From Melghiribacillus thermohalophilus (lineage in GTDB: Bacteria > Bacillota > Bacilli > Bacillales > Alkalibacillaceae), in contig NZ_SMAN01000014.1 in the NCBI RefSeq assembly GCF_004342905.1, positions 1 through 64,000 on the forward strand: a stretch of 64,000 nt of DNA, in the 5' to 3' direction. Position numbers and translations under genes: made by a program. Shown here one piece after another: positions 1 to 64,000 of this stretch (position 1 is the stretch's first letter; each line of letters begins with the position of its first letter). The notes beneath the pieces were generated by a model. The model worked only from the letters and a program-made list of their open reading frames with translations. It was not told the DNA's origin and did no database searches.

Positions 1-321
1 TGCGTATTCGCATGGAATGTCAGCAACCAGCCTAGCATTTGAAAGCAATCATACGATAGAGGAAGAATCAAGCACATTTTGTTGCGGAGAACCAAATTTT
101 ACATAATACGACTAAATCTTTCAATAAATTGCGAATAATTTTACGATTTTGCATTCTGTCTTCAGCCTGTCTGTTAAAGGGTTTAAATCTTTAAGCCCAA
201 TACCTCCGGGTCGATAGGGTTTGATGAAAAGGCCATACATCAATGATTTTGTTATTATGTATTGGTAATCATAAAGGGAAGTGAATCAAGTATAATTGAC
301 CGGAAAGTTGAGGGAATCATC
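1..321. other. Intergenic region upstream of coaA
   Basis: No gene could be supported here. The only structure noticed is an imperfect palindrome at 179-198 (GGGTTTAAA and TTTAAGCCC around two bases), which could be a short hairpin or an operator. No convincing promoter for coaA was found. Confidence 0.4.
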
Positions 322-1281
322 ATGGAACAGAATCAGCCCAATTTAGAGCACTCACCGTTTATTACATATGTAAGGGATGAATGGGCGGAATTAAGCGGGA
401 ACATAAAAGTACCGATTACCCGTGAAGAATTTGAAGCATTAAAGGGAATAAATGAGAATATTTCGTTAGAAGAGGTATCTAAAATATATTTACCCCTCTC
501 GAGACTATTGAATTTATATGTGACGGAAAAACAATCCCTTCATCGGGAAACGAATCAGTTTTTCCAGCGAAACCACCGAAAAGTGCCCTTTGTCATTGGA
601 ATTGCCGGCAGTGTTGCGGTCGGAAAAAGCACAACTGCTCGCTTGATTCAAACCCTGTTATCCAGGTGGCCGAACCATCCGAAAGTGGATTTAGTCACAA
701 CCGACGGCTTTTTATATCCCAATCAAATTTTAAAAGAACGAAATCTGATGAATCGGAAGGGGTTTCCGGAAAGCTACCGGACTGGGAAATTAATTCAATT
801 TCTGGCGAAAATCAAAGCAGGAGCTGCCAGGGTAGAAGCACCGGTTTATTCGCATTTATATTACGATGTGTTGCCCTCAAAAAAGCAGATTGTTGATCGG
901 CCGGATGTTTTAATTGTTGAGGGAATCAACGTTCTTCAAGTAGGGAAAAGCAAAAACAGCAGACATATTCCAAGTGTGTTTGTTTCAGATTTTTTTGATT
1001 TCTCCATTTATGTAGATGCGGATGAAACAGACATTCAGCGCTGGTATGTGGAACGGTTTATGATTTTGCGGGAAACCGCTTTTAAAAATCCCAACTCATA
1101 TTTTCACCGCTATTCCCAACTGACCGATGAACAGGCAGTCGGTAAGGCAACGGAAATATGGAATGAAATCAACCGTAAAAATTTAGTCGAAAATATTTAC
1201 CCCACAAAAAACCGGGCCGATTTAATCCTGCAGAAAGGAAAGGACCATTCGGTATCCAGGATCAAATTGCGCCGGGTATAA
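322..1281 (+). CDS. coaA: Type I pantothenate kinase CoaA
   Basis: This enzyme phosphorylates pantothenate with ATP, the first committed step of coenzyme A synthesis, in the cytosol. The P-loop GSVAVGKST lies at about residues 96-104 and is followed by the family's TTDGFLYPN stretch; later blocks such as [11 protein letters not shown] and [10 protein letters not shown] are typical of bacterial CoaA. The length of 319 residues is usual for the family. The ATG at 322 is chosen because GAGGGA lies about eight bases upstream; the frame stays open further upstream but without a binding site. It stands alone, followed by a convergent gene and a shared terminator. The identification is firm. Confidence 0.95.
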
Positions 1282-1377
1282 AGAAGATTGACTGTCCCGT
1301 TTTGTGGGCTGCACTGAATGAGTCGCTTCACGACAGAAGCGTTTTAAGGAAAGGCAAATGGTTAGTGACTAAGACCA

Positions 1378-1412
1378 AAAAAAGGAGTGAGATGGTCCTC
1401 ACTCCTTTTTTT
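1378..1412. terminator. Bidirectional rho-independent terminator
   Basis: An 11-bp perfect stem (AAAGGAGTGAG with CTCACTCCTTT, six-base loop) is followed by a T run on the plus strand and preceded by an A run that acts for the minus strand. It lies between coaA and the convergent DUF2512 gene, whose stop codon falls inside the stem. Confidence 0.85.
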
Positions 1413-1860
1413 CGTTTTCATCTATATCCGGAACAACTTCATCCGCTGTTTCCATGGAATAGCTTTCTTTTAGATTTGCCCCCCTGTTGTCGGGTGTTTC
1501 CTCATTGTTGAAAAATTCATGATGATTGACTAAATATCTGTGAAAATAAATTTCGGTAATACTTAGGACTGTTGCAGCCAGAAGAGAAGACGTCACTGTA
1601 GGAGCGAAGGCTGGATCTACAAACGCTTCTTCCAGAAACCAGATGAGAAAGAAGGCGAGGGTAAAATCCATAATTGTGGCCCCCGTGTTGGTAGCCCGTT
1701 TTAAAATGATCAGGTCTCCGATTACATATGCAACTACCCCTGTGATAAGTGAAATAAGAACAACATTTTCCATGGAGACACCAAATGCTAAACCTAATGT
1801 CAGGTATATGGCTATAAAACCGATGACCAACTTCAAAAGCAAAGCTTTAATGTGGTCCAT
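1399..1860 (-). CDS. DUF2512 (YndM-like) membrane protein
   Basis: A 153-residue protein with about four hydrophobic segments in its first 110 residues and an acidic, asparagine-rich tail that ends in EKKE. Length, start (MDHIKALLLKL) and layout match the DUF2512/YndM family of Bacillaceae membrane proteins, whose function is unknown. The start at 1860 has GGGGGA six bases upstream; a longer frame to 1902 has no binding site. It converges on coaA with a shared terminator. Confidence 0.8.
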   Translation of the reverse strand: MDHIKALLLKLVIGFIAIYLTLGLAFGVSMENVVLISLITGVVAYVIGDLIILKRATNTGATIMDFTLAFFLIWFLEEAFVDPAFAPTVTSSLLAATVLSITEIYFHRYLVNHHEFFNNEETPDNRGANLKESYSMETADEVVPDIDENEKKE

Positions 1861-1996
1861 AACATCCCCCTTTAAAAGAAGTTTTTTTTTATTTTGAACC
1901 ATTCAGGAAGAATTATTCTCTGGGCAAGAGGATTAGTCAGCATAATTCTTGGCAGCCGGCAAACAATAGATATAAACGAGGTCAGGAGGTAAACCA

Positions 1997-2212
1997 ATGG
2001 ATCAAAAGAAAAAGGGAAAACCTTCATTAGCCGAAAAAAATTATGATCCGGAGGACTATAACAGAAAAGACGAAATGTCCCGGGGCCTGGCTATAACCCA
2101 TGAGCAGGCCAGTGACACATTAACGGAAGGAACCATTGATGGGAAAATTGAACGTTCAAGTGGAAAGAGAGAAGACCTTTCCCGGGAAGGATTTGAGCAA
2201 GAAAAAAAATAG
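1997..2212 (+). CDS. YozQ-like small hydrophilic protein (DUF4025)
   Basis: A 71-residue, highly charged protein with the conserved centre NYDPEDYN and THEQASDTLTEGTIDG, which resembles the Bacillus YozQ/DUF4025 family (recognised from memory, not searched). It has no membrane segment or signal peptide. A strong AGGAGGT site precedes the ATG and a strong terminator follows, so it is a monocistronic unit. Function is unknown; such small hydrophilic proteins are often stress or sporulation related, but nothing in this sequence shows that. Confidence 0.75.
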   Translation: MDQKKKGKPSLAEKNYDPEDYNRKDEMSRGLAITHEQASDTLTEGTIDGKIERSSGKREDLSREGFEQEKK

Positions 2213-2218
2213 ATGGAA

Positions 2219-2250
2219 AACCCTTGCCTGTATACGGCAAGGGTTCTTTG
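2219..2250 (+). terminator. Rho-independent terminator after the YozQ-like gene
   Basis: The stem AACCCTTGCC/GGCAAGGGTT (10 bp) is followed by TCTTTGG. It starts seven bases after the stop codon. Confidence 0.75.
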
Positions 2251-2448
2251 GTACAAGATGCACTTCATGTTGATTAGCCAAATAGGGTGAAAATATTCTC
2301 AGTGAGGATAGATGCTTAATGTGACGCGCACGTTTGGTAAATACTGCCACATTTTTTAGCAGGTATACATGGAGCGGATAAGCAATTATCGGCATGACAA
2401 AGGGAAATTTTAAAGCAATGTATCTTTTACTGACTCCGGTAGAAAATG

Positions 2449-3210
2449 TTATACATATTCCTTCACAAATCTTCTGATTAGCTGATTAAAGGTATACCAT
2501 TGTCTGGACGGAATCTGGTGGGAGACTCCTTTCAGAATGGTTTTATACAGATAAGGGCATCGTTCATTTAAATAATCGTGCTTTAAAATCCATGGGCTTC
2601 TTGTTCCGTAAATCGTTAACAGAGGGACTTTGATCAGATGAAGCAGATCATAACAGTCATACATTAACGATTTCTGGTAAAAATCACGCCAGATGGAAGG
2701 CTTTGTTTTAAGCATATGAAGATACAGTTTGTTTTGAATTTGTCTGTCACTTGTGTGACTTTTGGCCAGAACCTGTGCCAGATATTTATGAGACATCTGA
2801 AGCATTTTTATGCCCAGCTGAAAATGAAGTTTTAGCATCCTGGTATTTACCCGCGGAAATCCACCGGATAATATCACAGCCTTTGTATGTTCAGGATAGC
2901 TTAAGGCGAACTGCTGGGCCACTGTTCCTCCAGCAGAATATCCGCAAATAATTGCCCGCTGGATGTTTTCTTTGTCTAAGATGCTCTTAATTTCGTCAGC
3001 GTATCCCTGGATGGTAATTTCATTTTTCTGGGTGGCTGAATCTCCGTGACCGCTTAAATCTGGAATCAGCAGACGAAAGTCTTTCGATAAAGATTCCTGA
3101 GAGAGAAACACTTTTCTCCCCATGCCAGGCGGATGAATCAAGACGATTGACAGTCCTGTTCCCCGATCATCATAGATCAGCCTTTTATGTTCGAGTGATA
3201 TTTGTCCCAT
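2449..3210 (-). CDS. Alpha/beta-fold hydrolase
   Basis: A 253-residue cytosolic alpha/beta hydrolase. The oxyanion-hole motif HPPG lies near residue 26, the nucleophile elbow GYSAGG near residue 90, and a C-terminal GVSHQIP supplies the likely catalytic histidine; an acid is expected around the LLTIYGTRSPW segment, where the usual Asp is not obvious. The substrate cannot be read from sequence. The gene is single, with no terminator visible downstream and a 320-base empty region upstream. Confidence 0.85.
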   Translation of the reverse strand: MGQISLEHKRLIYDDRGTGLSIVLIHPPGMGRKVFLSQESLSKDFRLLIPDLSGHGDSATQKNEITIQGYADEIKSILDKENIQRAIICGYSAGGTVAQQFALSYPEHTKAVILSGGFPRVNTRMLKLHFQLGIKMLQMSHKYLAQVLAKSHTSDRQIQNKLYLHMLKTKPSIWRDFYQKSLMYDCYDLLHLIKVPLLTIYGTRSPWILKHDYLNERCPYLYKTILKGVSHQIPSRQWYTFNQLIRRFVKEYV

Positions 3211-3528
3211 AAAACAATCCCCGCTTTTTTAATTGATTCGTATTTTGTCTCGGCTACAATCGCTAGTATGGCTCAATTATTCCGTTTTTAGTCAGGGAAA
3301 ACTTTGTTGGGACAAAAAAGCGGACTCCTTAAAATATCTGCATTCGGCTTACACGCTAAATGGGCAATTGCTCCTCCGTGTATTCATCTCTCAATCAGCT
3401 GTTCCATTTATTGAGTACATGTTTGATAAAGGAGTCCAGGGTTTTCTGGTATCTGCATGGATCAGGACGTTTAATCCTGATCTGTTGTCGTATTCTCTGG
3501 GTTCGACATTGATTGATGGTACCTGTAT
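3211..3528. other. Intergenic region without recognised features
   Basis: A 99-codon plus-strand open frame lies here, but it has no ribosome binding site, no domain pattern and atypical composition, so it is taken as chance. Nothing else was seen. Confidence 0.5.
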
Positions 3529-4341
3529 TTAATGGGGGTCGATTGTACGTGGTTTGGACGGGTCACATTCCGGAAGAGGACTGCCAGTGGATTCGGCAAG
3601 CTTGATTAAATAATAGCATTCTTCCCTTGACATGTGATCGGCCATTAAACCTGAAAAGGTGCCCAGGACAGTTTCATTTAATTCCATTTCTTCGATTTCA
3701 TGCAAAAACCCCCTGAAAACCGCTATTTTCATTTCCACTTCATTGTTAAATCGCTTCAAAGCCGGAAATGTCTTCAAGCTGGTACGAAGATATCCCGTTA
3801 GTTCGGTTGCTTTCAAATAAAAGTTTTCAAAGTGTTTGACGAAGGATTGGCTTTTGTCCCGAAGACGTTTTTCCACGCCGTCGAGTTCATCATGTATCGC
3901 ACCTGCATGACCGGCGGCATCCAGCAGCCAAACAAGATGATGATGGAGTTCATGAAAAACGGGGGGGATTTTTTTTTCCTTCAAATAGCGGATGATCAGT
4001 AAGTATTCATCCAGCTCATTCACCATATGATTAATAAAGGTGGGGGAGAGGTGAATACCAATTTTGCCCTGTAAGTGGCGTTCCATAATGGACAGTTTAA
4101 ATTCCCGAAACTCCCTCGTGGCATGTTCTGTCTGGCGGGTTAAATGAGTCCATTCAGCAGGCTCTATTGTCTGTCGGGCCTGATCTAAATACGTGTCGTA
4201 AGTATTGACAAATGATTTTGCAATGTGAAGTTCTGCTGCTTCAGAGGGGAAAAGGGAATCCCGGATGAAACGGGCATGATCGCCCATAATCTGAAGCCAG
4301 AAAGTATGTTCAAAGGACGCACTTTCTTGAAAGGATTTCAA
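3529..4341 (-). CDS. DUF2935 domain protein
   Basis: A 270-residue all-helical protein with two related halves. Each has a histidine-bearing helix (FEHTFWLQIMGDHARFIRD near the N-terminus, LMADHMSREECYYL near the C-terminus), as in the DUF2935 family, whose conserved His/Glu residues suggest metal binding; function is not established. The TTG at 4341 is preferred because GGGAGG lies eight bases upstream; an upstream TTG at 4362 would place that site inside the gene. No partners are apparent. Confidence 0.8.
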   Translation of the reverse strand: MKSFQESASFEHTFWLQIMGDHARFIRDSLFPSEAAELHIAKSFVNTYDTYLDQARQTIEPAEWTHLTRQTEHATREFREFKLSIMERHLQGKIGIHLSPTFINHMVNELDEYLLIIRYLKEKKIPPVFHELHHHLVWLLDAAGHAGAIHDELDGVEKRLRDKSQSFVKHFENFYLKATELTGYLRTSLKTFPALKRFNNEVEMKIAVFRGFLHEIEEMELNETVLGTFSGLMADHMSREECYYLIKLAESTGSPLPECDPSKPRTIDPH

Positions 4342-4617
4342 ATGTCTAAACCTCCCTGCCAATTGTCTTCGCTCCCATTATATTCTTCACAGGGATTGTC
4401 TTAGTAAATATTTATGAAAAGGCAAGCAGGTATCTGGCACCTCAATGTGGACTGCGTTATTAAGCTGGTCGTCCTTTTCTCTTATCAGCAGCTGCTCTTC
4501 AGATGTCGTCCGGCAGATATACTTTTTCTGTTTTAATAAAAAAAGTGGTAATCCTTTAAAAATAAATTAGGGTGACGTCTATTCAGAATAAATCACATTG
4601 TTCAGATGGGTTGCTGT

Positions 4618-5040
4618 TTAATCGAAAAATTGAATATGTGGTTTTTCCTCTCTGTAATAATGTAAGCGGTCCTGGAGTGTACCGGTGTGGAATTCGAATT
4701 TATGTCCGTCCGGATCGGTAAAATAGATTGATTTTTTGTCCTTTTCATGTCTTTTTCGGCCAGGAAGGATATTTACGTTTAAGCTTTTTAAAGTCTGTAG
4801 AGCCTTTTCAAAATCTTTTTCGTCAATGGAAAAGGCGATGTGGGTGTAGGAATGGTTGATTTCATTTCTTGGGATATCTTTTTCTACATTCAGTGCAATC
4901 CACAGGCCATTGAGGTCAAAATAAGCAGTGTTCTTTCCTTTTAACAGCAATTTAGCCCCAAATACGTTTTGATAGAAATGAATGGAGCGTTGAAGGTCAG
5001 AAACAGAAAACAGCAAATGATTGATCCCTTTGATATTCAT
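4618..5040 (-). CDS. fosB: Metallothiol transferase FosB (fosfomycin resistance family)
   Basis: FosB opens the epoxide ring of fosfomycin by adding a low-molecular-weight thiol (bacillithiol in Bacilli) in a divalent metal-dependent reaction. The 140-residue protein has the glyoxalase-like VOC fold. The expected metal ligands are in place: His8 (GINH), His67 (SYTH) and Glu116 (KFEFH), and the family block [20 protein letters not shown] is intact. Two adjacent ATGs follow AGGAGG; the second gives a better spacing of five bases. FosB genes are chromosomal in many Bacilli, so this is probably intrinsic. Confidence 0.93.
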
Positions 5041-5101
5041 CATAACCTCCTATGGTTTACAAGATCATCTTATACATTCATTTTACCACGAGATCAGAAA
5101 A

Positions 5102-5216
5102 AGTGCCTGCCCTGTCGAATGAGAAAATGGGATGTCATAATCGAGGAATTGGTTGAGATATCCGTAAAATCAACAAGTTAAGGAAAAGATGTTTCGATAG
5201 GTGATAGGCACACCTT
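5102..5216. repeat. Pair of inverted short palindromic-family repeats
   Basis: The left end reads GTGCCTGCCCTGTCGAAT and the right end TTTCGATAGGTGATAGGCAC, an inverted and slightly decayed pair of the dispersed motif GTGCCTGTCACTTGTCGAA seen elsewhere in the window. The ends are about 110 bp apart and flank AT-rich filler between fosB and the divergent methyltransferase. The size and inverted ends resemble a decayed miniature element; this is inference. Confidence 0.55.
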
Positions 5217-5273
5217 ATGCATGTGGTATGATAGTGGAAATGAAAGAACTGGTTTTTCAAGGGGGATAGAATC

Positions 5274-5963
5274 ATGACAAATACCTTTGACTGGCACCGG
5301 GAAGCGGAAAAAGCCTGGGATGAACGCGCCTCATACTGGAGTCAAAACAGCCAAAACATGTGGGATCATGGCAGCCGGAAAACGATTATTCCATTTGTTC
5401 AGCAATACGTTCAAAAAGGGAGTAAAGTAGCGGATATCGGCTGTGGAGACGGGTATGGTTCCTACAAACTGTTTAAGGCAGGCTATGAAGTGGTTGGTGT
5501 TGACATTTCTAAGGAAATGATTGAACGGGCCAATCAGCGAACAGGGGATGAAAAACTATCTTTTGTCCAGGGCGATCTAGTTGAACTACCCTTTGCAGCG
5601 GACACGTTCGATGGAGTAATGGCTGTTAATTCGCTGGAATGGATTGAAATACCCGTTCAAGCACTGCATGAACTGAAGCGGGTGATCAAACATGACGGAC
5701 ACCTCTGTGCTGGTATTCTTGGCCCAACGGCGAAACCACGCATCAACAGCTATCCGAGGCTGTACGGTGAGCCGGCTGTTTGTAATACCATGATGCCGTG
5801 GGAGTTTCAGCAGCTTGCGGAAGAAACCGGCTGGGAACTAATAGATGGGCACGGTATTTACAAGAGGGAAGTAAGAAATCAGCATTATCAGGATTTGCCC
5901 ACAGAACTGAAACAATCCTTAACATTTATGTGGGTTTTTATGTTAAGAAATAAAAAACAATAA
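5274..5963 (+). CDS. Class I SAM-dependent methyltransferase
   Basis: A 229-residue cytosolic methyltransferase. Motif I (VADIGCGDGYGS, near residue 50), the acidic motif II end (VVGVDIS), motif III with GDLVELPF and the post-motif GVMAVNSLEW fit the Methyltransf_11/25 Rossmann fold. The substrate is unknown. An extended -10 (TGGTATGAT, 5224-5232) lies about 40 bases upstream, with no clear -35. It starts at the ATG after a GGGGGA site. Confidence 0.85.
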   Translation: MTNTFDWHREAEKAWDERASYWSQNSQNMWDHGSRKTIIPFVQQYVQKGSKVADIGCGDGYGSYKLFKAGYEVVGVDISKEMIERANQRTGDEKLSFVQGDLVELPFAADTFDGVMAVNSLEWIEIPVQALHELKRVIKHDGHLCAGILGPTAKPRINSYPRLYGEPAVCNTMMPWEFQQLAEETGWELIDGHGIYKREVRNQHYQDLPTELKQSLTFMWVFMLRNKKQ

Positions 5964-6075
5964 GGTGAAGCGGTATAAAATTTTTCAGGTTGAGCAAGTC
6001 TATTTTTCAATTGGTTTGAAACTTCAAGATTCCATTTTGCGTAGATGTTTTTATAAAAAAGAGGAGGGATTGATC

Positions 6076-6288
6076 ATGGTAGATGATAACAGGGGATGTA
6101 TAAAATGTGGGAGTACGAATGTGGGAACGAAAGAGGTGTCCATGACAGGTGCCGGATTATCCAAACTGTTCGATGTCCAGCATAACCAATTCACGGTCGT
6201 ATACTGTAAAAACTGCGGTTATTCCGAGTTTTATAATAAAGATTCATCCACAGCCGGAAATATACTTGATCTCTTTTTTGGCGGATAG
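6076..6288 (+). CDS. Zinc-ribbon nucleic-acid-binding protein (YpzJ/COG3478-like)
   Basis: A 70-residue protein with two cysteine pairs, CIKC near the start and CKNC in the middle, that would bind one zinc ion, followed by the family ending ILDLFFGG. It matches small Zn-ribbon proteins of COG3478 (YpzJ), predicted to bind nucleic acid but not characterised. The ATG at 6076 sits seven bases after GAGGAGGG; the same frame is open to 5965 without a binding site. It is 112 bases after the methyltransferase and may be cotranscribed with it. Confidence 0.85.
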   Translation: MVDDNRGCIKCGSTNVGTKEVSMTGAGLSKLFDVQHNQFTVVYCKNCGYSEFYNKDSSTAGNILDLFFGG

Positions 6289-6290
6289 CA

Positions 6291-6325
6291 TAAAAGCATG
6301 GGAGTTCAATTCCCGTGCTTTTTTT
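6291..6325 (+). terminator. Rho-independent terminator
   Basis: The stem AAAGCATGGGA with its partner TCCCGTGCTTT (one G-U pair) is followed by a seven-T run, just after the zinc-ribbon gene. Confidence 0.85.
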
Positions 6326-6879
6326 CGTGCGCCGGATGCCAGAAATTCATAATCAGAACCAAGCAATCCGAGGGTGCCGAATCTCCTGACAAAACCCTCA
6401 ATATTCAGACAATTATATTTATGCACACCTTGATTTCTCCGGTATTTTTCGTCAACTATGGATCTATCCATCACAATATTCATATCAGATAGAGAGCGAT
6501 TAGTACGAATATTATCGTATCAGCAATCGTAATATGAAAATATGAAATACCACCTTGTTATTTCTAAAAATTACCGCCAGATTAACCGGATAAAATATAA
6601 ATTTGAAATTGCATTACTATACATTTTTATGTAAAATTAATATGAACTTTCGGTGCATGGAACAGAATGCTCCTGTGTTTTGATCCGTTCTTAACCGCCC
6701 CGTTTTCGCCATTTCTTTCAGCCGTTTTATATTCGAATAGATTCGATGTTTTTATTTTTTTCTTTATACTTTAATGCTGTGAAATTATAATTTGTCGAAT
6801 TGTGCGAGCTGAAATATGTGGTGCAGGGAATAGGAGTTTGCACCTGTGACATTAAGTGAAAATAAGGAGGAACATTTAC
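6326..6879. other. Gap without a supported gene
   Basis: About 550 bases of AT-rich DNA. A minus-strand frame of 79 codons (6244-6483) has no ribosome binding site and overlaps the terminator, so it is not called. No promoter with both boxes was found for the downstream importer. Confidence 0.4.
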
Positions 6880-7716
6880 ATGAAGATGAAAGGGAAGTTT
6901 TTATTTGGTTTTGCCATTCTTTTTGTAATTGGATTTTTGTCTGCATGCGGTACCGGGGGAGACAATAATGATGATAGCCAGAATGCAGATGGCAATGGGC
7001 AGAAAGAAACGTTAATCATCGGTACAGATGCGGCATTTGCTCCGTTTGAATATCTTGATAAAGGCGAAATCGTCGGTTTCGATGTCGATTTTATTGATGC
7101 TGTGATGACTGAAGCGGGTTATGATTATGAAATTAAAAATGTAGGCTGGGATCCTTTATTTCCATCGGTTGAAAATGGAGACGTAGATTTTGGTTTATCT
7201 GCTATTTCCATTACAGATGACCGTATGGAAACGTATGACTTTTCTGTACCATACTTTGAATCCAGATTGTTAATTATGGTTCCGGAAGGGTCAAACATTC
7301 AGAGTGCGGAAGATTTAGAAGGAAAATTAGTAGGCGTTCAAAATGGTACAACAGGCCAGACAGCCGTTGAAAAAATTCTTGGTGAAAACAATGAGAATAT
7401 TAAAAAGTATGAAACAACTGCCGTTGCAATCATGGCGATGCAAAACGGTGATGTAGAGGCTGTTGTAACTGATAATACAGTAGCAGAAGAATATGTGAGC
7501 AATAATCCAAATGAAAAGTTTGAAGTAATCGAGGATCCAGAAAACTTTGCACCAGAATATTACGGCCTGATGTTTAAGAAAGGCAGCGATTTAAAGGCCG
7601 AGTTAGATGAAGCAATTAATGCGGTGCTTGACAGCGGGAAATATGCAGAAATCTATGAAGAATACTTCGGTTATGAGCCTGATGTAGAGGCACTTAAAGA
7701 GGCTGCACAGGAATAA
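6880..7716 (+). CDS. Polar amino-acid ABC transporter, substrate-binding lipoprotein
   Basis: An extracytoplasmic receptor of the bacterial solute-binding family 3. It has a lipoprotein signal peptide with lipobox FLSAC (Cys23), a low-complexity linker rich in Asn/Asp, then the two-lobe domain with GTDAAFAPFEY, GFDVDFIDAV and VQNGTTGQ, which mark polar or basic amino-acid receptors. The ligand cannot be fixed (arginine, glutamine or cystine are possible). The start at 6880 follows AAGGAGG by nine bases. It heads an operon with a permease and an ATPase; a hairpin directly after it probably keeps the receptor more abundant than the membrane parts. Confidence 0.93.
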   Translation: MKMKGKFLFGFAILFVIGFLSACGTGGDNNDDSQNADGNGQKETLIIGTDAAFAPFEYLDKGEIVGFDVDFIDAVMTEAGYDYEIKNVGWDPLFPSVENGDVDFGLSAISITDDRMETYDFSVPYFESRLLIMVPEGSNIQSAEDLEGKLVGVQNGTTGQTAVEKILGENNENIKKYETTAVAIMAMQNGDVEAVVTDNTVAEEYVSNNPNEKFEVIEDPENFAPEYYGLMFKKGSDLKAELDEAINAVLDSGKYAEIYEEYFGYEPDVEALKEAAQE

Positions 7717-7723
7717 AAAGTGA

Positions 7724-7762
7724 ACAATTGCGTAACGTTTGATCTGCGTTACGCAATTTTCA
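7724..7762 (+). terminator. Intra-operon hairpin after the binding-protein gene
   Basis: A perfect 12-bp stem (AATTGCGTAACG/CGTTACGCAATT, nine-base loop) followed by a short T run, lying between the receptor and the permease genes. Such hairpins act as partial terminators or 3-prime mRNA stabilisers in importer operons. Confidence 0.75.
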
Positions 7763-7787
7763 TTCCACTGAATAAAGGAGTAGAACG

Positions 7788-8444
7788 ATGGATATTCGAT
7801 TCGATGTCATACAGGATTATTTGCCCTATTTCCTTCAGGGAATGGGGTTGACAATCGGGTTATCTCTGATTGGAATTCTGATGGGATCCGTTATGGGCCT
7901 GTTTATCGCATTAGGTAAAATGACAAGGTTTAAGGTCATTCAATTCCCCTTTATCTGGTACATTAACTTTTTCAGAGGAACCCCCCTCTTTGTTCAAATC
8001 TTATTAATTCATTTCGGCGTTATGCCCATTTTTATGTCACCTGTTAATCCAATTGCCTCGGCAATTGTTTCATTATCTTTAAATGCGGCTGCATATATTG
8101 CTGAAATCTTTCGTGCGGGGATTCAGTCGATTGATCGGGGACAGATGGAAGCAGCACGTTCCCTGGGGATGAGTCACGTCCAGGCCATGCGATATGTGAT
8201 TTTGCCGCAGGCCGTTAAACGGATGATTCCGCCGCTTGGAAATGAGTTTATTGTTCTGTTGAAGGATTCTTCCCTGGCTGCGGTCATCGCTGCTCCGGAA
8301 TTAATGTACTGGGGGCGTGCCGCTTCAGGGGCCACTTTTAGGGTCTGGGAACCCTATTTAACGGTTGCGCTGATTTATTTAGTTCTTACCCTATCGTTGA
8401 CTTATGTGCTGAACTATGTGGAAAGGAAGTTGGCGACAGAATGA
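7788..8444 (+). CDS. Polar amino-acid ABC transporter permease
   Basis: A 218-residue integral membrane subunit of the HisM/GlnP family with about five helices. It contains the EAA loop ([20 protein letters not shown]) that docks with the ATPase, and the N-terminal segment [12 protein letters not shown] typical of the family. It presumably works as a homodimer with the receptor encoded upstream and the ATPase downstream, whose start overlaps its stop by four bases. Confidence 0.93.
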
Positions 8445-9163
8445 TCCAGGTACAAAATCTGAAAAAGTCGTTTGGAAGCCTTGAAGTACTAAAGGATATC
8501 AGTGTAAACATAAAGCCTCAGGAAGTGGTAGTCGTCATCGGACCATCCGGCTCTGGAAAATCTACCTTTCTGCGCTGCATTAACAAGCTGGAATCCTTTG
8601 AAGAGGGACATATTTATATCGACGGTGTGGATATTGCGGATAAAAAAACAAACATTAACAAAGTGCGTGAAGATGTCGGCATGGTGTTCCAGCAATTTAA
8701 CCTGTTTCCTCACAAAACGGTTATTGAGAATATTATGCTATCACCGATGAAAGTCCGGAAGTGGTCTGAAGAAAAGGCTCGTCAAAAGGGAATGGAACTT
8801 CTGTCCAAAGTAGGACTGGGAGATAAAGCGGACGTTTATCCGGATTCTCTGTCAGGGGGCCAGAAGCAGCGTGTGGCAATAGCCCGTGCCCTGGCGATGG
8901 AACCGAAAGTCATGCTCTTCGATGAACCGACATCTGCTCTGGATCCGGAAATGGTCGGTGAGGTTCTCGGTGTTATGAAACAGCTGGCCAAAGAAGGAAT
9001 GACCATGATTGTGGTTACCCATGAAATGGGATTTGCCCGGGAAGTGGGCGATCGGGTCCTTTTCATGGACGGGGGTTACATTGTGGAAGAGAACAAACCG
9101 AAGGAATTGTTCGGTAACCCTCAGCATGAGCGCACCAAAGCATTTTTAAGCAAAATTTTATAA
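8441..9163 (+). CDS. Polar amino-acid ABC transporter ATP-binding protein
   Basis: A 240-residue ABC ATPase of the GlnQ/HisP class. The Walker A is GPSGSGKST (about residues 34-42), the Q-loop is [10 protein letters not shown], the signature is LSGGQKQR, Walker B ends [12 protein letters not shown] and the H-loop is VVTHEM. It drives the importer formed with the permease, with which its start codon overlaps (ATGA), so translation is probably coupled. It is the last gene of the operon. Confidence 0.95.
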
Positions 9164-9298
9164 GGATGTTTTGAATGGGTGTGACTGATATACGGTTGCA
9201 TCCGTTATTACCTCACGTTGAAGAACATATATTCTGAATAAGCTTTGGAAGATAAAATCATTATTTAAAATATCCAAAAAAGAATGAGGCGACACAGT

Positions 9299-9748
9299 AT
9301 GACCTGGAATTTTAAATCATTTGAAGAACTTTCAAAAGAGGAACTTTATGCAATTTTAAAAGAACGGGTGGATGTGTTCGTTGTAGAACAGGCCTGCCCC
9401 TATCCTGAAATTGACGGTTACGATGAACAGAGTTGGCATCTATATTATGAAGATCAAGGGGATATTGCCGCTTACTGCCGCTTGATTCCTGCAGGAGTCA
9501 TGTATGACGAATCCTCGATCGGCAGAGTACTCGTTAAAAAAGAGTACCGGGGAAGCGGATTAGCAAGAGAAATGATGGGAAAAGCCATGGAGATTATGAA
9601 GAACGAATGGACTGTGTCAAGAATTAAACTCCATGCCCAGGAATATTTGAAGGATTTTTACGGATCCTTTGGATTTCTGCCGGTAACAGATGTATATCTT
9701 GAGGACGGCATTCCCCATATTGATATGATTTACGCCCAAAAGGAATAA
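9299..9748 (+). CDS. ElaA-family GNAT acetyltransferase
   Basis: A 149-residue GNAT-fold protein. The N-terminal LYAILKERVDVFVVEQ(A)CPYPEIDG block is the hallmark of ElaA; the acetyl-CoA loop is VKKEYRGSGLAREMM. The acceptor substrate is unknown. The ATG at 9299 is chosen over one at 9284 because GAGGCG lies just upstream of it. It follows the importer operon by about 120 bases and ends in its own terminator. Confidence 0.85.
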   Translation: MTWNFKSFEELSKEELYAILKERVDVFVVEQACPYPEIDGYDEQSWHLYYEDQGDIAAYCRLIPAGVMYDESSIGRVLVKKEYRGSGLAREMMGKAMEIMKNEWTVSRIKLHAQEYLKDFYGSFGFLPVTDVYLEDGIPHIDMIYAQKE

Positions 9749-9785
9749 GAATATAACTTTCTTCAAATATTAGACATATGGATGA

Positions 9786-9815
9786 CCCCGGCACAGCAAG
9801 GTGTCGGGTTTTTTA
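9786..9815 (+). terminator. Rho-independent terminator
   Basis: The stem CCCGGCA/TGTCGGG (one G-U pair, eight-base loop) is followed by TTTTTTAT. Confidence 0.8.
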
Positions 9816-9861
9816 TATACAAAAGATTGGTCTAAAATTTTTAAAAACAAGTAAATTCTAA

Positions 9862-9890
9862 TTGACATTTTTACAGATGATGCATATGAT
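9862..9890 (+). promoter_or_regulatory. Sigma-A promoter of the ZIP transporter gene
   Basis: A perfect TTGACA (9862-9867) is separated by 17 bases from TATGAT (9885-9890). The start codon lies about 70 bases downstream. No metal-responsive operator was recognised. Confidence 0.75.
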
Positions 9891-9968
9891 AGATGATAAA
9901 GTTGATCTTACGCAAAATAATTTGATATATAAAAAATAGATGAATCGGTCAAAGAAGGGAGCACAATC

Positions 9969-10778
9969 ATGTTTAGCTGGTTTGCAGAATTAAACCCAAT
10001 TATGCAGGCGTTTATCGGAACCCTGTTTACCTGGGGAATGACTGCTCTAGGAGCTGGGATTGTATTTTTTTCCAGGCGGGACCATCAAAAATTTTTAGAT
10101 GCGATGCTTGCGTTTGCGGGCGGGGTCATGATTGCTGCCAGTTATTGGTCTCTCCTTGCACCAGCCATTGAAATGGCAGAAAGGGGCAGTCTTCCGGCGT
10201 TTGTTCCTGCTGTTGTAGGGTTTTTATTAGGCGGACTGTTTTTGCTGCTTGTGGATAAATTCCTGCCATTGCTCGAAAGCGACAAATATCTGAAGGAAAT
10301 TAAAGATCGCAATGCGAAACATCGAACGGCCTTGCTGGTGTTTTCGGTTACCCTTCACAATATACCGGAGGGTCTTGCTATAGGGGTTGCATTCGGAGCG
10401 TTAGCTTCTGATTTTACATCGGCTACACTGGCTGGAGCCATCGCACTGGCTCTTGGGATAGGAATTCAGAACTTTCCTGAAGGTGTTGCCGTTTCCATGC
10501 CTCTTCGGAGGGAAGGACTTTCTAAACAAAAGAGCTTCTTTTATGGGCAATTTTCCGGAATGGTTGAACCGATATCAGCTGTGATCGGTGCACTGGCTGT
10601 TGTGTTCATTCAGCCCATTTTGCCGTACGCTCTAAGCTTTGCAGCCGGAGCCATGATCTTCGTCGTTGCAAAGGAAATTATTCCGGGATCTCTGGAAAAG
10701 GGCAATGTTCACCTGGCATCTATCAGTTTAATGATCGGTTTTGCCGTGATGATGACACTGGATGTGGCTCTGGGATAA
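9969..10778 (+). CDS. ZIP family divalent metal transporter
   Basis: A 269-residue, eight-helix transporter of the ZIP family (GufA/ZupT type), which imports zinc or related divalent metals across the cell membrane. The two metal-binding helices carry HNIPEG and NFPEG, as expected; the loop between helices 3 and 4 is short and charged. The second motif has Asn where other members have His or Asn, which is within family variation. The gene has its own strong promoter and terminator and so is monocistronic. Confidence 0.9.
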   Translation: MFSWFAELNPIMQAFIGTLFTWGMTALGAGIVFFSRRDHQKFLDAMLAFAGGVMIAASYWSLLAPAIEMAERGSLPAFVPAVVGFLLGGLFLLLVDKFLPLLESDKYLKEIKDRNAKHRTALLVFSVTLHNIPEGLAIGVAFGALASDFTSATLAGAIALALGIGIQNFPEGVAVSMPLRREGLSKQKSFFYGQFSGMVEPISAVIGALAVVFIQPILPYALSFAAGAMIFVVAKEIIPGSLEKGNVHLASISLMIGFAVMMTLDVALG

Positions 10779-10886
10779 AGGCTTGAGAAGATTTATATGG
10801 AAAACAGTTTGCATGCCGCTCAACGCATGTGCTCTGCATCAGAGCAATGGATATACTGGCCCGAATTATTTTCTATTCTTAAGAGG

Positions 10887-10924
10887 AAAGCCAGTCATGA
10901 CAGGGGTCATGGCTGGCTTTATTC
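10887..10924 (+). terminator. Terminator-like hairpin after the ZIP gene
   Basis: The stem AAAGCCAGTCATGAC/GTCATGGCTGGCTTT has one wobble and a four-base loop, followed by ATTCC. The T run is weak, so efficiency is uncertain. Confidence 0.65.
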
Positions 10925-10943
10925 CATTTAGAAACAGCTAGCT

Positions 10944-11237
10944 CTATTTGAATTTCTGATAGATATCATCATACTGTTTAATTAAGTTCATATCCAGTTC
11001 TGTAATCCCTCCTGCCCGCCAGGATGTCAATTTTACCGTTATGACTTTATATTCAATGCTGATGAATGGGTGATGATTTACTTCTTCAGATAAATTCGCC
11101 AATTGATTCACAAAATCAATCCCTGTCAAAAATTCGGAAAAACGGAATCGTTTTACCAGCCAGCGGTCATCTTCCACCTTCCAGCCTTCCAGCTGCTTCA
11201 ATTCCTCTTTGACCTGTTCGATTTGAAGTTTTTCCAT
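10944..11237 (-). CDS. phhB: Pterin-4a-carbinolamine dehydratase
   Basis: A 97-residue enzyme that dehydrates 4a-hydroxytetrahydropterin, regenerating pterin cofactor after aromatic hydroxylation; in bacteria it may also serve other pterin reactions. The catalytic motif EEVNHHPFIS (His55-His56) and the conserved segment GITELD are present, and the length is that of the family. AGGAGGTGATC precedes the ATG. No phenylalanine hydroxylase gene lies nearby. It converges on the ZIP gene. Confidence 0.92.
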   Translation of the reverse strand: MEKLQIEQVKEELKQLEGWKVEDDRWLVKRFRFSEFLTGIDFVNQLANLSEEVNHHPFISIEYKVITVKLTSWRAGGITELDMNLIKQYDDIYQKFK

Positions 11238-11368
11238 TCCCGATCACCTCCTAATTCTGATTTCTACAAAGTACATCAAATCCCTCCCGTAAACAGGGGG
11301 ATGTATTTGGCATCCGGGCAGAAGTATGATGTATTATAATAGGTACAGGAACCGATGAGGGGTGCAAA

Positions 11369-11641
11369 ATGAATAGTTTTAGGAGACTGAAATTCATCCT
11401 TGCTTTTAGAAAATCACTGCCCTTTTTAAAAGACTTTTTTCTCTCAAGGGAAGTCAAAGTTTCGAAAAAAGCCATTTCTATATTATTGCTTGTCGGGTAT
11501 CTCCTGTTGCCATTTGATGTTATTCCGGATTTTTTCACTGTAATTGGCATAGTGGATGATCTGACGGTTTTAACGTTGATTTTTAGTCAAATCGTGAAAA
11601 TGGCTCCTGATACATTAAAAGAAAAATATCATCTGGAATAA
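11369..11641 (+). CDS. DUF1232 (YkvA-like) membrane protein
   Basis: A 90-residue protein with one or two hydrophobic segments and the DUF1232 signature YLLLPFDVIPDF followed by GIVDDLTVL. Function is unknown. A -10-like TATAAT lies at 11335-11340 without a good -35. A 34-residue membrane peptide gene follows 60 bases later and may be cotranscribed. Confidence 0.85.
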   Translation: MNSFRRLKFILAFRKSLPFLKDFFLSREVKVSKKAISILLLVGYLLLPFDVIPDFFTVIGIVDDLTVLTLIFSQIVKMAPDTLKEKYHLE

Positions 11642-11702
11642 AGACATTCAAACGTTGTCCATAACGGTAATGGGCGTGTTGATTTTTAAAAGGAGGTCTT
11701 CG

Positions 11703-11807
11703 ATGTTTAATGGAATGTTTTTTGGCATTGTGTCTCTGGCCATTCTGATCTTTGCAGCTTTTTTTGGTTATGTGGCGTTTCTCGTTAAGCGAAGCAAAGA
11801 TGAATAG
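11703..11807 (+). CDS. Small single-span membrane protein (34 aa)
   Basis: An ATG at 11703 follows a near-perfect AAAGGAGGTC site by five bases and opens a 34-codon frame. The product has one hydrophobic helix (about residues 5-27) followed by a charged tail KRSKDE, giving an N-out, C-in topology. I do not recognise the family. It could be a small membrane regulator linked to the DUF1232 gene. The strong binding site and clear topology argue that it is translated. Confidence 0.6.
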   Translation: MFNGMFFGIVSLAILIFAAFFGYVAFLVKRSKDE

Positions 11808-11849
11808 CTTACATATGAAATGGAACCCTGGCCTAAGAGGCTTTCCTGA

Positions 11850-12214
11850 AAGCTGAAATACTGATGCTACTGAGTAAAGAAGATTTAAAAAGACGGTATA
11901 TTAGGAACGAAATACACAATGGAGCAGGATTTTTTCTACAAGGAGAAACTGTGGAGCGGGGAATCGAAATAATCATCCCCGACTAGGAGCGTCTTTGTGT
12001 AAACAGAGTTATTATGTCAGGGAGTGTTTGATGAGTCCTCAAAAGAGGAGTATAAAAAATTATTCGAGACTTAGTGAGCCGTGGTGCTGAGGGAATCATT
12101 CTCGGTTGTACCGAAATCCCTCTTTTAATTAAAGAAGAAGATTCACCTGTTCCTCTCTTTGACACGACATGCATACATGCCAAAAAAGCGGTTGAGATGG
12201 CACTGAAAGATTAG
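11850..12214 (+). pseudogene. Decayed aspartate/glutamate racemase family gene
   Basis: Pieces of a RacX/aspartate racemase-type protein can be read in order in different frames: LGTKYTMEQDFFYKEKL (from 11901), then ERGIEIIIPD, an in-frame TAG, ESSKEEYKKLFET, and finally VSRGAEGIILGCTEIPLLI to the natural end VEMALKD and a TAG at 12212. The catalytic-cysteine block GCTEIP is intact, but at least three frameshifts and a stop interrupt the gene, and the N-terminal half with the first catalytic cysteine is missing. The enzyme would have interconverted amino-acid stereoisomers. The gene is dead. Confidence 0.82.
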
Positions 12215-12215
12215 C

Positions 12216-12250
12216 CGAGAGCCCTTCCAGAATATCAGTGGAAGGGCTCA
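12216..12250 (+). terminator. Hairpin after the racemase relic
   Basis: The stem GAGCCCTTCCA/TGGAAGGGCTC is 11 bp with a nine-base loop but lacks a T run (ATGATTTC follows). It is probably the old terminator of the racemase gene. Confidence 0.5.
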
Positions 12251-12327
12251 TGATTTCATAATTGAGGTGTCACTGGGAAAAGTGGGACGGTAAAAACGTC
12301 GGGGAAAATGTAGCCGATGATTGTACA

Positions 12328-12924
12328 TTATTCAACGTCATCCCTGTCTTTTAGAGTGACTTTATATAAAATAGCCAGCTCTGAGTCTAGAACGTCTTCT
12401 GGAAATTGTCCGTTATCAGCGTGAAAACCAGTTACGGTATGGTTGTTTGTTCCCTTCCAGCCAACAAGATACACGGGCTGATCTTTTTCAAGAGTGACCT
12501 TTTCAGTTAAAAGATTGCCGTAAGTCGAACCCGATACGTCTGTTACATAGGAAGTAGATCCAATTCCGCCCGGAGAACCCCAGGTAATCATGGTTTCCTC
12601 TGAAGTCGGATAATCCATCATTCCGAACGAGACGATCTCATGATCAAAATCACGATCAATCAGGCCAAAGGTTTTAGAGCCGCCGTCGGGTTTGCCATTT
12701 TTATAGATTTCCACTTCAAATACTAGATCTTCTGTTTCGCTGATCTTTCCATGTAATTTAAAATATTCAATAAAGGATATACCGGTTTTGGAAACGAGTG
12801 TTTTTTCCTCTTCTGATAGTTCATATGGTTCAATGGTTATGGATTTCTCTGGCTGTTTTTCTTCGCAGGCTGTGAATATACTGATCATGAAGAATAATGT
12901 AAACCAGATAAAGGTTTTTTTCAT
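12328..12924 (-). CDS. Lipoprotein of unknown function
   Basis: A 198-residue secreted lipoprotein. A lysine-rich start and hydrophobic core end in the lipobox IFTAC (Cys20), followed by an acidic region and a beta-rich domain with repeated aromatic and glycine positions (GSPGGIGSTSYVT). I do not recognise a family. The start has GGGAGG nine bases upstream. It is divergent from the P-loop kinase gene, about 90 bases away. Confidence 0.75.
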   Translation of the reverse strand: MKKTFIWFTLFFMISIFTACEEKQPEKSITIEPYELSEEEKTLVSKTGISFIEYFKLHGKISETEDLVFEVEIYKNGKPDGGSKTFGLIDRDFDHEIVSFGMMDYPTSEETMITWGSPGGIGSTSYVTDVSGSTYGNLLTEKVTLEKDQPVYLVGWKGTNNHTVTGFHADNGQFPEDVLDSELAILYKVTLKDRDDVE

Positions 12925-13016
12925 TTCGTATGACCTCCCGGGTACATTTTATCATTAAATCATATATTCTCACACCATAGAGAATGAGGCAGAGCAGTTG
13001 TTGAAGGGGTGATGAT

Positions 13017-13538
13017 ATGAAGAAAATATTAATTATTGGTTCAGGGGGTGCCGGGAAGTCAACAATGGCCCAGGAGCTCGGTGAAATCCTGAATATAGAA
13101 GTCATCCATCTGGATGCGGTATTCTGGAAACCCGGCTGGGAACCAACGAAAAGGGAAGAGTTTGTGAAAAAATTAAAAATTCTCATGGAAAAAGATCAAT
13201 GGATCATGGACGGTAATTTTGGGAGTACCCTCGATCTGAGGCTGAAACGAGCGGATACCGTGATTTTCCTTGATTACTCCAGATTTCTCTGCGTTTATCG
13301 GATTTTGAAAAGGAGATGGATGTATCATCGCAAAACGAGACCTGACATGGGAGAGGGGTGCAAAGAAAAGCTTGACTGGGAATTTGTGAAATGGGTATGG
13401 GACTATCCAAAAAAGAAGAGACCGGATATATTGAACAAATTGCGTCAAGTGGAAGACGTTAAACAGGTCATTCACCTTCGCTCCCCGAACGAAACAGCAG
13501 AATTTTTACGGTCCCTGGTCCACAAAGGGGGAAAATGA
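13017..13538 (+). CDS. P-loop kinase, FlaR/adenylate-kinase-like (AAA family)
   Basis: A 173-residue nucleotide-binding protein with Walker A GSGGAGKST near residue 8, HLDAVFWKPGW following the first strand, and VIFLDYSR as the Walker B-like strand. This pattern belongs to the group annotated as topology modulation protein FlaR or small P-loop kinases; the true substrate is not known. The ATG follows GGGGTGAT. It stands alone. Confidence 0.75.
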   Translation: MKKILIIGSGGAGKSTMAQELGEILNIEVIHLDAVFWKPGWEPTKREEFVKKLKILMEKDQWIMDGNFGSTLDLRLKRADTVIFLDYSRFLCVYRILKRRWMYHRKTRPDMGEGCKEKLDWEFVKWVWDYPKKKRPDILNKLRQVEDVKQVIHLRSPNETAEFLRSLVHKGGK

Positions 13539-13666
13539 AGCGTGAATCGGAGTGATTTTTTAACATGATGCGCAACATTAGAGAAAGGGACGGCATGAAT
13601 CCAGGTTTGCAATTGTAAACGATATAATGTTATAACGATTAACATAATGAAAACCGTGTGAACCAT

Positions 13667-13695
13667 TTGTCATCTAATTTAGATAGGAGTATAAT
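13667..13695 (+). promoter_or_regulatory. Sigma-A promoter of the TSUP permease gene
   Basis: TTGTCA (13667-13672) is followed after 17 bases by a perfect TATAAT (13690-13695), 42 bases before the start codon. Confidence 0.7.
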
Positions 13696-13737
13696 GGTGA
13701 ATGCTAGATACGTAGCAGGGTATATTGGAGGCGCATA

Positions 13738-14613
13738 ATGTTGGAGCTCATCATGTTTTTAATCATCGGTATGGTTATTGGGATATTTTCAGGTTTTTTT
13801 GGGGTTGGCGGTGGCTTTATTTTAACCCCGATTCTTTTGCTTTCAGGGTATTCCCCTGTCATAGCTATAGCAACAAGCCTGTTGTATACGATTGGAACAT
13901 CGGTTTCAGGTGTGCTCGTACATTTTCGGTTAAAAAATATCCAATATAAAATAGCTACCGTGGTGGGATTAAGCGGGATAGCTGCCACTCAGGTTGCCCA
14001 TCCATTTGTGATGTTTCTTGAGAAGATGGGCTGGGATGTATGGCTTATTCCGGTTTTTTATCTGATTTTGCTGGCTTATTTTGCTTTTTCGATGCTGAAA
14101 AAGGACAAGACATCAGAAAGTTTTTCTGTAGATCGAATTGATTTTTCCCCATCCCTGTTTAAGCAAATATGGATAGGCTTCTTTGGCGGGTTTATCTCCA
14201 CATCTCTGGGAGTCGGTGGAGGCTTCGTATTAGTTCCTCTATTGATTACTTTTCTTGGAATGAAACCTCGTCAGGCAGTAGGTACAAGCCTTCTGGGCGT
14301 GTTGTTTATGGTTTCAATAGGGTTTATAACTTATGCGATCCATACACCAATCAATTACTGGGTTGGCGCGGCATTGATCACTGGTGCATTAATTGGCGGT
14401 CAGCTTGGAGGGAACTTGACCACCTATTATCGAAATAAAGAAATCCGAAAACTGTTAGGAGCACTATATATCTTTACATGGATCAGTCTCGTCTTTAAAT
14501 TGTTGTCATGGAATCTGGCCGGCCTGGAAATTTTAATTGTATTTTTCACTTATTTGCTCATCCGGTTTGCGATCAGGTTTTTAAACAGAAAACAATATAT
14601 AAAGAGTCAGTAG
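13738..14613 (+). CDS. TSUP (TauE/SafE) family permease
   Basis: A 291-residue membrane protein with about eight helices in two repeats. Each repeat starts with the glycine-rich signature: GFFGVGGGFILTPIL near residue 20 and STSLGVGGGFVLVPLL near 160. TSUP proteins move sulfite, sulfonates or other organic anions; the substrate here is not evident and no sulfur genes are adjacent. The ATG at 13738 follows TTGGAGG by seven bases. Confidence 0.88.
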   Translation: MLELIMFLIIGMVIGIFSGFFGVGGGFILTPILLLSGYSPVIAIATSLLYTIGTSVSGVLVHFRLKNIQYKIATVVGLSGIAATQVAHPFVMFLEKMGWDVWLIPVFYLILLAYFAFSMLKKDKTSESFSVDRIDFSPSLFKQIWIGFFGGFISTSLGVGGGFVLVPLLITFLGMKPRQAVGTSLLGVLFMVSIGFITYAIHTPINYWVGAALITGALIGGQLGGNLTTYYRNKEIRKLLGALYIFTWISLVFKLLSWNLAGLEILIVFFTYLLIRFAIRFLNRKQYIKSQ

Positions 14614-14628
14614 TACCATGACATATTA

Positions 14629-14670
14629 AAAAAACAGGATGCCTGCAGTGGATATGGCATCCTGCTTTTA
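14629..14670. terminator. Bidirectional terminator between convergent genes
   Basis: The stem CAGGATGCC/GGCATCCTG has a 12-base loop, with an A run on the left and CTTTTA on the right, so it can serve the TSUP gene and the convergent acetyltransferase gene. Confidence 0.75.
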
Positions 14671-14678
14671 ATATGGTG

Positions 14679-15932
14679 TTAAAAGCTTGTCAGGCAGATT
14701 GGCTTTTGGTGGGAGAAAAAAATGTGCTGCAATGTTTCGGCATAAGATTGATCAGAGATTTCGGCAAGCCCATACCAGTACAGCTTTTCAAAGGGGACAG
14801 CCCCCATCAGGAGGGAAGAAAAGTCTGCGATATCGAGCTTAACTTCCACATCTCCTTTTGCCCCGGCCATCACAGTTGGGTAGCCGTTATGGAAATAAAC
14901 CGTAACTTCTTGATTGTTTTTCGGGAAAAAGGTGTCGGTAATCTGGAAGGTGACGGTACAATCAGCTCCATTAAAGTTATGATTTTGTAGATCATTGAAA
15001 ATTCGTTCAGCATCGATCACTCTGTACATCACCCCTGTCCCTGCTGTACTCGTTTCATGAAACACAGACGGTATCAGGCGACCGGAATCATTGCGGGGGT
15101 CGGACAGCAAAAAGTGAACATATTCATCCTGTGTATCCAGGACGATTCGGTTGATTTGATCTTTCTGGGTATGTAAGAACGTGCAACATTCATGAAAGGC
15201 TTCCCGGTTTAAATAGACCCACTCCTTGATTTCCATGTCATTGACGAGAAAATTTTGATCATCGGCCTGTTTAAAAGAAAAAACAAGATAGCCTTCCAAT
15301 TTGCCATCCTTTTCAAAGCCAATGACCTTTGTTTTATGATCGGTAAAGTATTTCTCTAGTTCATATTCACGTTTTTCAAAACAGCCATGGGTGCGGTCAG
15401 CATACTGATTATAGCATGCCACTGTCCGGGGCAGGTCTTCCATCGTTAAATAGGTTAAATGGCTTTTGTCTCCTCTGTAGGGGAAAGAGGAAGGTTTAAC
15501 CCGATATCTGTATTGATTGGTTCCGAACCCAAAACCCATTTTTTTATAAAAATCGGGACGGAAGGGATATAAAGACACCATATGAACGCCTTTTTGATGA
15601 TAGAAGTCCATGAAATATTCCAGCATTTGTTTCGCGATTTTTTCTTTTTTGTAGAGGAGATCCACCCCTACCATGCCGATGCCGGCTGCTTTTATTTTTT
15701 CCCGATGATAGGTCATGGAAAAATCATGAAAGCGCATAATGCCTTTTAGCTTATTTTGATCATAATATCCGTAATAATGAATGAAAGAGTTGTTCATCTG
15801 AACCTCTTTTAGCCGTTCAGCCAGTTTGTTCTTTGCTTCCGGGGAATCTGAGGCCAGTGCCGGATATGCTTGATCAGCAATGGTAACGAGATCAGAAAAA
15901 TCATCCGGGGGAATCCGTTTGATAGCTGCCAT
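14679..15932 (-). CDS. Eis-like GNAT acetyltransferase
   Basis: A 417-residue protein with the layout of the Eis family: an N-terminal GNAT domain (acetyl-CoA region VGVDLLYKKEKIAKQML), a second GNAT-like domain, and a C-terminal SCP2-like domain with VEVKLDIADFSSLLMGA. The C-terminus ends in phenylalanine, as in Eis proteins where the terminal carboxylate takes part in catalysis. Eis enzymes acetylate amines, including aminoglycosides in mycobacteria; the physiological substrate here is unknown. Of two adjacent ATGs the second is better spaced from AAGGAG. Confidence 0.85.
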   Translation of the reverse strand: MAAIKRIPPDDFSDLVTIADQAYPALASDSPEAKNKLAERLKEVQMNNSFIHYYGYYDQNKLKGIMRFHDFSMTYHREKIKAAGIGMVGVDLLYKKEKIAKQMLEYFMDFYHQKGVHMVSLYPFRPDFYKKMGFGFGTNQYRYRVKPSSFPYRGDKSHLTYLTMEDLPRTVACYNQYADRTHGCFEKREYELEKYFTDHKTKVIGFEKDGKLEGYLVFSFKQADDQNFLVNDMEIKEWVYLNREAFHECCTFLHTQKDQINRIVLDTQDEYVHFLLSDPRNDSGRLIPSVFHETSTAGTGVMYRVIDAERIFNDLQNHNFNGADCTVTFQITDTFFPKNNQEVTVYFHNGYPTVMAGAKGDVEVKLDIADFSSLLMGAVPFEKLYWYGLAEISDQSYAETLQHIFFSHQKPICLTSF

Positions 15933-15991
15933 CATTTCACTCCTTGCGGGAAAAAGGTTATATTTAATTAAAGGGATATTTCACCAAAATG

Positions 15992-16095
15992 TCAAGGTGC
16001 CTGTCATCCGTCGGATTTAGTCAATGAGAAATGTGGATTTCTTCCGATACTATAAACTATTTCGATGGATCGATCATTCGGCAGATGACAGGCTC
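15992..16095. repeat. Second pair of inverted palindromic-family repeats
   Basis: The left end GGTGCCTGTCATCCGTCGGA and the right end ATTCGGCAGATGACAGGC are inverted copies about 100 bp apart, flanking AT-rich DNA between two divergent acetyltransferase genes. Size and arrangement match the pair at 5102-5216, which supports a common mobile or amplified origin. Confidence 0.6.
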
Positions 16096-16120
16096 CATCA
16101 TCACATGAAAGGGGAGGGTT

Positions 16121-16993
16121 ATGTTGAATATCCAGCCGTTATCATCATGTACATTTGACCAGGTGCTCGAGGTCTGGAACAGAGGGTTTGAGGGATATGC
16201 GGTTAATGTTCACTTAAACCTTGATCAATTGTTGACTCGAATGGTTTATGAAGGAAAATTTCCGGAGCATTCCTTTGTAGCGATGGAAGGGGATCAGCCT
16301 GCAGGTTTTGTATTCAATGCCATTAAAGAAATTAACGGCAGGAAGCTGGCATGGAATGGGGGAACCGGCATCGTTCCTGAAAAACGGGGAACCGGCATCG
16401 GCAAAAAGTTGATTCAAACATCTCTGGATTATTATCAGAAACAGGGTGTACATACGGCATACCTGGAGGCTCTGAGGTCAAATGAACCTGCCATCAACCT
16501 TTACAAAAAAATGGGATATATGGTAATCGATCATCTTGACTTTTTAGAGGCAGAGAGTTTATCCGAAACTGATTTCGAGAATGAAGCTTCTGGGTTAATC
16601 ATTAGAGAAGAACCCTGGGAAAAAGTGCAGCATCTCCCTTTTACTGAGAAAGATATTCCCTGGCAAAATCGGAAAGAAAACATACCCGATGGCAGATCCT
16701 ATGTTGTCTATGAACAGAAAAGGCCTGTCGCTTACTATTTATCGAGAACAATTTTTAACAACCTGGGTGACATCCAGGGGGTCGTTCTTTACCAACTGAG
16801 CGCAGATGAGGGAAGAGAAAATATAGAAGAAATTGTAAAGTTTGCATTGAAACAGGTTTTCCGGCCAGAGGTCAGATCGTGTAGACGCCTGATCTCCAAT
16901 TTCCCGAACAAAAAAGAAACCATTTTATCTGTTATAAAGAACATAGGTTTCGAAACCAAACTTCAGCAGGTTCACATGAAAATTGAATGGTAG
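16121..16993 (+). CDS. GNAT acetyltransferase with C-terminal second domain
   Basis: A 290-residue protein. The first 150 residues form a GNAT domain with the acetyl-CoA loop VPEKRGTGIGKKLI and the RSNEPAINLYKKMGY segment typical of N-acetyltransferases; the rest looks like a degenerate second GNAT copy. The acceptor is unknown. It starts after AGGGGAGG and ends at a strong terminator. It is divergent from the Eis-like gene, separated by the palindromic repeat pair. Confidence 0.83.
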   Translation: MLNIQPLSSCTFDQVLEVWNRGFEGYAVNVHLNLDQLLTRMVYEGKFPEHSFVAMEGDQPAGFVFNAIKEINGRKLAWNGGTGIVPEKRGTGIGKKLIQTSLDYYQKQGVHTAYLEALRSNEPAINLYKKMGYMVIDHLDFLEAESLSETDFENEASGLIIREEPWEKVQHLPFTEKDIPWQNRKENIPDGRSYVVYEQKRPVAYYLSRTIFNNLGDIQGVVLYQLSADEGRENIEEIVKFALKQVFRPEVRSCRRLISNFPNKKETILSVIKNIGFETKLQQVHMKIEW

Positions 16994-17002
16994 CAGAGAA
17001 AG

Positions 17003-17031
17003 ATCAGGTGTACATGCACCTGATTTTTTTT
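17003..17031 (+). terminator. Rho-independent terminator
   Basis: The perfect 8-bp stem ATCAGGTG/CACCTGAT is followed by eight T residues. Confidence 0.88.
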
Positions 17032-17238
17032 AGAGAAAATGTCTTTACCATGGGTAATCAGGAAGTGAGAAAATTTCGATGCTGGCCCAAATGTGCCTAG
17101 TATTTGACTTATGCATGTATTACTGATTTAAAATGGAATAGAGTGTGTAAACTGAAAATAAGCAGACTGTACCGGGCACACAACAAAAGTCTATACAGTA
17201 GGCTAATTATGAGAATGCAGGAAAGGAGTTATATTCTT

Positions 17239-17790
17239 ATGAAAATATTACTAATAAATGGGACTATTATTGGGGGAGGGAAGACGAATACTCTTTTACA
17301 TGAAACCAAAACATACTTACATCAAATTCGGGATGATGTAGAAACCGAACTCCTCGATCTGCAGAATTATTCAATGGAATTTGTTGATGGCAGACCGTTT
17401 GATCAATATAATGAAGAAACACGTGAAGTGATTGAAAAAGTGACCAGCGCAGATGGATATATTTTTGCAACTCCAATATTCCAGGCTTCCATACCGGGAA
17501 CTTTCAAGAATATGTTTGATCATATTCACCCTGATGCATTGCGTTACAAACCCGCGGCAATTGTTGCTAATGGCGGGACTTACCAGCATCATCTCGTCGC
17601 AGAAAATCAGTTAAAGCCTATCCTGGATTATTTCCGCTGCCTGATTGTGCCAAATTATGTATACACCCATACAAGCCATTTTTCTGAACAAAACGAACTG
17701 ATTGATGAGGATATTCAAAATCGTCTGAAAGAACTGACCCGGGTATTTAGTGCATATTTAGACATGGGTAAAAAGTTAAAAGCGGAATAA
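17239..17790 (+). CDS. NADPH-dependent FMN reductase family protein
   Basis: A 183-residue flavodoxin-fold oxidoreductase. The phosphate-binding start MKILLINGTIIGGGKT, the segment ATPIFQASIPGTFKNMFD and the conserved VANGGTYQHH match NAD(P)H:FMN reductases and azoreductase relatives. It would bind FMN and use NAD(P)H on an unknown acceptor. The ATG at 17239 is preceded by GAAAGGAGTT; the frame extends to 17104 but has no site there. Confidence 0.87.
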   Translation: MKILLINGTIIGGGKTNTLLHETKTYLHQIRDDVETELLDLQNYSMEFVDGRPFDQYNEETREVIEKVTSADGYIFATPIFQASIPGTFKNMFDHIHPDALRYKPAAIVANGGTYQHHLVAENQLKPILDYFRCLIVPNYVYTHTSHFSEQNELIDEDIQNRLKELTRVFSAYLDMGKKLKAE

Positions 17791-17793
17791 CAA

Positions 17794-17830
17794 AAGGGTC
17801 TGAGGAAATTTAATCCTCAGACCCTTCAAT
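17794..17830. terminator. Terminator-like hairpin
   Basis: A 13-bp perfect stem (AAGGGTCTGAGGA with TCCTCAGACCCTT, seven-base loop) directly after the flavin reductase gene. The plus-strand T run is weak; the minus strand has TTTTGTT after the stem. Confidence 0.7.
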
Positions 17831-18037
17831 TGTATGTGAGAAATTTTTTAACCCTGTCTGGCTCTGCAGCGGCCATGTATGCCCTTCCAGAGAGACTGGG
17901 GATAGGAGCGTGTGAGCGCATGTTAACCAGCGCTTTTTATAAAGGATCGGCTTTGTCCTGAAACATGCATCCAAAAATTTGCCTCCCAAAGGGGAGTAGT
18001 ATAATATTCCTGATTTAAAAAAATACATAAAAATGTA
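17831..18037. other. Gap before the toxin locus
   Basis: No supported gene. Minus-strand frames here lack ribosome binding sites. No clear regulatory element was seen until the promoter at 18038. Confidence 0.4.
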
Positions 18038-18066
18038 TTACAGAACATATGTTCGTATATTATAAT
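18038..18066 (+). promoter_or_regulatory. Promoter of the small toxin gene
   Basis: TTACAG (18038-18043) is separated by 17 bases from a perfect TATAAT (18061-18066). The LexA-type palindrome sits in the spacer, so repressor binding would block RNA polymerase. Transcription would start near 18073, giving a leader of about 58 bases. Confidence 0.7.
18043..18054. promoter_or_regulatory. LexA (SOS) box in the toxin promoter
   Basis: GAACATATGTTC followed by G is a perfect palindrome and matches the Bacillus LexA/DinR consensus GAAC-N4-GTTC with the preferred purine/pyrimidine pattern in the centre. It lies between -35 and -10 of the toxin promoter. It is the only perfect match noticed in the window. 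Regulation by DNA damage is inferred, not shown. Confidence 0.75.
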
Positions 18067-18097
18067 AGAGACAGGCATTCGTTTTGCAGGGTGGTGT

Positions 18098-18129
18098 GGC
18101 AGGTACTCCCTTATGAAGGGAGGTCTGCC
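18098..18129 (+). promoter_or_regulatory. Leader hairpin that buries the toxin ribosome binding site
   Basis: CTCCCTT (18106-18112) pairs perfectly with AAGGGAG (18116-18122) around a three-base loop, and GGCAG (18098-18102) pairs with CTGCC (18125-18129), with two wobble pairs between. The Shine-Dalgarno AAGGGAGG at 18116-18123 is therefore fully base-paired. Sequestered initiation sites are typical of type I toxin mRNAs. Confidence 0.7.
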
Positions 18130-18130
18130 G

Positions 18131-18220
18131 GTGAAGATGGAATTGCTTCTGCTTCTTTTTGCGTTCGGAACCTTTTTGTTGCATCTGATCAAGCTAATCA
18201 TCGACATCACAAAAAAGTAA
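18131..18220 (+). CDS. Putative holin-like (Hol-Tox/Fst-type) type I toxin peptide, 29 aa
   Basis: A GTG at 18131 lies seven bases after AAGGGAGG and opens a 29-codon frame. The product has a short acidic start (MKMELL), one hydrophobic helix with the core FAFGTFLLHLIKLI, and a basic end DITKK. The FAFGT-hydrophobic-basic pattern is that of the Hol-Tox family of small membrane toxins (relatives of TxpA, BsrG and Fst), which insert in the membrane and depolarise the cell when not silenced by an antisense RNA. An ATG at 18113 in the same frame lies in the hairpin loop and has no binding site. The surrounding promoter, LexA box, leader hairpin, shared terminator and antisense gene all support a toxin role. 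Toxicity is untested. Confidence 0.75.
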   Translation: MKMELLLLLFAFGTFLLHLIKLIIDITKK

Positions 18221-18258
18221 GAAGCCACCCTGCCTGGCCGTAGGGTGACTTCTTTTTT
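18219..18258. terminator. Shared bidirectional terminator of toxin mRNA and antisense RNA
   Basis: AAGAAGCCACCCT (18219-18231) pairs with AGGGTGACTTCTT (18242-18254) with one C-A mismatch; TTTTTT follows on the plus strand, and on the minus strand AC then TTTTTT follow. The toxin stop codon lies at its left edge. Convergent transcripts ending in one hairpin are the hallmark of par-type loci. Confidence 0.82.
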
Positions 18259-18308
18259 CGGTTACCAGCTATAGGCCTGCCGCATCATCGCGGAACGACT
18301 GCCTTTCG

Positions 18309-18345
18309 TCAGGGGTGTTTCTTCACCCCTGATTTTTATTTTATG
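18309..18345 (+). terminator. Second plus-strand terminator downstream of the toxin
   Basis: A 9-bp perfect stem TCAGGGGTG/CACCCCTGA with a six-base loop and TTTTTATTTT. It would stop any toxin transcript reading past the shared terminator, giving a longer mRNA that overlaps more of the antisense RNA. The same inverted sequence forms the 5-prime hairpin of the antisense RNA. Confidence 0.7.
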
Positions 18346-18390
18346 GCTGAAAAATGGACTTATTCCTGATTTTATCATCTATCTGGCTTG

Positions 18391-18420
18391 ATTATACACT
18401 ATGCAGGCAGCTCAGTTCAA
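18391..18420 (-). promoter_or_regulatory. Promoter of the antisense antitoxin RNA
   Basis: On the minus strand TTGAAC (18415-18420) is followed after 18 bases by a perfect TATAAT (18391-18396). It has no LexA box, so the antitoxin would be made constitutively while the toxin promoter is repressed. Confidence 0.7.
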
Positions 18421-18526
18421 TGGAAAAATAACGCTTGACATGATATCCTGCTAAATTATCCTGAATTTCCTCTTCCTTCATGGCGAAGATGTGATAGGAA
18501 AACATGCTAATTATTACCTGATTCCA

Positions 18527-18555
18527 TTGACAGGATTGGGTATATATATTAATAT
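18527..18555 (+). promoter_or_regulatory. Sigma-A promoter of the coiled-coil/deacetylase operon
   Basis: A perfect TTGACA (18527-18532), 17-base spacer and TAATAT (18550-18555), about 95 bases before the coiled-coil gene. The spacer is an alternating AT tract. Confidence 0.65.
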
Positions 18556-18648
18556 TTGTTTAAAACTGTCAAAATCTTTTGGATACTGTCGAAAGCATGG
18601 AGATCATATAAGGTCGGATGAAAAGGTGAGTGAAAAGGAGGATGGATA

Positions 18649-19569
18649 ATGAGCGGAACGGCTAATAAAGAAACTTTAAAGGAAGAAGTGCTAAAGGAAA
18701 TAGCCAGAGGGTCTTCCTACCATAGTGCAGTCAGTCAGGTCAGTAAAAAGCATCACGTCAGCTTTATGAAAACCTTCGTGACGAATTTGCCAGGATTTAT
18801 ATCAAAAAAGGGTTCGGTTAGCACAGCACCAGAAATGAAGGATTCCAATCCTATGGAAGAGGTGAACGTCGTGGAAAAAAATGAAGAAAAACAGAACGAG
18901 GCGAACCATGATTTTGATAGTCTCAACCTAAAAGGAAGGGATAACCCCTCAATGACCGCTTATACGCTTCAGCTGGAAAATGGTGAGGATCATGTGGCAA
19001 CCAATCTATTAAATCAGGTAGAGGCGATCATCAAAGACAGACAGTTTCTCATGAAAAAAGTAGACAAGCTCGAAAATGAGGTTGACTATACAAAAGAAGT
19101 TGTGGAACAGCTAAGAAGGGACAAATCAGAGCTAGAACAAAAAATATCTGACAAAAATGAAGAAGTATATCAGATTGAAGAAAAGATGGCTGAACAGCAA
19201 ATGAATTACAATCAGCTGGTGGAAGACTATAAGAAATTGCAGGCACAGTATTCCAGCAAAGTGAAAGAATTGAACGAGAAAAATAATGAAGAAAAGCGCA
19301 AATATCAGAAACTGGATGAGGATTTTGAAAAATATCGCCAGGAAGTTAATCAAACAATCACAAGTCTGGAAGCAAAAATCAGAAATCTTAAAGTTGAAAA
19401 TGAAAATATCCTGGATAAATATCACCAGGCTCTTAATGATAAGCTGCAGCTGATCCAAAAAATTGATGACTTTACGGCCAATTTATCCAGTTTTTCAGGT
19501 TTGAAGAGTGAACCGGATGACAACGATTCTCCCAAGCCGAAAAAACCAAACATCAGTGTTGTAGAATAA
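18649..19569 (+). CDS. Coiled-coil protein of unknown function
   Basis: A 306-residue soluble protein. Residues 1-50 form a basic helical region (KEIARGSSYHSAVSQVSKKHH) that could be a small helix-turn-helix-like or adaptor fold; residues 50-100 are acidic and disordered; residues about 118-285 are a long coiled coil rich in Glu, Lys and Gln; the tail is proline-rich. There is no signal peptide or membrane segment, so it is cytosolic. I do not recognise the family. It starts after AAAAGGAGGATGG and is 22 bases upstream of the membrane-anchored deacetylase gene, so the two probably form an operon, perhaps linking a cytosolic scaffold to wall modification. Confidence 0.75.
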   Translation: MSGTANKETLKEEVLKEIARGSSYHSAVSQVSKKHHVSFMKTFVTNLPGFISKKGSVSTAPEMKDSNPMEEVNVVEKNEEKQNEANHDFDSLNLKGRDNPSMTAYTLQLENGEDHVATNLLNQVEAIIKDRQFLMKKVDKLENEVDYTKEVVEQLRRDKSELEQKISDKNEEVYQIEEKMAEQQMNYNQLVEDYKKLQAQYSSKVKELNEKNNEEKRKYQKLDEDFEKYRQEVNQTITSLEAKIRNLKVENENILDKYHQALNDKLQLIQKIDDFTANLSSFSGLKSEPDDNDSPKPKKPNISVVE

Positions 19570-19591
19570 TAGCTTAGAAGAGGTTGTGTAT

Positions 19592-20821
19592 ATGGAATAC
19601 AATTATACTCCACGGCTAATGGAACTGACATCCTGGTTTAGAGATGAGGAAAACCGGTATTTAATCATTAAATACAAACTGCATGACACTTCTGTCCGGT
19701 TTCGCTGGAAGGTTGACCGGACGACCTTTGATCATTTGCTGAAATTGATTGAACATTTTGGTGAGAAATGCCGATTCCAGCTATCGTTCATGTCCAGATG
19801 GAATGCCGAGGGGAATTACTATCAAAGTTATTTGTCGGTTATTCAGGGCAGCAAGCTCACGCGATTATCATTTAGATGTTCCAGTGAATATGCCGAAAAT
19901 TTGAAATGGCTGGCAGAACTTCAGGATCTCAGTGATTTAATGGGCAATCACGGAATAGAGGAACATGTTGCCGATACATACATAAGTCCTAAAACTGCCC
20001 CAAAAAAAAGAAAAAAAATGATAACAGCACTAATTACAGTTGCGTGTGCATCTTTTATATCCATTCATCTATTCACCAAACAAAGTGTTTTTTCCCAACA
20101 GCCGACAGAAGGAGTCCATATCCACAGTCAAAATATGTCCCTGCCAGCCAACCTGCAAAAAAAACAGAACATCGCTTTACTGGCTTCAGTTCAGACAGAT
20201 ACCGTAACCACGCTTGAAACAGCCAAAGACTATACTGACAAACAACAAACAAGTCCATCTGATCAAATTTTTAGAGTGGCCGACGGAAAGGTGGCTTTAA
20301 CTTTTGACGATGGTCCTTCTGCCTATACCGAGGAAATTGTCCAGATCTTAAATAAGCATAATGTGGAAGCTAGTTTTTTCTTTGTAGGCAACCGTGTTCA
20401 CCACTACAAAGAGTCGGTGAAACTAGTGCATAATCATGGATATACGATTGGTATACACGGACATACACATACATTATTGTCTTCCTTAAACAGGGAACGC
20501 CAAAAAGAAGAGATCGTCAATGCTAAGAGGGCAATCGAAGCTATTACCGGTGAAGAGGTCCGTTATCTCCGCCCGCCATATGGGGGATACAACAAGGATA
20601 CTCTTGAAATTATGAAAGAGCAGCAACTGCAATTGGTGCAATGGAATCAGGACCTGAAAGATTGGGGGATCGAGGCCAAAGATGAATTAATGCAGCGTTT
20701 GCATCATTCAAACCCGAGCGGGGGGATTTATGTTCTGCATGAAACAGCTGTTACCGTTGAAGCCCTTGATGAAATCATTCAATATCTTAAGGAACAGGGG
20801 CTAATCCTGGTCGGTCTATAG
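19592..20821 (+). CDS. Membrane-anchored polysaccharide deacetylase with cytosolic N-terminal domain
   Basis: A 409-residue protein. Residues 1-135 form a domain I do not recognise; a basic stretch then leads into one membrane helix (about 143-161), then a 65-residue linker and a C-terminal NodB domain (about 234-409). The NodB motifs are intact: TFDDGP (two catalytic Asp), HGHTH (metal histidines), RPPYGG and the late LHET. The basic residues before the helix predict N-terminus in, catalytic domain out, so it would de-N-acetylate peptidoglycan or a surface glycan. The large cytosolic head is unusual for this family. The ATG at 19592 follows AGAGGTT. It lies just after the coiled-coil gene and ends in a strong terminator. 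Confidence 0.87.
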   Translation: MEYNYTPRLMELTSWFRDEENRYLIIKYKLHDTSVRFRWKVDRTTFDHLLKLIEHFGEKCRFQLSFMSRWNAEGNYYQSYLSVIQGSKLTRLSFRCSSEYAENLKWLAELQDLSDLMGNHGIEEHVADTYISPKTAPKKRKKMITALITVACASFISIHLFTKQSVFSQQPTEGVHIHSQNMSLPANLQKKQNIALLASVQTDTVTTLETAKDYTDKQQTSPSDQIFRVADGKVALTFDDGPSAYTEEIVQILNKHNVEASFFFVGNRVHHYKESVKLVHNHGYTIGIHGHTHTLLSSLNRERQKEEIVNAKRAIEAITGEEVRYLRPPYGGYNKDTLEIMKEQQLQLVQWNQDLKDWGIEAKDELMQRLHHSNPSGGIYVLHETAVTVEALDEIIQYLKEQGLILVGL

Positions 20822-20823
20822 AG

Positions 20824-20862
20824 AAATAACCTCTTGTTAATATTTAAGGGGTTATTTTTTAT
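20824..20862 (+). terminator. Rho-independent terminator
   Basis: AAATAACCTCTT pairs with AAGGGGTTATTT (12 bp, one wobble) and is followed by TTTTATTTT. Confidence 0.85.
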
Positions 20863-20934
20863 TTTATGTTCTACGTTTAATCCCCAAACCATTTTGGTGT
20901 TTATCAATTTAAAAAGTGTGATACCTTTATTAGT

Positions 20935-21690
20935 TTATCTTTTTAAATTATCCATTTCTATTAACATATAATCCGTAAACTCCATCAATATGCCTTCCCA
21001 CCCATCAACTGCTCCGTTTTGACCTGTATAATGACTCAGTGCGTATCTAACAAGGGGATGATAAGAGGATGGGATTACCTGCAAGGCCCATTCTCCAGCT
21101 TCTTTTTTGGAACTGACCACTTTTTCCTTCAGGTAGTACAGAACCCGGCACAGGTTTAAGGTATAATAGACAGGATTTTCCTTTATATGAGTTCGTGCAT
21201 CTTCCACGTCATTTAAAATGGATTCCAGGTAGTATCGTTCTTCAATCGGTTTAATTACTTGTTTGATTGGTTTTCCGTATAGGGTTTTGCCCCGATGATA
21301 AGTGACAAAAATATGTGCAGCTAAATCCGGATCTAAGCCATTTTTGCATAAAGCCCCTTTTTTAAGGTATGGTTCCCGGTACTGATTTGAGTAATGCAAT
21401 TCAAATGGAGTGGGATAGGAAAAATGCTGGACTGTTTGTGTTGTGACAATGCTCATTTCCACTCCCCGCGGGGGAAGGAACGATTCGAGGTTCATCAGTC
21501 CTTCAATCATTTTTGTCATAATAGGTTCATCTAACTTTTGATTGACAACTACAAGTAAATCGATATCGCTTTTTAAGGGATGAAAGCCATTCATGGCAAG
21601 CGATCCATGTAAATAGACCCCTTCCAGTTGCTGCTTTAACGTGTATTTGAATACCTGCACAAGCTGGTTTAGAACCATTTCTATTTTCAT
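20935..21690 (-). CDS. Aminoglycoside adenylyltransferase-like nucleotidyltransferase (DUF4111)
   Basis: A 251-residue protein with an N-terminal nucleotidyltransferase domain (HGS at about residue 28 and SDIDLLV near 41-47, supplying the two metal-binding aspartates) and a C-terminal helical DUF4111 domain, as in AadA/ANT(9) enzymes that adenylylate spectinomycin or streptomycin. The region LCRVLYYLKEKVVSSKKEAGEWAL is typical of the C-terminal domain. Whether it confers resistance is unknown. The ATG at 21690 is chosen from homologue-like start MKIEMVLNQL; the upstream binding site is only moderate (GAAGGA, 12 bases). Confidence 0.82.
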   Translation of the reverse strand: MKIEMVLNQLVQVFKYTLKQQLEGVYLHGSLAMNGFHPLKSDIDLLVVVNQKLDEPIMTKMIEGLMNLESFLPPRGVEMSIVTTQTVQHFSYPTPFELHYSNQYREPYLKKGALCKNGLDPDLAAHIFVTYHRGKTLYGKPIKQVIKPIEERYYLESILNDVEDARTHIKENPVYYTLNLCRVLYYLKEKVVSSKKEAGEWALQVIPSSYHPLVRYALSHYTGQNGAVDGWEGILMEFTDYMLIEMDNLKR

Positions 21691-21761
21691 ATTCGGAGCC
21701 CATCCTTCTTTTTTTATATCAAGAATATTATAAATCATGAAAAATAGAAAGGAAGACAGGA

Positions 21762-22262
21762 ATGATCAAAAAGCTATCCTTAACGGATCAAGAAATGGAT
21801 CAGGTACTGGATCTTCATGAAGCCATTTTTGGAGAAACAGATCGAAAAGAATGAATGGAAATGATCCAGGAAAGGAAAAATCTGCTGATATTAGCCTATG
21901 TTCAGCAAAGTCTAGTGGCTGGTTACAAAATTGGCTATGAAACTAAAAAAGAACGGTTTTACAGCTGGCTTGGCGGTGTCCATCCGAATCATAGAAATAA
22001 AGGCATTGGTTCAGCCCTGATGGCATATCAGCATGAGTACTGCAGATCAGAAGGATATCAAACCATTGAAACAAGAACAAAAAATAAATGGAAAGGCATG
22101 CTCATCTTAAATTTAAAACATGGATTTGATGTGATTGGTACCTATACGGATGAAAAAGGGGACCCAAAAATTATATTGCGAAAAAATCTTTTGAGAAAAA
22201 ACAGCATGCTCCAGTATGACATAAATATCTTGTTTCCTCCTTGTTTATGCTATAATAGATGA
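21762..22262 (+). pseudogene. GNAT acetyltransferase gene interrupted by one in-frame TGA
   Basis: An ATG at 21762 with GGAAGACAGG upstream begins MIKKLSLTDQEMDQVLD and runs 30 codons to a TGA at 21852; the same frame continues without a shift as MEMIQERKNLLILAYV, with the GNAT acetyl-CoA loop HPNHRNKGIGSALM and a normal GNAT end near IILRKNL. A single change from TGG (Trp) to TGA explains the break. The downstream part could be reinitiated at the ATG directly after the stop. The reading frame also runs on into the typA promoter, so its natural stop may also be lost. Confidence 0.75.
22228..22256 (+). promoter_or_regulatory. Probable promoter of typA
   Basis: A perfect TATAAT (22251-22256) with an extended -10 TG (TGCTATAAT, 22248-22256) lies 37 bases before the typA start. 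The -35 is poor (TCTTGT region), which fits an extended -10 promoter. Confidence 0.55.
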
Positions 22263-22292
22263 GTTAATTTGAATGTTAAAGGAGAATGCTGT

Positions 22293-24131
22293 ATGCAGCA
22301 CAGGGAAGATATACGCAATATTGCTATTATTGCTCACGTTGACCATGGAAAAACGACGCTCGTTGATCAGCTGCTCCGCTACGCCGGTACCTTTCGCGAA
22401 AACGAACAGGTGGATGAGCGTGCCATGGACTCCAACGATCTGGAGAGGGAACGGGGAATTACGATTCTGGCCAAAAATACGGCTATTCAATATAAAGATA
22501 CCAGAATCAATATTCTGGATACTCCCGGCCATGCGGATTTTGGCGGGGAAGTGGAACGGATTATGAAAATGGTGGATGGGGTTCTGTTAGTCGTGGATGC
22601 CTATGAAGGCTGCATGCCCCAGACACGTTTTGTGTTAAAAAAGGCACTGGAACAGAAGTTAACGCCCATTGTGGTGTTAAATAAAATCGATCGTCCCAAT
22701 GCTCGGCCCGAGGAAGTGGTGGATGAAGTATTAGATCTATTTATTGAACTGGGAGCGGATGATGATCAGGTTGATTTTCCAGTGGTTTATGCTTCCGCTC
22801 TGCAGGGGACATCAGGCTATGAAGCGGATGATCAGCAGGAAACGATGGAACCGATTTTCTCCACCATCCTGGAACATATCCCGGCTCCGGTGGAAAACAG
22901 TGACGAGCCGCTGCAGTTTCAGGTGACTCTGCTGGATTATAACGAATATGTCGGCCGGATCGGGATCGGCCGTGTTCATAGAGGAAAAATCCGTGTTGGT
23001 CAGCAGGCAACTTTGATCAAAAAGGACGGTTCCCATCATCATTTCCGGGTAACGAAATTGTTCGGGTTTATAGGTTTAAAGCGTATCGAGATTGAAGAGG
23101 CACTGGGAGGAGATATTGTGGCTGTAGCCGGCATTGATGGGATTAATGTAGGTGAAACCATCTGTCCTCCGGATCATCTGGAAGCCCTGCCACTTCTGCA
23201 TATTGACGAACCGACACTGCAGATGACCTTTCTGGTGAACAACAGTCCGTTTGCGGGCAGAGAAGGAAAGTTTGTCACGGCTAGAAAAATCGAAGAACGG
23301 CTGATGACCCAGCTGGAGACGGATGTCAGCCTGCGGGTAGAACCCACAGAATCTCCTGACGCCTGGATCGTGTCCGGAAGGGGAGAACTTCACTTATCCA
23401 TTCTGGTGGAAAACATGCGCCGGGAAGGATATGAACTGCAGCTGTCCAAACCACAGGTTATTTTGAAAGAAATCGATGGGGTCACCTGTGAGCCGGTCGA
23501 ACGGGTACAGGTGGACGTTCCAGAAGAATATACGGGTTCCGTCATTGAGTCTCTGGGTACCAGAAAAGGAGAAATGCTGGATATGGTTAACCAGGGAAAT
23601 GGGCAGGTTCGGCTCGAGTTTAAGGTTCCTTCCCGGGGATTAATTGGCTATGCCACTGAATTTTTGTCCATTACCCGTGGCTATGGTATTTTGAATCACA
23701 CCTTTGACCGCTATGAACCAGTGCTGCAGGGCCAGGTTGGGGGCCGGAGACAGGGTGTCCTCGTTTCCCAGGAAAACGGTAAGGCTACCACATATAGCAT
23801 AATGCAATTGGAAGACCGGGGAACGATTTTTGTAGATCCTGGAACAGAGGTCTATGAGGGCATGATTGTCGGAGAGCATAACCGGGAAAATGACTTGACC
23901 GTAAACATCACAAAAGAAAAACACCTAACCAACATTCGTTCCGCAACAAAAGATCATACGATAACCATTAAAAGCACCCGAAAGCTGACCCTGGAACAGG
24001 CGATTGAATATCTGAATGATGATGAATATTGTGAAGTCACACCTGAGTCCATCCGTCTTCGAAAAAAAATCCTAAACAAATCCGAGCGGGAAAAAGCTCA
24101 GAAAAAGAAAAAGCAAGGAAGCAGTGTATAA
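22293..24131 (+). CDS. typA: Translational GTPase TypA/BipA
   Basis: A 612-residue ribosome-associated GTPase that helps assembly of the large subunit and growth in cold or stress. The G domain has AHVDHGKTT (G1), RGITI (G2), [12 protein letters not shown] (G3) and NKIDRP (G4); domains II, III, V and the TypA-specific C-terminal domain follow at usual length. The ATG at 22293 follows AAAGGAG by eight bases; the frame is open upstream to a TTG at 22269 without a site. Confidence 0.97.
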
Positions 24132-24138
24132 ACGAATG

Positions 24139-24170
24139 ATAGCCCTGGCCATGCGCCAGGGCTCAGTTAT
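24139..24170 (+). terminator. Hairpin after typA
   Basis: The 9-bp stem AGCCCTGGC/GCCAGGGCT with a five-base loop is followed by CAGTTATTTC, a poor T run. It probably marks the end of the typA transcript. Confidence 0.55.
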
Positions 24171-24215
24171 TTCTCTCACCATTCATACTAAGAGAGGGGT
24201 GCTTGCCTCTTCTGT

Positions 24216-24989
24216 TTAGTTTCCTTTAAAGTTCGGCTTTCTCTTTTCAAGGAATGCCTGAATTCCCTCCTGATGATCTCTGGTCATACGCATCTTGCTT
24301 TGTCCCTTTGTTTCTTTGTCGAGAAAATCCGCCAGTTTTGGTTTATAGTATTCCGCATAGATCGACTTGGTTTCGATCAGAGCTTTTAAAGGAGCGGCCT
24401 GCAATTTACCCGTATATTGACGAATCGAATCGGTAAAGTCTTCGGCTGTAACAGCATCCACTAATCCAGCTTCAAGTGCCTCACTGGCTGTCATCATTTT
24501 TCCTTCCCAGATCACCTGTTTGGCACGGACCGGTCCAAGGCGCTGTTCCAGAAAGAAATGTCCCCCGCCATCGGGGATGAGGCCGATGCCGATAAAATTC
24601 ATGGCCAGTTTTGAATTTGGTGATGCTATAATGTAATCAGAAGCCAGTGCAAGGCTGAAACCAAGTCCGGCTGCTGCACCATTTACAGCGCTGATTGTGA
24701 TCTTTGGAAGAGTATAGTATGTCAGCATCATCTGTTTAATCATATTCATAATTTCCGTAAAACCTTCCTGATCAGCTGACTGAAGCATAGTTTTGATATC
24801 TCCGCCTGCTGAAAAGGCTTTTCCGGCACCGGTTAATACGACAATTTGTGCATCACTTTCGTGTACTTCTTTTACTTTTTCCCGCAGCTGTGTTAACAGA
24901 TTGTGGTCCATCGCGTTGAGCTGCTCTGGACGGTTTAAGGTAATGGTAGCTATATTTTTTTCGTAAGATAATAAAACGGTTTCAGACAT
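24216..24989 (-). CDS. Enoyl-CoA hydratase/isomerase family protein
   Basis: A 257-residue crotonase-fold enzyme acting on acyl-CoA thioesters. The first oxyanion-hole block GKAFSAGGDIKTML and the second AAAGLGFSLALASDYIIA are intact; a glycine/acidic pattern in GIGLIPDGGG is seen where hydratases carry a catalytic Glu, here replaced by Asp, so hydratase or isomerase chemistry cannot be decided. The start at 24989 follows AGGTGAG; the frame has an upstream GTG at 24998. It lies 220 bases downstream of an acyl-CoA ligase gene on the same strand and probably serves the same acid-degradation route. Confidence 0.87.
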   Translation of the reverse strand: MSETVLLSYEKNIATITLNRPEQLNAMDHNLLTQLREKVKEVHESDAQIVVLTGAGKAFSAGGDIKTMLQSADQEGFTEIMNMIKQMMLTYYTLPKITISAVNGAAAGLGFSLALASDYIIASPNSKLAMNFIGIGLIPDGGGHFFLEQRLGPVRAKQVIWEGKMMTASEALEAGLVDAVTAEDFTDSIRQYTGKLQAAPLKALIETKSIYAEYYKPKLADFLDKETKGQSKMRMTRDHQEGIQAFLEKRKPNFKGN

Positions 24990-25208
24990 TTCTCTCACCT
25001 CGTGTTTTCACTTTTGTCCCAGGATTGATCATGAAACAATGGTTATGTTATAGGTGACGGATATTCATATCATCTCCAATTTTCCATAAGGATAAGACCC
25101 AAAACGTGTTGTTCGGCTTACTATGTTTTCGACAAATCCTTCCTGAAGTCCTGCCGATACCGAAAAAGGGATAAGCAGTGCTCTAGAAACATGAATGAGA
25201 GATCGTTT

Positions 25209-26750
25209 CTATTCATCCTGCCGCAATTTAAATTTTTGGATTTTACCGCTGGCATTACGGGGCAGTTCGTTTACAAAAACATATTTCCTGGGACGCTTGT
25301 AATCGGCTAGCTTGTCATTGTTTTTGCAGAAGACTTCCAGCTCTTCATCGGTTATCCCCTGATTTTTGGCAACCACGTATGCGACCACTTTTTCGCCCCA
25401 GAGGTCATCCGGTTCACCGATCACGGCTACATCGATCACGCCTTCATGTTCGTATAACACATCCTCAACTTCACGGGGATAAACATTTTCCCCGCCGCTG
25501 ATGATCATATCATCGACCCGATCACACACATATAGATAGCCTTCCTCATCCATATAGCCCAGATCCCCTGAATGATACCAGCCTTTATACAAAGCGTTTT
25601 CCGTTGCGTCTTCCCGATTATAATATCCGGTCATCATGCAGGAACCACGTACAATGATTTCTCCGATCTCACCGGGAGGGAGAATATCGTCGGGTTCAGA
25701 AGGCCCATCTTCCTTTGGCTTGACAATACGAATTTCATGATTAAAGCATGGCTTGCCTGCAGAACCGGATTTGGTCAGCTGTTCATGCTCATATAAGAAG
25801 GTGATCGCCGGTCCCATTTCGGTCATGCCATATGCTTGCACAAGGTCAATGCCAAGTTTATCTTTGCAGGCCCTTACTAAAACAGGTGCCATTGGAGCAG
25901 CTCCATACAACCCAAGTCTCATGGTAGAGAGGTCGAAGGTATCCAGGTTTTGCTGAAGCATCATGTTCCACATGGTCGGCGCACCGAACATAACCGTGAT
26001 GTTTTCATCTTCTATGGTTTTCAATACCTGTTTAGGGTCGAAGTGGTGAATAAGAACATTTGTAGCCCCCACATGAATACGCGGGAAATAGCAACAATGT
26101 AGTTCAGCACAATGAAACATCGGAGCACAGGATAAACCTTTATCTTCTGAAGTTAGCTTCATCGCTGCGACACAAATCAGACTTTGTTCTACCATATCAC
26201 GGTGTCTGTGCATCACGCCCTTTGGACGTCCGGTAGTTCCAGATGTATACATGATGGCATAGGTGTCGTCTTCGAAAACATCAATGGAAGGACGTGTGGC
26301 CGGGGCTTTGCTGATTCGATCATAGTAGTTCACAGCGTAGTCCGGAGTATCTTCATCCACATACCAGAATGAAATGGCTGAAAATTCTCCATGGACAGCT
26401 TTGACTTGTGGTTCCAGAGCTTTTTCAAACAAAACGACTTTTGGAGCGGCATCTTTAAAGATGTAGGAAATTTCGTTGGCTTTTAGTCTGAAGTTAATGG
26501 GGTTTATTATGGCGCCGATTTTTCCGCAGGCAAAAACGACAGTGGCAAGTTCAATGGTGTTGAACAAATAGGTGGAAACCACATCTCCTTTATCGACTCC
26601 TGAGGCCATGAGGGCATTGGCCAATTGGTTGACTTCCTGGTCGAATTCTCTGTAGGTCAAACGAACACCCTTGGTTACGTCTACTATAGCTTCTTTTTCA
26701 GGATAGTTCTGAGCTGTCAATTCTAACAACTTTCCAGTTGTTGTGTACAA
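25209..26750 (-). CDS. Long-chain fatty-acid-CoA ligase family (AMP-binding)
   Basis: A 513-residue adenylate-forming enzyme that activates a carboxylic acid to its CoA thioester through an acyl-AMP. The P-loop-like motif is YTSGTTGRPKGV, the A5 block is YGMTEMGP, A7 is YHSGDLGYMD, and the C-terminal catalytic lysine block is NASGKIQKFKLR. The chain-length range is not predictable. A TTG at 26750 is chosen as start because AGGAGG lies six bases upstream; an upstream TTG at 26768 would overlap that site. It precedes the enoyl-CoA hydratase gene. Confidence 0.9.
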   Translation of the reverse strand: MYTTTGKLLELTAQNYPEKEAIVDVTKGVRLTYREFDQEVNQLANALMASGVDKGDVVSTYLFNTIELATVVFACGKIGAIINPINFRLKANEISYIFKDAAPKVVLFEKALEPQVKAVHGEFSAISFWYVDEDTPDYAVNYYDRISKAPATRPSIDVFEDDTYAIMYTSGTTGRPKGVMHRHRDMVEQSLICVAAMKLTSEDKGLSCAPMFHCAELHCCYFPRIHVGATNVLIHHFDPKQVLKTIEDENITVMFGAPTMWNMMLQQNLDTFDLSTMRLGLYGAAPMAPVLVRACKDKLGIDLVQAYGMTEMGPAITFLYEHEQLTKSGSAGKPCFNHEIRIVKPKEDGPSEPDDILPPGEIGEIIVRGSCMMTGYYNREDATENALYKGWYHSGDLGYMDEEGYLYVCDRVDDMIISGGENVYPREVEDVLYEHEGVIDVAVIGEPDDLWGEKVVAYVVAKNQGITDEELEVFCKNNDKLADYKRPRKYVFVNELPRNASGKIQKFKLRQDE

Positions 26751-26768
26751 AAAATCCCCTCCTATCAA

Positions 26769-27109
26769 TTATGAATGATTTCATCTTCTAATATATTAGT
26801 TTTTCATGACTAGAATTCCTTTTATATTTCAGAATATTATAAAAATAATGGACCTTTGAAACGCAATGAAAAACATACTAAGATTAGTGGGTCATGTCAT
26901 CGACAGGTACCAATACCCACTATTTTTCTTTTTAGGATATCGTGAGAAGTGAAACAAAGCCCGACCAGAGCCTCAAGGATTAAGAATCGGAATAAAAAAC
27001 CGGGCTTCTTCACTTCATTTTTGAATCAGGTTTAAGTATGTTGGGGCCATAGAGCTCGTGTATAGGAAATTGGAATCGAAATGAATGGTGAAGATCTTTC
27101 ATGCAAACA
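26769..27109. other. Gap with hairpins and decayed DNA
   Basis: There is no supported gene. At 26886-26930 TAGTGGGT and ACCCACTA form an 8-bp stem followed by TTTTTCTTTTT, and the loop carries a decayed copy of the palindromic repeat (CGACAGGTACC). Upstream of it TTGAAA and TAAGAT, 17 bases apart (26855-26883), could be a promoter, so a very short RNA is possible. Confidence 0.4.
26946..27022 (+). terminator. Long-loop inverted repeat, terminator-like
   Basis: GAAGTGAA plus AAGCCCG (26946-26963) pair with CGGGCTT plus TTCACTTC (27001-27016), with a small internal loop and a 37-base loop, followed by ATTTTTG. It may be the end of an unknown transcript or of a lost element. Confidence 0.45.
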
Positions 27110-27175
27110 AAGAGGAGAGGTCATAAAATGGGAACAGTAATGGCTTTTGATGTCTCCCTGGGGAAGAGCTTTTAA
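27110..27175 (+). mobile_element. Relic of an IS110-like transposase start
   Basis: An AGGAGAGGTC site and an ATG at 27128 open a 15-codon frame, MGTVMAFDVSLGKSF, that resembles the start of Bacillus IS110-family transposases (DEDD catalytic Asp in FDVS). The frame stops at 27173 and nothing further of the transposase is recognisable. The match is from memory and short. Confidence 0.45.
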
Positions 27176-27250
27176 GGCTGGGACAAAACTTCGATAATGA
27201 AATGTCCGAACTATATTCAATCATCACATGAATTCGTTCGGAAATTAAAT
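27176..27250. repeat. Dispersed stem-loop repeat, copy 1
   Basis: The sequence begins GGCTGGGACAAAACTTC and contains TCCGAAC (27205-27211) pairing with GTTCGGA (27236-27242), with TATTCAATCA in the loop. A second copy with the same order, GACTGGGACAAGATTTC then TCCGAAC, ATTCAATGA and GTTCGGA, occurs at 54435-54504. Confidence 0.55.
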
Positions 27251-27431
27251 GCTCTGCTTTCCGCAGAAACGGCATAAGGATCTCTAAAGCAGCTCATTCT
27301 TCACCGCCTGCAGGATTTTTGGCTCGTGCTGTTCCCGCAGGGGTTCTACGCATCTTTGACTGGGCAAATTTTTAGCAAAATTGTTGTTTTTTTGCACCAT
27401 CCATTCCTTTATTGTTCCAGCCTTCTGTATT

Positions 27432-28664
27432 CTAGGTATACAGTTTCTGATAGATGGCAGCGGCATTTTTGTACTGCCGCTTTTGAAAATAAATATCTCC
27501 TAATAGTTTGACGATATCTTTATACTCTGACTTTTCACCGCTTTCCTCAAAGTAAGAAAGGATGTTTGTTTTTAAGTTAAAAATAAACGTTTCATCAAAT
27601 AACGTATGATTGATCTTTTGTTTCAGAATATAAAATTTGTACATGTATTTTTGATTTCTGTGTCTTTCAGCCAGTTCCATGCCTTCCTGGACAAGTCCCA
27701 GTGCTTTATTCCTCTCGTTCAGTGCGTGGTAAGAGGAAGCTATTAAAAATAGGGTATTTATCTTTTCGGCATGATTCTTTTTTAGTTTTAGGGCTTTTTC
27801 CAGATATGTTAAAGCCTGATGATAGTTTTTCCTGTTGAAATAGATATATCCGAGATTATGATAGACTTTAGGCAGTACACTTCGCTGAAAGTGGCTTGTT
27901 TTTTTCGGGAGCAGCTTGGTCAAGTAATCTTCTGCGATATCAAATTCTCCTAAATTGTTATATTGGATGCCGAGAAGGAGATGGCAGTCGGTAATTCGTT
28001 CGTAAAACAGCATATCCTGATACATTTCAAGCGCCTGCTGGGCGTAGATAATCCCCCGGTTCAATTCCTGTTTTTTACTGTAAATCATGGATAAATAAAA
28101 AAATAGTTCAGGATCGTTAAAATGGAGAGTCCTGTACGTTTCTTCGGCCTTTCTCATACACGTCATGGATTGATCCAGTTTGTCAGTTTTTAAAAAAAAG
28201 ATTCCGGAAAATTTGTAATAATAAAAGCTATATTCGGCATTTAAAAGGTCCTCCATTTGCCTGAGCTCCTGAAAAATAGTCCGTGCTTTGTCCAGGTCAC
28301 TGGTAAACAGATGATATCGGAATAGAAACAAATGGAAGAGGATTTCGCACTGGTGATTGGAAGAATGGGATATTAGCGGTTTGATCTCACGATATAGATG
28401 ATCGGCAGATTTCCGGTCTTGATGCTGGATATGTCTGTGCCATTGATACAGCATTTTTTCCAGTTTTTCATCGTCTTCTGCATTTGTCTGTGTCAGATCT
28501 ATCTTGAGACGACGGCAGATGAGTTCGAGAATTTCGTTACTTGGCTCTACCATCCCGTTTTCAATTTTACTTAAATAAGATACAGAACATATCCCTCTGG
28601 CCAGCTCTTTCTGGGTCCATTTTTCTTTCTGGCGATAATATTTAATTAGGTTTCCCATCTCCAT
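27432..28664 (-). CDS. HTH-TPR transcriptional regulator (RRNPP-like)
   Basis: A 410-residue protein. The N-terminal 60 residues are an XRE-type helix-turn-helix (MGNLIKYYRQKEKWTQKEL followed by SYLSKIENG). The remainder is a chain of tetratricopeptide repeats, with clear units such as AEDYLTKLLPKKT, NLGYIYFNRKNYHQALTYLEKAL and GDIYFQKRQYKNAAAIYQKL. This layout is that of NprR/PlcR/Rap-like peptide-sensing regulators, though no cognate secreted peptide gene was found next to it. Several ATGs cluster at the start; 28664 is a compromise. It is transcribed away from an AT-rich 470-base gap. Confidence 0.8.
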   Translation of the reverse strand: MEMGNLIKYYRQKEKWTQKELARGICSVSYLSKIENGMVEPSNEILELICRRLKIDLTQTNAEDDEKLEKMLYQWHRHIQHQDRKSADHLYREIKPLISHSSNHQCEILFHLFLFRYHLFTSDLDKARTIFQELRQMEDLLNAEYSFYYYKFSGIFFLKTDKLDQSMTCMRKAEETYRTLHFNDPELFFYLSMIYSKKQELNRGIIYAQQALEMYQDMLFYERITDCHLLLGIQYNNLGEFDIAEDYLTKLLPKKTSHFQRSVLPKVYHNLGYIYFNRKNYHQALTYLEKALKLKKNHAEKINTLFLIASSYHALNERNKALGLVQEGMELAERHRNQKYMYKFYILKQKINHTLFDETFIFNLKTNILSYFEESGEKSEYKDIVKLLGDIYFQKRQYKNAAAIYQKLYT

Positions 28665-28718
28665 ATATACCATATCCTGTCAAAAAATAATGTTTTTAAC
28701 CTAGTCATATTTTATCAA

Positions 28719-28745
28719 AAGTGCCTGTCACTTGTCGAAAAATAT
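28719..28745. repeat. Palindromic-family repeat, single copy
   Basis: AGTGCCTGTCACTTGTCGAA followed by AAAT, the clearest single copy of the motif, lies upstream of the HTH-TPR regulator. No inverted partner was found within 150 bases. Confidence 0.6.
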
Positions 28746-29042
28746 TGGTAAAAGAGAAAACAGGAAAACGATTTGTACACTACCTCTATTCGGGAAAATC
28801 TGTCTATTTATGAAGGTTGCAATCCATATGGAGATATGGTTTAATTTGGATAAGATCTTATATGCAGGAGGCTCAATCGCAACGTGGAAAATAACACGTA
28901 CCCGTCCATGAATTAAATAGGAATTGGCGGCATCTCTTGTAGATGCTTACGGGATACGTGTGTCTGAAAATCAGTTTTGATAACGAACCATATCATGATT
29001 ATTATTTGTTTATATATATTGGGTTAAGTGATTCTCGTAAGT
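28746..29042. other. Gap that may hold a small RNA
   Basis: No convincing protein gene. AGGAGGC at 28867 precedes a GTG frame of only ten codons, and an ATG frame of 33 codons (from about 28809) has no binding site. The gap ends in a strong terminator that belongs to no annotated gene, so an untranslated or very short transcript is possible. Confidence 0.4.
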
Positions 29043-29074
29043 AAACGCGCAGGTAGATGCCTGCGCGTTTTTTT
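29043..29074 (+). terminator. Strong orphan terminator
   Basis: A perfect 11-bp stem AAACGCGCAGG/CCTGCGCGTTT with a six-base loop and TTTT tail, upstream of the ABC-F gene. It could end an unknown short transcript or form the terminator of a leader attenuator for the ABC-F gene, as is known for antibiotic-induced ABC-F genes. Confidence 0.75.
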
Positions 29075-29140
29075 GTACCTGAATAGAATAGTTGGTTATA
29101 TGTACTCGGAATTTTTTAAATAGGCTTGTGAGGTGATTGG

Positions 29141-30766
29141 ATGCTGGTCATGAAAGCAAAAAACTTAAGAAAAGAAATAAATGGAGAACGGTTATTTGAG
29201 TCGGTAAACTTTGAAGTCCATCAGGGAGAACATCTTGCATTATTCGGGAAGAACGGATCGGGGAAAACAACTTTACTTAAAGGCCTTCTGGGTCAAGAAA
29301 CCTTTGACGAGGGGATAATTCACAGAAATATCCCTGTCACTCAATGGGGATGGCTTTCGGCTTCCATCCCTGCTTACCCGCAGATGTCTGTGAAAGAGTA
29401 TGTGCTGACAGGGATGGATGAATGGTATCAAGCTAAGAAGAATCTGGGCCGGTTGCAAAAGAAACTGGAAAAACAAACATCAGAAGAATTACTGACTGCA
29501 TACGAAACGGCGTACAATCAATTTATCAAACTGGGGGGCTATGAGCTGGAAGTTGAGGCGGAGAAACAATTAAACCAGCTGTCCGTAGACCCGACTTTAT
29601 GGAGTACGTCATTACATCAGCTTAGCGGCGGTCAAAAAACAAAGGCCCAGCTGGCAAAAATTCTTATTCAAAACCCTGACTTTCTATTAATGGATGAGCC
29701 TACCAATCATCTGGATCAGGATTCATTAGTCTGGCTGGAAGACTGGGTGAAAAACTATCCGAAGGCCATTTTGTTTGTATCCCACGACCGTTATTTTCTG
29801 GACCAGACGGCCCATGCTATTGTCGAGTTGAGACATGACGGGGTAAAGCGTTACCCGGGTGGATATACAGCATTTCGCACACAAAAGGAAATAGAACGCC
29901 GTGAACAGGCAAGGACCTATAAAAAATACGAGCAAAAAAAGAAAGAAGTAGAGGAGTCGATCCGGAACTACCAGCAATGGTTCCAAAAGGCACATAAAGA
30001 TGCGGGGCAAAATGACTTTTTGCGTTCAAAAGCAAAAAAGAATGTTTCTAGACTCCATGCGAAGGAATCGGAGCTGGAACGTCTTGAAAAGAAGATGGGT
30101 GAGAAGCCCCGGGTGGAAAAAGGGCTGAATGTCAGTCTGGAAGGCAGTGAATTCTCCGGACGCAAGCTTGCAGCTATAGAAAATCTCACGTTTTCTTATG
30201 GTGAAAAAGAGATATTAAAAGAGGTCTCCCTGACAATCCAGCGTGGAGACCGCATCGCTATTACCGGACCAAATGGTGCGGGTAAGTCGACGCTCTTAAA
30301 ATTATTGGCCGGAAAGTTGTCCCCTGATACGGGCGACGTTCGTCTTAATCCGCAAACCAGAATGGGCTATTTTGATCAAGAGCTAGAAATGTTAAACCGG
30401 GAAGAGACTTTATTAGACAATCTGCTGTCACTGCCTGACATGACTCAGACAATGGCCCGAACGATTCTGGGATCGTTTATGTTCAGAAGGGACACCGTGC
30501 ATAAAACGTTAACTAGCCTGAGCATGGGGGAAAAATGCCGGGCCGCTTTTATTAAATTGTATTTCAGCCGGGCAAACCTGCTGATACTGGATGAACCGAC
30601 AAACTTTTTGGACATATCGGCCAAAGAAACCATTGAGGAAGCACTGATGGGTTATCCAGGTGCCATCATCTTTGCCACTCATGATCGATATCTTGTAAAA
30701 AAATTAGCCAATCGGGTACTGTATTTAGATAAAGGGGGCCTGTCACTTGTCGAATTCGATAAGTGA
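29141..30766 (+). CDS. ABC-F family ATPase (ExpZ/VmlR-like ribosome protection type)
   Basis: A 541-residue soluble protein with two ABC domains and no membrane part. Domain 1 has GKNGSGKTTLL, signature LSGGQKTKAQ and MDEPTNHLD; domain 2 has GPNGAGKSTLL, an altered signature LSMGEKCRA and LDEPTNFLD. Between them is a charged helical linker (about 240-310) that reaches into the ribosome in resistance-type ABC-F proteins. Length and signatures resemble ExpZ and VmlR/Vga, so ribosome protection against lincosamide, streptogramin or pleuromutilin drugs is possible but unproven. Its last codons (VEFDK) lie inside a palindromic repeat. An orphan terminator upstream may be part of a drug-responsive leader. 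Confidence 0.88.
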   Translation: MLVMKAKNLRKEINGERLFESVNFEVHQGEHLALFGKNGSGKTTLLKGLLGQETFDEGIIHRNIPVTQWGWLSASIPAYPQMSVKEYVLTGMDEWYQAKKNLGRLQKKLEKQTSEELLTAYETAYNQFIKLGGYELEVEAEKQLNQLSVDPTLWSTSLHQLSGGQKTKAQLAKILIQNPDFLLMDEPTNHLDQDSLVWLEDWVKNYPKAILFVSHDRYFLDQTAHAIVELRHDGVKRYPGGYTAFRTQKEIERREQARTYKKYEQKKKEVEESIRNYQQWFQKAHKDAGQNDFLRSKAKKNVSRLHAKESELERLEKKMGEKPRVEKGLNVSLEGSEFSGRKLAAIENLTFSYGEKEILKEVSLTIQRGDRIAITGPNGAGKSTLLKLLAGKLSPDTGDVRLNPQTRMGYFDQELEMLNREETLLDNLLSLPDMTQTMARTILGSFMFRRDTVHKTLTSLSMGEKCRAAFIKLYFSRANLLILDEPTNFLDISAKETIEEALMGYPGAIIFATHDRYLVKKLANRVLYLDKGGLSLVEFDK

Positions 30767-30772
30767 CAGGTA
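30738..30772. repeat. Full palindrome of the dispersed repeat, within the ABC-F stop region
   Basis: CCTGTCACTTGTCGAATTCG is followed by ATAAGTGACAGG, an almost perfect 32-base palindrome made of two head-to-head copies of the motif. It provides the last codons and the TGA of the ABC-F gene and could also form its terminator-like hairpin. Confidence 0.7.
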
Positions 30773-30797
30773 CAGATTAGGGGAGGAAGAGATCTAA

Positions 30798-31268
30798 ATG
30801 ATTATAGAAAAGATCAGCCATCAAACTGCAGAAGGGGCAAAAACGGTTATTCTTGAGGGTTTTAGTGAATATTTTTCAGAAGTAAGAGAAGATTTTAACC
30901 CGGATCTGCACGACATTGTAAGCACATACTCCCAAAAGGGGTACATCTTTCTGGTTGGACTGATAGATCAAAAGGTTATTTGTACCGGAGCCTTAATAAG
31001 GGAAGATGAACAGACTGGACGTATGGTGCGATTGTCTGTAGCAAAAGCATACCGCAGGCAGGGACTCGCCAAAAGAATGATTGAGGAATTAGAAAAACAA
31101 GCGTTTATATTGGGGTATAGCAAGATAGTTATTGAGACCACAAGAGGTTGGGAAAAACCCATTCGTCTATATCTTGATTTGGGTTACCAGATTGACTATA
31201 CGACCTCAGATCAGGTGCATTTTGTGAAAAAACGGCTTTCCACTGATCAGAAATTTTTCGACAAGTGA
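30798..31268 (+). CDS. GNAT acetyltransferase
   Basis: A 156-residue GNAT protein with the acetyl-CoA loop VAKAYRRQGLAKRMI and a late strand ETTRGWEKPIRLYLDLGYQ that is typical of N-acetyltransferases. The acceptor is unknown. It lies 31 bases after the ABC-F gene, with AGGGGAGGAAG as binding site, and is probably cotranscribed. Its C-terminus FFDK and stop are encoded by a copy of the palindromic repeat, just as the ABC-F gene ends in EFDK. Confidence 0.83.
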   Translation: MIIEKISHQTAEGAKTVILEGFSEYFSEVREDFNPDLHDIVSTYSQKGYIFLVGLIDQKVICTGALIREDEQTGRMVRLSVAKAYRRQGLAKRMIEELEKQAFILGYSKIVIETTRGWEKPIRLYLDLGYQIDYTTSDQVHFVKKRLSTDQKFFDK

Positions 31269-31277
31269 CAGGTACCA
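31254..31277. repeat. Palindromic-family repeat in the GNAT stop region
   Basis: TTTTTCGACAAGTGACAGGT followed by ACC is the inverse copy of the motif. Together with the palindrome at 30738 it brackets the GNAT gene. Confidence 0.65.
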
Positions 31278-31317
31278 TCCCTTCATGTTAAAATAAAGCT
31301 AAATGAATATTAGCTTC

Positions 31318-31413
31318 TGCCACAAAGGGGAGCCGGAAAAGCAGGCTGAGAGTGAACGGTAAACGTTCTGACCCTTTGAACCTGTAAGTTAGTACTTGCG
31401 TAGGGATTGTGGT
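31318..31413 (+). promoter_or_regulatory. TPP riboswitch (THI element)
   Basis: The conserved blocks are in order: AGGGGAGC-like start, GGCTGAGAGT, GACCCTTTGAACCTG and TAGTACTTGCGTAGGGA. It lies before thiT and is followed by a terminator, so thiamine pyrophosphate should turn the transporter off by premature termination. Confidence 0.95.
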
Positions 31414-31449
31414 GTGAACTGCTTGAAAAAGAAAGAGAAACTAGAGATT

Positions 31450-31482
31450 AGAGCAGGGCATCCTTACGCCCTGCTTTTTTCT
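31450..31482 (+). terminator. Terminator of the TPP riboswitch
   Basis: The 8-bp stem AGCAGGGC/GCCCTGCT with an eight-base loop and TTTTTT lies 30 bases before the thiT start, the usual place for the expression platform. Confidence 0.88.
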
Positions 31483-31511
31483 ATGCCTGATCATAAAGAG
31501 GAGGAACCAGA

Positions 31512-32090
31512 ATGAGAAAAACAAATCTTCTATTTTTAGTGGAAAGTGCGATATTTTCGACACTGGCGTATATTCTGGATCTGTTTTCCATGTTTTTAAC
31601 GTCAAGATTCTGGCCCCAGGGTGGATCCGTTTCCATTGCCATGCTTCCCATCTTCATTATTTCCTATCGCTGGGGACTGAAAGGCGGATTATTTTCCGGG
31701 TTTTTACTGGGGATGTTGCAGGTTGTTACAGGAACGGCCTATGTTGCCCAACCGGTACAGGGATTTATCGATTACTTCCTGGCCTTTGCGCTCGTTGGTT
31801 TTGCGGGAGTATTTGCCCGTCAGGTACAAGAAGGCCTTCAAAACGGAAATATAGTAAAATGGGCAACGTTTGCTGTATTTGGTGTCATTTTAGGAGGTTC
31901 CCTGCGCTTCCTCGCCCATTTTGTAGCGGGAATTGCATTCTTTGCTGAGTATGCGCCAGAAGGACAGCCGGTTGTCATCTATTCCCTGGTCTATAATGGT
32001 GGATACATGTCCATCAGCACGATCATATGCGCCATTTTGTCAGTAATGGTCTTATCCGCCATTCCGAAAAAATATTTTGCAACAGCGTAA
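31512..32090 (+). CDS. thiT: Thiamine ECF transporter S component ThiT
   Basis: A 192-residue membrane protein with six helices that binds thiamine and works with the shared energy-coupling module (EcfA1, EcfA2, EcfT, encoded elsewhere). The thiamine-binding region near SRFWPQGGSVSIAMLPI and the late segment SLVYNGGYM are characteristic of ThiT/YuaJ. The TPP riboswitch directly upstream supports the assignment. The binding site GAGGAGG precedes the ATG. Confidence 0.95.
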   Translation: MRKTNLLFLVESAIFSTLAYILDLFSMFLTSRFWPQGGSVSIAMLPIFIISYRWGLKGGLFSGFLLGMLQVVTGTAYVAQPVQGFIDYFLAFALVGFAGVFARQVQEGLQNGNIVKWATFAVFGVILGGSLRFLAHFVAGIAFFAEYAPEGQPVVIYSLVYNGGYMSISTIICAILSVMVLSAIPKKYFATA

Positions 32091-32183
32091 ACAGGTTGTT
32101 AAAAATCAGGCTGCAATAGCAAAACGTTCATGAATTTTGATAAACTAATGTTGAAAACGTCCAATAAAAAGGTGATGAATCCC

Positions 32184-32942
32184 ATGATAAAGTGTATTGC
32201 CATCGACATGGATGGAACCTTATTGCAGCCGAATTTAACAATCAGCAAACAGGATCTGAAAGCTATTGTGGAGGCAAATAACAAAGGGGTTGATGTCATC
32301 ATCAACAGTGGCAGAAGCTATGCCTCCATTCATTTTTTCCTGGAAGTGTATCAGCTTTCCATTTCTGCTGTTTCTTTAAATGGAGCTAATATACATAACG
32401 AAAAGAATACGCTGATCTATAACAGGCCGCTAAATGAAAGGGAACTTTCCCTTTCCCTTCAAGCTTTTTCACGTGCTCATTTTAAAATTATCAATTTGCT
32501 GGGTGGGGCCTTGAGGCTGGTAAATGGTCCAGTTTTACCAGAAAACCTGACAGATGAGTACATTGCATCTTTTGTCCAGGCATATAAAGACAACATTTAT
32601 AAAATTTCTGCACTGGGGCGAGATCACGCATTGTCACAGGTATCAGCGGAGTTGAATGAATTTGAGCTTGCTCCTATGGACCAGAGTATCGAATTAACCG
32701 CTCCAGGTGTCAACAAAGGAACTGGCCTGATCAAATATTGTGAAGAAAAAGGGATCCATCCTGATGAAACGATGGCAATTGGGGATAATGGCAATGATGT
32801 CAGCATGTTTCATCAAGCAGGATTAGCTGTAGCCATGGGTCACGCAGATCAGGGGATCAAGCATGAGGCAGACGCTGTAACGAAAACGAACACGGACCAT
32901 GGCGTTGCCTGTGCCATCAACAAATATGTTCTCCAAAGATAA
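32184..32942 (+). CDS. Cof-type HAD-superfamily hydrolase
   Basis: A 252-residue phosphatase of the Cof/YidA subfamily. Motif I is DMDGTLL (nucleophile and acid Asp), motif II lies in INSGRSY, motif III is the lysine in GVNKGTGL and motif IV is GDNGNDVSM. Such enzymes dephosphorylate sugar phosphates or flavin nucleotides; the substrate is not predictable. The ATG at 32184 follows AAAAAGGTGAT; an upstream in-frame ATG at 32130 has no site. Confidence 0.9.
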   Translation: MIKCIAIDMDGTLLQPNLTISKQDLKAIVEANNKGVDVIINSGRSYASIHFFLEVYQLSISAVSLNGANIHNEKNTLIYNRPLNERELSLSLQAFSRAHFKIINLLGGALRLVNGPVLPENLTDEYIASFVQAYKDNIYKISALGRDHALSQVSAELNEFELAPMDQSIELTAPGVNKGTGLIKYCEEKGIHPDETMAIGDNGNDVSMFHQAGLAVAMGHADQGIKHEADAVTKTNTDHGVACAINKYVLQR

Positions 32943-33105
32943 TGCAAAAGGAAAACAAGCCTATACACGTCCTGAATCATGCTGTGCAGAGGAGGCAAAT
33001 GGGGGACTCTATAAATGGTTGTTTGTGGTCACAAGACAGACGAACACCATAGATAAAAAATATGCTATCATATACTGGAAAGCAATTACCGATGGGGGAA
33101 GAAGA

Positions 33106-33426
33106 ATGGACATTACGCCTTTACAGAAAAAGACCTGGAGAAGATGGTTTGCAATAGAAGTCATTGTGAGGAAAGGCTTTCCATTTATTTTTCGATTGAG
33201 TCTTCTTTTTTTATTCAGTTTAATCGCCCTCGTTTTTTACATGGATTCCCTCAACAATGAATCCATTATTGTCATTGGCCTACCTGCAGTCTTTCTCATC
33301 TACGGTATTTTTCTTGTTTTGACCTGGAACTATATGAAACACCTTGCCAAAACATCTATGAAAAATCGGGAAAAACTTGGGCTGACCGAAAAAGAGTATA
33401 AGAAGTTGATCGATTTTCGGGAATGA
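33106..33426 (+). CDS. Two-helix membrane protein of unknown function
   Basis: A 106-residue protein with basic N-terminal residues, two hydrophobic helices (about 28-46 and 55-76) and a charged C-terminal tail LTEKEYKKLIDFRE, which predicts both ends in the cytosol. I do not recognise a family. The ATG at 33106 follows GGGGGAAG; the frame is open far upstream over the end of the HAD gene, without a binding site. It is a single gene just before the cobalamin riboswitch. Confidence 0.65.
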   Translation: MDITPLQKKTWRRWFAIEVIVRKGFPFIFRLSLLFLFSLIALVFYMDSLNNESIIVIGLPAVFLIYGIFLVLTWNYMKHLAKTSMKNREKLGLTEKEYKKLIDFRE

Positions 33427-33496
33427 AAAAGTTGACGGGTTTTGTAATTCGATTTATAGTAATCTTAAGATAACATTTCATATCGCCTCAGTAATC

Positions 33497-33660
33497 AGGT
33501 GTGACAAGATGGATTGTCACTTAAAAGGGAAGACCGGTGAAAATCCGGCGCGGTCCCGCCACTGTAAATGGGAGCGACCTAAAAGATGCCACTGTTCAAC
33601 CGAATGGGAAGGCTTTAGGGAGCGATGATCATGAGCCAGGAGACCTGCCTGATTGCAAGA
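33497..33660 (+). promoter_or_regulatory. Cobalamin (B12) riboswitch
   Basis: The conserved B12 box and helices are seen: AAAGGGAAGACCGGTGAAAA, TCCGGCGCGGTCCCGCCACTG, GGGAAGGC, and the end GAGCCAGGAGACCTGCC. It precedes the btuFCD importer, with a terminator after it, so adenosylcobalamin should stop transcription. Confidence 0.96.
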
Positions 33661-33722
33661 GCTGATTTCCTTCGGGTCAAAGGAAAGGCTTCACGTCGTG
33701 TATGCTTTTCATACGGCTTTCC

Positions 33723-33762
33723 ATGCCTTGATTTCTTAGAAGGAAATCAAGGCATTTTTTCA
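33723..33762 (+). terminator. Terminator of the cobalamin riboswitch
   Basis: A perfect 13-bp stem ATGCCTTGATTTC/GAAATCAAGGCAT with a seven-base loop and TTTTTT, 60 bases before btuF. Confidence 0.9.
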
Positions 33763-33825
33763 TGCGCATTTCGGCGTTTGATTCCCTCCTGACCCGAAAA
33801 CAAAACATTTAAGGAGGATTACAAC

Positions 33826-34818
33826 ATGAAACAAATCAAGTCGCTATTTTTATTATTTTTAATGACATTTTCTCTAATTGGCCTCGCAGCATGCGGGGAT
33901 GACGAGTCATCATCTGAACAGGAACAGACGGATGACCCACGACAGGAAGAACATGCAGCAGAAGAAGACAGCCAGACCGAAAAGGAGGCGGATTTTCCGG
34001 TTACGTTAACTGATGACTCCGGCACAGAAATGACGATTGAAAAAAAGCCGGAGCGAATCGTTTCCGTGATTCCAAGTTCCACTGAAATCGCCTTTGCCTT
34101 AGGACTGGGTGATCAAATTGTCGGTGTTTCCGACCATGACAATTACCCGGAAGAAGTGAAGAATATTGAAAAAATAGGGGGACTGGAGTTAAACTTTGAA
34201 AAAATTGTTTCCCTTGAGCCGGATCTGGTGCTGGCAAATACAGCCAATGGTGAGGCCATTCAACAGATGCGTGATTTAGGTTTGAATGTTTTGGTGCTGG
34301 GTGCACAGAACCTGGAAGGGACCTTTGAAAATATTTTGTTAACAGGCAAAGCTACTGGGACATCAGAAAAGGCTGAAGAGGTAGTAAACCAGATGAAAGC
34401 CGAACGGGATGAAGTGATCAACCTGGTCAGTGAAATACCAGAAGAAGAACGGAAAACAGTCTGGATTGAGGTAGGACAGGATTTATTCTCTGTTGGATCA
34501 GGCACATTCTTAAATGAGCTGGTTGAACTGGCAGGCGGAAAGAATATTATGGATGATCAGGAAGGCTGGCCTCAGGTTTCAGAAGAAGAAGTGCTCGAGC
34601 GAAATCCTGAAGTAATCCTTCTGACATATGGGAATTACATGGAGGGAGATCCGGTTGAAGCAGTGAAGAACCGCGAAAATTGGCAAAGTGTTACGGCTGT
34701 TCAGGAAGGACAGATATATAGTCTGGATGGCGATATGGTTACTCGTCCGGGCCCGCGTATTACCCAGGGTTTACAAGAAATTGCCAGAAGCCTCTATCCA
34801 GAAAAATTTAATCAGTAA
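33826..34818 (+). CDS. btuF: Cobalamin ABC transporter substrate-binding lipoprotein
   Basis: A 330-residue lipoprotein of the class III (TroA-like/BtuF) receptor family. The signal peptide ends at the lipobox GLAAC (Cys23), followed by an acidic linker of about 30 residues and the two-lobe domain with PERIVSVIPSSTEIAFALG and the DHDNYP segment. Position behind a B12 riboswitch and before a permease and an ATPase identifies the ligand as a corrinoid. AAGGAGG precedes the ATG. Confidence 0.93.
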   Translation: MKQIKSLFLLFLMTFSLIGLAACGDDESSSEQEQTDDPRQEEHAAEEDSQTEKEADFPVTLTDDSGTEMTIEKKPERIVSVIPSSTEIAFALGLGDQIVGVSDHDNYPEEVKNIEKIGGLELNFEKIVSLEPDLVLANTANGEAIQQMRDLGLNVLVLGAQNLEGTFENILLTGKATGTSEKAEEVVNQMKAERDEVINLVSEIPEEERKTVWIEVGQDLFSVGSGTFLNELVELAGGKNIMDDQEGWPQVSEEEVLERNPEVILLTYGNYMEGDPVEAVKNRENWQSVTAVQEGQIYSLDGDMVTRPGPRITQGLQEIARSLYPEKFNQ

Positions 34819-34832
34819 TTGGAGTTGTTCCC

Positions 34833-35900
34833 ATGAAGCCATTCCAGCTTAACCGGTGGATCATAAAGCTCCTGATCTGGGCCCCGGTATTTGCGGTGAT
34901 TCTCCTGTTCATCATGATGTTCAGTGTGTCCACTGGCAGTGCAGATCTGGACTTGAATACTGTGTGGTTTATTTTACTCTCAAAAGTTCCTTATATTGGC
35001 GCGACGGTTGAGCCGTCCTGGCGGGATAGTGCTGAAACCATTGTGTGGGATATCCGCATGCCTAGAATAATCCTCGGGGTTCTCGTAGGAGCTGCTCTGG
35101 CCGCATCCGGAGTGGTTTTTCAGGGGGTGCTGCGAAATCCTCTGGCAGATCCCTATATCCTTGGCGTTTCCTCCGGGGCAGCTCTGGGTGCTTCACTTGT
35201 CATGCTCTTCGGAATTGAACTGGTCATTCTCGGTCAGTGGACTCTTCCGATTGTGGCATTTTTCACGGGATTTATCACCTTGATTTTTGTGTATTACCTG
35301 GCCAGGGTAAGGGGACAGCTGCAAATCGAAACCCTCATACTTGCCGGTGTGATTGTACAGGCTTTTTTCGGGGCAGTCCTTTCCCTCATACTGGCCCTTT
35401 CTGAGGAAAAAATGCAGATCATTATGTATTGGATTATGGGGAGTCTCGCACTGACAGACTGGAGCTATAATAAAGTGATTTTTCCTTTTCTCATCGTTGG
35501 GCTTCTCGTGATCTGGTTCTTGTCCAGAGAGTTGAATATGCTCATTCTTGGGGAGGAAGCAGCACAGCATACCGGTGTCAATGTGCAGAGAGTAAGGGTC
35601 ATCCTATTAATTGTGGCCTCGCTGATCACCGGTGCAGCGGTTTCCGTTTCGGGTACGATCGGTTTCGTGGGTCTTATTATTCCCCATATTATGCGGCTAA
35701 TTTTCGGTTCAGACCACCGTCTGCTTTTTCCTCTTTCGGTTTTGGGAGGAGCCATTTTTATGGTGGGGGCAGATACGATTGCCCGTACAATTCTTGCCCC
35801 AAGGGAGTTGCCGATTGGGATCATAACAGCTTTTCTTGGAGCCCCGTTTTTCGGATATTTGCTCCGCAGGCGAAAAAACGGGTTTTTTTTAGGAGGATGA
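34833..35900 (+). CDS. btuC: Cobalamin ABC transporter permease
   Basis: A 355-residue FecCD-family permease with about ten helices. It has the family blocks RMPRIILGVLVGAALAASG, GVLRNPLADPYILGVSSGA and GFVGLIIPHIMRL. It forms the channel of the corrinoid importer as a homodimer. It starts 14 bases after btuF and ends four bases before btuD, so all three are one operon under the riboswitch. Confidence 0.94.
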   Translation: MKPFQLNRWIIKLLIWAPVFAVILLFIMMFSVSTGSADLDLNTVWFILLSKVPYIGATVEPSWRDSAETIVWDIRMPRIILGVLVGAALAASGVVFQGVLRNPLADPYILGVSSGAALGASLVMLFGIELVILGQWTLPIVAFFTGFITLIFVYYLARVRGQLQIETLILAGVIVQAFFGAVLSLILALSEEKMQIIMYWIMGSLALTDWSYNKVIFPFLIVGLLVIWFLSRELNMLILGEEAAQHTGVNVQRVRVILLIVASLITGAAVSVSGTIGFVGLIIPHIMRLIFGSDHRLLFPLSVLGGAIFMVGADTIARTILAPRELPIGIITAFLGAPFFGYLLRRRKNGFFLGG

Positions 35901-35904
35901 TGGT

Positions 35905-36675
35905 ATGTTACAGGTTGAATCGGTTTTCCAGAACGTAAACGGCAAACCCATTCTCGATCAGGTCAGTTTTCACGTTAAAAAGGGAAGCTGTTTTGGAATT
36001 ATTGGGCCGAACGGATCCGGGAAAACGACTCTATTGAAATCGATATCAGGATACTACAGGCCTGTTTCCGGGACGATTCGGTTTCAGGGGAAAGAGGTTC
36101 ATGAATTTTCCAGAAAAAAGCTGGCCCAAAAGATGGCGGTGCTGTCTCAGGAATCTCTTCCAAATTATCCGATCACAGTGTTCGATACCGTGTTAATGGG
36201 GCGTTATCCTCATTTGAAGTGGTATCAGCGGGAAGGAAAAAAGGATCTAGAAAAAGTAGATGAGATTCTTGAACTTACCAGTCTTACCCATCTGCGGGAA
36301 CAAACACTGGATACGTTAAGCGGAGGAGAACGTCAGCGGGTAGCGATTGCCAAAGCTATGGCACAGGAACCTGAACTCCTACTCCTTGACGAGCCAACAA
36401 CCTACCTCGATATCGGACATCAGATCAGCCTGCTGAAGCTCGTCAAGACCTGGCAAAATGAATCCGGCTTAACGGTCATCATGGTTCTTCATGATCTGAA
36501 TTTAGCTTCTCAGTTTTGTGACCAGCTCCTCCTTTTGCATCAGGGAAAAGTTGTGAAAATCGGAAGCAGTAAAGAAGTGATCAAAAAGGATATGTTAGAA
36601 AAGGTTTATGAGACTATTCCGGAAATCATCCCTCATCCGAAAACCGATGTGCCCCAGGTCATATTGGGCATTTAA
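35905..36675 (+). CDS. btuD: Cobalamin ABC transporter ATP-binding protein
   Basis: A 256-residue ABC ATPase of the FepC/BtuD class with GPNGSGKTTLL, the Q-loop VLSQES, signature LSGGERQRV, Walker B LLLLDEPTTYLD and H-loop LHDLN. It energises the importer formed with the two upstream genes. The binding site AGGAGGATGATGG precedes the ATG, and a strong terminator follows the stop. Confidence 0.94.
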   Translation: MLQVESVFQNVNGKPILDQVSFHVKKGSCFGIIGPNGSGKTTLLKSISGYYRPVSGTIRFQGKEVHEFSRKKLAQKMAVLSQESLPNYPITVFDTVLMGRYPHLKWYQREGKKDLEKVDEILELTSLTHLREQTLDTLSGGERQRVAIAKAMAQEPELLLLDEPTTYLDIGHQISLLKLVKTWQNESGLTVIMVLHDLNLASQFCDQLLLLHQGKVVKIGSSKEVIKKDMLEKVYETIPEIIPHPKTDVPQVILGI

Positions 36676-36681
36676 TAGCTG

Positions 36682-36712
36682 AAGGTGTCCTTGACATGGA
36701 CACCTTTTTTTA
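36682..36712 (+). terminator. Terminator of the btu operon
   Basis: A perfect 9-bp stem AAGGTGTCC/GGACACCTT with a seven-base loop and a seven-T run. Confidence 0.9.
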
Positions 36713-36785
36713 ATAATGGGGGATCATTCCTGCTATCTGACCCTTTGATTTTTTATAAGAGGAGTTTATCGCCTTGAGGAAGCCG

Positions 36786-37180
36786 GATGGCCTCGCCGAG
36801 AAAGTGCCACCGCTCGAAAAAGAGTACTGATGACCCAAGGAGAGGGTGTGACGGCCCAAGGAAGCGTGCTGATGGCCCAAGGAGAGGGTGTGACGGCCCA
36901 AGGAAGCGTGCTGATGGCCCAAGGAGAGGGTGTGACGGCCCAAGGAAGCGTGCTGATGGCCCAAAGAAGCGTGCTGATGGCCCAAGAAGAGAGTGTGACG
37001 GCCCAAGGAAGCGTGCTGATGGCCCAAGAAGGGAGAGTGACAGCCCAAGAATCTAAGCTGATGGCCCAAAGAAGAGTGCGAATGGCCCAAAGAGAGGGTG
37101 TGATGACCCAAAGTGAGCGCGCAATGGCCCAAAGAGATGGAGAGACCGCCCAATCCTTTAATCTGACTCCCCAAATGTAG
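36786..37180. repeat. 21-bp tandem repeat array
   Basis: Sixteen units of exactly 21 bases run from 36829 to 37164, followed by a partial unit; two decayed units precede them. The main types alternate: GATGGCCCAAGGAGAGGGTG+T and GACGGCCCAAGGAAGCGTGC+T. All share a GCCCAA core at the same phase. Because 21 is a multiple of three, long open frames appear in several frames on both strands; none has a ribosome binding site, so none is called as a gene. Units diverge towards the right end. It lies between the btu terminator and the DUF368 gene. Function is unknown. Confidence 0.9.
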
Positions 37181-37260
37181 AAATACATCCACGAATAAAA
37201 CGGTTTCTGTTAAAATACATGTATATGGATCAGGAATTTATATACAAAGGAGCTCAAAGA

Positions 37261-38079
37261 ATGGAATGGAAAAATATTTACCGCGGAATGTTGATGGGGG
37301 CCAGTGACTTGATCCCTGGTGTAAGCGGAGGGACGATAGCGGTTGTACTAGGGATTTATGATCGGTTTATTGAAGCGATTAATGGGTTTTTTACCAAACA
37401 ATGGAGCAAGAGTCTAAAATTTTTAATTCCCCTTGGTACAGGCATTATAGCTTCATTGCTCTTATTAAGCAGTTTGATCCACTGGCTTTTTGAACATTAT
37501 CCTCACCAGTTACAGTTTTTCTTTTTAGGTCTTATTGCCGGTATATTACCATTTCTGTTTCGCGAAGCAGGGGTAAAAGAACACTTTTCCGGCTTTCACT
37601 ACATATTGTTGCTGGCTGCAGCCATGCTGGTTGCTTCCATGGTCTTTTTTAAGGAGCCTGGTGTACCTGATATTCTCGATACGTCTAGTACGAGAACGTG
37701 GATTCTATTATTTTTCTCCGGCTGGGTAGCGAGCATGGCGATGATGCTTCCGGGGATCAGCGGGTCTTTTATTCTTCTGTTAATCGGTGTATACCCCACA
37801 GTGATGGCAGCTCTGAAGGATCGGAACCTGTTCTTGATCGGGATTGTGGGTGCAGGAGTGATCGTCGGGATTGTCATCAGCAGCAAAATCATTCAATATT
37901 TTTTGGTGTATCATCGGTCATCTACCTATGCTGTTATCATAGGACTGGTTGTAGGTTCCCTTGCAGTGGTCTATCCTGGAATGACCGATGGAATGGGTGC
38001 TATGTTTTTGAGTCTTCTCTCCCTCCTGCTGGGACTTGCAGCGGCTGTTAGTCTTGGTAAGCTTGAGTATAAACGATAG
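37261..38079 (+). CDS. popT: DUF368 polyprenyl-phosphate transporter family
   Basis: A 272-residue membrane protein with about eight helices. The DUF368 signatures MGASDLIPGVSGGTIAVVLG and MLPGISGSFILLLIGVY form an internal repeat. Recent work on this family (PopT) shows that it returns undecaprenyl phosphate, the lipid carrier for wall and surface polymers, across the membrane; function here is by family. The ATG at 37261 follows AAAGGAG; the frame is open to 37219 without a site. Confidence 0.88.
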   Translation: MEWKNIYRGMLMGASDLIPGVSGGTIAVVLGIYDRFIEAINGFFTKQWSKSLKFLIPLGTGIIASLLLLSSLIHWLFEHYPHQLQFFFLGLIAGILPFLFREAGVKEHFSGFHYILLLAAAMLVASMVFFKEPGVPDILDTSSTRTWILLFFSGWVASMAMMLPGISGSFILLLIGVYPTVMAALKDRNLFLIGIVGAGVIVGIVISSKIIQYFLVYHRSSTYAVIIGLVVGSLAVVYPGMTDGMGAMFLSLLSLLLGLAAAVSLGKLEYKR

Positions 38080-38481
38080 GATTAGGCACGATTTGAAATG
38101 AGAAGACAAATGGTTGAACAATCGTTTGATCAACATGACTGATGTTGAGGAGGAGAGGCTCTCTCCTGTTCCAGCAGACCACTTCAGAAGCTATTCAAGC
38201 GGTACAAAAATTGAAAAAGAAACCATGATCGAAAGCCATTAGCCCTCTGGAATGTAGGAATAGGGATTTATAATTTGGCCGCCAGACTCACCATGTTCCT
38301 GTGTAGGAACGGTGAACAGCCATGGTCGGATGCAGTCAGAGAATCGGGGCAAGCTTTTGGCCATTTTAACAAAGATATGCAAAACTCACTCGGACCTATT
38401 ATAAAAAACGGACACAAATGCATTTAATCAAGCCGCTATCCACTTCTTTCAAGAAGGCGCTTTTCCCATCGTTTTAAGATT
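38080..38481 (+). other. Gap with possible decayed coding remnant
   Basis: No intact gene. Around 38160-38427 protein-like stretches appear in different frames: EAIQAVQKLKKKP, then ALWNVGIGIYNLAARLTMFL continuing to a TAA at 38425, then AFNQAAIHFFQEGAF. They suggest a small helical protein broken by frameshifts, but I cannot name a family. Confidence 0.35.
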
Positions 38482-38527
38482 AGAAAAAAATGAAACAGGG
38501 CTGTCCCTTTTACGGTCAGCCCTGCTT
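38482..38527 (-). terminator. Terminator of the pepF gene
   Basis: On the minus strand CAGGGCTG and CAGCCCTG (8 bp, 13-base loop) are followed by TTTCATTTTTTT, just after the pepF stop codon. Confidence 0.8.
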
Positions 38528-38534
38528 GATTCTA

Positions 38535-40328
38535 CTATTTGGTCAATGCTAAAAATTCTTCTGCATCCTTTATGCAAAGGCTAATCCCCTTTTCCCAGAA
38601 AGCTTCTTCTGTTAAATTCTCACCCAGATGTTTCATGGCTAAATCTTCTACCGTCATGACAGCGGTATCCCGGAGAAGGGCCTTATACTTTTCTTCATAA
38701 CTTTCCCCGGACTCTAAAGCTCTGGCATAGATACTTAAAGAGAATAAGTAGCCAAACGTATATGGAAAATTATAGAACGGTACACCTGTAATATAAAAGT
38801 GTAGTTTTGATGCCCAGAACCGCGGATGTGTTTTCCCAAGTGCTCCAGCATAAGCTTCTCGCTGGGCCTCCTCCATCAGTTTATTTAATCGCTGGGCAGG
38901 AACCAGACCTTTTTTCCGCTCTTCATAAAATCTTGTTTCAAACAGGAAGCGGGCATGAATGTTCATAAAGAAGGCCACGCTGCGCTGCAATTTATCATCA
39001 AGCATCGCCACTTTTTCCTCTTTCTTTTCCGCTTCCCTGACTGCCGCATCGGCCACAATCATTTCAGCAAAGGTAGAAGCCGTTTCAGCTACATTCATGG
39101 CATAGCGGCGATTAAAGAGATGCATGGATTTTAAAGCATAGGAATGATAGGCGTGCCCCAGTTCATGGGCCAGTGTTGCCACATTGGACATCGTTCCACT
39201 GTATGTCATGAAGATCCGTGACTCTTCTGATAAGGGGAATCCTGTACAAAATCCCCCGGGTCTTTTTCCGGGGCGGTCTTCTGCTTCAATCCATGATTGT
39301 TCAAAGGCTTTCCTGGTAAAGGAAGATAGGTCTGAACCAAACTTTTCAAAATGTTTTAAAATAAATTGGGCACCTTCGTTATATGAAAGCTTCTTCGCTG
39401 TTTTCCCAACGGGTGCATCGAGGTCATGCCAGTCCATTTGTTCTTTACCCAGTAAACCCGCTTTTCTTTCTAAGTATTTGACAAAAGGCTTTTTATGTCT
39501 GGAAATGGCTCCCCACATGGCCTCGAGGGTTTCTGGCTTCATACGGTTATATTCCAGAGGCTCTTTCAAAATATGATTCCATCCCCGCTTTTCATACATG
39601 CTCAATCGAAAGCCGGCCAGATGGTTCAGAGTTTTAGCGAACAGGTCTTCTTTTTCTTTCCATGCTTCTTCTAGCTTTTCAAAAACTTCCTTCCGCACAT
39701 CTGGGTTTTCATGGGACAGCAGATTGTTTGCCTGACCGATGGATAGGGTCTTATCTTCTCCTTCCACATTCACCCTGACGCTCATGCTGCCCACGATGGT
39801 ATGATACATTTCTCCCCAACCATGATATCCGTCAACAGACAGGGATGCTATGAGTGATTCTTCTTCGGCAGAAAGCTTATCTCTGGCTTTTTTTCGCCAT
39901 TCATTCAATACAAAGGACAGTTTTGAAAGGGTGTCATCGTTCAAAAGACCCTGCCAGACATGATCTTCTGTCAGGGCTAGTTTTTGCTGAAAGGCGTTAA
40001 AAGAAGTGCTAAAACGGGCATTGATGGTTGAAAGTTCATTTCTGAGCACGCCTGCTTTTTTGTCCGCCATATTCTGGGCTTCGAGACAGCTGACAAAAGC
40101 ACTTGCCTGTGTTAGATTAGCCGTGATTTCTGTTGCCTGGTCAATGATTCGGTTGATATTTTTCACTTCATGTTTTCCCTCAGGGGTCGTAAAGTCCTGG
40201 ACGAATCTGGAGAAGTCTTCAATCTGGCTTTTTAGCTGATCTACGTGGGATCGCAGCGCGGGGGAATCACTTCCTCCCGGAAAAATAGAATCCAGATCCC
40301 ATACGTCGGAATATGAAGTAATCGTCAT
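38535..40328 (-). CDS. pepF: M3 family oligoendopeptidase (PepF-type)
   Basis: A 597-residue cytosolic zinc metallopeptidase that cuts short peptides. The zinc site HELGHAYHSYAL lies at about residues 388-399, with the third-ligand glutamate in the downstream segment AETASTFAEM. Length and the N-terminal pattern WDLDSIFPGG are those of the PepF/M3B family. It probably recycles peptides, including signal peptides. It has its own promoter and terminator. Confidence 0.93.
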   Translation of the reverse strand: MTITSYSDVWDLDSIFPGGSDSPALRSHVDQLKSQIEDFSRFVQDFTTPEGKHEVKNINRIIDQATEITANLTQASAFVSCLEAQNMADKKAGVLRNELSTINARFSTSFNAFQQKLALTEDHVWQGLLNDDTLSKLSFVLNEWRKKARDKLSAEEESLIASLSVDGYHGWGEMYHTIVGSMSVRVNVEGEDKTLSIGQANNLLSHENPDVRKEVFEKLEEAWKEKEDLFAKTLNHLAGFRLSMYEKRGWNHILKEPLEYNRMKPETLEAMWGAISRHKKPFVKYLERKAGLLGKEQMDWHDLDAPVGKTAKKLSYNEGAQFILKHFEKFGSDLSSFTRKAFEQSWIEAEDRPGKRPGGFCTGFPLSEESRIFMTYSGTMSNVATLAHELGHAYHSYALKSMHLFNRRYAMNVAETASTFAEMIVADAAVREAEKKEEKVAMLDDKLQRSVAFFMNIHARFLFETRFYEERKKGLVPAQRLNKLMEEAQREAYAGALGKTHPRFWASKLHFYITGVPFYNFPYTFGYLFSLSIYARALESGESYEEKYKALLRDTAVMTVEDLAMKHLGENLTEEAFWEKGISLCIKDAEEFLALTK

Positions 40329-40399
40329 AAATCGTCCCCTCCCTGTATACTATTCATTTGATCCTTTTCATGGATACATGAGATGTAAACGTTTTTCCC

Positions 40400-40427
40400 A
40401 TTATATCATGGTATTTCGTTATTCGAA
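40400..40427 (-). promoter_or_regulatory. Promoter of pepF
   Basis: On the minus strand TTCGAA (40422-40427), a 16-base spacer and TATAAT (40400-40405) with an extended -10 (TGATATAAT), about 70 bases before the start codon. Confidence 0.55.
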
Positions 40428-40670
40428 ATCGTTTTCAAGGGCTTCCTGAAAGGGTTGGCTGTCCTGATTATGGCCAGGAATAGATCTCGGCTTCCCGATG
40501 GTTGACGCTATTGATGTTAAAAGGGAGTATTGTTGTCAGTAAAGTGAAAAATCTCCGCCTGAATAGGCGGCATGACGACGGAATTGTCCCGGGCGACATC
40601 GCTGGTTCCTGGATGCTGATGATTTGTAGTCGTTTTATGCAAGGGTTCTGTTAACCGTAAATGTTGATAT
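40428..40670. other. Intergenic region without a gene
   Basis: No coding region is supported. A small stem CCGCC/GGCGG at about 40556-40569 is the only structure noticed. Confidence 0.35.
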
Positions 40671-40699
40671 TTGAAGCCCGTTCGAAATATTAATATAAT
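40671..40699 (+). promoter_or_regulatory. Sigma-A promoter of the four-helix membrane protein gene
   Basis: TTGAAG (40671-40676), a 17-base spacer and a perfect TATAAT (40694-40699), with the start codon 37 bases downstream. Confidence 0.7.
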
Positions 40700-40735
40700 T
40701 ATCAATAGAACAAACATTCGGAGGAGGTTTTAAGG

Positions 40736-41266
40736 TTGGGCAAAACAAGCGAAATGTTACTGAATATGGAGGTGAACAAAATCATTTCAAGAAAAGTTAT
40801 TTCGGCATCTGTCTCTGGCTCTATGTTTGCTATTTTGTTAGGTCTCATCGTGCCAAATCCATTTGGTGAAAATCTTTCATCACTATCAAATTATTTATTT
40901 GCTGTTGTATTAGCCATACCTGTTTATTTGATGTATAGTTTCCCGGTGATTTTAATTTATGGAGTGTTAGCCTCTATCATTAGTGATAAAGTCAGTCAAT
41001 TTAATTCTACAAAAATGAAAAATGGAAAGTCTGAAATATTTTTCTCTGGGATTTTGCACGCTGTTTTTGGTCTTATACTACTTTTGTATAGTTTAGGTGC
41101 TTCTATGTTGTTCTTTATTACCGATAGAGTCCTACAAAAGCAAAATAAAGATTATAAACCATTACAAGCCATTAAGAGTTTGGCAATTCCATTTGCAGTC
41201 TGGCTAATTTTTATGGGGATTGTATATTTAGAGCATATATTTACAGGGTTAAACAAGTATTGGTAG
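40736..41266 (+). CDS. Four-helix membrane protein of unknown function
   Basis: A 176-residue protein with four hydrophobic segments (about 23-38, 52-78, 104-127 and 148-165) and short charged loops. I do not recognise a family. The TTG start is nine bases after GGAGGAGG. The gene is clearly more AT-rich than its neighbours, with Lys and Asn codons ending in A/T, and sits alone between unrelated genes, which suggests recent acquisition. Confidence 0.65.
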   Translation: MGKTSEMLLNMEVNKIISRKVISASVSGSMFAILLGLIVPNPFGENLSSLSNYLFAVVLAIPVYLMYSFPVILIYGVLASIISDKVSQFNSTKMKNGKSEIFFSGILHAVFGLILLLYSLGASMLFFITDRVLQKQNKDYKPLQAIKSLAIPFAVWLIFMGIVYLEHIFTGLNKYW

Positions 41267-41414
41267 GGTATTCCAGATTTTTATATCATTTATCAACATT
41301 AAAGTTTAACAGAGCCTATGCAAAAAAAGAAAAATGGGTGGGTGTAAACTTTAAAAGGAGACAGTCCTTTAAACCATTAGCCGATACGCAACATGGAAGT
41401 TCTCTTGGCGAACA

Positions 41415-42140
41415 CTATGTTCCCTGTTTGGATGCACGGTACACCCTGTAATCAAGCACTTGTTCATATTTTTTCATCATGTCGAGATGATCCAGCCAGA
41501 TTTTTAGGGCTTCAAAACTTAGAGACCCGATATTAAAGTCGGTCAACTCCAGAGGGGGATGATCTGGGGCCTGAATGTTCTCCCGTTTCATTCCTGTAAT
41601 TTCCTTAAATCCACAGTCCTTTAAAGCTGCTATCCATTCGTTTTCCGTCAGGACCCGGGTGATTCCGTATATGCGTCGAATATCTTTTTTTTCATATTCA
41701 GACAAAGAGGAATTAGATGTCATCTCTAGATCGAGGAGTACACCACCCTTTTTTAATACACGGAAATACTCTCTCAGCGTTAAAGATATCTCTGTAAATG
41801 CCGTGACTGACTCGGCGATAATGAAATCAAATTGTTCATCCGGAAAGGGGAGACGCTGAACATCTCCCTGTATCAGCTCAATGTCAAGCTGTTCCTTGTT
41901 AAACCGTTCTTTTGCTTTTTCAAGCATAAGGGGATGGAGATCCAGAGCACTTACCTGACATTTATATTGTTTAGCCAGGTATTCTGATGTTTTTCCTGTA
42001 CCGCAGCCAACGTCCAGCACCCGTTGATGTTTTTCAATCTCTTCGGGTTCTAAAATTTTTTTTGTTAAGGAGAATCCCCCGGGGTGAGCACTGCTGATGC
42101 CGAATTTTGCCAGAAAATCGATATATGACATGTTATTCAA
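41415..42140 (-). CDS. Class I SAM-dependent methyltransferase
   Basis: A 241-residue methyltransferase with motif I VLDVGCGTGKTSEYLA (near residue 40), the acidic end ALDLHPLML, GDVQRLPFPDEQFD and the later RVLKKGGVLLDLEM. It resembles small-molecule methyltransferases of the Methyltransf_11 group; the substrate is unknown. A TTG start is preferred with AAGGGGGA eight bases upstream; an ATG three codons later is possible. Confidence 0.84.
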   Translation of the reverse strand: MNNMSYIDFLAKFGISSAHPGGFSLTKKILEPEEIEKHQRVLDVGCGTGKTSEYLAKQYKCQVSALDLHPLMLEKAKERFNKEQLDIELIQGDVQRLPFPDEQFDFIIAESVTAFTEISLTLREYFRVLKKGGVLLDLEMTSNSSLSEYEKKDIRRIYGITRVLTENEWIAALKDCGFKEITGMKRENIQAPDHPPLELTDFNIGSLSFEALKIWLDHLDMMKKYEQVLDYRVYRASKQGT

Positions 42141-42207
42141 TGATACGTCCCCCTTGAATCGTTCTTCTCTATTCTATGGTCCAGAGGTGTTGCAGGTTCA
42201 ACAACCA

Positions 42208-42243
42208 TAAAAAAATAGGTGCCCACCCAGCGGCCAGCACCCA
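42208..42243 (-). terminator. Terminator of the VOC/luciferase-like gene pair
   Basis: On the minus strand GGTGC and GCACC enclose a 14-base loop with further weak pairing and are followed by TATTTTTTT. The stem is short but the T run is strong. Confidence 0.6.
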
Positions 42244-42250
42244 ATTGTAT

Positions 42251-42946
42251 TTATCTAAATGTTAAATCGTCAAATTTCGCCGTTAAACCTGCATGCTTAA
42301 CCAGTTGAAGAAAACCATTTTCTAGATCCCACTCTGCCTTCCAGTTTCCCTTTTCCGTTTCAATAAACCTGGCATCCTTGAGCATATAGATTTCCTGCAA
42401 ACGGTGCGCCATCTCTTTTATATTTTTTACCCCCATTTGGATGTGTGAAAACTGGACCTCATTGACAATATTGATCTGAGGGGGATGATTTTCACCATCC
42501 TCCCATTCAATTAAAAAAGGGAGGATGTTGTATTTGAGATCATAATCGGGAAAAAGCATGCGCCATTTCATGACCGTTCCATCGGGCCGTTTTCTTTGTC
42601 CCGGAAACGGTCCGTGATAGGGGATGTGGTTTGTGTCGTAATGGTCCAGAAACTGATCCATGTGCTGCGTTCTTAAAGCAAACTGAATCGGACCGTAAAA
42701 CCCTCGGCCGCTGGCATATCCGACATGTTGAATGAGGGGATTGTCAGATGTTTGCACTTTTTTCTCGTCTTCGATACCGATCCATTCGATATAACATCGG
42801 TTTTCCATAAAGGATAGGTAGTTATAGGTCCCCCACTGTTCATGATGGCCTCCTTTTGTGGTGATCAGTCCGTGTTGAATAGAGGCATGCTCCTGATCCA
42901 GTTCAGGGTTTTGTGAAAAAATAACAAGATGATCAAAAGCTAACAT
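42251..42946 (-). CDS. VOC-like (Glyoxalase_3) domain protein
   Basis: A 231-residue protein that begins FDHLVIFSQNPE and has the QHGLITTKGGHHEQWGTYN segment of the Glyoxalase_3 (PF13468) group within the vicinal oxygen chelate superfamily, followed by a second VOC-like half (FSHIQMGVKNIKEMAHRL). Function is unknown. The ATG at 42946 follows GAGAGGA; it lies 26 bases after the flavin monooxygenase-like gene, with which it is probably cotranscribed. Confidence 0.78.
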   Translation of the reverse strand: MLAFDHLVIFSQNPELDQEHASIQHGLITTKGGHHEQWGTYNYLSFMENRCYIEWIGIEDEKKVQTSDNPLIQHVGYASGRGFYGPIQFALRTQHMDQFLDHYDTNHIPYHGPFPGQRKRPDGTVMKWRMLFPDYDLKYNILPFLIEWEDGENHPPQINIVNEVQFSHIQMGVKNIKEMAHRLQEIYMLKDARFIETEKGNWKAEWDLENGFLQLVKHAGLTAKFDDLTFR

Positions 42947-42972
42947 GTTTCCCATCCTCTCATGACGTGAGA

Positions 42973-43971
42973 TTATTGAAGATTAAAAACACGGGCAAGC
43001 AATTCATATGACTTCATCCGTTTTTCGAAAGGAACCGCAATGGTATTGACAATGACTTCGCCAACCTCGTAAGCTCTGGCCAGCTTTTCGATTTTTTCTT
43101 TCACCTGCTCGGGGTTGCCCACAATCATGCGTTGACGGTTATATTGAACCCGTTTTTTCTCAAAAGGAGAATAAGAATATTGTCTTGCTTCTTCCGGAGA
43201 AGGAAAGTAATCATGAAACTGCCCATTCTCAACCCGCAAAAGGGCTAAATCTAGACTCGATGCGAGGTATTCCGCTTCCTCCTCGGTTTCACCACAAATG
43301 ACAAAAATGGCTACACTGCCACGGGGTTCATTCTGGTGAATGGATGGCTGGAATGATTCGTAATATTGTTTCATGGATGTTGCTCCGCTTTCACCATTGA
43401 TGAACTGGGCATATGTATACGACGTTCCAAGTTCGGCTGCCATCATCGCGCTTGTTCCGCTGGACCCGAGCATCCAGATGGAAGGGACGTTTTCTCCCAG
43501 TGGAGTTGCCTGGATTTGATAGGTCGGATGCTTCTCGCCATGCAAATAGTAAATGAGTTCCTGAACCTGTTTTGGATAGTCTTGAACATTCGGATATTTC
43601 CCCCTATTCAGGGCGTAATTTACACCAGGCATTCCTCCCGGGGCACGCCCGATTCCCAGATCAATACGCCCCGGGTACAGGCTTTCAAGAACTCGAAATA
43701 CTTCTGCTATTTTATATTCACTGTAATGGGGAAGGAGAACACCTCCTGTTCCTATACGAATATGATTCGTATGAGCGGCCAGATGAGCAGCCAGTATTTC
43801 CGGGGCCGAACCCGCTAGACTTTTTGTGCTGTGGTGTTCAGATACCCAGAATCTCGCATATCCGAGTTTTTCGGCCCACTGAGCCAGTTCCGTGGTTTGC
43901 TGAAGGGCGTCAGAGGGAGTCTGATTTGGAAGCAGAGGTGACTGATCCAGCACACTTAATGTGATATTCAT
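42973..43971 (-). CDS. LLM-class flavin-dependent oxidoreductase (luciferase-like)
   Basis: A 332-residue TIM-barrel enzyme of the bacterial luciferase-like monooxygenase family. Typical segments are SVLDQSPL at the start, YARFWVSEHHS, IRIGTGGVLLPHYSE, RIDLGIGRAPGG and WMLGSSGTSAMMAAELG. It would use reduced FMN or F420-like flavin; the substrate is unknown. The ATG at 43971 follows GGGGTG; a TTG at 43989 is in frame. It leads a two-gene unit with the VOC-like protein. Confidence 0.9.
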   Translation of the reverse strand: MNITLSVLDQSPLLPNQTPSDALQQTTELAQWAEKLGYARFWVSEHHSTKSLAGSAPEILAAHLAAHTNHIRIGTGGVLLPHYSEYKIAEVFRVLESLYPGRIDLGIGRAPGGMPGVNYALNRGKYPNVQDYPKQVQELIYYLHGEKHPTYQIQATPLGENVPSIWMLGSSGTSAMMAAELGTSYTYAQFINGESGATSMKQYYESFQPSIHQNEPRGSVAIFVICGETEEEAEYLASSLDLALLRVENGQFHDYFPSPEEARQYSYSPFEKKRVQYNRQRMIVGNPEQVKEKIEKLARAYEVGEVIVNTIAVPFEKRMKSYELLARVFNLQ

Positions 43972-44081
43972 TTTAAACACCCCATTCAAGTTGGTTATGT
44001 ATGATTATTTTTCCCCATCTTTGATATTTTTTCAAAGATTCTGTTTCATGGTTTTTCTGTAAATCTGTTTTAAACCCCCAT

Positions 44082-44109
44082 ACCCTCCAGACCTTCCTCT
44101 CATATCATA
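44082..44109 (+). promoter_or_regulatory. Probable sigma-K promoter of spoVIF
   Basis: CATATCATA (44101-44109) matches the sigma-K -10 consensus CATANNNTA, and AC at 44082-44083 lies 17 bases upstream as the sigma-K -35. The downstream gene is a late sporulation gene, which fits mother-cell expression. Confidence 0.6.
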
Positions 44110-44140
44110 CAAAAGAAGACAAAAGGAGGGATGTTTAACC

Positions 44141-44395
44141 ATGAACGATCTCTTTAAAAAAATTGAAAAGCAAACCGGGGTAAATATGAATGATGTTCTC
44201 CGATTGGCCAATTCCCTGGAAGGTGCTGATTTACACGATGAAAGAACTGTCCGGAAGCTGGTGAAGCAAGTGGGAAAAATTGCCGGCAAAAGGGTTACCA
44301 AACAAACCGAAGACATGATTGTAGATACCCTTGTTCATAAGAAACAGATGCCTGATATGTCGACGATTTCCAAAATGGTTGATAAACGAAGATAA
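44141..44395 (+). CDS. spoVIF: Stage VI sporulation protein F
   Basis: An 84-residue protein with the family start LFKKIEKQTGVNMNDVLRLANSLEGA and end TISKMVDKR. SpoVIF (YjcC) is made late in the mother cell and is needed for proper spore coat assembly in Bacillus subtilis. AAGGAGGG precedes the ATG and a sigma-K-type promoter lies just upstream. A strong terminator follows. Confidence 0.9.
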   Translation: MNDLFKKIEKQTGVNMNDVLRLANSLEGADLHDERTVRKLVKQVGKIAGKRVTKQTEDMIVDTLVHKKQMPDMSTISKMVDKRR

Positions 44396-44402
44396 GGGTG
44401 GA

Positions 44403-44431
44403 AATAGGGCATTCCAGATGCCCTATTTTTC
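44403..44431 (+). terminator. Terminator of spoVIF
   Basis: A perfect 10-bp stem AATAGGGCAT/ATGCCCTATT with a five-base loop and a T run. Confidence 0.88.
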
Positions 44432-44711
44432 TATATAAGAAAAGAGTGATCAGGGCACTTTCACCCCTGCCAATCACATGATCAGGCAGATCAGTCAGAT
44501 CAGTATAGACTGTCTTTGCCGGGTACAGTTCTTCAGGGGGGATGTCCAGCTCGATCACCCACCCCTTCATAAAATGAAGGAACAAGAATCCCGGGTCTAT
44601 CGCTAGTTGTCCAGCTCGGGCCCACTAACCCTCCATGCCTGTCATTGAGGAAGCTTCCCCCCGGAGAACCTTCAGTGGCTTTTGGGGCAAGGCGGTTGAG
44701 CTTGTCCAATG
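44432..44711 (-). other. Gap with a possible gene remnant
   Basis: On the minus strand a protein-like stretch (MKGWVIELDIPPEELYPAKT followed by VYTDLTDLPDHVIGRG) can be read from about 44570 to 44440, without a ribosome binding site and running into spoVIF antisense. It may be a remnant of a small conserved gene; no family could be named. Confidence 0.35.
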
Positions 44712-44740
44712 ATCAAAAGGGGGAGACGCTTTCCCCCTCA
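44712..44740 (-). terminator. Terminator of the YjcZ-like gene
   Basis: On the minus strand AGGGGGA and TCCCCCT (7 bp, seven-base loop) are followed by TTTGATC, immediately after the stop codon. Confidence 0.7.
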
Positions 44741-44745
44741 ATGAT

Positions 44746-44844
44746 TTAATAATATCCATACCCCCAGGCTGCCCCGACAATAATCAGTAAGATGAACAGG
44801 ACCACAATCTGGGTAAATCCTCCGTGATAACCATATCCGCCCAT
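44746..44844 (-). CDS. YjcZ-like sporulation peptide, 32 aa
   Basis: A 32-residue peptide: a glycine/tyrosine-rich start (MGGYGYHGGFTQ), one hydrophobic helix IVVLFILLIIVGAAW and the end GYGYY. This is the layout of the YjcZ/SscA family of very small spore-associated membrane peptides that are abundant in Bacillaceae spores. GGAGGTG lies seven bases before the ATG and a terminator follows the stop. It neighbours spoVIF, in line with a spore role. Confidence 0.85.
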   Translation of the reverse strand: MGGYGYHGGFTQIVVLFILLIIVGAAWGYGYY

Positions 44845-45090
44845 TCCATTCACCTCCATTTCATTTACTAGTATCATATGGAGGTTTATAATCAAGTGTC
44901 TAGGCTCCTGTACCTGATTTGGTGTATTCCGTTAATTATTTTGTCTATATCAGGTGCGATTTTGAATTTTTTCTGACATAACAGCGTGTTTTTTTATTGT
45001 GGAGCGGGGATGAAACAGGAAAATGATGAGAGATATCCAATTAAGATGTATAATCAAATTTAATATAAAATATCATAAGGGAGTCATAAA

Positions 45091-45645
45091 ATGAAACGAA
45101 AACATGCACTGGTTGTAGGTGGGACAGGGATGTTAAGTGATGTAACCCTGTGGCTTGTAAAAAAAGGATATGAGGTTTCTGTGATTGGCAGACGGAAAGA
45201 ACGGTATCACCAGCTGATGCAGAAGGCGGAACACCCCGAGCGTATATCCAGTATTCTCGTGGACTATCACCATACGGATGAACTGAGAGACAAGTTGATG
45301 GAAGCAATTGATCAGAGAGGTTCATTTGATTTGATTATTGCCTGGATTCATTCCACTGCTAAAGAAGCCATTCCTGTGATTATGGATGCGCAGAGCCGAT
45401 CTGGAAGAAAAAGGAATTTTGATTTCTTCCATGTCAAGCAATCTCAGGCTTATTTTACCAACCATATGCCGGAGTGTTTGCCCATATGTAACTATCATGA
45501 AATTTTTCTCGGTTTCAAAATCGATGGGGGACATTCCCGCTGGCTGACTCACCGCGAGATTTCAGAAGGAGTGATGGACAGTGTTCACCACGGTCGGGAA
45601 CAAACCATTGTAGGACAGGTGGAACCCTGGGAACTCCACCCGTAA
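45091..45645 (+). CDS. Short-chain dehydrogenase-like NAD(P)-binding protein
   Basis: A 184-residue Rossmann-fold protein with the nucleotide-binding start ALVVGGTGMLSDVTLWL and the basic IGRRKERY that suggests NADP preference. The centre AWIHSTAKEAIPVI and a motif FDFFHVKQSQAY are family features; the usual SDR Tyr-x3-Lys is not evident, so catalytic activity is uncertain. The substrate is unknown. AAGGGAG precedes the ATG; it is a single gene. Confidence 0.78.
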   Translation: MKRKHALVVGGTGMLSDVTLWLVKKGYEVSVIGRRKERYHQLMQKAEHPERISSILVDYHHTDELRDKLMEAIDQRGSFDLIIAWIHSTAKEAIPVIMDAQSRSGRKRNFDFFHVKQSQAYFTNHMPECLPICNYHEIFLGFKIDGGHSRWLTHREISEGVMDSVHHGREQTIVGQVEPWELHP

Positions 45646-45841
45646 GAAACGGGTGCCAATGAAATAGGGAAGTTATGTCTGCGGGGCCATCATACATTTG
45701 AACCCCTGCTGACAAGGGGGGCTATTTTTCCATGTTTAAATGTACATTGATATCTGTTTGATTTGCCGGAAAAATGAAACGTTTTCATTATTCAAACGTC
45801 TAATTAAATGCAATATATCCTGGAGGAAGGGGTGACTCGTA

Positions 45842-46153
45842 TTGGGGCTGGACGAGTTCATGAAAATGGTCGAGCCGTATGAGCTGGTGCAGGTCAAGCA
45901 CCCTGACGGAAAAAAATATGAATTCTTTTTTCACAGAAGCCGTTTTCCTACCGGCAAAAAAAATGTACTTTCAAAAGTAACAGAACTGAAGGACGGCACG
46001 CTGAGCGGCTATATTTATGTAGGTCATTTGCCTGAATATGATCACCATCCAAAGCGGACAAAAATGGGCTACCTTCCAATTAAACATTTTACCGCAGATC
46101 AATTAGAGAAATTATTAAAAAAAGTAACAGAAAGGTGCCATACATACATGTAA
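45842..46153 (+). CDS. Small conserved hypothetical protein, 103 aa
   Basis: A basic 103-residue soluble protein with a beta-rich centre (KKYEFFFHRSRFPTGKKN, GTLSGYIYVGHLPEY) and a helical end (TADQLEKLLKKVTERC). I do not recognise a family. The TTG start has GGAAGGGGTGA upstream; an internal ATG at 45860 is an alternative but is badly spaced. It ends in its own terminator. Confidence 0.65.
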   Translation: MGLDEFMKMVEPYELVQVKHPDGKKYEFFFHRSRFPTGKKNVLSKVTELKDGTLSGYIYVGHLPEYDHHPKRTKMGYLPIKHFTADQLEKLLKKVTERCHTYM

Positions 46154-46183
46154 GGTGCTGCCAGACGGGCTGCACTTTTTTTT
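46153..46183 (+). terminator. Rho-independent terminator
   Basis: GTGCTGCC pairs with GGGCTGCAC across one mismatch and a four-base loop, followed by eight T residues. Confidence 0.8.
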
Positions 46184-46238
46184 ATGCTTGCTTTCAAGAA
46201 ATGGTATAGTAGATACAAAAACAGGGGAGGTTTACGTT

Positions 46239-47147
46239 GTGTTTAACATGCCTTTTGAAAAATGGAGAAACGAACATCCTGCAGGAGAACCCCGGGTACA
46301 TTCATTCAGAGAGCTGTTGGAAATGGTACAGAACCAGAGTATCAGAAAAGCTACAGCGGATAAAAAGAAAGTTTTGCTTCTGGCCATCGATATGCAGAAT
46401 GATTTTATGGATGGTGGAGCTCTCGGAGTTCCAGGAGCCAGGAAAGATGCCGAACGGTTAAACCAGTTTATTTATGATCACTTTGAAGACATCACCCATA
46501 TCATGGTATCCATTGATACCCATAAGCCGAGGCAAATATTTCACCCATGCTGGTGGGAAGATTCCAGAGGCAATGAACCGGAACCACTAACCATCATACA
46601 TGATGAAGATGTGGAGCAGGGAAGATGGAAACCCCGGTACTTTGCTGAAGAAAGCAAACGGTATGTCCGGAAACTGGAAGAAACGAGCAAAAAACAGCTG
46701 TGCATCTGGCCGTATCATTGTCTTCAGGGGACTTACGGACATGCGCTGGAAAGCCAGTTTGCCGCGATGGCTTATCTTCATTCTGTTTTGCGGGAATATG
46801 ATCTGAAAACAGTTGTCAAAGGGGAGGACCCGTTAAGTGAAATGTACGGAATCATAGAGCCAGAATATAGTGAAAAGGATTTGACCCGTAGAGATGTCAT
46901 CAACGAGGTAAAACAGTACGATGAAATCATCATTGCTGGAGAAGCGGCATCCCACTGTGTGTTGGAATCGGTCAATCAACTTTGCTCGCACCTGGAAAAT
47001 AAGGGTGACCTGCTGGAGCATACGTATATACTAACCGATTGTATGAGTTCTATTCCCGGATTTGAAGAGGATACAGAAAAGGCTTACCGGAATCTGGAAA
47101 GAACCTATGGAATTAAGCGTATTACCTCGGCACAATGGGGGAAATAG
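46239..47147 (+). CDS. Isochorismatase/nicotinamidase-like cysteine hydrolase
   Basis: A 302-residue hydrolase of the isochorismatase-like superfamily, longer than typical nicotinamidases (about 180-215). The triad can be placed as Asp in LLAIDMQNDFMDGGALGVPG, Lys in TVVKGEDPLSEMYG and Cys in AGEAASHCVLESV; the metal-site region DTHKPRQIFHPCWW is also nicotinamidase-like. It probably cleaves an amide such as nicotinamide, but the extra length leaves the substrate open. The GTG at 46239 follows GGGGAGG by eight bases. Confidence 0.82.
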   Translation: MFNMPFEKWRNEHPAGEPRVHSFRELLEMVQNQSIRKATADKKKVLLLAIDMQNDFMDGGALGVPGARKDAERLNQFIYDHFEDITHIMVSIDTHKPRQIFHPCWWEDSRGNEPEPLTIIHDEDVEQGRWKPRYFAEESKRYVRKLEETSKKQLCIWPYHCLQGTYGHALESQFAAMAYLHSVLREYDLKTVVKGEDPLSEMYGIIEPEYSEKDLTRRDVINEVKQYDEIIIAGEAASHCVLESVNQLCSHLENKGDLLEHTYILTDCMSSIPGFEEDTEKAYRNLERTYGIKRITSAQWGK

Positions 47148-47191
47148 TGCGGTCATCTGGCTTTTCGTTATTCCATTTACAAAAATGAGGA

Positions 47192-47338
47192 GTGATAAGG
47201 GGGGGCGGATCTGGAATTATTTGGCCCTGTATAATCCGACGAGTTCATTTGATGACAGCTTTCCCTTATCACAGGTGTTACATTGAAACTTTTTCATCCT
47301 TCATTCGTAAAGAAAGACAAACCTGTGATAAAGGACGG
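47192..47338 (+). promoter_or_regulatory. Leader with three mutually complementary segments before the EcsAB-like operon
   Basis: Segment A GTGATAAGGG (47192-47201) and segment C ACCTGTGATAA (47321-47331) are both perfectly complementary to segment B CCCTTATCACAGGT (47263-47276): A with B over 10 bases, B with C over 11 bases plus two more beyond one mismatch. C runs into AAAGGACGG, the ribosome binding site of the ABC gene. A TATAAT lies at 47230-47235 without a clear -35. Either an RNA switch or a set of operator half-sites is possible. Confidence 0.5.
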
Positions 47339-47346
47339 ATAGAGAT

Positions 47347-48039
47347 ATGGAGCGCTGTCTGCTTGTGTCAGATGTTGGTGTATCAATGAGAGATGAACGG
47401 ATTCTAAAAGACATATCATTTCAGGTGAATGCGGGTCAAATCACAGCTTTAATTGGTCATAACGGAGCCGGAAAGTCAACGGTAATGAAAACGATTATGG
47501 GATGGCAGAAAAAAAGCAAAGGAAAAATCATGATTCAGGATAAGGATCTGGATGAGGACTATCTCGCGTATAAGCGATTGTATTCGTATATTCCCGAAGA
47601 GCCCATGCTGCTGTCGGAATTAACCGTTTATCAACATTTTCAGCTGTACGGAAAAAGCTACAGAATTGACGAGAACGCATTAAATCAGAAAGTGGACCGA
47701 TTGGTTTATAGGTTTGATATTGAGGACAAGATGAATGAATATCCCGAAGCGCTGTCTAAAGGGATGCGTCAAAAGGTGCAGTCCATATGTGCCCTACTCC
47801 CGGATGTTCCTTTGCTGCTCATTGACGAACCTTTTATGGGGCTAGATGTCTATTCGGTTGATGAGTTGCTTGATGAGCTGAAGGAGAGAAAGAAAAAGGG
47901 CACAGCAATCCTAATCACCAGTCACCAGCTGGATAAAATCAAAGATATAAGTGATGAATATGTCATGTTAAGAGATGGACATGTGTATGAGTCTGGCAAG
48001 ATTGATCGCTTAGCAGAGTTAAAAAGGAGAAAATCATGA
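47347..48039 (+). CDS. ABC transporter ATP-binding protein (EcsA-like)
   Basis: A 230-residue ABC ATPase with GHNGAGKSTVMK, the Q-loop YSYIPEEPML, signature LSKGMRQKV (as in EcsA and other ABC-2 systems), Walker B LLIDEPFMGLD and H-loop SHQLD. Its stop overlaps the start of the following membrane gene, so the two form one transporter. EcsAB in Bacillus affects secretion and competence through an unknown exported substrate; this pair resembles it but is not in the usual genomic place. Confidence 0.85.
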   Translation: MERCLLVSDVGVSMRDERILKDISFQVNAGQITALIGHNGAGKSTVMKTIMGWQKKSKGKIMIQDKDLDEDYLAYKRLYSYIPEEPMLLSELTVYQHFQLYGKSYRIDENALNQKVDRLVYRFDIEDKMNEYPEALSKGMRQKVQSICALLPDVPLLLIDEPFMGLDVYSVDELLDELKERKKKGTAILITSHQLDKIKDISDEYVMLRDGHVYESGKIDRLAELKRRKS

Positions 48040-49475
48040 TGAGGGAATATCCCATTTTTCACACCTATATCTGGATGAAAAAGAAAAGATGGGAGAAAAA
48101 AATCAAGATATACCGCCAGGTCTTTCATTTATTGTTTGACTGGACCATTTCGGTTTATCTGGCACTGTTTGCTGTCCCTGGACTGATCATCCTGCGGGAC
48201 TGGATTCACCAGTCCGTACTGCTTACAGCTTTTTTCTCCTCTTTCACTATAGAATGGGTGGTTATTTTTTTTCTGGGATGGGTTGCCCTTCAAACTGTAC
48301 ATAGTTTTCGGGATCCGGGAGTCTATATATCCAGTTCGGAATATCAGTTAGGTCTGCTACCTTATCCAATGAGGAACGTTTGGTTTTATGCCTATCTGGA
48401 ACAGGTAATTTATTCGATCCTGATGACTGTTGCCTTATTCTCACTGCTGACCCTGTTGACACCACTGGATTCTGCAGTGGTAATGCTTATATCCATTTCT
48501 TTTTTAATCGGAAAAACGTCTGGAATTCTGGTGAAATGGCGTCTGTTTCAATTGAACTTGTTCACAAAAGCATTGATTGTTGCCCTTGTCTATCTGGTCC
48601 TTTTTGCCTTGCGCATCCTTTTCTACTTTTTAGACCTTCCAGTTTCCTGGCTGCTTGGGGGAGGATGGCTGCTGGTCATGTTTGCGGGGCTGTTGCTTTT
48701 CTATCAACCTCTCTACAACATCGACTGGGGAAAAGTGGTCAGCTACAGCGATGCCAGAGTCTGGCGGATGTGGATTGTGCAACAAATTACGAAAACCCAT
48801 GTCAAACCGGCACGCCGCTATCAATTTTTACAGAGGTTTTTTCAGGGGGAGCGAGCTCGAAAACCGTTTCCCTATGAGATGTCTGCCATCAGCTTCCGAA
48901 TGTGGCGCTCTTATTTAAAAGACCAAATGGAGCCTATTTTACAATCGGCCGGTGCCGTATATATTGCAGGAGTTGCATTAAACCTTCAGGGGAACTGGGG
49001 AGCGGGAATCGGGCTTGCTGTCGGCATTTTCATATTTAACCAGATGGCTTCTGCCGTTTTTATGTCTCATTTTTCCCGTTCATTTATGTTTGCCATCCCA
49101 TGGGAAGTGGCCGGATGGGCTCAATCGTTTCGGAAATGGTATGTCTTTGCGGTCGTTATGTTTCTTCCTCTTGTTGTCTGGGGGTTTGATCATCATCATT
49201 TTATGCTTATGATAACTGCTACTTTCCTGATTATGGTCTGGATGTATTTGGATTTGCAGCTGGCCATTTCAGGGAAATTTAATAATTGGTTAAACCGTTC
49301 ATGGGATAATGGCCCAATCCATCTGGCAAGGGGAACCGGATTTGTTTCCCTTGCGGTCAGTGGAATTTTCCTGTGGGGAATCTATATGGCTGTTCCATTA
49401 TTATTCCTGCTGATTATCAGATCCAGCTGGCTGAGCAAAAGTTGGTTCAGCATGGGAAACGACAATGTTGCATAA
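48036..49475 (+). CDS. ABC transporter membrane protein (EcsB-like)
   Basis: A 479-residue membrane protein with about ten helices in pairs and large cytosolic loops, one holding the segment ARRYQFLQRFFQGERARKPF. The LGLLPYPMRNVWFYAYLEQV stretch is typical of EcsB-type permeases that lack classical EAA loops. It is longer than Bacillus subtilis EcsB (about 400). It overlaps the ATPase gene by four bases and ends at a perfect terminator. The transported substrate is unknown. Confidence 0.8.
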   Translation: MMREYPIFHTYIWMKKKRWEKKIKIYRQVFHLLFDWTISVYLALFAVPGLIILRDWIHQSVLLTAFFSSFTIEWVVIFFLGWVALQTVHSFRDPGVYISSSEYQLGLLPYPMRNVWFYAYLEQVIYSILMTVALFSLLTLLTPLDSAVVMLISISFLIGKTSGILVKWRLFQLNLFTKALIVALVYLVLFALRILFYFLDLPVSWLLGGGWLLVMFAGLLLFYQPLYNIDWGKVVSYSDARVWRMWIVQQITKTHVKPARRYQFLQRFFQGERARKPFPYEMSAISFRMWRSYLKDQMEPILQSAGAVYIAGVALNLQGNWGAGIGLAVGIFIFNQMASAVFMSHFSRSFMFAIPWEVAGWAQSFRKWYVFAVVMFLPLVVWGFDHHHFMLMITATFLIMVWMYLDLQLAISGKFNNWLNRSWDNGPIHLARGTGFVSLAVSGIFLWGIYMAVPLLFLLIIRSSWLSKSWFSMGNDNVA

Positions 49476-49510
49476 CGGGATCTTTCGCCGCGAAAGATCC
49501 CGTTATTTTT
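49474..49510. terminator. Bidirectional terminator with a 14-bp perfect stem
   Basis: AACGGGATCTTTCG pairs with CGAAAGATCCCGTT around a three-base loop and is followed by ATTTTTT. The stop codons of both convergent genes lie at its edges. Confidence 0.9.
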
Positions 49511-50114
49511 TGCAGACCGCGATACCTAAAGGGTAGTGTACGTTTTCACGGGGAGGTTCGATTAACACCCCTTTTTGGCCGTAAAAGAATGTTTCCGTAT
49601 AGCCCTTGAAAAGAACCCAAAATTCTTCTGGTGTTAACTGATGCACATGAAAAGGAGACCCGCATGGCTTGCCTCTCCCCTTCCCAAAAGGCGTGGATAC
49701 AATCAGGGTTCCCCCTTCTTTCAGCAGGTTAAAATAATTGGCTAAAATTTTTTTTTCTTCTTGAATATGTTCAATCGTTTCAAAGCTGACAATGACATCA
49801 AATCCTCCCAATTCTTCCGGCAGATTTGAATCAGTGGCATCTTTAACGAGAAAAGTGGATTTCGGGTGATAATATTTTCCCTTTGCATATTGAATCACAT
49901 TCGGATCAATATCAATTCCAATTACTTCATCAATTTTATTTTTTGCTTTTTTTGCGATCAGATGGGTTCCGTACCCGGCCCCGCAGGAGAGGTCGAGAAC
50001 CCTTCCATGGACATAATGCAAAGCAAATTGATAACGGGCAATATGTTCTAACAATAGATGGTTCATAGGATCCATAAATTCAGGAATGACTCGTTCACCG
50101 GTATCATCCAGCAA
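49503..50114 (-). CDS. Class I SAM-dependent methyltransferase
   Basis: A 203-residue protein with motif I VLDLSCGAGYGTHLIA, the acidic VIGIDIDPNVI, FDVIVSFETIEHI and the late TLIVSTPFGKGRG. The early ERVIPEFMDPMNHLLLEHIARY is typical of methyltransferases linked to glycan or polyketide tailoring; the substrate is not known. The TTG start follows GGCGGTGA. It shares a bidirectional terminator with the ABC operon. Confidence 0.83.
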   Translation of the reverse strand: MLDDTGERVIPEFMDPMNHLLLEHIARYQFALHYVHGRVLDLSCGAGYGTHLIAKKAKNKIDEVIGIDIDPNVIQYAKGKYYHPKSTFLVKDATDSNLPEELGGFDVIVSFETIEHIQEEKKILANYFNLLKEGGTLIVSTPFGKGRGKPCGSPFHVHQLTPEEFWVLFKGYTETFFYGQKGVLIEPPRENVHYPLGIAVCKK

Positions 50115-50190
50115 AAAAAATCACCGCCTTCATGATTATTGTCTACAATATTATGCCATAAATCAGACAAATGTCGAATAAGATGTGTTT

Positions 50191-50220
50191 TTGACAATCG
50201 TTTTTGATTCACTCTATAAT
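50191..50220 (+). promoter_or_regulatory. Sigma-A promoter of the MarR gene
   Basis: A perfect TTGACA (50191-50196), an 18-base spacer and a perfect TATAAT (50215-50220), 33 bases before the start codon. Confidence 0.8.
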
Positions 50221-50252
50221 AGGTTTAACCAAGTGGCAAAGGCGGTCTGACC

Positions 50253-50732
50253 ATGAATGAGCATGAATATCAAAAGAAGAAACGTGATCCTTCTTTAAAG
50301 CTGTTTGTTGTTTTGTCAAAAGCCTATCGAACAGTGATTGATCTTTCAAATGAAAACATTTTAAAACATGGTTTAAACCCGACAGAGTTTGCTGTTCTAG
50401 AACTTTTATACCATCAGGGTGATCAGCCGCTGCAAAAAATCGGTGAGCGGATTCTCCTGGCAAGTGGCAGCATTACCTACGTTGTGGATAAACTTGAACA
50501 GAAAGGTTATCTGGAGCGAAAACCGTGTCCAAATGATCGGCGGGTCATTTACGGATCCATTTCGGAAAAAGGGAGAGAACTGTTAAATAAAATATTCCCT
50601 GAGCACTGGTCTAGAATTGAGCACATTACAGGAGGGCTGTCTGATCAGGAAAAAGAGCAGGCCATTGAGCTTTTGAAAAAACTCGGTCTCTATGCAAGTC
50701 AATTCAAAGAAGATCAGAACAGTCAGTCATAG
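50253..50732 (+). CDS. MarR family transcriptional regulator
   Basis: A 159-residue winged-helix regulator. The recognition region LLASGSITYVVDKLEQKGYLERKP and wing DRRVIYGSISEKG are clear. It resembles MhqR/YkvE, which control quinone and aldehyde detoxification, but no such enzymes are adjacent. It has a consensus promoter; no operator palindrome was pinned down. A reductase-like gene converges on it downstream. Confidence 0.87.
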   Translation: MNEHEYQKKKRDPSLKLFVVLSKAYRTVIDLSNENILKHGLNPTEFAVLELLYHQGDQPLQKIGERILLASGSITYVVDKLEQKGYLERKPCPNDRRVIYGSISEKGRELLNKIFPEHWSRIEHITGGLSDQEKEQAIELLKKLGLYASQFKEDQNSQS

Positions 50733-50749
50733 ATTTGTGGTCATTGGCC

Positions 50750-51847
50750 CTATCGGATCAGGATATGCCTGTCAGGGTCTTTTTCATGTTCTTTATAGTA
50801 TGAGACGATGTTGGGAAGAATGGTCTGAAAATCCGGGCATTCAATGTTGCTGTCTCTGAGTCTCTTACGGGCATTGGAAGGGTCAAACTGGCATTGATTT
50901 GTAAAATAGTCAAGGGCTTCTTTTTCAACCCTGAGCCACTTTCTGATGCCGGGAATACTTAAAAACATTTTTGCGGTCATCGTGGGAAGGATGAAGGTGG
51001 GAGTTTGGTTTAAATATTGATCCATAAACATGGCGTATAATTCCCTTGCTGTGTATGGATTGGGATCAGTCAGATGATAGGTTTCACTTTCTTTTAATTC
51101 CAGGTGGGCAAGGTAAACCGTTGCCTGAATAACATAATCAATCGGAACGATATTGACTGTTGCATCGCCTTTGCCGATATACGGTATAATCGGCAGAAAA
51201 CGAAGCTTTTGGAACATATTCAAGATAAAGTAGGGCCCGTCAAATTTTAAGGTTTCCCCTGTTTCTGAATGTCCCACCACAATTCCGGGACGGATGATTG
51301 TTACAGGCAATTCTTTAGCGAGCGACTGGACGTACCGTTCCGCTTCATATTTCGTTTCTTCATAAAAATTTTTAAACCCTGTATGATGCTCGAGATCGGT
51401 TTCATAGACGGTATCCTGCCGCTTTCCTGCAACGTAGGCAGTGCTGAAATATATATAGCGTTTCAGCTGGTTCAGCATTCCGATAAAATCATTGACGTTT
51501 CTTGTACCCTCAACATTGACTTCCCATGCCGGCTGGAAAGGGACAGCCAGGTCGTAGATGGCTGCAAGGTGAAAAACATGACTTACTTCATTCTGGAGTT
51601 TTTCCAGATGTACCCCGCTCATATCCAGGTTGTTTTTTGTAATATCCCCGGGAATCAGTTCAATCTGCTCTTCGGAAAAATTGATTTCTTCCACCAGTTT
51701 CCTGAGAGATTCTTCAGCCTTCGTCATCATGGATGGCAAAACAAGGGCATAGATTTTTTCCACAGGCTGTTCGGTAACAAATAATTCCTTGATTAAATAT
51801 GTAGCAATATAGCCCGGATACCCGGTAAAAAAGTATGTGTTTCCCAT
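50750..51847 (-). CDS. NAD-dependent epimerase/thioester reductase-like SDR
   Basis: A 365-residue extended SDR of the NAD_binding_4 (male-sterility/thioester reductase) group. The nucleotide loop is FTGYPGYIATYLIKEL; the active site has STAYVAGKR and the Tyr-x3-Lys pair in YEETKYEAERY. Such proteins reduce acyl-CoA or acyl-carrier thioesters or act on lipids; here without the adenylation or carrier domains. AGGAGGTG precedes the ATG. The substrate is unknown. Confidence 0.85.
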   Translation of the reverse strand: MGNTYFFTGYPGYIATYLIKELFVTEQPVEKIYALVLPSMMTKAEESLRKLVEEINFSEEQIELIPGDITKNNLDMSGVHLEKLQNEVSHVFHLAAIYDLAVPFQPAWEVNVEGTRNVNDFIGMLNQLKRYIYFSTAYVAGKRQDTVYETDLEHHTGFKNFYEETKYEAERYVQSLAKELPVTIIRPGIVVGHSETGETLKFDGPYFILNMFQKLRFLPIIPYIGKGDATVNIVPIDYVIQATVYLAHLELKESETYHLTDPNPYTARELYAMFMDQYLNQTPTFILPTMTAKMFLSIPGIRKWLRVEKEALDYFTNQCQFDPSNARKRLRDSNIECPDFQTILPNIVSYYKEHEKDPDRHILIR

Positions 51848-52052
51848 TTTAACACCTCCTGGATGTTTTTTAGGTTTACATCCACTTCTCGTTCGTTCAT
51901 TGTGGTGAGGATGATTTTGTAGAACTGTTTCGGCGGCATCTCCTTATTATTATATTCTCTGCTGGTCAAGAGAATCCCTTTTTCCTGTTTGACTGTTCAC
52001 TGGAGAGGGTATTGGATAACGAGACGAAGGTGCAGATTGAGGTGATCAGACT

Positions 52053-52301
52053 ATGGATGAAAGGAAAGCGGTTGTATATACGAGCGAAAATTGTGCCCAG
52101 AGTCGAAAGGTCATACAGTTTCTGGAGCATTATCAAATTTCTTATGTGGAGAAAAATGTAACCGGTAATGAGAAATATCTTAAAGAACTTCAGGATCAAA
52201 GCATTTACGGAACTCCGGTCGTCTATGTTAATCAGGTGTACATTCAGGGATATCAGAAAAACCGGCTTGCAGCAGCATTTCATATTGATATAAATGACTA
52301 A
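52053..52301 (+). CDS. Glutaredoxin-like protein with CxxS active site
   Basis: An 82-residue thioredoxin-fold protein that begins VVYTSENCAQSRKVIQFLE, with the cis-proline loop GTPVVYVN. The usual CxxC is CAQS, so it is a monothiol form that could deglutathionylate or debacillithiolate proteins (bacilliredoxin-like) but not act as a dithiol reductase. AGGTGATC precedes the ATG. It is 80 bases upstream of the YppG-like gene. Confidence 0.82.
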   Translation: MDERKAVVYTSENCAQSRKVIQFLEHYQISYVEKNVTGNEKYLKELQDQSIYGTPVVYVNQVYIQGYQKNRLAAAFHIDIND

Positions 52302-52320
52302 TTCCAGTAGCTGAGCAGGA

Positions 52321-52349
52321 ACAACAGCCCCCTTGATCATCATACGTTA
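52321..52349 (+). promoter_or_regulatory. Possible sigma-K promoter before the YppG-like gene
   Basis: CATACGTTA (52341-52349) matches the sigma-K -10 CATANNNTA. An AC lies 18 bases upstream (52321) rather than the ideal 16-17, so support is partial. Confidence 0.4.
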
Positions 52350-52382
52350 TAAAAGGGCGATGATTAGGGGAGGTGTTCATTT

Positions 52383-52859
52383 ATGCCTGGTCCAGGGGAT
52401 CAATGGCAGGGTATGGGTATTCCATACCATCCTTTTGTGGGTACTGGCTTATCAGCTCCAAATCCATCGAGCTGGCAAGCTACTGGAATGGGGAACCAAG
52501 GCTGGAACATGCCAGATCTGTCTGCGGTGAATCAGATGTTTTCTGAAATCACGAAAATGCCTGGTTTCAATCAAATGGATTGGTCAGCTCTGATCAACCA
52601 GAGTGCAAACCCGGGCTCAGCTCCCTATCAATTTTTTCAGAAACCCCCTCAGCCTTTTCCCTCTGAGTTTGGAACCTCGCCTTATGGAGGGGCTAATCAA
52701 CTGATGAAGGGGGGAGGCCCTATCTTAGCTTCATTTATGAATGAGGATGGGCAGATTGATTTTGATAAATTGTTTTCTACTGTAGGACAGATGGTATCAA
52801 CCGTTAACCAGCTTACCCCTCTTTTAAAAGGATTCAGTTCGCTGATGAAAGGTATGTAA
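52383..52859 (+). CDS. YppG-like protein
   Basis: A 158-residue protein. The first two thirds are low-complexity and rich in Pro, Gly, Gln, Asn and aromatic residues; the C-terminus has ILASFMNEDGQIDFDKLFST and VNQLTPLLKGFSSLMKG, the conserved part of the YppG family (PF14179). The composition is like that of spore coat proteins, and a sigma-K-like box lies upstream, so a coat role is plausible but not shown. GGGAGG precedes the ATG. Confidence 0.82.
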   Translation: MPGPGDQWQGMGIPYHPFVGTGLSAPNPSSWQATGMGNQGWNMPDLSAVNQMFSEITKMPGFNQMDWSALINQSANPGSAPYQFFQKPPQPFPSEFGTSPYGGANQLMKGGGPILASFMNEDGQIDFDKLFSTVGQMVSTVNQLTPLLKGFSSLMKGM

Positions 52860-52867
52860 CAACTCGA

Positions 52868-52894
52868 AGACAGGTGAGAGCACCTGTCTTTTTT
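52868..52894 (+). terminator. Terminator of the YppG-like gene
   Basis: A perfect 9-bp stem AGACAGGTG/CACCTGTCT with a four-base loop and a six-T run. Confidence 0.88.
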
Positions 52895-52938
52895 ACGTAT
52901 AAAGCAATGTATCCCTTTTCTCACAGGGAAAGGAGTGT

Positions 52939-53001
52939 GACCCGCCCAAAATAGATGCCGATTGCTCAAAGAGGTGCGCTATCCGTCTCAGGAAAAAGCT
53001 G
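52939..53001. repeat. Decayed 21-bp repeat units, second locus
   Basis: Three 21-base units in phase: one with GACCCGCCCAAAATAGATGC, one with GATTGCTCAAAGAGGTGCGC and one with ATCCGTCTCAGGAAAAAGCT. They keep the CCCAA/CTCAA core position of the large array at 36.8-37.2 kb, here almost worn away. Confidence 0.55.
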
Positions 53002-53133
53002 AACGGTTTTTTTATAAGTGAAGAAAAACACAAGGGACAGGTATGTAAAAACCTGACTGCTGTCATAAATTGTGGTAGAATAATCTTCATTGAAAAAAAT
53101 TCGTACCGTATTTCGTATTAGAGGTGACCATCA

Positions 53134-54420
53134 TTGAACCAGGCAAAGGTTAAAAAAGCCCCCGTATCAACCCCGTTTTACTATGGCTGGGTGATTACGG
53201 CAGTAGCAGGAATGAGCCTGTTTTTCTCCGGACCAGGGCAAACCTATTCGGTTTCTATTTTTATAGATTACTATATAGAGGAATTTGAATTCTCAAGACG
53301 CTACATATCTGGGCTCTATTCAATAGCTACCCTGGTTGCAGGGATTTTATTATTTATCATTGGCAGGTATGTGGACCGCATGGGTCAACGGACAGTCATG
53401 ACGGCTGCCGGAATTCTCCTCGCCCTCACATGCTTCTGGAACAGTTTTCTGACGGGGCCAGTGATGATGTTCATGGGGTTTTTTATGCTCAGGTTATTTG
53501 GACAGGGTTCTATGACGCTGTTGCCAAATACCCTTGTTCCCCAGTGGTTTTTTAAACGCAGAGGAAGAGCTCTCAGTATAATGGCGATTGGCGGTTTTTT
53601 AAGTTCAGCCCTCTTTCCGCCTGTAAATGCTTTTTTGATTGACTGGATGGGGTGGCGTCTAACATGGGTGTTCTGGGGCATTATGCTGCTGGTTATGTTT
53701 GTACCATCAGCACTGATCTTCGTCCGAAACCGTCCTGAGGATATTGGGGAAAAAATTGATGGGCAAAAGTCGGTCGAGCATAAACAAAAGTCTTCTTTGC
53801 ATGTGGAAATAGAAGAAAAAAACTGGACATTAAAACATGCCATGAAAACAAGGGCGTTCTGGCTTATTCTATTTTGTGTGAGTGTTCCAGCCCTCGTAAA
53901 TACAGGAATCACCTTTCATCTTGTGTCTATGATGGAGGAGAAGGGACTGACTACCGAAACAGCAGCAATCGTTCTATCGTTAATGGCAGTCATCGGTTTC
54001 CCGGTAACCTTTGTGACAGGATATCTAGTCGACCGCTTTCAAGTTCATTATATTTTGATGATGACCTTTGTCGGTCACATTGCGGCCATAGTGCTCTTGT
54101 GGCAGGTGGAAAGTGTAGCCGGTGCGATCGTGTACGGTATTTTGTGGGGAATGATTAGTGGATTAGAACGGATTGTTTTGAATATCGTATGGCCGAACTA
54201 TTTTGGACGGGAACATCTGGGCAGTATCAAAGGCATTGCTCAAACGGTGATGGTTTTAGGTTCAGCTTTTGGCCCTCTTCCCTTTGGAATCTTTTACGAT
54301 ACATTTGGCGGATACGATGAAATCTTGTTCGTCATGATTGGTCTCCCCCTTCTGGCAGCTGTTTTTGCTTTTATTTCGCCCAAACCTTCTTTTGAAAAAT
54401 ATCATTCTGAACATGCATAA
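53134..54420 (+). CDS. MFS transporter (OxlT-like)
   Basis: A 428-residue protein with twelve predicted helices and a cytosolic loop of about 40 residues in the middle. FYYGWVITAVAGMSLFFSGP at the start, GRYVDRMGQRTVM in loop 2-3 and RNRPEDIG before the central loop are typical of the monocarboxylate/oxalate-formate antiporter branch. The substrate is unknown. The TTG start follows GAGGTGACC. A hairpin of a dispersed repeat follows the stop and probably acts as terminator. Confidence 0.88.
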   Translation: MNQAKVKKAPVSTPFYYGWVITAVAGMSLFFSGPGQTYSVSIFIDYYIEEFEFSRRYISGLYSIATLVAGILLFIIGRYVDRMGQRTVMTAAGILLALTCFWNSFLTGPVMMFMGFFMLRLFGQGSMTLLPNTLVPQWFFKRRGRALSIMAIGGFLSSALFPPVNAFLIDWMGWRLTWVFWGIMLLVMFVPSALIFVRNRPEDIGEKIDGQKSVEHKQKSSLHVEIEEKNWTLKHAMKTRAFWLILFCVSVPALVNTGITFHLVSMMEEKGLTTETAAIVLSLMAVIGFPVTFVTGYLVDRFQVHYILMMTFVGHIAAIVLLWQVESVAGAIVYGILWGMISGLERIVLNIVWPNYFGREHLGSIKGIAQTVMVLGSAFGPLPFGIFYDTFGGYDEILFVMIGLPLLAAVFAFISPKPSFEKYHSEHA

Positions 54421-54434
54421 ATGATAAGAAAGGG

Positions 54435-54504
54435 ACTGGGACAAGATTTCAGCAGGTAATCAAAAATCCGAACGTTATTCAATGAATGGGTTCGGATTTT
54501 TGAT
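54435..54504. repeat. Dispersed stem-loop repeat, copy 2 (also terminator of the MFS gene)
   Basis: GACTGGGACAAGATTTC is followed by a perfect 15-bp stem, ATCAAAAATCCGAAC (54459-54473) and GTTCGGATTTTTGAT (54490-54504), with ATTCAATGAATG in the loop. It shares start, stem core and loop with the copy at 27176-27250. Confidence 0.6.
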
Positions 54505-54636
54505 CATATAAGAAAATGTAAAACTTGAGTTTATGACAATCCTTCCCGTTGCCCTGTACCTCAAATCTTTGGACCAGTCAGCTGCTATGAAAGCCCTCCT
54601 GGCAAGGAGGGCTACAATAAAAGTTCTATTAGTCTT

Positions 54637-55491
54637 TTAGTCTTTGAAAAAGGCGATGACAATTCCGCCTTCTGCAGCATAAGTGGCGATTAACGGACCC
54701 ATTTCCACCATCATGGAATCGTTAAAAGGATATTTTTCTTTAATTTTTGTCAGTATGGACTGAGCTCTTTCCGGAGCCCTGCAGTGGGACATAGAAATCG
54801 TCTTATTTTCAAAGTGTCTGGCATATTCTCCAATCTGTTCAATAAAACGACGGATGGATTTTTTGTCTCCCCGGACTTTTTCTGATACCTCAATGGTCCC
54901 TTCTTTACTGGCATTCATCAGCAGTTTGATGTTTAATGTTTTCGCTATTGCTCCTTTGACTCGGTCAATTCTGCCGCCTTTAACGAGGTTTTCCAGGTTT
55001 TTTAGAATAAACAGTGTAGTGGTTTTTTCAATTTTTTCTTTCATGTGTGTGACAAGCTCCGAAAAAGTAAGACCTTCTGTTATTTTTTCACCGGCTTCTT
55101 TCACAAGAAGAGCAATCCCGGATGTGGCCGTCTTGGTATTTAACACTTCAATTTGCCTGTTCGGCTCTTCTTCCAGTAGCATCTGTTTCCCGATTACAGC
55201 ATTCTGGTAGGTTGCGCTTAACCCTTTGGACAGAGAAAGCATTAAGATGGGTTTGTCCGCTGGGATCCGTTTATACGCTTCATAAAATGCCTGTGGTCCT
55301 GGAGCCGATGTTTTTGGAAGTTCATCCGTTTCTTCCATTTTCTTAAAAAAATCCGGCAAGTCAAGGTCAACCCCTGGTCTGTACTGTTCATTGCCGATTT
55401 GAATATGGAGCGGAATCATTTTTACCTCATATTGTTCTTTCAGAGATGATGTGAGATCAGCGCCCCCATCAGTCAAAATTTGAATATTCAT
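54637..55491 (-). CDS. DegV family fatty-acid-binding protein
   Basis: A 284-residue protein of the DegV/FakB family, which holds one fatty acid and presents it to the kinase FakA. Family marks are TDGGADLTSSL near the N-terminus, PKTSAPGPQAFYEAY, LSKGLSATYQNA and LVKGGRIDRVKG. No fakA is adjacent. Several ATGs in a row follow AAAGGG; the last, at 55491, has the best spacing. It lies 19 bases after the EamA gene and is probably cotranscribed. Confidence 0.9.
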   Translation of the reverse strand: MNIQILTDGGADLTSSLKEQYEVKMIPLHIQIGNEQYRPGVDLDLPDFFKKMEETDELPKTSAPGPQAFYEAYKRIPADKPILMLSLSKGLSATYQNAVIGKQMLLEEEPNRQIEVLNTKTATSGIALLVKEAGEKITEGLTFSELVTHMKEKIEKTTTLFILKNLENLVKGGRIDRVKGAIAKTLNIKLLMNASKEGTIEVSEKVRGDKKSIRRFIEQIGEYARHFENKTISMSHCRAPERAQSILTKIKEKYPFNDSMMVEMGPLIATYAAEGGIVIAFFKD

Positions 55492-55510
55492 CATCATCAC
55501 CCTTTAATAC

Positions 55511-56437
55511 TCATTTTTTGTTCATATCGCTAACCCTCTTTTTTGAGAGATAAGCTTTCCTTTTTTTGCTTGTACTGAATATAAACATCATGAGACCAAA
55601 AATCACAATAGATCCACCCAGTAGCTGAAACCATGTGACCATTTCCCCGAGAACAAAATAGGCGAGTATGGAAGCTCCGACAGGCTCAAACAAAATTCCC
55701 ATCGTAATCGTTGAGGAACTGACCCATTTTAAAGCCCAGTTAAACAGAGTATGACCGAAAAAGGTTGGAATAATGGCCAGAGCAAAAAACACGAGCCAGT
55801 GATCGCCTGAATACCCAAAGAAAGGTTTATCCAGGATGAGATTGTAGATGAGCAGTGTCAGGGAGCTCATGCTATAAACGATAAAGGTATAGGTCATTAG
55901 CGAAAGCCGCTTTCTCACATCCTGTCCCAGTAAAAAATATCCCGTAACCATGACGGCGCCGAGAAGGGCAAGGATGTCTCCAAATAAAGCCATACCGCTG
56001 ATTTGAAAATCTCCCCAGCTGATGAGGACGCTTCCTGTAAGGGCGATGAGCATACTGAGCACAGCCCCGGCTGAAAAGCGTTCCTGAAAGAAAAAATACG
56101 TGCCTAAAAAAGCAAAAATGGGCTGCATCGTCACAAGCACCACTGAGCTGGCTACCGAAGTAAAATTCAATGATTCAAACCAGAGAATAAAATGAAACGC
56201 GAGGAAAACTCCTGCTAGCATTGTCAGAAGCCAGTCTTTTCTTGTCACGAACTTAAATTCGTGCAGACGTTTCCATAAAACATAGGGACTCATAATCAAG
56301 ACCGCCAGGAACAAGCGGTAGTTGGCAATGACAGATGCGGGCGCTTCGTCAGCAAGTTTGACTAAAACAGCAGCTGTTGAAACCGAGATAACACCAATGG
56401 TAACAGCAATGTACGGGCCAATCAGTTTTTTATCCAT
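55511..56437 (-). CDS. EamA family (DMT) transporter
   Basis: A 308-residue protein with ten helices in two EamA repeats, starting PYIAVTIGVISVSTAAVLVK, with the second repeat around LLGAVMVTGYFLLGQ and the end LLGGSIVIFGLMMF. Drug/metabolite exporters of this type move amino acids or other metabolites; the substrate is unknown. The ATG at 56437 follows GGGAGGAG; the frame extends to 56464 without a site. It is upstream of the DegV gene. Confidence 0.88.
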   Translation of the reverse strand: MDKKLIGPYIAVTIGVISVSTAAVLVKLADEAPASVIANYRLFLAVLIMSPYVLWKRLHEFKFVTRKDWLLTMLAGVFLAFHFILWFESLNFTSVASSVVLVTMQPIFAFLGTYFFFQERFSAGAVLSMLIALTGSVLISWGDFQISGMALFGDILALLGAVMVTGYFLLGQDVRKRLSLMTYTFIVYSMSSLTLLIYNLILDKPFFGYSGDHWLVFFALAIIPTFFGHTLFNWALKWVSSSTITMGILFEPVGASILAYFVLGEMVTWFQLLGGSIVIFGLMMFIFSTSKKRKAYLSKKRVSDMNKK

Positions 56438-56561
56438 TTTACTCCTCCCGCACGATTCAATCATCTAATCCTGTATATGGGGATGATTTAAATTCAAGTA
56501 TATATTATGTTCATTTTATCATGGTTTTTGCCCGGGTAAAGTGAAAAATATCAACCTAAAT

Positions 56562-57317
56562 CTATCGAACGAACATTTCGAGAATAACCAGGGTCAGGAT
56601 AGCTCCCCAGAACAGCACCAACACGATTTTTTTCCAGGGAATGCGTTTCTTTCGCCAGCGATCAGGGTCAAAATGGATCTCATTATCATCAACGGCATAT
56701 CTCTTTAAAGTACCGGTAAAAAAGGGACGCACGTTATGCAGGAGCAGCGGGCCAAGCGCAAATCCTGTCAGAAGACCGAAAATGTGGGCATAGATGTTTA
56801 TATTCGTTCTTAAAAATGTCATAATAAGACCTAATATAAGAATGACTTTTACAATCTGGGAACTCTGATCATCCATTAAATGCTTTTTGTACATCATCAT
56901 ATATACATAAATGCCAAATAGACCGTAGATTGCCCCGGAGGCTCCAGCATGTATGACAAAGTCGTGTGCGAGATAGAGAGTGGCAACATTGCCGCCGACT
57001 CCTGTCAACAAATAAAAGAGGATAAATTTCATTTTGCCGAGCATCGTTTCAAGGGCAGGACCGAATAACACGAGTGTAAAAGAATTAAAAAGGGTGTGCA
57101 TCAGGCCGAAATGAAAAAACATTGCTGTAACAATCCGCCAGTATTCACCGCTTTTAATCAGTCCATTATGGCCGACACCCAGCTGTTTTAATTCCATAAA
57201 AAAGGATAGGGGAATGACCTCCGTGGTGATCCATAGAAGGATATGAATGGTTACAAGGGTGCTGATGACGGGATAGAATCTCAAGAAATCTTTAAAACTT
57301 TCGTTACGGATAAACAT
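56562..57317 (-). CDS. Rhomboid family intramembrane serine protease (YdcA-like)
   Basis: A 251-residue protein with about six or seven helices. The catalytic serine lies in GASGAIYGLFG, the catalytic histidine in NIYAHIFGLLTGF, and the loop-1 motif EYWRIVTAMFFHFGLMHTLF is intact. It cleaves membrane proteins within the bilayer. Its place next to acpS on the opposite strand matches ydcA of Bacillus subtilis. AAAAGGTGAT precedes the ATG. Confidence 0.92.
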   Translation of the reverse strand: MFIRNESFKDFLRFYPVISTLVTIHILLWITTEVIPLSFFMELKQLGVGHNGLIKSGEYWRIVTAMFFHFGLMHTLFNSFTLVLFGPALETMLGKMKFILFYLLTGVGGNVATLYLAHDFVIHAGASGAIYGLFGIYVYMMMYKKHLMDDQSSQIVKVILILGLIMTFLRTNINIYAHIFGLLTGFALGPLLLHNVRPFFTGTLKRYAVDDNEIHFDPDRWRKKRIPWKKIVLVLFWGAILTLVILEMFVR

Positions 57318-57519
57318 GTTATCACCTTTTCGTTATAGTTAAAATCATATTGACGGAAGAAAGATTTTCATCAGCCGGCGGGCTCCGTCATCTTTCCTTG
57401 ATCGTATAGAGCCGTTCAGTTTTTGAAAATCCGGTCGCTTCAAGTTTCTCTTATGTACTATTATACATATAGACAAAAAAGAATGTGGTTATGCAGCCAT
57501 GAAAAGGAAGGGATAGTTT

Positions 57520-57894
57520 GTGATTCAGGGAACGGGCATTGATCTGGTGGAACTTTACCGTATCGAACAGGCCATCAAGCGAAACGGTCGCTTTTTAAAC
57601 AGAGTATTAAGCAAAAGGGAAATGGAACTTCTGAAACAAATTCCTTCCCACAAACGAAAAATGGAATTTGTTTCCGGCCGTTTCGCAGCCAAGGAAGCCT
57701 TTGCGAAAGCTAATGGGACGGGAATCGGGGAAACATTATCTTTCAAGGATATCGAAATTATACCGGATCAATGGGGAAAGCCAGAAATTTTCGTGAAAGG
57801 AAGCAAAATGACGGAAGCGTTTGTATCGATATCCCACAGTAAACAGTTTGCCGTTGCCCAGGTCATTATTGAAAAATCGATTGATCAGGGCTAG
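57520..57894 (+). CDS. acpS: Holo-acyl-carrier-protein synthase AcpS
   Basis: A 124-residue enzyme that transfers phosphopantetheine from CoA to the acyl carrier protein, essential for lipid synthesis. The metal ligands are Asp8 in GTGIDLVEL and the Glu in RFAAKEAFAKA; the end SISHSKQFAVAQV is typical. The GTG start follows GGAAGGGA. It heads the acpS-nnr-ydcC-alr block, with 58 bases to nnr. Confidence 0.94.
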   Translation: MIQGTGIDLVELYRIEQAIKRNGRFLNRVLSKREMELLKQIPSHKRKMEFVSGRFAAKEAFAKANGTGIGETLSFKDIEIIPDQWGKPEIFVKGSKMTEAFVSISHSKQFAVAQVIIEKSIDQG

Positions 57895-57952
57895 TCTGCA
57901 TAATTAAACTCCTTGTCTCATATATTTTAAGTGCAGGTAGGAGGGAACGAAC

Positions 57953-59449
57953 TTGCGAATCGTCACTGCCAGTGAGATGTACGAAGTGGATCGGTTTACC
58001 ATGGAGGAAGTAGGATTAGAAGGGAAAATGTTAATGGAAAACGCCGGCAGAGCCATTGCCGAGGGAATCATGAAGGAAATTTCTAAACAGGATGAAATTC
58101 TGGTTCTGACAGGACCAGGGAACAATGGAGGAGATGGGTTTGTCATAGCTCGAACATTGTACCTCAAAGGATATAGGGTAAGGGTCTACAGCCTTGTTCC
58201 TGAGGAAAAGATCAAAGGAGATGCTCTTTATCATCTAAACATCCTTCAGAATGTGGGCGTCCCTTTTCATCGATTACAGAATGGTGAGTTGGCTGTGAGA
58301 TTAGAAGGAATGGATGTCATTATTGATGCCATGCTCGGCATTGGGACAAAAGGGGCGTTGAGGTCTCCTTATGCTGAAATCGTGGACAAAGCAAACAAGT
58401 GTGAACAGGCTATGAGGTTTGCCGTGGATATTCCAACTGGACTGTCCAGTGATGAAGGCGTGGAAACAGAAGTGGCTTTTAAGGCACATAAAACGTTTAC
58501 GGTTCAATGCCCGAAGGAATCGGCATTCATAGAAGCAAATGCACAATACTATGGTGAGCTGGAAGTGGTGGATATCGGTCTGTTCACGGAATCTCTGGTC
58601 AATCGTCCGGGAAAAAAGGTATGGCTAAAGGAGGATGTAGTACGGACCTTTCCAGTACGGGAGCGTTTTTCTCATAAAGGCAGCCACGGACGGGGGCTGA
58701 TCATCGGCGGTGCTCCAAATATGCCGGGAGCGGTGATGATGGCAGCCCGGGCGGCATTACGGGCCGGAGCTGGTCTGGTGAGCATTGCGGCATCACATCA
58801 TCTCATTTCCACCATTGCACCTTATGTCCCAGAGGCAACTTATACGGATTTAAATCTAAAAACCCTGGACATCGATTCCTTTCATGCAGCAGCTGTTGGA
58901 ATGGGACTGGGACGTTCAGAGCAAAGTGCATCTCTGTTTGAAGACATCTTGAGGCTTGCAAATATCCCGATCATTATTGATGCTGACGGATTATATCACC
59001 TGAAAAAAATGAAAAATATGCTGAAAGAACATACAGCTCCGGTTGTTTTAACACCTCACTTTAAAGAAGCGGCGGATTTATTAGATACAACGGTTTCTGC
59101 CTTAAAACAAAATCCATTTTCCCTTACCCGTGCGTTTTCCACAGAATACGGTGTCTATTTCCTGTTGAAGGGCCCGTATACGATCATCACCACAACAGAC
59201 GGAGATCAGTATGTAGTGACAACAGGAAATGAAAGTCTTGCCAAAGGAGGAAGCGGGGATGTGTTATCCGGGATACTGCTAGGGCTTCTGCTTCAAAGCC
59301 ATCACATTACAGAAGCCCTTTGCAACGGCAGATTTATTCATGGAAAGACAGCTGAAATTCTAACCCGTCATACCCATTCCCGATATGATTTGCTTGCTTC
59401 CGATGTCATAGAAGGACTACCCATGACCCTTCGTACAATTTGTAAGTAA
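57953..59449 (+). CDS. nnr: Bifunctional NAD(P)H-hydrate repair enzyme Nnr
   Basis: A 498-residue two-domain enzyme that repairs damaged NAD(P)H hydrates. The N-terminal YjeF epimerase domain (about 1-215) has GPGNNGGDGFVIAR; the C-terminal ADP/ATP-dependent dehydratase domain (about 230-495) has PGAVMMAARAALRAGAGLV and GNESLAKGGSGDVLSGIL. The TTG start follows AGGAGGGAAC. It lies between acpS and the ydcC-like gene, as in many Bacillaceae. Confidence 0.95.
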   Translation: MRIVTASEMYEVDRFTMEEVGLEGKMLMENAGRAIAEGIMKEISKQDEILVLTGPGNNGGDGFVIARTLYLKGYRVRVYSLVPEEKIKGDALYHLNILQNVGVPFHRLQNGELAVRLEGMDVIIDAMLGIGTKGALRSPYAEIVDKANKCEQAMRFAVDIPTGLSSDEGVETEVAFKAHKTFTVQCPKESAFIEANAQYYGELEVVDIGLFTESLVNRPGKKVWLKEDVVRTFPVRERFSHKGSHGRGLIIGGAPNMPGAVMMAARAALRAGAGLVSIAASHHLISTIAPYVPEATYTDLNLKTLDIDSFHAAAVGMGLGRSEQSASLFEDILRLANIPIIIDADGLYHLKKMKNMLKEHTAPVVLTPHFKEAADLLDTTVSALKQNPFSLTRAFSTEYGVYFLLKGPYTIITTTDGDQYVVTTGNESLAKGGSGDVLSGILLGLLLQSHHITEALCNGRFIHGKTAEILTRHTHSRYDLLASDVIEGLPMTLRTICK

Positions 59450-59501
59450 AGCAGTGGCAGCGTTCCCTTGCCCTTTGAAAAGAGGCAAAGGAGTTGTGAG
59501 T

Positions 59502-60518
59502 ATGAACAAAAAGTACGTACTCTTCATGTTTGTATGTCTACTGATTGTACTGGCTGCCTGTGGAGATCAGTCCAAAGAAGATGTCATCGATTCCCTTGAA
59601 AAGAAAGCCGAAAACATGAACGGCTATAAAGCCCAGGCGAAGATGAACCTGAAAACAGGCGAAGAAGTGCAAAGTTATCAAATCAATGTCTGGCATAAGA
59701 AGAAAGACTTGTATCGGGTCCATCTGGAAAATCCCGATGATGAAAAAAGCAGCCAGATTATTTTACGGAACAGTGACGGGGTTTTTGTCTTAACACCGGC
59801 TCTTGGAAAAAGCTTTAAGTTCCAGAGCGACTGGCCCCACAACAGCAGCCAGCCTTATCTTTATACCTCTTTGATCAAAGATCTACTAGAAGATTCTGAA
59901 TTGACCTTTAACACAACAGATAGCCATTACATGTTCAAAGCAAAGACCAACTATCAAAGCAACAAAAACCTTCCATACCAGGAAATATACTTTGACAAAA
60001 AAACCTTGAAACCGAAGATGGTAAAAGTGTTCGACAAGGACTACAATCCACTGGTGGAAGTGAGTTTTACGGAATTTGATTTTGATCCGGAGTTTTCAGA
60101 AGAGGATTTTGATACAGAGAAAAATCTAACCAGCAGTGCCATCAGCCTGCCAGCTATGGCGTCAGAGGAAGATACCCCGTTTACCGTTTATTACCCGATG
60201 TACAAACCAGAGGGTACAGAACTGGAAGATCAGAAAGAAGTATCATTTGATGGCGGAAAACGAGCGATTTTGACCTTTTCTGGAAATAAAACCTTTACAT
60301 TAATTGAAGAAAAATATACTGAAGTTCCTACAAGCTTGACCGTTCCTGTATCGGTGGAGGGTGAACCCGTCAATCTTGGGTTTACAATGGGAGCATTAAC
60401 AGACAACAGTTTGGAATGGACTTACAACGGCATGAGGTTTTATCTAGCCAGTGAAGAATTAACCAGGGAAGAAATGATTGAAGTAGCCAGATCCGTCCAG
60501 GGAACAGCGGTTAAATAA
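59502..60518 (+). CDS. YdcC-like sporulation-associated lipoprotein (LolA fold, DUF4367)
   Basis: A 338-residue lipoprotein. The signal peptide ends at VLAAC (Cys20). Residues about 30-220 have the LolA-like half-barrel pattern (MNGYKAQAKMNLKTGEEVQS); the C-terminus (FTLIEEKYTEVP, WTYNGMRFYLASEELTREEM) fits DUF4367. Relatives YdcC and GerS are sporulation or germination lipoproteins; function here is by analogy. The ATG at 59502 follows AAAGGAG. It belongs to the acpS block. Confidence 0.87.
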   Translation: MNKKYVLFMFVCLLIVLAACGDQSKEDVIDSLEKKAENMNGYKAQAKMNLKTGEEVQSYQINVWHKKKDLYRVHLENPDDEKSSQIILRNSDGVFVLTPALGKSFKFQSDWPHNSSQPYLYTSLIKDLLEDSELTFNTTDSHYMFKAKTNYQSNKNLPYQEIYFDKKTLKPKMVKVFDKDYNPLVEVSFTEFDFDPEFSEEDFDTEKNLTSSAISLPAMASEEDTPFTVYYPMYKPEGTELEDQKEVSFDGGKRAILTFSGNKTFTLIEEKYTEVPTSLTVPVSVEGEPVNLGFTMGALTDNSLEWTYNGMRFYLASEELTREEMIEVARSVQGTAVK

Positions 60519-60531
60519 TCCTAATCATTGA

Positions 60532-60563
60532 AGCAGACTCATATCAGGGAGTCTGCTTTTCCT
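60532..60563 (+). terminator. Terminator after the ydcC-like gene
   Basis: A perfect 10-bp stem AAGCAGACTC/GAGTCTGCTT with an eight-base loop and TTCC; the T run is short. Confidence 0.7.
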
Positions 60564-60668
60564 GACTTACAGGCGATTTTTGTATGTTGCGTTTTTCCGT
60601 TGGTTGACATCCCTCTTTGCGAAGTCAATAATGGTAGAAAAGAACCGTCATGAGAGGAGATGCCACCT

Positions 60669-61790
60669 TTGTCCCAGAAGAAGTATTACCGCGATACATG
60701 GGCAGAAATCAACCTGAATGCTATTCGGAGGAATATACGTAATCTACGGGCTATTTTGCCCGAGGAAAAAAAGATTATGGCTGTCGTAAAAGCAAATGCA
60801 TATGGACATGGTGATATACAGGTGGCTGAAACAGCTCTGGATGAAGGGGCTGCGGGTCTTGCCGTTGCACTGCTGGATGAGGCCATTCATCTAAGAAAAG
60901 CTGGCATTGTTGCCCCCATCCTTGTAATGGGCTGGGTCCGCCCAGAAGATGCTGTAATGGCAGAAAAGTATAATATTACCGTCACAGTGTTCCAAAAGGA
61001 ATGGGTAGAACAGGCTAGAAATGTTATTCATCGTCCGGTTGGTGTTCACATAAAAGTGGATACAGGCATGGGGAGAATCGGGGTTCGGACCAGTGATGAA
61101 CTGGAACAGCTCTTGACCACATTAAACGATTCTCCATTCCGGATTGAGGGGTTGTTTACTCATTTTGCTACGGCTGATGAAAAAGAAATAACGTATTTCA
61201 CAAAACAGCAAGAACGATTTAGGTCACTGCTTCAAACTTTTTATGATCTCTATCCCGACCCGGTTATGATTCATACCGGAAACAGCGCAGCGAGTATGCG
61301 GTTTCCTGATGAGATGTATGACGCAGTAAGGTTTGGAATCGGTATGTATGGACTGTACCCTTCCCCGGATGTGAAAGGACTAAAGCCAATTGAACTGGAA
61401 CAGGCTTTTTCACTGCACAGCCGCTTAACCCATGTCAAAAAACTTCCTCCTGGAGAGGCTATCAGTTATGGGGCAACCTATCAAACCAAAACAGAAGAGT
61501 GGATTGGAACAGTACCTGTTGGGTATGCTGATGGGTGGGTCAGGAGGCTAAAGGATTCAGATGTGTTAATTGACGGGAAACGAGTGCCAATTGTTGGCCG
61601 CATTTGCATGGATCAATTTATGGTTCGTCTCGACGGCCCTTATGAAATAGGGACAAAGGTCACCCTGATCGGCAGACAGAAAGGACAGGAAATTTCTGTT
61701 GACGATGTTGCCGATCGGCTTGGAACCATCAATTATGAAGTTCCCTGTTTAATTAGCTATCGAGTGCCTAGAGTTTATACCGGGAATTAA
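60669..61790 (+). CDS. alr: Alanine racemase Alr
   Basis: A 373-residue PLP enzyme that makes D-alanine for the cell wall. The PLP lysine is Lys41 in VVKANAYGHG; the second base is the Tyr in ISYGATY of the C-terminal beta domain; GRICMDQFMV is also conserved. The TTG at 60669 (MSQKKYYRDTW) is preferred, because GAGGAG lies nine bases upstream and homologues start here; an ATG at 60660 directly abuts that site. It is followed by the ndoAI-ndoA module. Confidence 0.95.
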   Translation: MSQKKYYRDTWAEINLNAIRRNIRNLRAILPEEKKIMAVVKANAYGHGDIQVAETALDEGAAGLAVALLDEAIHLRKAGIVAPILVMGWVRPEDAVMAEKYNITVTVFQKEWVEQARNVIHRPVGVHIKVDTGMGRIGVRTSDELEQLLTTLNDSPFRIEGLFTHFATADEKEITYFTKQQERFRSLLQTFYDLYPDPVMIHTGNSAASMRFPDEMYDAVRFGIGMYGLYPSPDVKGLKPIELEQAFSLHSRLTHVKKLPPGEAISYGATYQTKTEEWIGTVPVGYADGWVRRLKDSDVLIDGKRVPIVGRICMDQFMVRLDGPYEIGTKVTLIGRQKGQEISVDDVADRLGTINYEVPCLISYRVPRVYTGN

Positions 61791-61988
61791 AATTTTGGAA
61801 AGACGTGTATGTTGCCCCTGACACAGGTAGTTTGAGAAGTCTGTGCTCATTTTTTGCCAAAAAATAAACTCCGCGGTATAAGATTTGTCAAATAAGGGAT
61901 TTTCAGGGCAATTCACGGGATAAATGAAACTTTTTTTGTAAAAAATGAAAATAAAGATGTTACCAGCCAAAAATATGCCATCATGCCC

Positions 61989-62017
61989 TTTAAAATGGAA
62001 TCCGGTCATGGTATGAT
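61989..62017 (+). promoter_or_regulatory. Probable promoter of the ndoAI-ndoA operon
   Basis: TTTAAA (61989-61994), 17 bases and TATGAT (62012-62017) with an extended -10 TGG, 48 bases before ndoAI. Confidence 0.55.
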
Positions 62018-62065
62018 GGAATTGGATTTTTGTCATGTGGGATTAGACGGTGGAGGTGTTTTGTT

Positions 62066-62341
62066 GTGTCCGAGAGATCGCAGGAGATCGTCATTAAGCT
62101 TCCGCAACGGATCTTAGAAGAGATTGATGGTTTAGTTAAGTACGAAAAAGTAGACCGAAGCGATTTGATTTGCCAGGCAACAGAAAAGTATTTGCGCGAT
62201 AAGAAAAAAAACCATATTCGTGAATCTATGCGCCGCGGTTATATTGAGATGGCCAATATTAACTTGAATATTGCGAGTGAGGCATTTCAAGCTGAAGAAG
62301 AAGCAGAAAACACCCTTGAGCGCCTAGTGAGCGGGGTGTAA
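62066..62341 (+). CDS. ndoAI: Antitoxin EndoAI (MazE-type, ribbon-helix-helix)
   Basis: A 91-residue antitoxin that neutralises the RNase EndoA/NdoA. The N-terminal ribbon-helix-helix ([19 protein letters not shown]) binds DNA for autoregulation; the C-terminal part with [19 protein letters not shown] and the end LERLVSGV wraps the toxin, as in Bacillus subtilis EndoAI. The GTG at 62066 follows GGAGGTG by seven bases. It is four bases upstream of the toxin gene, the standard layout between alr and rsbR. Confidence 0.93.
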
Positions 62342-62345
62342 CAGG

Positions 62346-62696
62346 TTGATTGTTAAGAGAGGCGACGTCTATTTTGCCGACCTTTCCCCTGTTGTCGGGT
62401 CTGAGCAAGGAGGCGTGCGCCCTGTGTTAGTCATCCAAAATAATATCGGAAATCGCTTCAGTCCCACAGTCATTGTTGCAGCCATTACCGCGCAAATACA
62501 GAAGGCTAAACTGCCGACTCATGTGGAAATCAACGCCAAAAAATATGGCTTTGAGCGTGACTCGGTTATTTTACTGGAACAAATACGAACAATTGATAAA
62601 CAGCGTTTAACGGATAAAATTACAAAGTTGGATGATCAATTGATGGAACGGGTAGATGAGGCTTTGCAAATCAGTCTCGGACTCATCGATTTTTAA
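62346..62696 (+). CDS. ndoA: mRNA interferase EndoA (MazF family)
   Basis: A 116-residue type II toxin that cuts single-stranded RNA at U-ACAU in Bacillus subtilis. The catalytic residues Arg25 (GGVRPVLVI) and Thr48 (AAITAQ) are both at the expected positions, and [18 protein letters not shown] is nearly invariant in the family. The TTG start follows GGGGTG. It is the second gene of the toxin-antitoxin operon and ends at a strong terminator. Confidence 0.96.
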
Positions 62697-62731
62697 GCTG
62701 CTCTATAAGATAGATAGAGCAGCTTTTTTTG
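62695..62731 (+). terminator. Terminator of the ndoAI-ndoA operon
   Basis: A perfect 12-bp stem AAGCTGCTCTAT/ATAGAGCAGCTT with a seven-base loop and a T run. Confidence 0.88.
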
Positions 62732-62822
62732 TCTATCAGAATAGGGAAACCATGATATTAAAATGCGTTTGATGAAGATTGGATCATAGATCGTCAGCCT
62801 TAATCATGGGTAAATAATGGTT

Positions 62823-62927
62823 GGGGTTCGAGGAAAGAAGTACAGTCGTTCAGGCTGAAAGAACGACCGCCCAGGATGAGAAGGGAATCACCCAGAGAAT
62901 TAAGATTCATTATACTCAGACTGAATC
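62823..62927. repeat. Decayed 21-bp repeat units, third locus
   Basis: Five 21-base units in phase between ndoA and rsbRA, for example GACCGCCCAGGATGAGAAGG and AATCACCCAGAGAATTAAGA. The conserved part is the CCCAG/CTCAG core, in the same phase as the CCCAA of the big array. No gene is supported in this gap (62732-63103). Confidence 0.5.
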
Positions 62928-63103
62928 CCCGGGGAATTAGCTCAATCTCTTGAAGTGGGGGGATCTGCCCAAACATGCATGTGTACTTATGGCTGGCGAT
63001 GAAAAGATATAGATTTTTCTGGTCGAGTAGCTTAAACATTAATTACATGATAAATTAGTGTGTAAGAAAATGTTGTAAAATAAAAGATGGGGGGATAACA
63101 CGC

Positions 63104-63979
63104 GTGAACAAGAAACTTCAAGGACTGGTGTTAAAAAACAGTGATGAAATCATCCGATTATGGCTGAGAAAAGTGGATCAAAACCATAAAAAAAAGCTCG
63201 GGCAGGTCGCTGAAGTGTCAGATGAACTGTTTGAAGGTACAAATAGAGAATTCGCCAATGTGATTTTTTCAATGGTGGAGAACAAAGGATCGACGGAAGA
63301 GCTGAAAACATTTTCGGAAAGGCTCATTCAATTAGGATGGCCTTTGAGTTATTTAACGGATGGGATGCAGGTTTTTCGAAATGTTACGGTTGATTATCTG
63401 TTGAATCAAACAGAAATTGTGACAAAAGAAGATTGTATCGAGGTATTGCATATGGTAGATGACTGGATTGACCCCATTATCCATCACCTTGTCAATGAAT
63501 ATTCAGGAAACTGGGAAAACATAGTATCCCTTCAAAAAGTGGCCCTCCAGGAATTATCAGCCCCTCTAATTCCTGTTGTGCAGGGAATCACCATTATGCC
63601 TCTCATAGGGACTATCGATACTGAGCGGGCAAAACTGATCATGGAAAATTTGCTCCATGGTGTCACCAAACATAATGCTGAGGTAGTGCTTATGGATATA
63701 ACGGGAGTACCAGTGGTAGATACAATGGTTGCTCACCATATCATACAGGCTGCAGAAGCTGTTCGGCTCATCGGAGCGACCTGCATTTTGGTAGGGATTC
63801 GTCCTGAAATAGCCCAGACGATTGTAAATCTGGGAATTAATCTGGAACGTTTTCCGACTAAAAGCTCCTTAAAAAAGGGTTTCGAGGCAGCACTGGAACT
63901 CACCGGCCGCAGGATCATAGATATGGATGGGAGCGGAGATAAAATTGAAGAGCTGCTGGAAACGCTTAGCAAGGAGTGA
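63104..63979 (+). CDS. rsbRA: Stressosome protein RsbRA
   Basis: A 291-residue core protein of the stressosome, the large complex that senses stress and releases RsbT to switch on sigma-B. The N-terminal 140 residues form the non-heme globin sensor domain; the C-terminal STAS domain (about 150-270) contains LIGTIDTERAK and VLMDITGVPVVDTMVAHH, which carry the threonines phosphorylated by RsbT in Bacillus subtilis (near 170 and 207 here). The GTG start follows GGGGGATAA. It is followed at once by rsbS. Confidence 0.96.
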   Translation: MNKKLQGLVLKNSDEIIRLWLRKVDQNHKKKLGQVAEVSDELFEGTNREFANVIFSMVENKGSTEELKTFSERLIQLGWPLSYLTDGMQVFRNVTVDYLLNQTEIVTKEDCIEVLHMVDDWIDPIIHHLVNEYSGNWENIVSLQKVALQELSAPLIPVVQGITIMPLIGTIDTERAKLIMENLLHGVTKHNAEVVLMDITGVPVVDTMVAHHIIQAAEAVRLIGATCILVGIRPEIAQTIVNLGINLERFPTKSSLKKGFEAALELTGRRIIDMDGSGDKIEELLETLSKE

Positions 63980-63984
63980 TAATT

Positions 63985-64000
63985 GTGCGCATCCCCATTT
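63985..64000 (+). CDS. rsbS: RsbS, start of gene (cut by window end)
   Basis: A GTG at 63985, seven bases after AAGGAGTG, begins Met-Arg-Ile-Pro-Ile, which matches the expected start of RsbS, the STAS-domain antagonist that follows rsbRA in the stressosome operon. Only 16 bases are in the window, so the call rests mainly on gene order. Confidence 0.75.

Follow-up and report, generated by a model that had tools for sequence, protein, structure and literature searches.

A class of bacterial tandem repeats with units of 20-21 nt was reportedly already described by Subirana and Messeguer in J Bacteriol in 2020. In the analysis of 176 Bacillus genomes published by the same authors, repeats of constant size, either 20-21 or 52 nt, were found, whose sequence varies and is specific to the species, and all repeats of one species have a short sequence in common (Subirana and Messeguer 2021, PMC8161180). 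The correspondence of the unit to two helical turns is noted there, a protein polymerising along the DNA or small RNAs are suggested, and in the consulted part of that description the function of the 20-21-nt class is given as unknown (PMC8161180).

The array reported here lies within a window, i.e. the whole stretch of 64,000 nucleotides of Melghiribacillus thermohalophilus DNA which was analysed, and is built of 21-bp units with a GCCCAA core. It shares the properties by which the class is defined: a 20-21 nt unit repeated at least four times, no amino-acid repeats encoded and a species-specific sequence. Since the class had already been described by Subirana and Messeguer, the GCCCAA arrays join a known class.

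The array in the window and its neighbours

An initial annotation of the window had indicated a phased array of sixteen 21-bp GCCCAA units. TRF and inspection of the letters confirmed it, raising the number to about 17 units, 14 of which contain the exact core. The relevant features of the window are the following:

35905-36675, + strand: ABC transporter ATPase gene, 5' neighbour of the array
36681-36707, + strand: terminator-like stem-loop after the ABC ATPase gene, identified by consensus match alone (about 0.9 expected by chance)
36812-37189, + strand: 21-bp tandem array, about 17 units, GCCCAA core
36833-37174, + strand: best-kept stretch of the array, with cores exactly 21 bp apart
37219-38079, + strand: VCA0040-like (undecaprenyl phosphate translocase-like) gene, 3' neighbour of the array
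52944-52991, + strand: two to three worn in-phase units, intergenic
62848-62895, + strand: three worn in-phase units, intergenic

The first core, at 36812, is worn (GCTCGA), and those from 36833 to 37169 follow in phase. T(A/G)A(C/T)G is found directly 5' of GCCCAA, the wider block being TRAYGGCCCAA. The two unit types previously noticed, GCCCAAGGAAGCGTGCTGATG and GCCCAAGGAGAGGGTGTGACG, do alternate on the left and decay rightwards, and wear is visible at both ends of the array.

The terminator-like stem-loop at 36681-36707, 104 bp from the array, lies between it and the upstream ABC ATPase gene; for this reason the array is probably not part of the mRNA of that gene. On the other side, the true start of the VCA0040-like gene is likely an ATG near 37261, preceded by AAAGGAG. 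Further upstream, a cobalamin riboswitch (129.5 bits, 33480-33666) precedes genes for a substrate-binding protein, a permease and an ATPase (33826-36675), which probably constitute a vitamin B12 uptake operon; a TPP riboswitch is found at 31316-31423 (67.2 bits).

Two other worn intergenic places had been reported in the window, probably those at 62848-62895 and 52944-52991. Both are indeed in phase and intergenic; their distinction from shuffled sequences is weak for the former and fails for the latter. At 62848, 62869 and 62890 the cores read GTTCAG, GCCCAG and ACCCAG, and the two-unit score of 11.0 is narrowly above the best of 30 shuffles (9.5). At 52944, 52965 and 52986 they read GCCCAA, GCTCAA and TCTCAG, with a two-unit score of 4.0 and a three-unit score of -10.8, both inside the shuffle range.

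The array family, its coding capacity and its period

The arrays had also been supposed to form a family spread in the genome, and a genome-wide search for 21-periodic GCCCAA had been proposed. In the 3.0 Mb of the genome (46 contigs), GCCCAA-N15-GCCCAA occurs 324 times, against a single occurrence of the reversed pattern, and the supposition is therefore borne out. Arrays were located by pattern and DNA searches, and 18 stretches around matches were read in addition to the window; the resulting counts, at least 23 arrays and about 560 units together, with roughly 10-50 units per array, are a lower bound. All 23 arrays are intergenic, in tandem, convergent and divergent gene settings, and a terminator-like site is interposed for 19 of the 27 gene ends facing an array. 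In 17 of 23 arrays the core lies on the strand that carries most of the genes, a weak bias; given the clear exceptions, a strict leading-strand orientation was discarded. Neither a shared leader nor a shared tail was found in the flanks of the arrays of this genome, which led to the rejection of a mobile element with common flanks. A plasmid, phage or viral origin was also rejected: no match was found in plasmids or phages, and the search of viral contigs returned 115 stretches, nearly all with one match.

The unit length, 3 x 7 bases, raises the question of whether the arrays encode a repetitive protein made of seven-residue repeats. Long open reading frames overlap the window array on both strands, as had been pointed out (160 and 140 aa on the minus strand, 116 and 89 aa on the plus strand), and in the arrays of the genome three frames are mostly open, with a stop in just 5-7% of units. 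The distances between cores, however, argue against translation: within arrays 315 of them equal 21 and only 10 are not a multiple of 21, and nine of these ten are not divisible by three. The open frames display no excess of synonymous change over the control, and the two frames which do display it are interrupted by a stop in 17% and 60% of units, so that openness and synonymous excess never coincide in one frame. The window array has no Pfam or NCBIfam match above cut-off. Finally, relatives combine units of 20 and 21 bp: in G074, the genome of a relative from another family, they number 61 and 72, respectively, among repeats with the commonest type of core, and a reading frame therefore cannot persist. 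The arrays are not genes, and a heptad-repeat protein is hardly conceivable; the original view of a non-coding array, whose frames are a misleading effect of a 3n unit, is upheld by odd spacings, stops and the synonymous-change test.

The fixed element is a length of two helical turns, and not the codon. Non-coding tandem repeats were sought regardless of the core in 400 kb each of the genomes G008 and G074. All 12 repeats of G008 had a period of 20, 21, 41 or 42; of the 24 repeats of G074, 21 had a period of 21, 41, 42, 62, 82 or 83 and three a period of 52 or 57. These stretches were taken from contigs known to bear an array, for G074 partly from a second contig, and the sample is not fully random.

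A period of two turns would add up any local bend in phase, and the 21-bp spacing could thus serve intrinsic DNA curvature regardless of sequence. Modelled curvature slightly exceeds that of fully shuffled DNA; it is not above that of column-permuted arrays, a mean fraction of 0.37 of which are at least as curved in a wedge model, and the explanation leaves the constant core unaccounted for. It was rejected, and is considered improbable. The same low probability is assigned to a role of the array as structured RNA or small RNA, which has been suggested for the 52-nt class in the consulted part of the literature (PMC8161180). One array of the same-genus genome G001 (L306 11897-12040, + strand) folds better than shuffled sequences, with a z of -4.4; its units look partly complementary. 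In the M. thermohalophilus genome, on the other hand, z values range from -0.3 to +2.2 on both strands, i.e. folding is no better and mostly worse than for shuffles, Rfam gives no match at the window array, and terminator-like sites precede most arrays. Structured RNA was discarded on the basis of folding and of the Rfam search.

Conservation of the core and turnover of the arrays

Across 558 units of the genome, columns 2, 4, 5 and 19 are almost invariant and a conserved block of about 10-11 positions is common to all, while spacers vary from array to array. Between close units of one array the spacer differs in 10.8% of pairs on average, compared with 1.8% for column 19 and about 1% for columns 4 and 5, a change at invariant positions up to 10 times lower. 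Admitting units on a core with no more than one mismatch favours columns 1-6, whereas column 19 played no part in the choice. A comparison of spacer mismatch between different arrays with column composition was set aside, since its outcome follows almost by construction. As the core changes far less than the spacer, either selection or the process of amplification keeps it constant, and its low rate of change fits a functional selection and an amplification need alike.

Cores differ among species. The window array has no DNA match in 60 relatives, and no GCCCAA array is present in the same-genus G001 genome, where the core is TACAACTG (77 phased pairs versus 0 in the control). A 21/42-bp array with the TACAACTG core is located in G001 between the same two genes as the window array. 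This is the only coincidence with G001 array loci among 19 loci of the M. thermohalophilus genome; the shared position may therefore be due to chance or to a favoured spot, and none of the arrays, taken singly, seems to be essential. A first sample of 400 kb from G001 contains no 21-bp array, its arrays being located elsewhere in the genome. Several of them are copies of one block, in which a leader (roughly 160 bp) precedes the array and GC-rich repeats (about 119 bp) follow it; the block is present at several loci with about 94-97% identity. The GC-rich repeat (TCTAGCTTCAGCGCCCAGCCCCTCGA...) directly follows the 21-bp arrays and is copied along with them (L305 5207-5561, L307-L312). G001 contigs 12, 23 and 20 end (L308, L311, L314), and contig 19 starts (L309), no more than a few hundred bases away from arrays, which may therefore break short-read assemblies. 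In practice, arrays can be called as proteins by gene finders and assemblies may be interrupted at them.

In G008 and G014 the core is AACCCGCC; in G074 it is GAGTTCGG. An array whose core is neither GCCCAA nor TACAACTG is also found upstream of the VCA0040-like gene of G008. Several repeat families of like length exist in G074 and G008; the search of the M. thermohalophilus genome covered the GCCCAA family only. Within the Bacillales, similar arrays are present in Ureibacillus terrenus, Sporosarcina luteola, Planococcus beigongshangi, Halobacillus alkaliphilus and Salsuginibacillus halophilus, and short ones in the actinobacterium Williamsia maris. In the latter (L125, L137, L143, L144, L206), dispersed arrays, each with 4-6 of the 21-bp units, have a GCCCAAC core, and several finish in a similar GGGGTG-type sequence. 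In P. beigongshangi (L182), 20-bp and 21-bp arrays with different cores are less than 2 kb apart (4584-4697, 2902-2976). Tandem repeats of 52 bp were also observed, in G074 (L240 1581-2069, L242 5856-6036) and in G001 (L085 17158-17339).

The interpretation tentatively preferred, with a chance of being correct approaching an even one, is that the array is a non-coding satellite of the 20-21-bp bacterial class which serves as a phased protein-binding platform. A sequence-specific DNA-binding protein would occupy the constant block of every unit, and its copies would line up on one helix face to give a nucleoprotein platform, possibly involved in nucleoid organisation or in insulation between genes. 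Units would multiply and be homogenised by unequal exchange or slippage, often as 42-bp dimers, and the core would be swapped between species as the specificity of the protein changes. We infer the binding, the binding protein and the benefit to the cell alike. A platform is suggested by a spacing equal to two turns, by a block which stays constant while the rest drifts, by cores which differ from species to species, and by the intergenic location of the arrays, mostly past terminator-like sites; a similar protein polymer is proposed in the consulted part of the published description (PMC8161180). Against it, the constant core could also be a requirement of an amplifying enzyme, the orientation of the arrays relative to genes shows no more than a weak bias, and the same-genus species has few array positions in common with this genome.

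The main rival of the platform is a selfish, core-dependent amplification, which is possible although given a lower probability. A nickase, recombinase or transposase-like enzyme recognising the core would multiply the units with no gain for the host, and the core would persist because units lacking it go uncopied. The fast turnover of the core within one genus and the duplicated blocks of G001, with their leader and GC-rich repeat, fit this scheme. Moreover, an identical 11-base spacer is common to 16 of 253 pairs of arrays in the M. thermohalophilus genome, so that units have sometimes moved between loci, and the 42-bp alternation of two units within arrays indicates that local amplification is ongoing. 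Selfishness alone, however, does not explain a period of 20-21 bp in unrelated lineages, and neither a candidate enzyme nor a common flank was found for the arrays of this genome.

A broader and rather unlikely proposal likens the arrays to fast-evolving satellite DNA, of which they would be a bacterial counterpart. A single chromosomal factor would bind the phased two-turn units, its specificity would shift between sister species, and all arrays would be rewritten to the new core at a fixed unit length; an array with the new core could then lie between an unchanged pair of genes.

Comparison with known repeat systems

The iterons of plasmid origins recur in direct tandem orientation about every two helical turns, and each is bound by the initiator. 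The arrays described here match them as phased two-turn repeats; they differ in that the window array adjoins neither a Rep gene nor an origin, its neighbours being the ABC ATPase and VCA0040-like genes, and in being dispersed in at least 23 copies. CRISPR arrays consist of long repeats parted by unique spacers. The alternation of constant and variable segments is common to both, but the units found here have about 10 constant and 10-15 variable bases, spacers recur within arrays and the loci number dozens. The STRR heptanucleotide repeats of cyanobacteria are dispersed, intergenic short tandem repeats with a period of 7. Dispersion, intergenic location and the relation 3 x 7 = 21 are shared features, whereas the period is 21 in the present case; many Nostoc matches of the pattern scan show a 7-bp periodicity.

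The 20-21-bp class occurs in several bacterial groups. With a tight core and a helix-set period, the arrays and units counted in this genome narrow the question to the protein or enzyme which reads the core.

As far as the consulted text goes, the 52-nt Bacillus repeats are alike in their constant size and variable sequence, and differ in unit length, while the 20-21 nt repeats are alike in their constant unit, non-coding nature, presence of several arrays per genome, species specificity and short conserved sequence (PMC8161180). The two-turn basis of the 21 bp, the higher conservation of core than of spacer and the existence in the literature of a class with species-specific cores go beyond the initial annotation. 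Relative to the consulted text of the published description (PMC8161180), the indel test, the difference in rate between core and spacer, the alternation of two units and the occurrence of different cores at the same site in sister species are added here.
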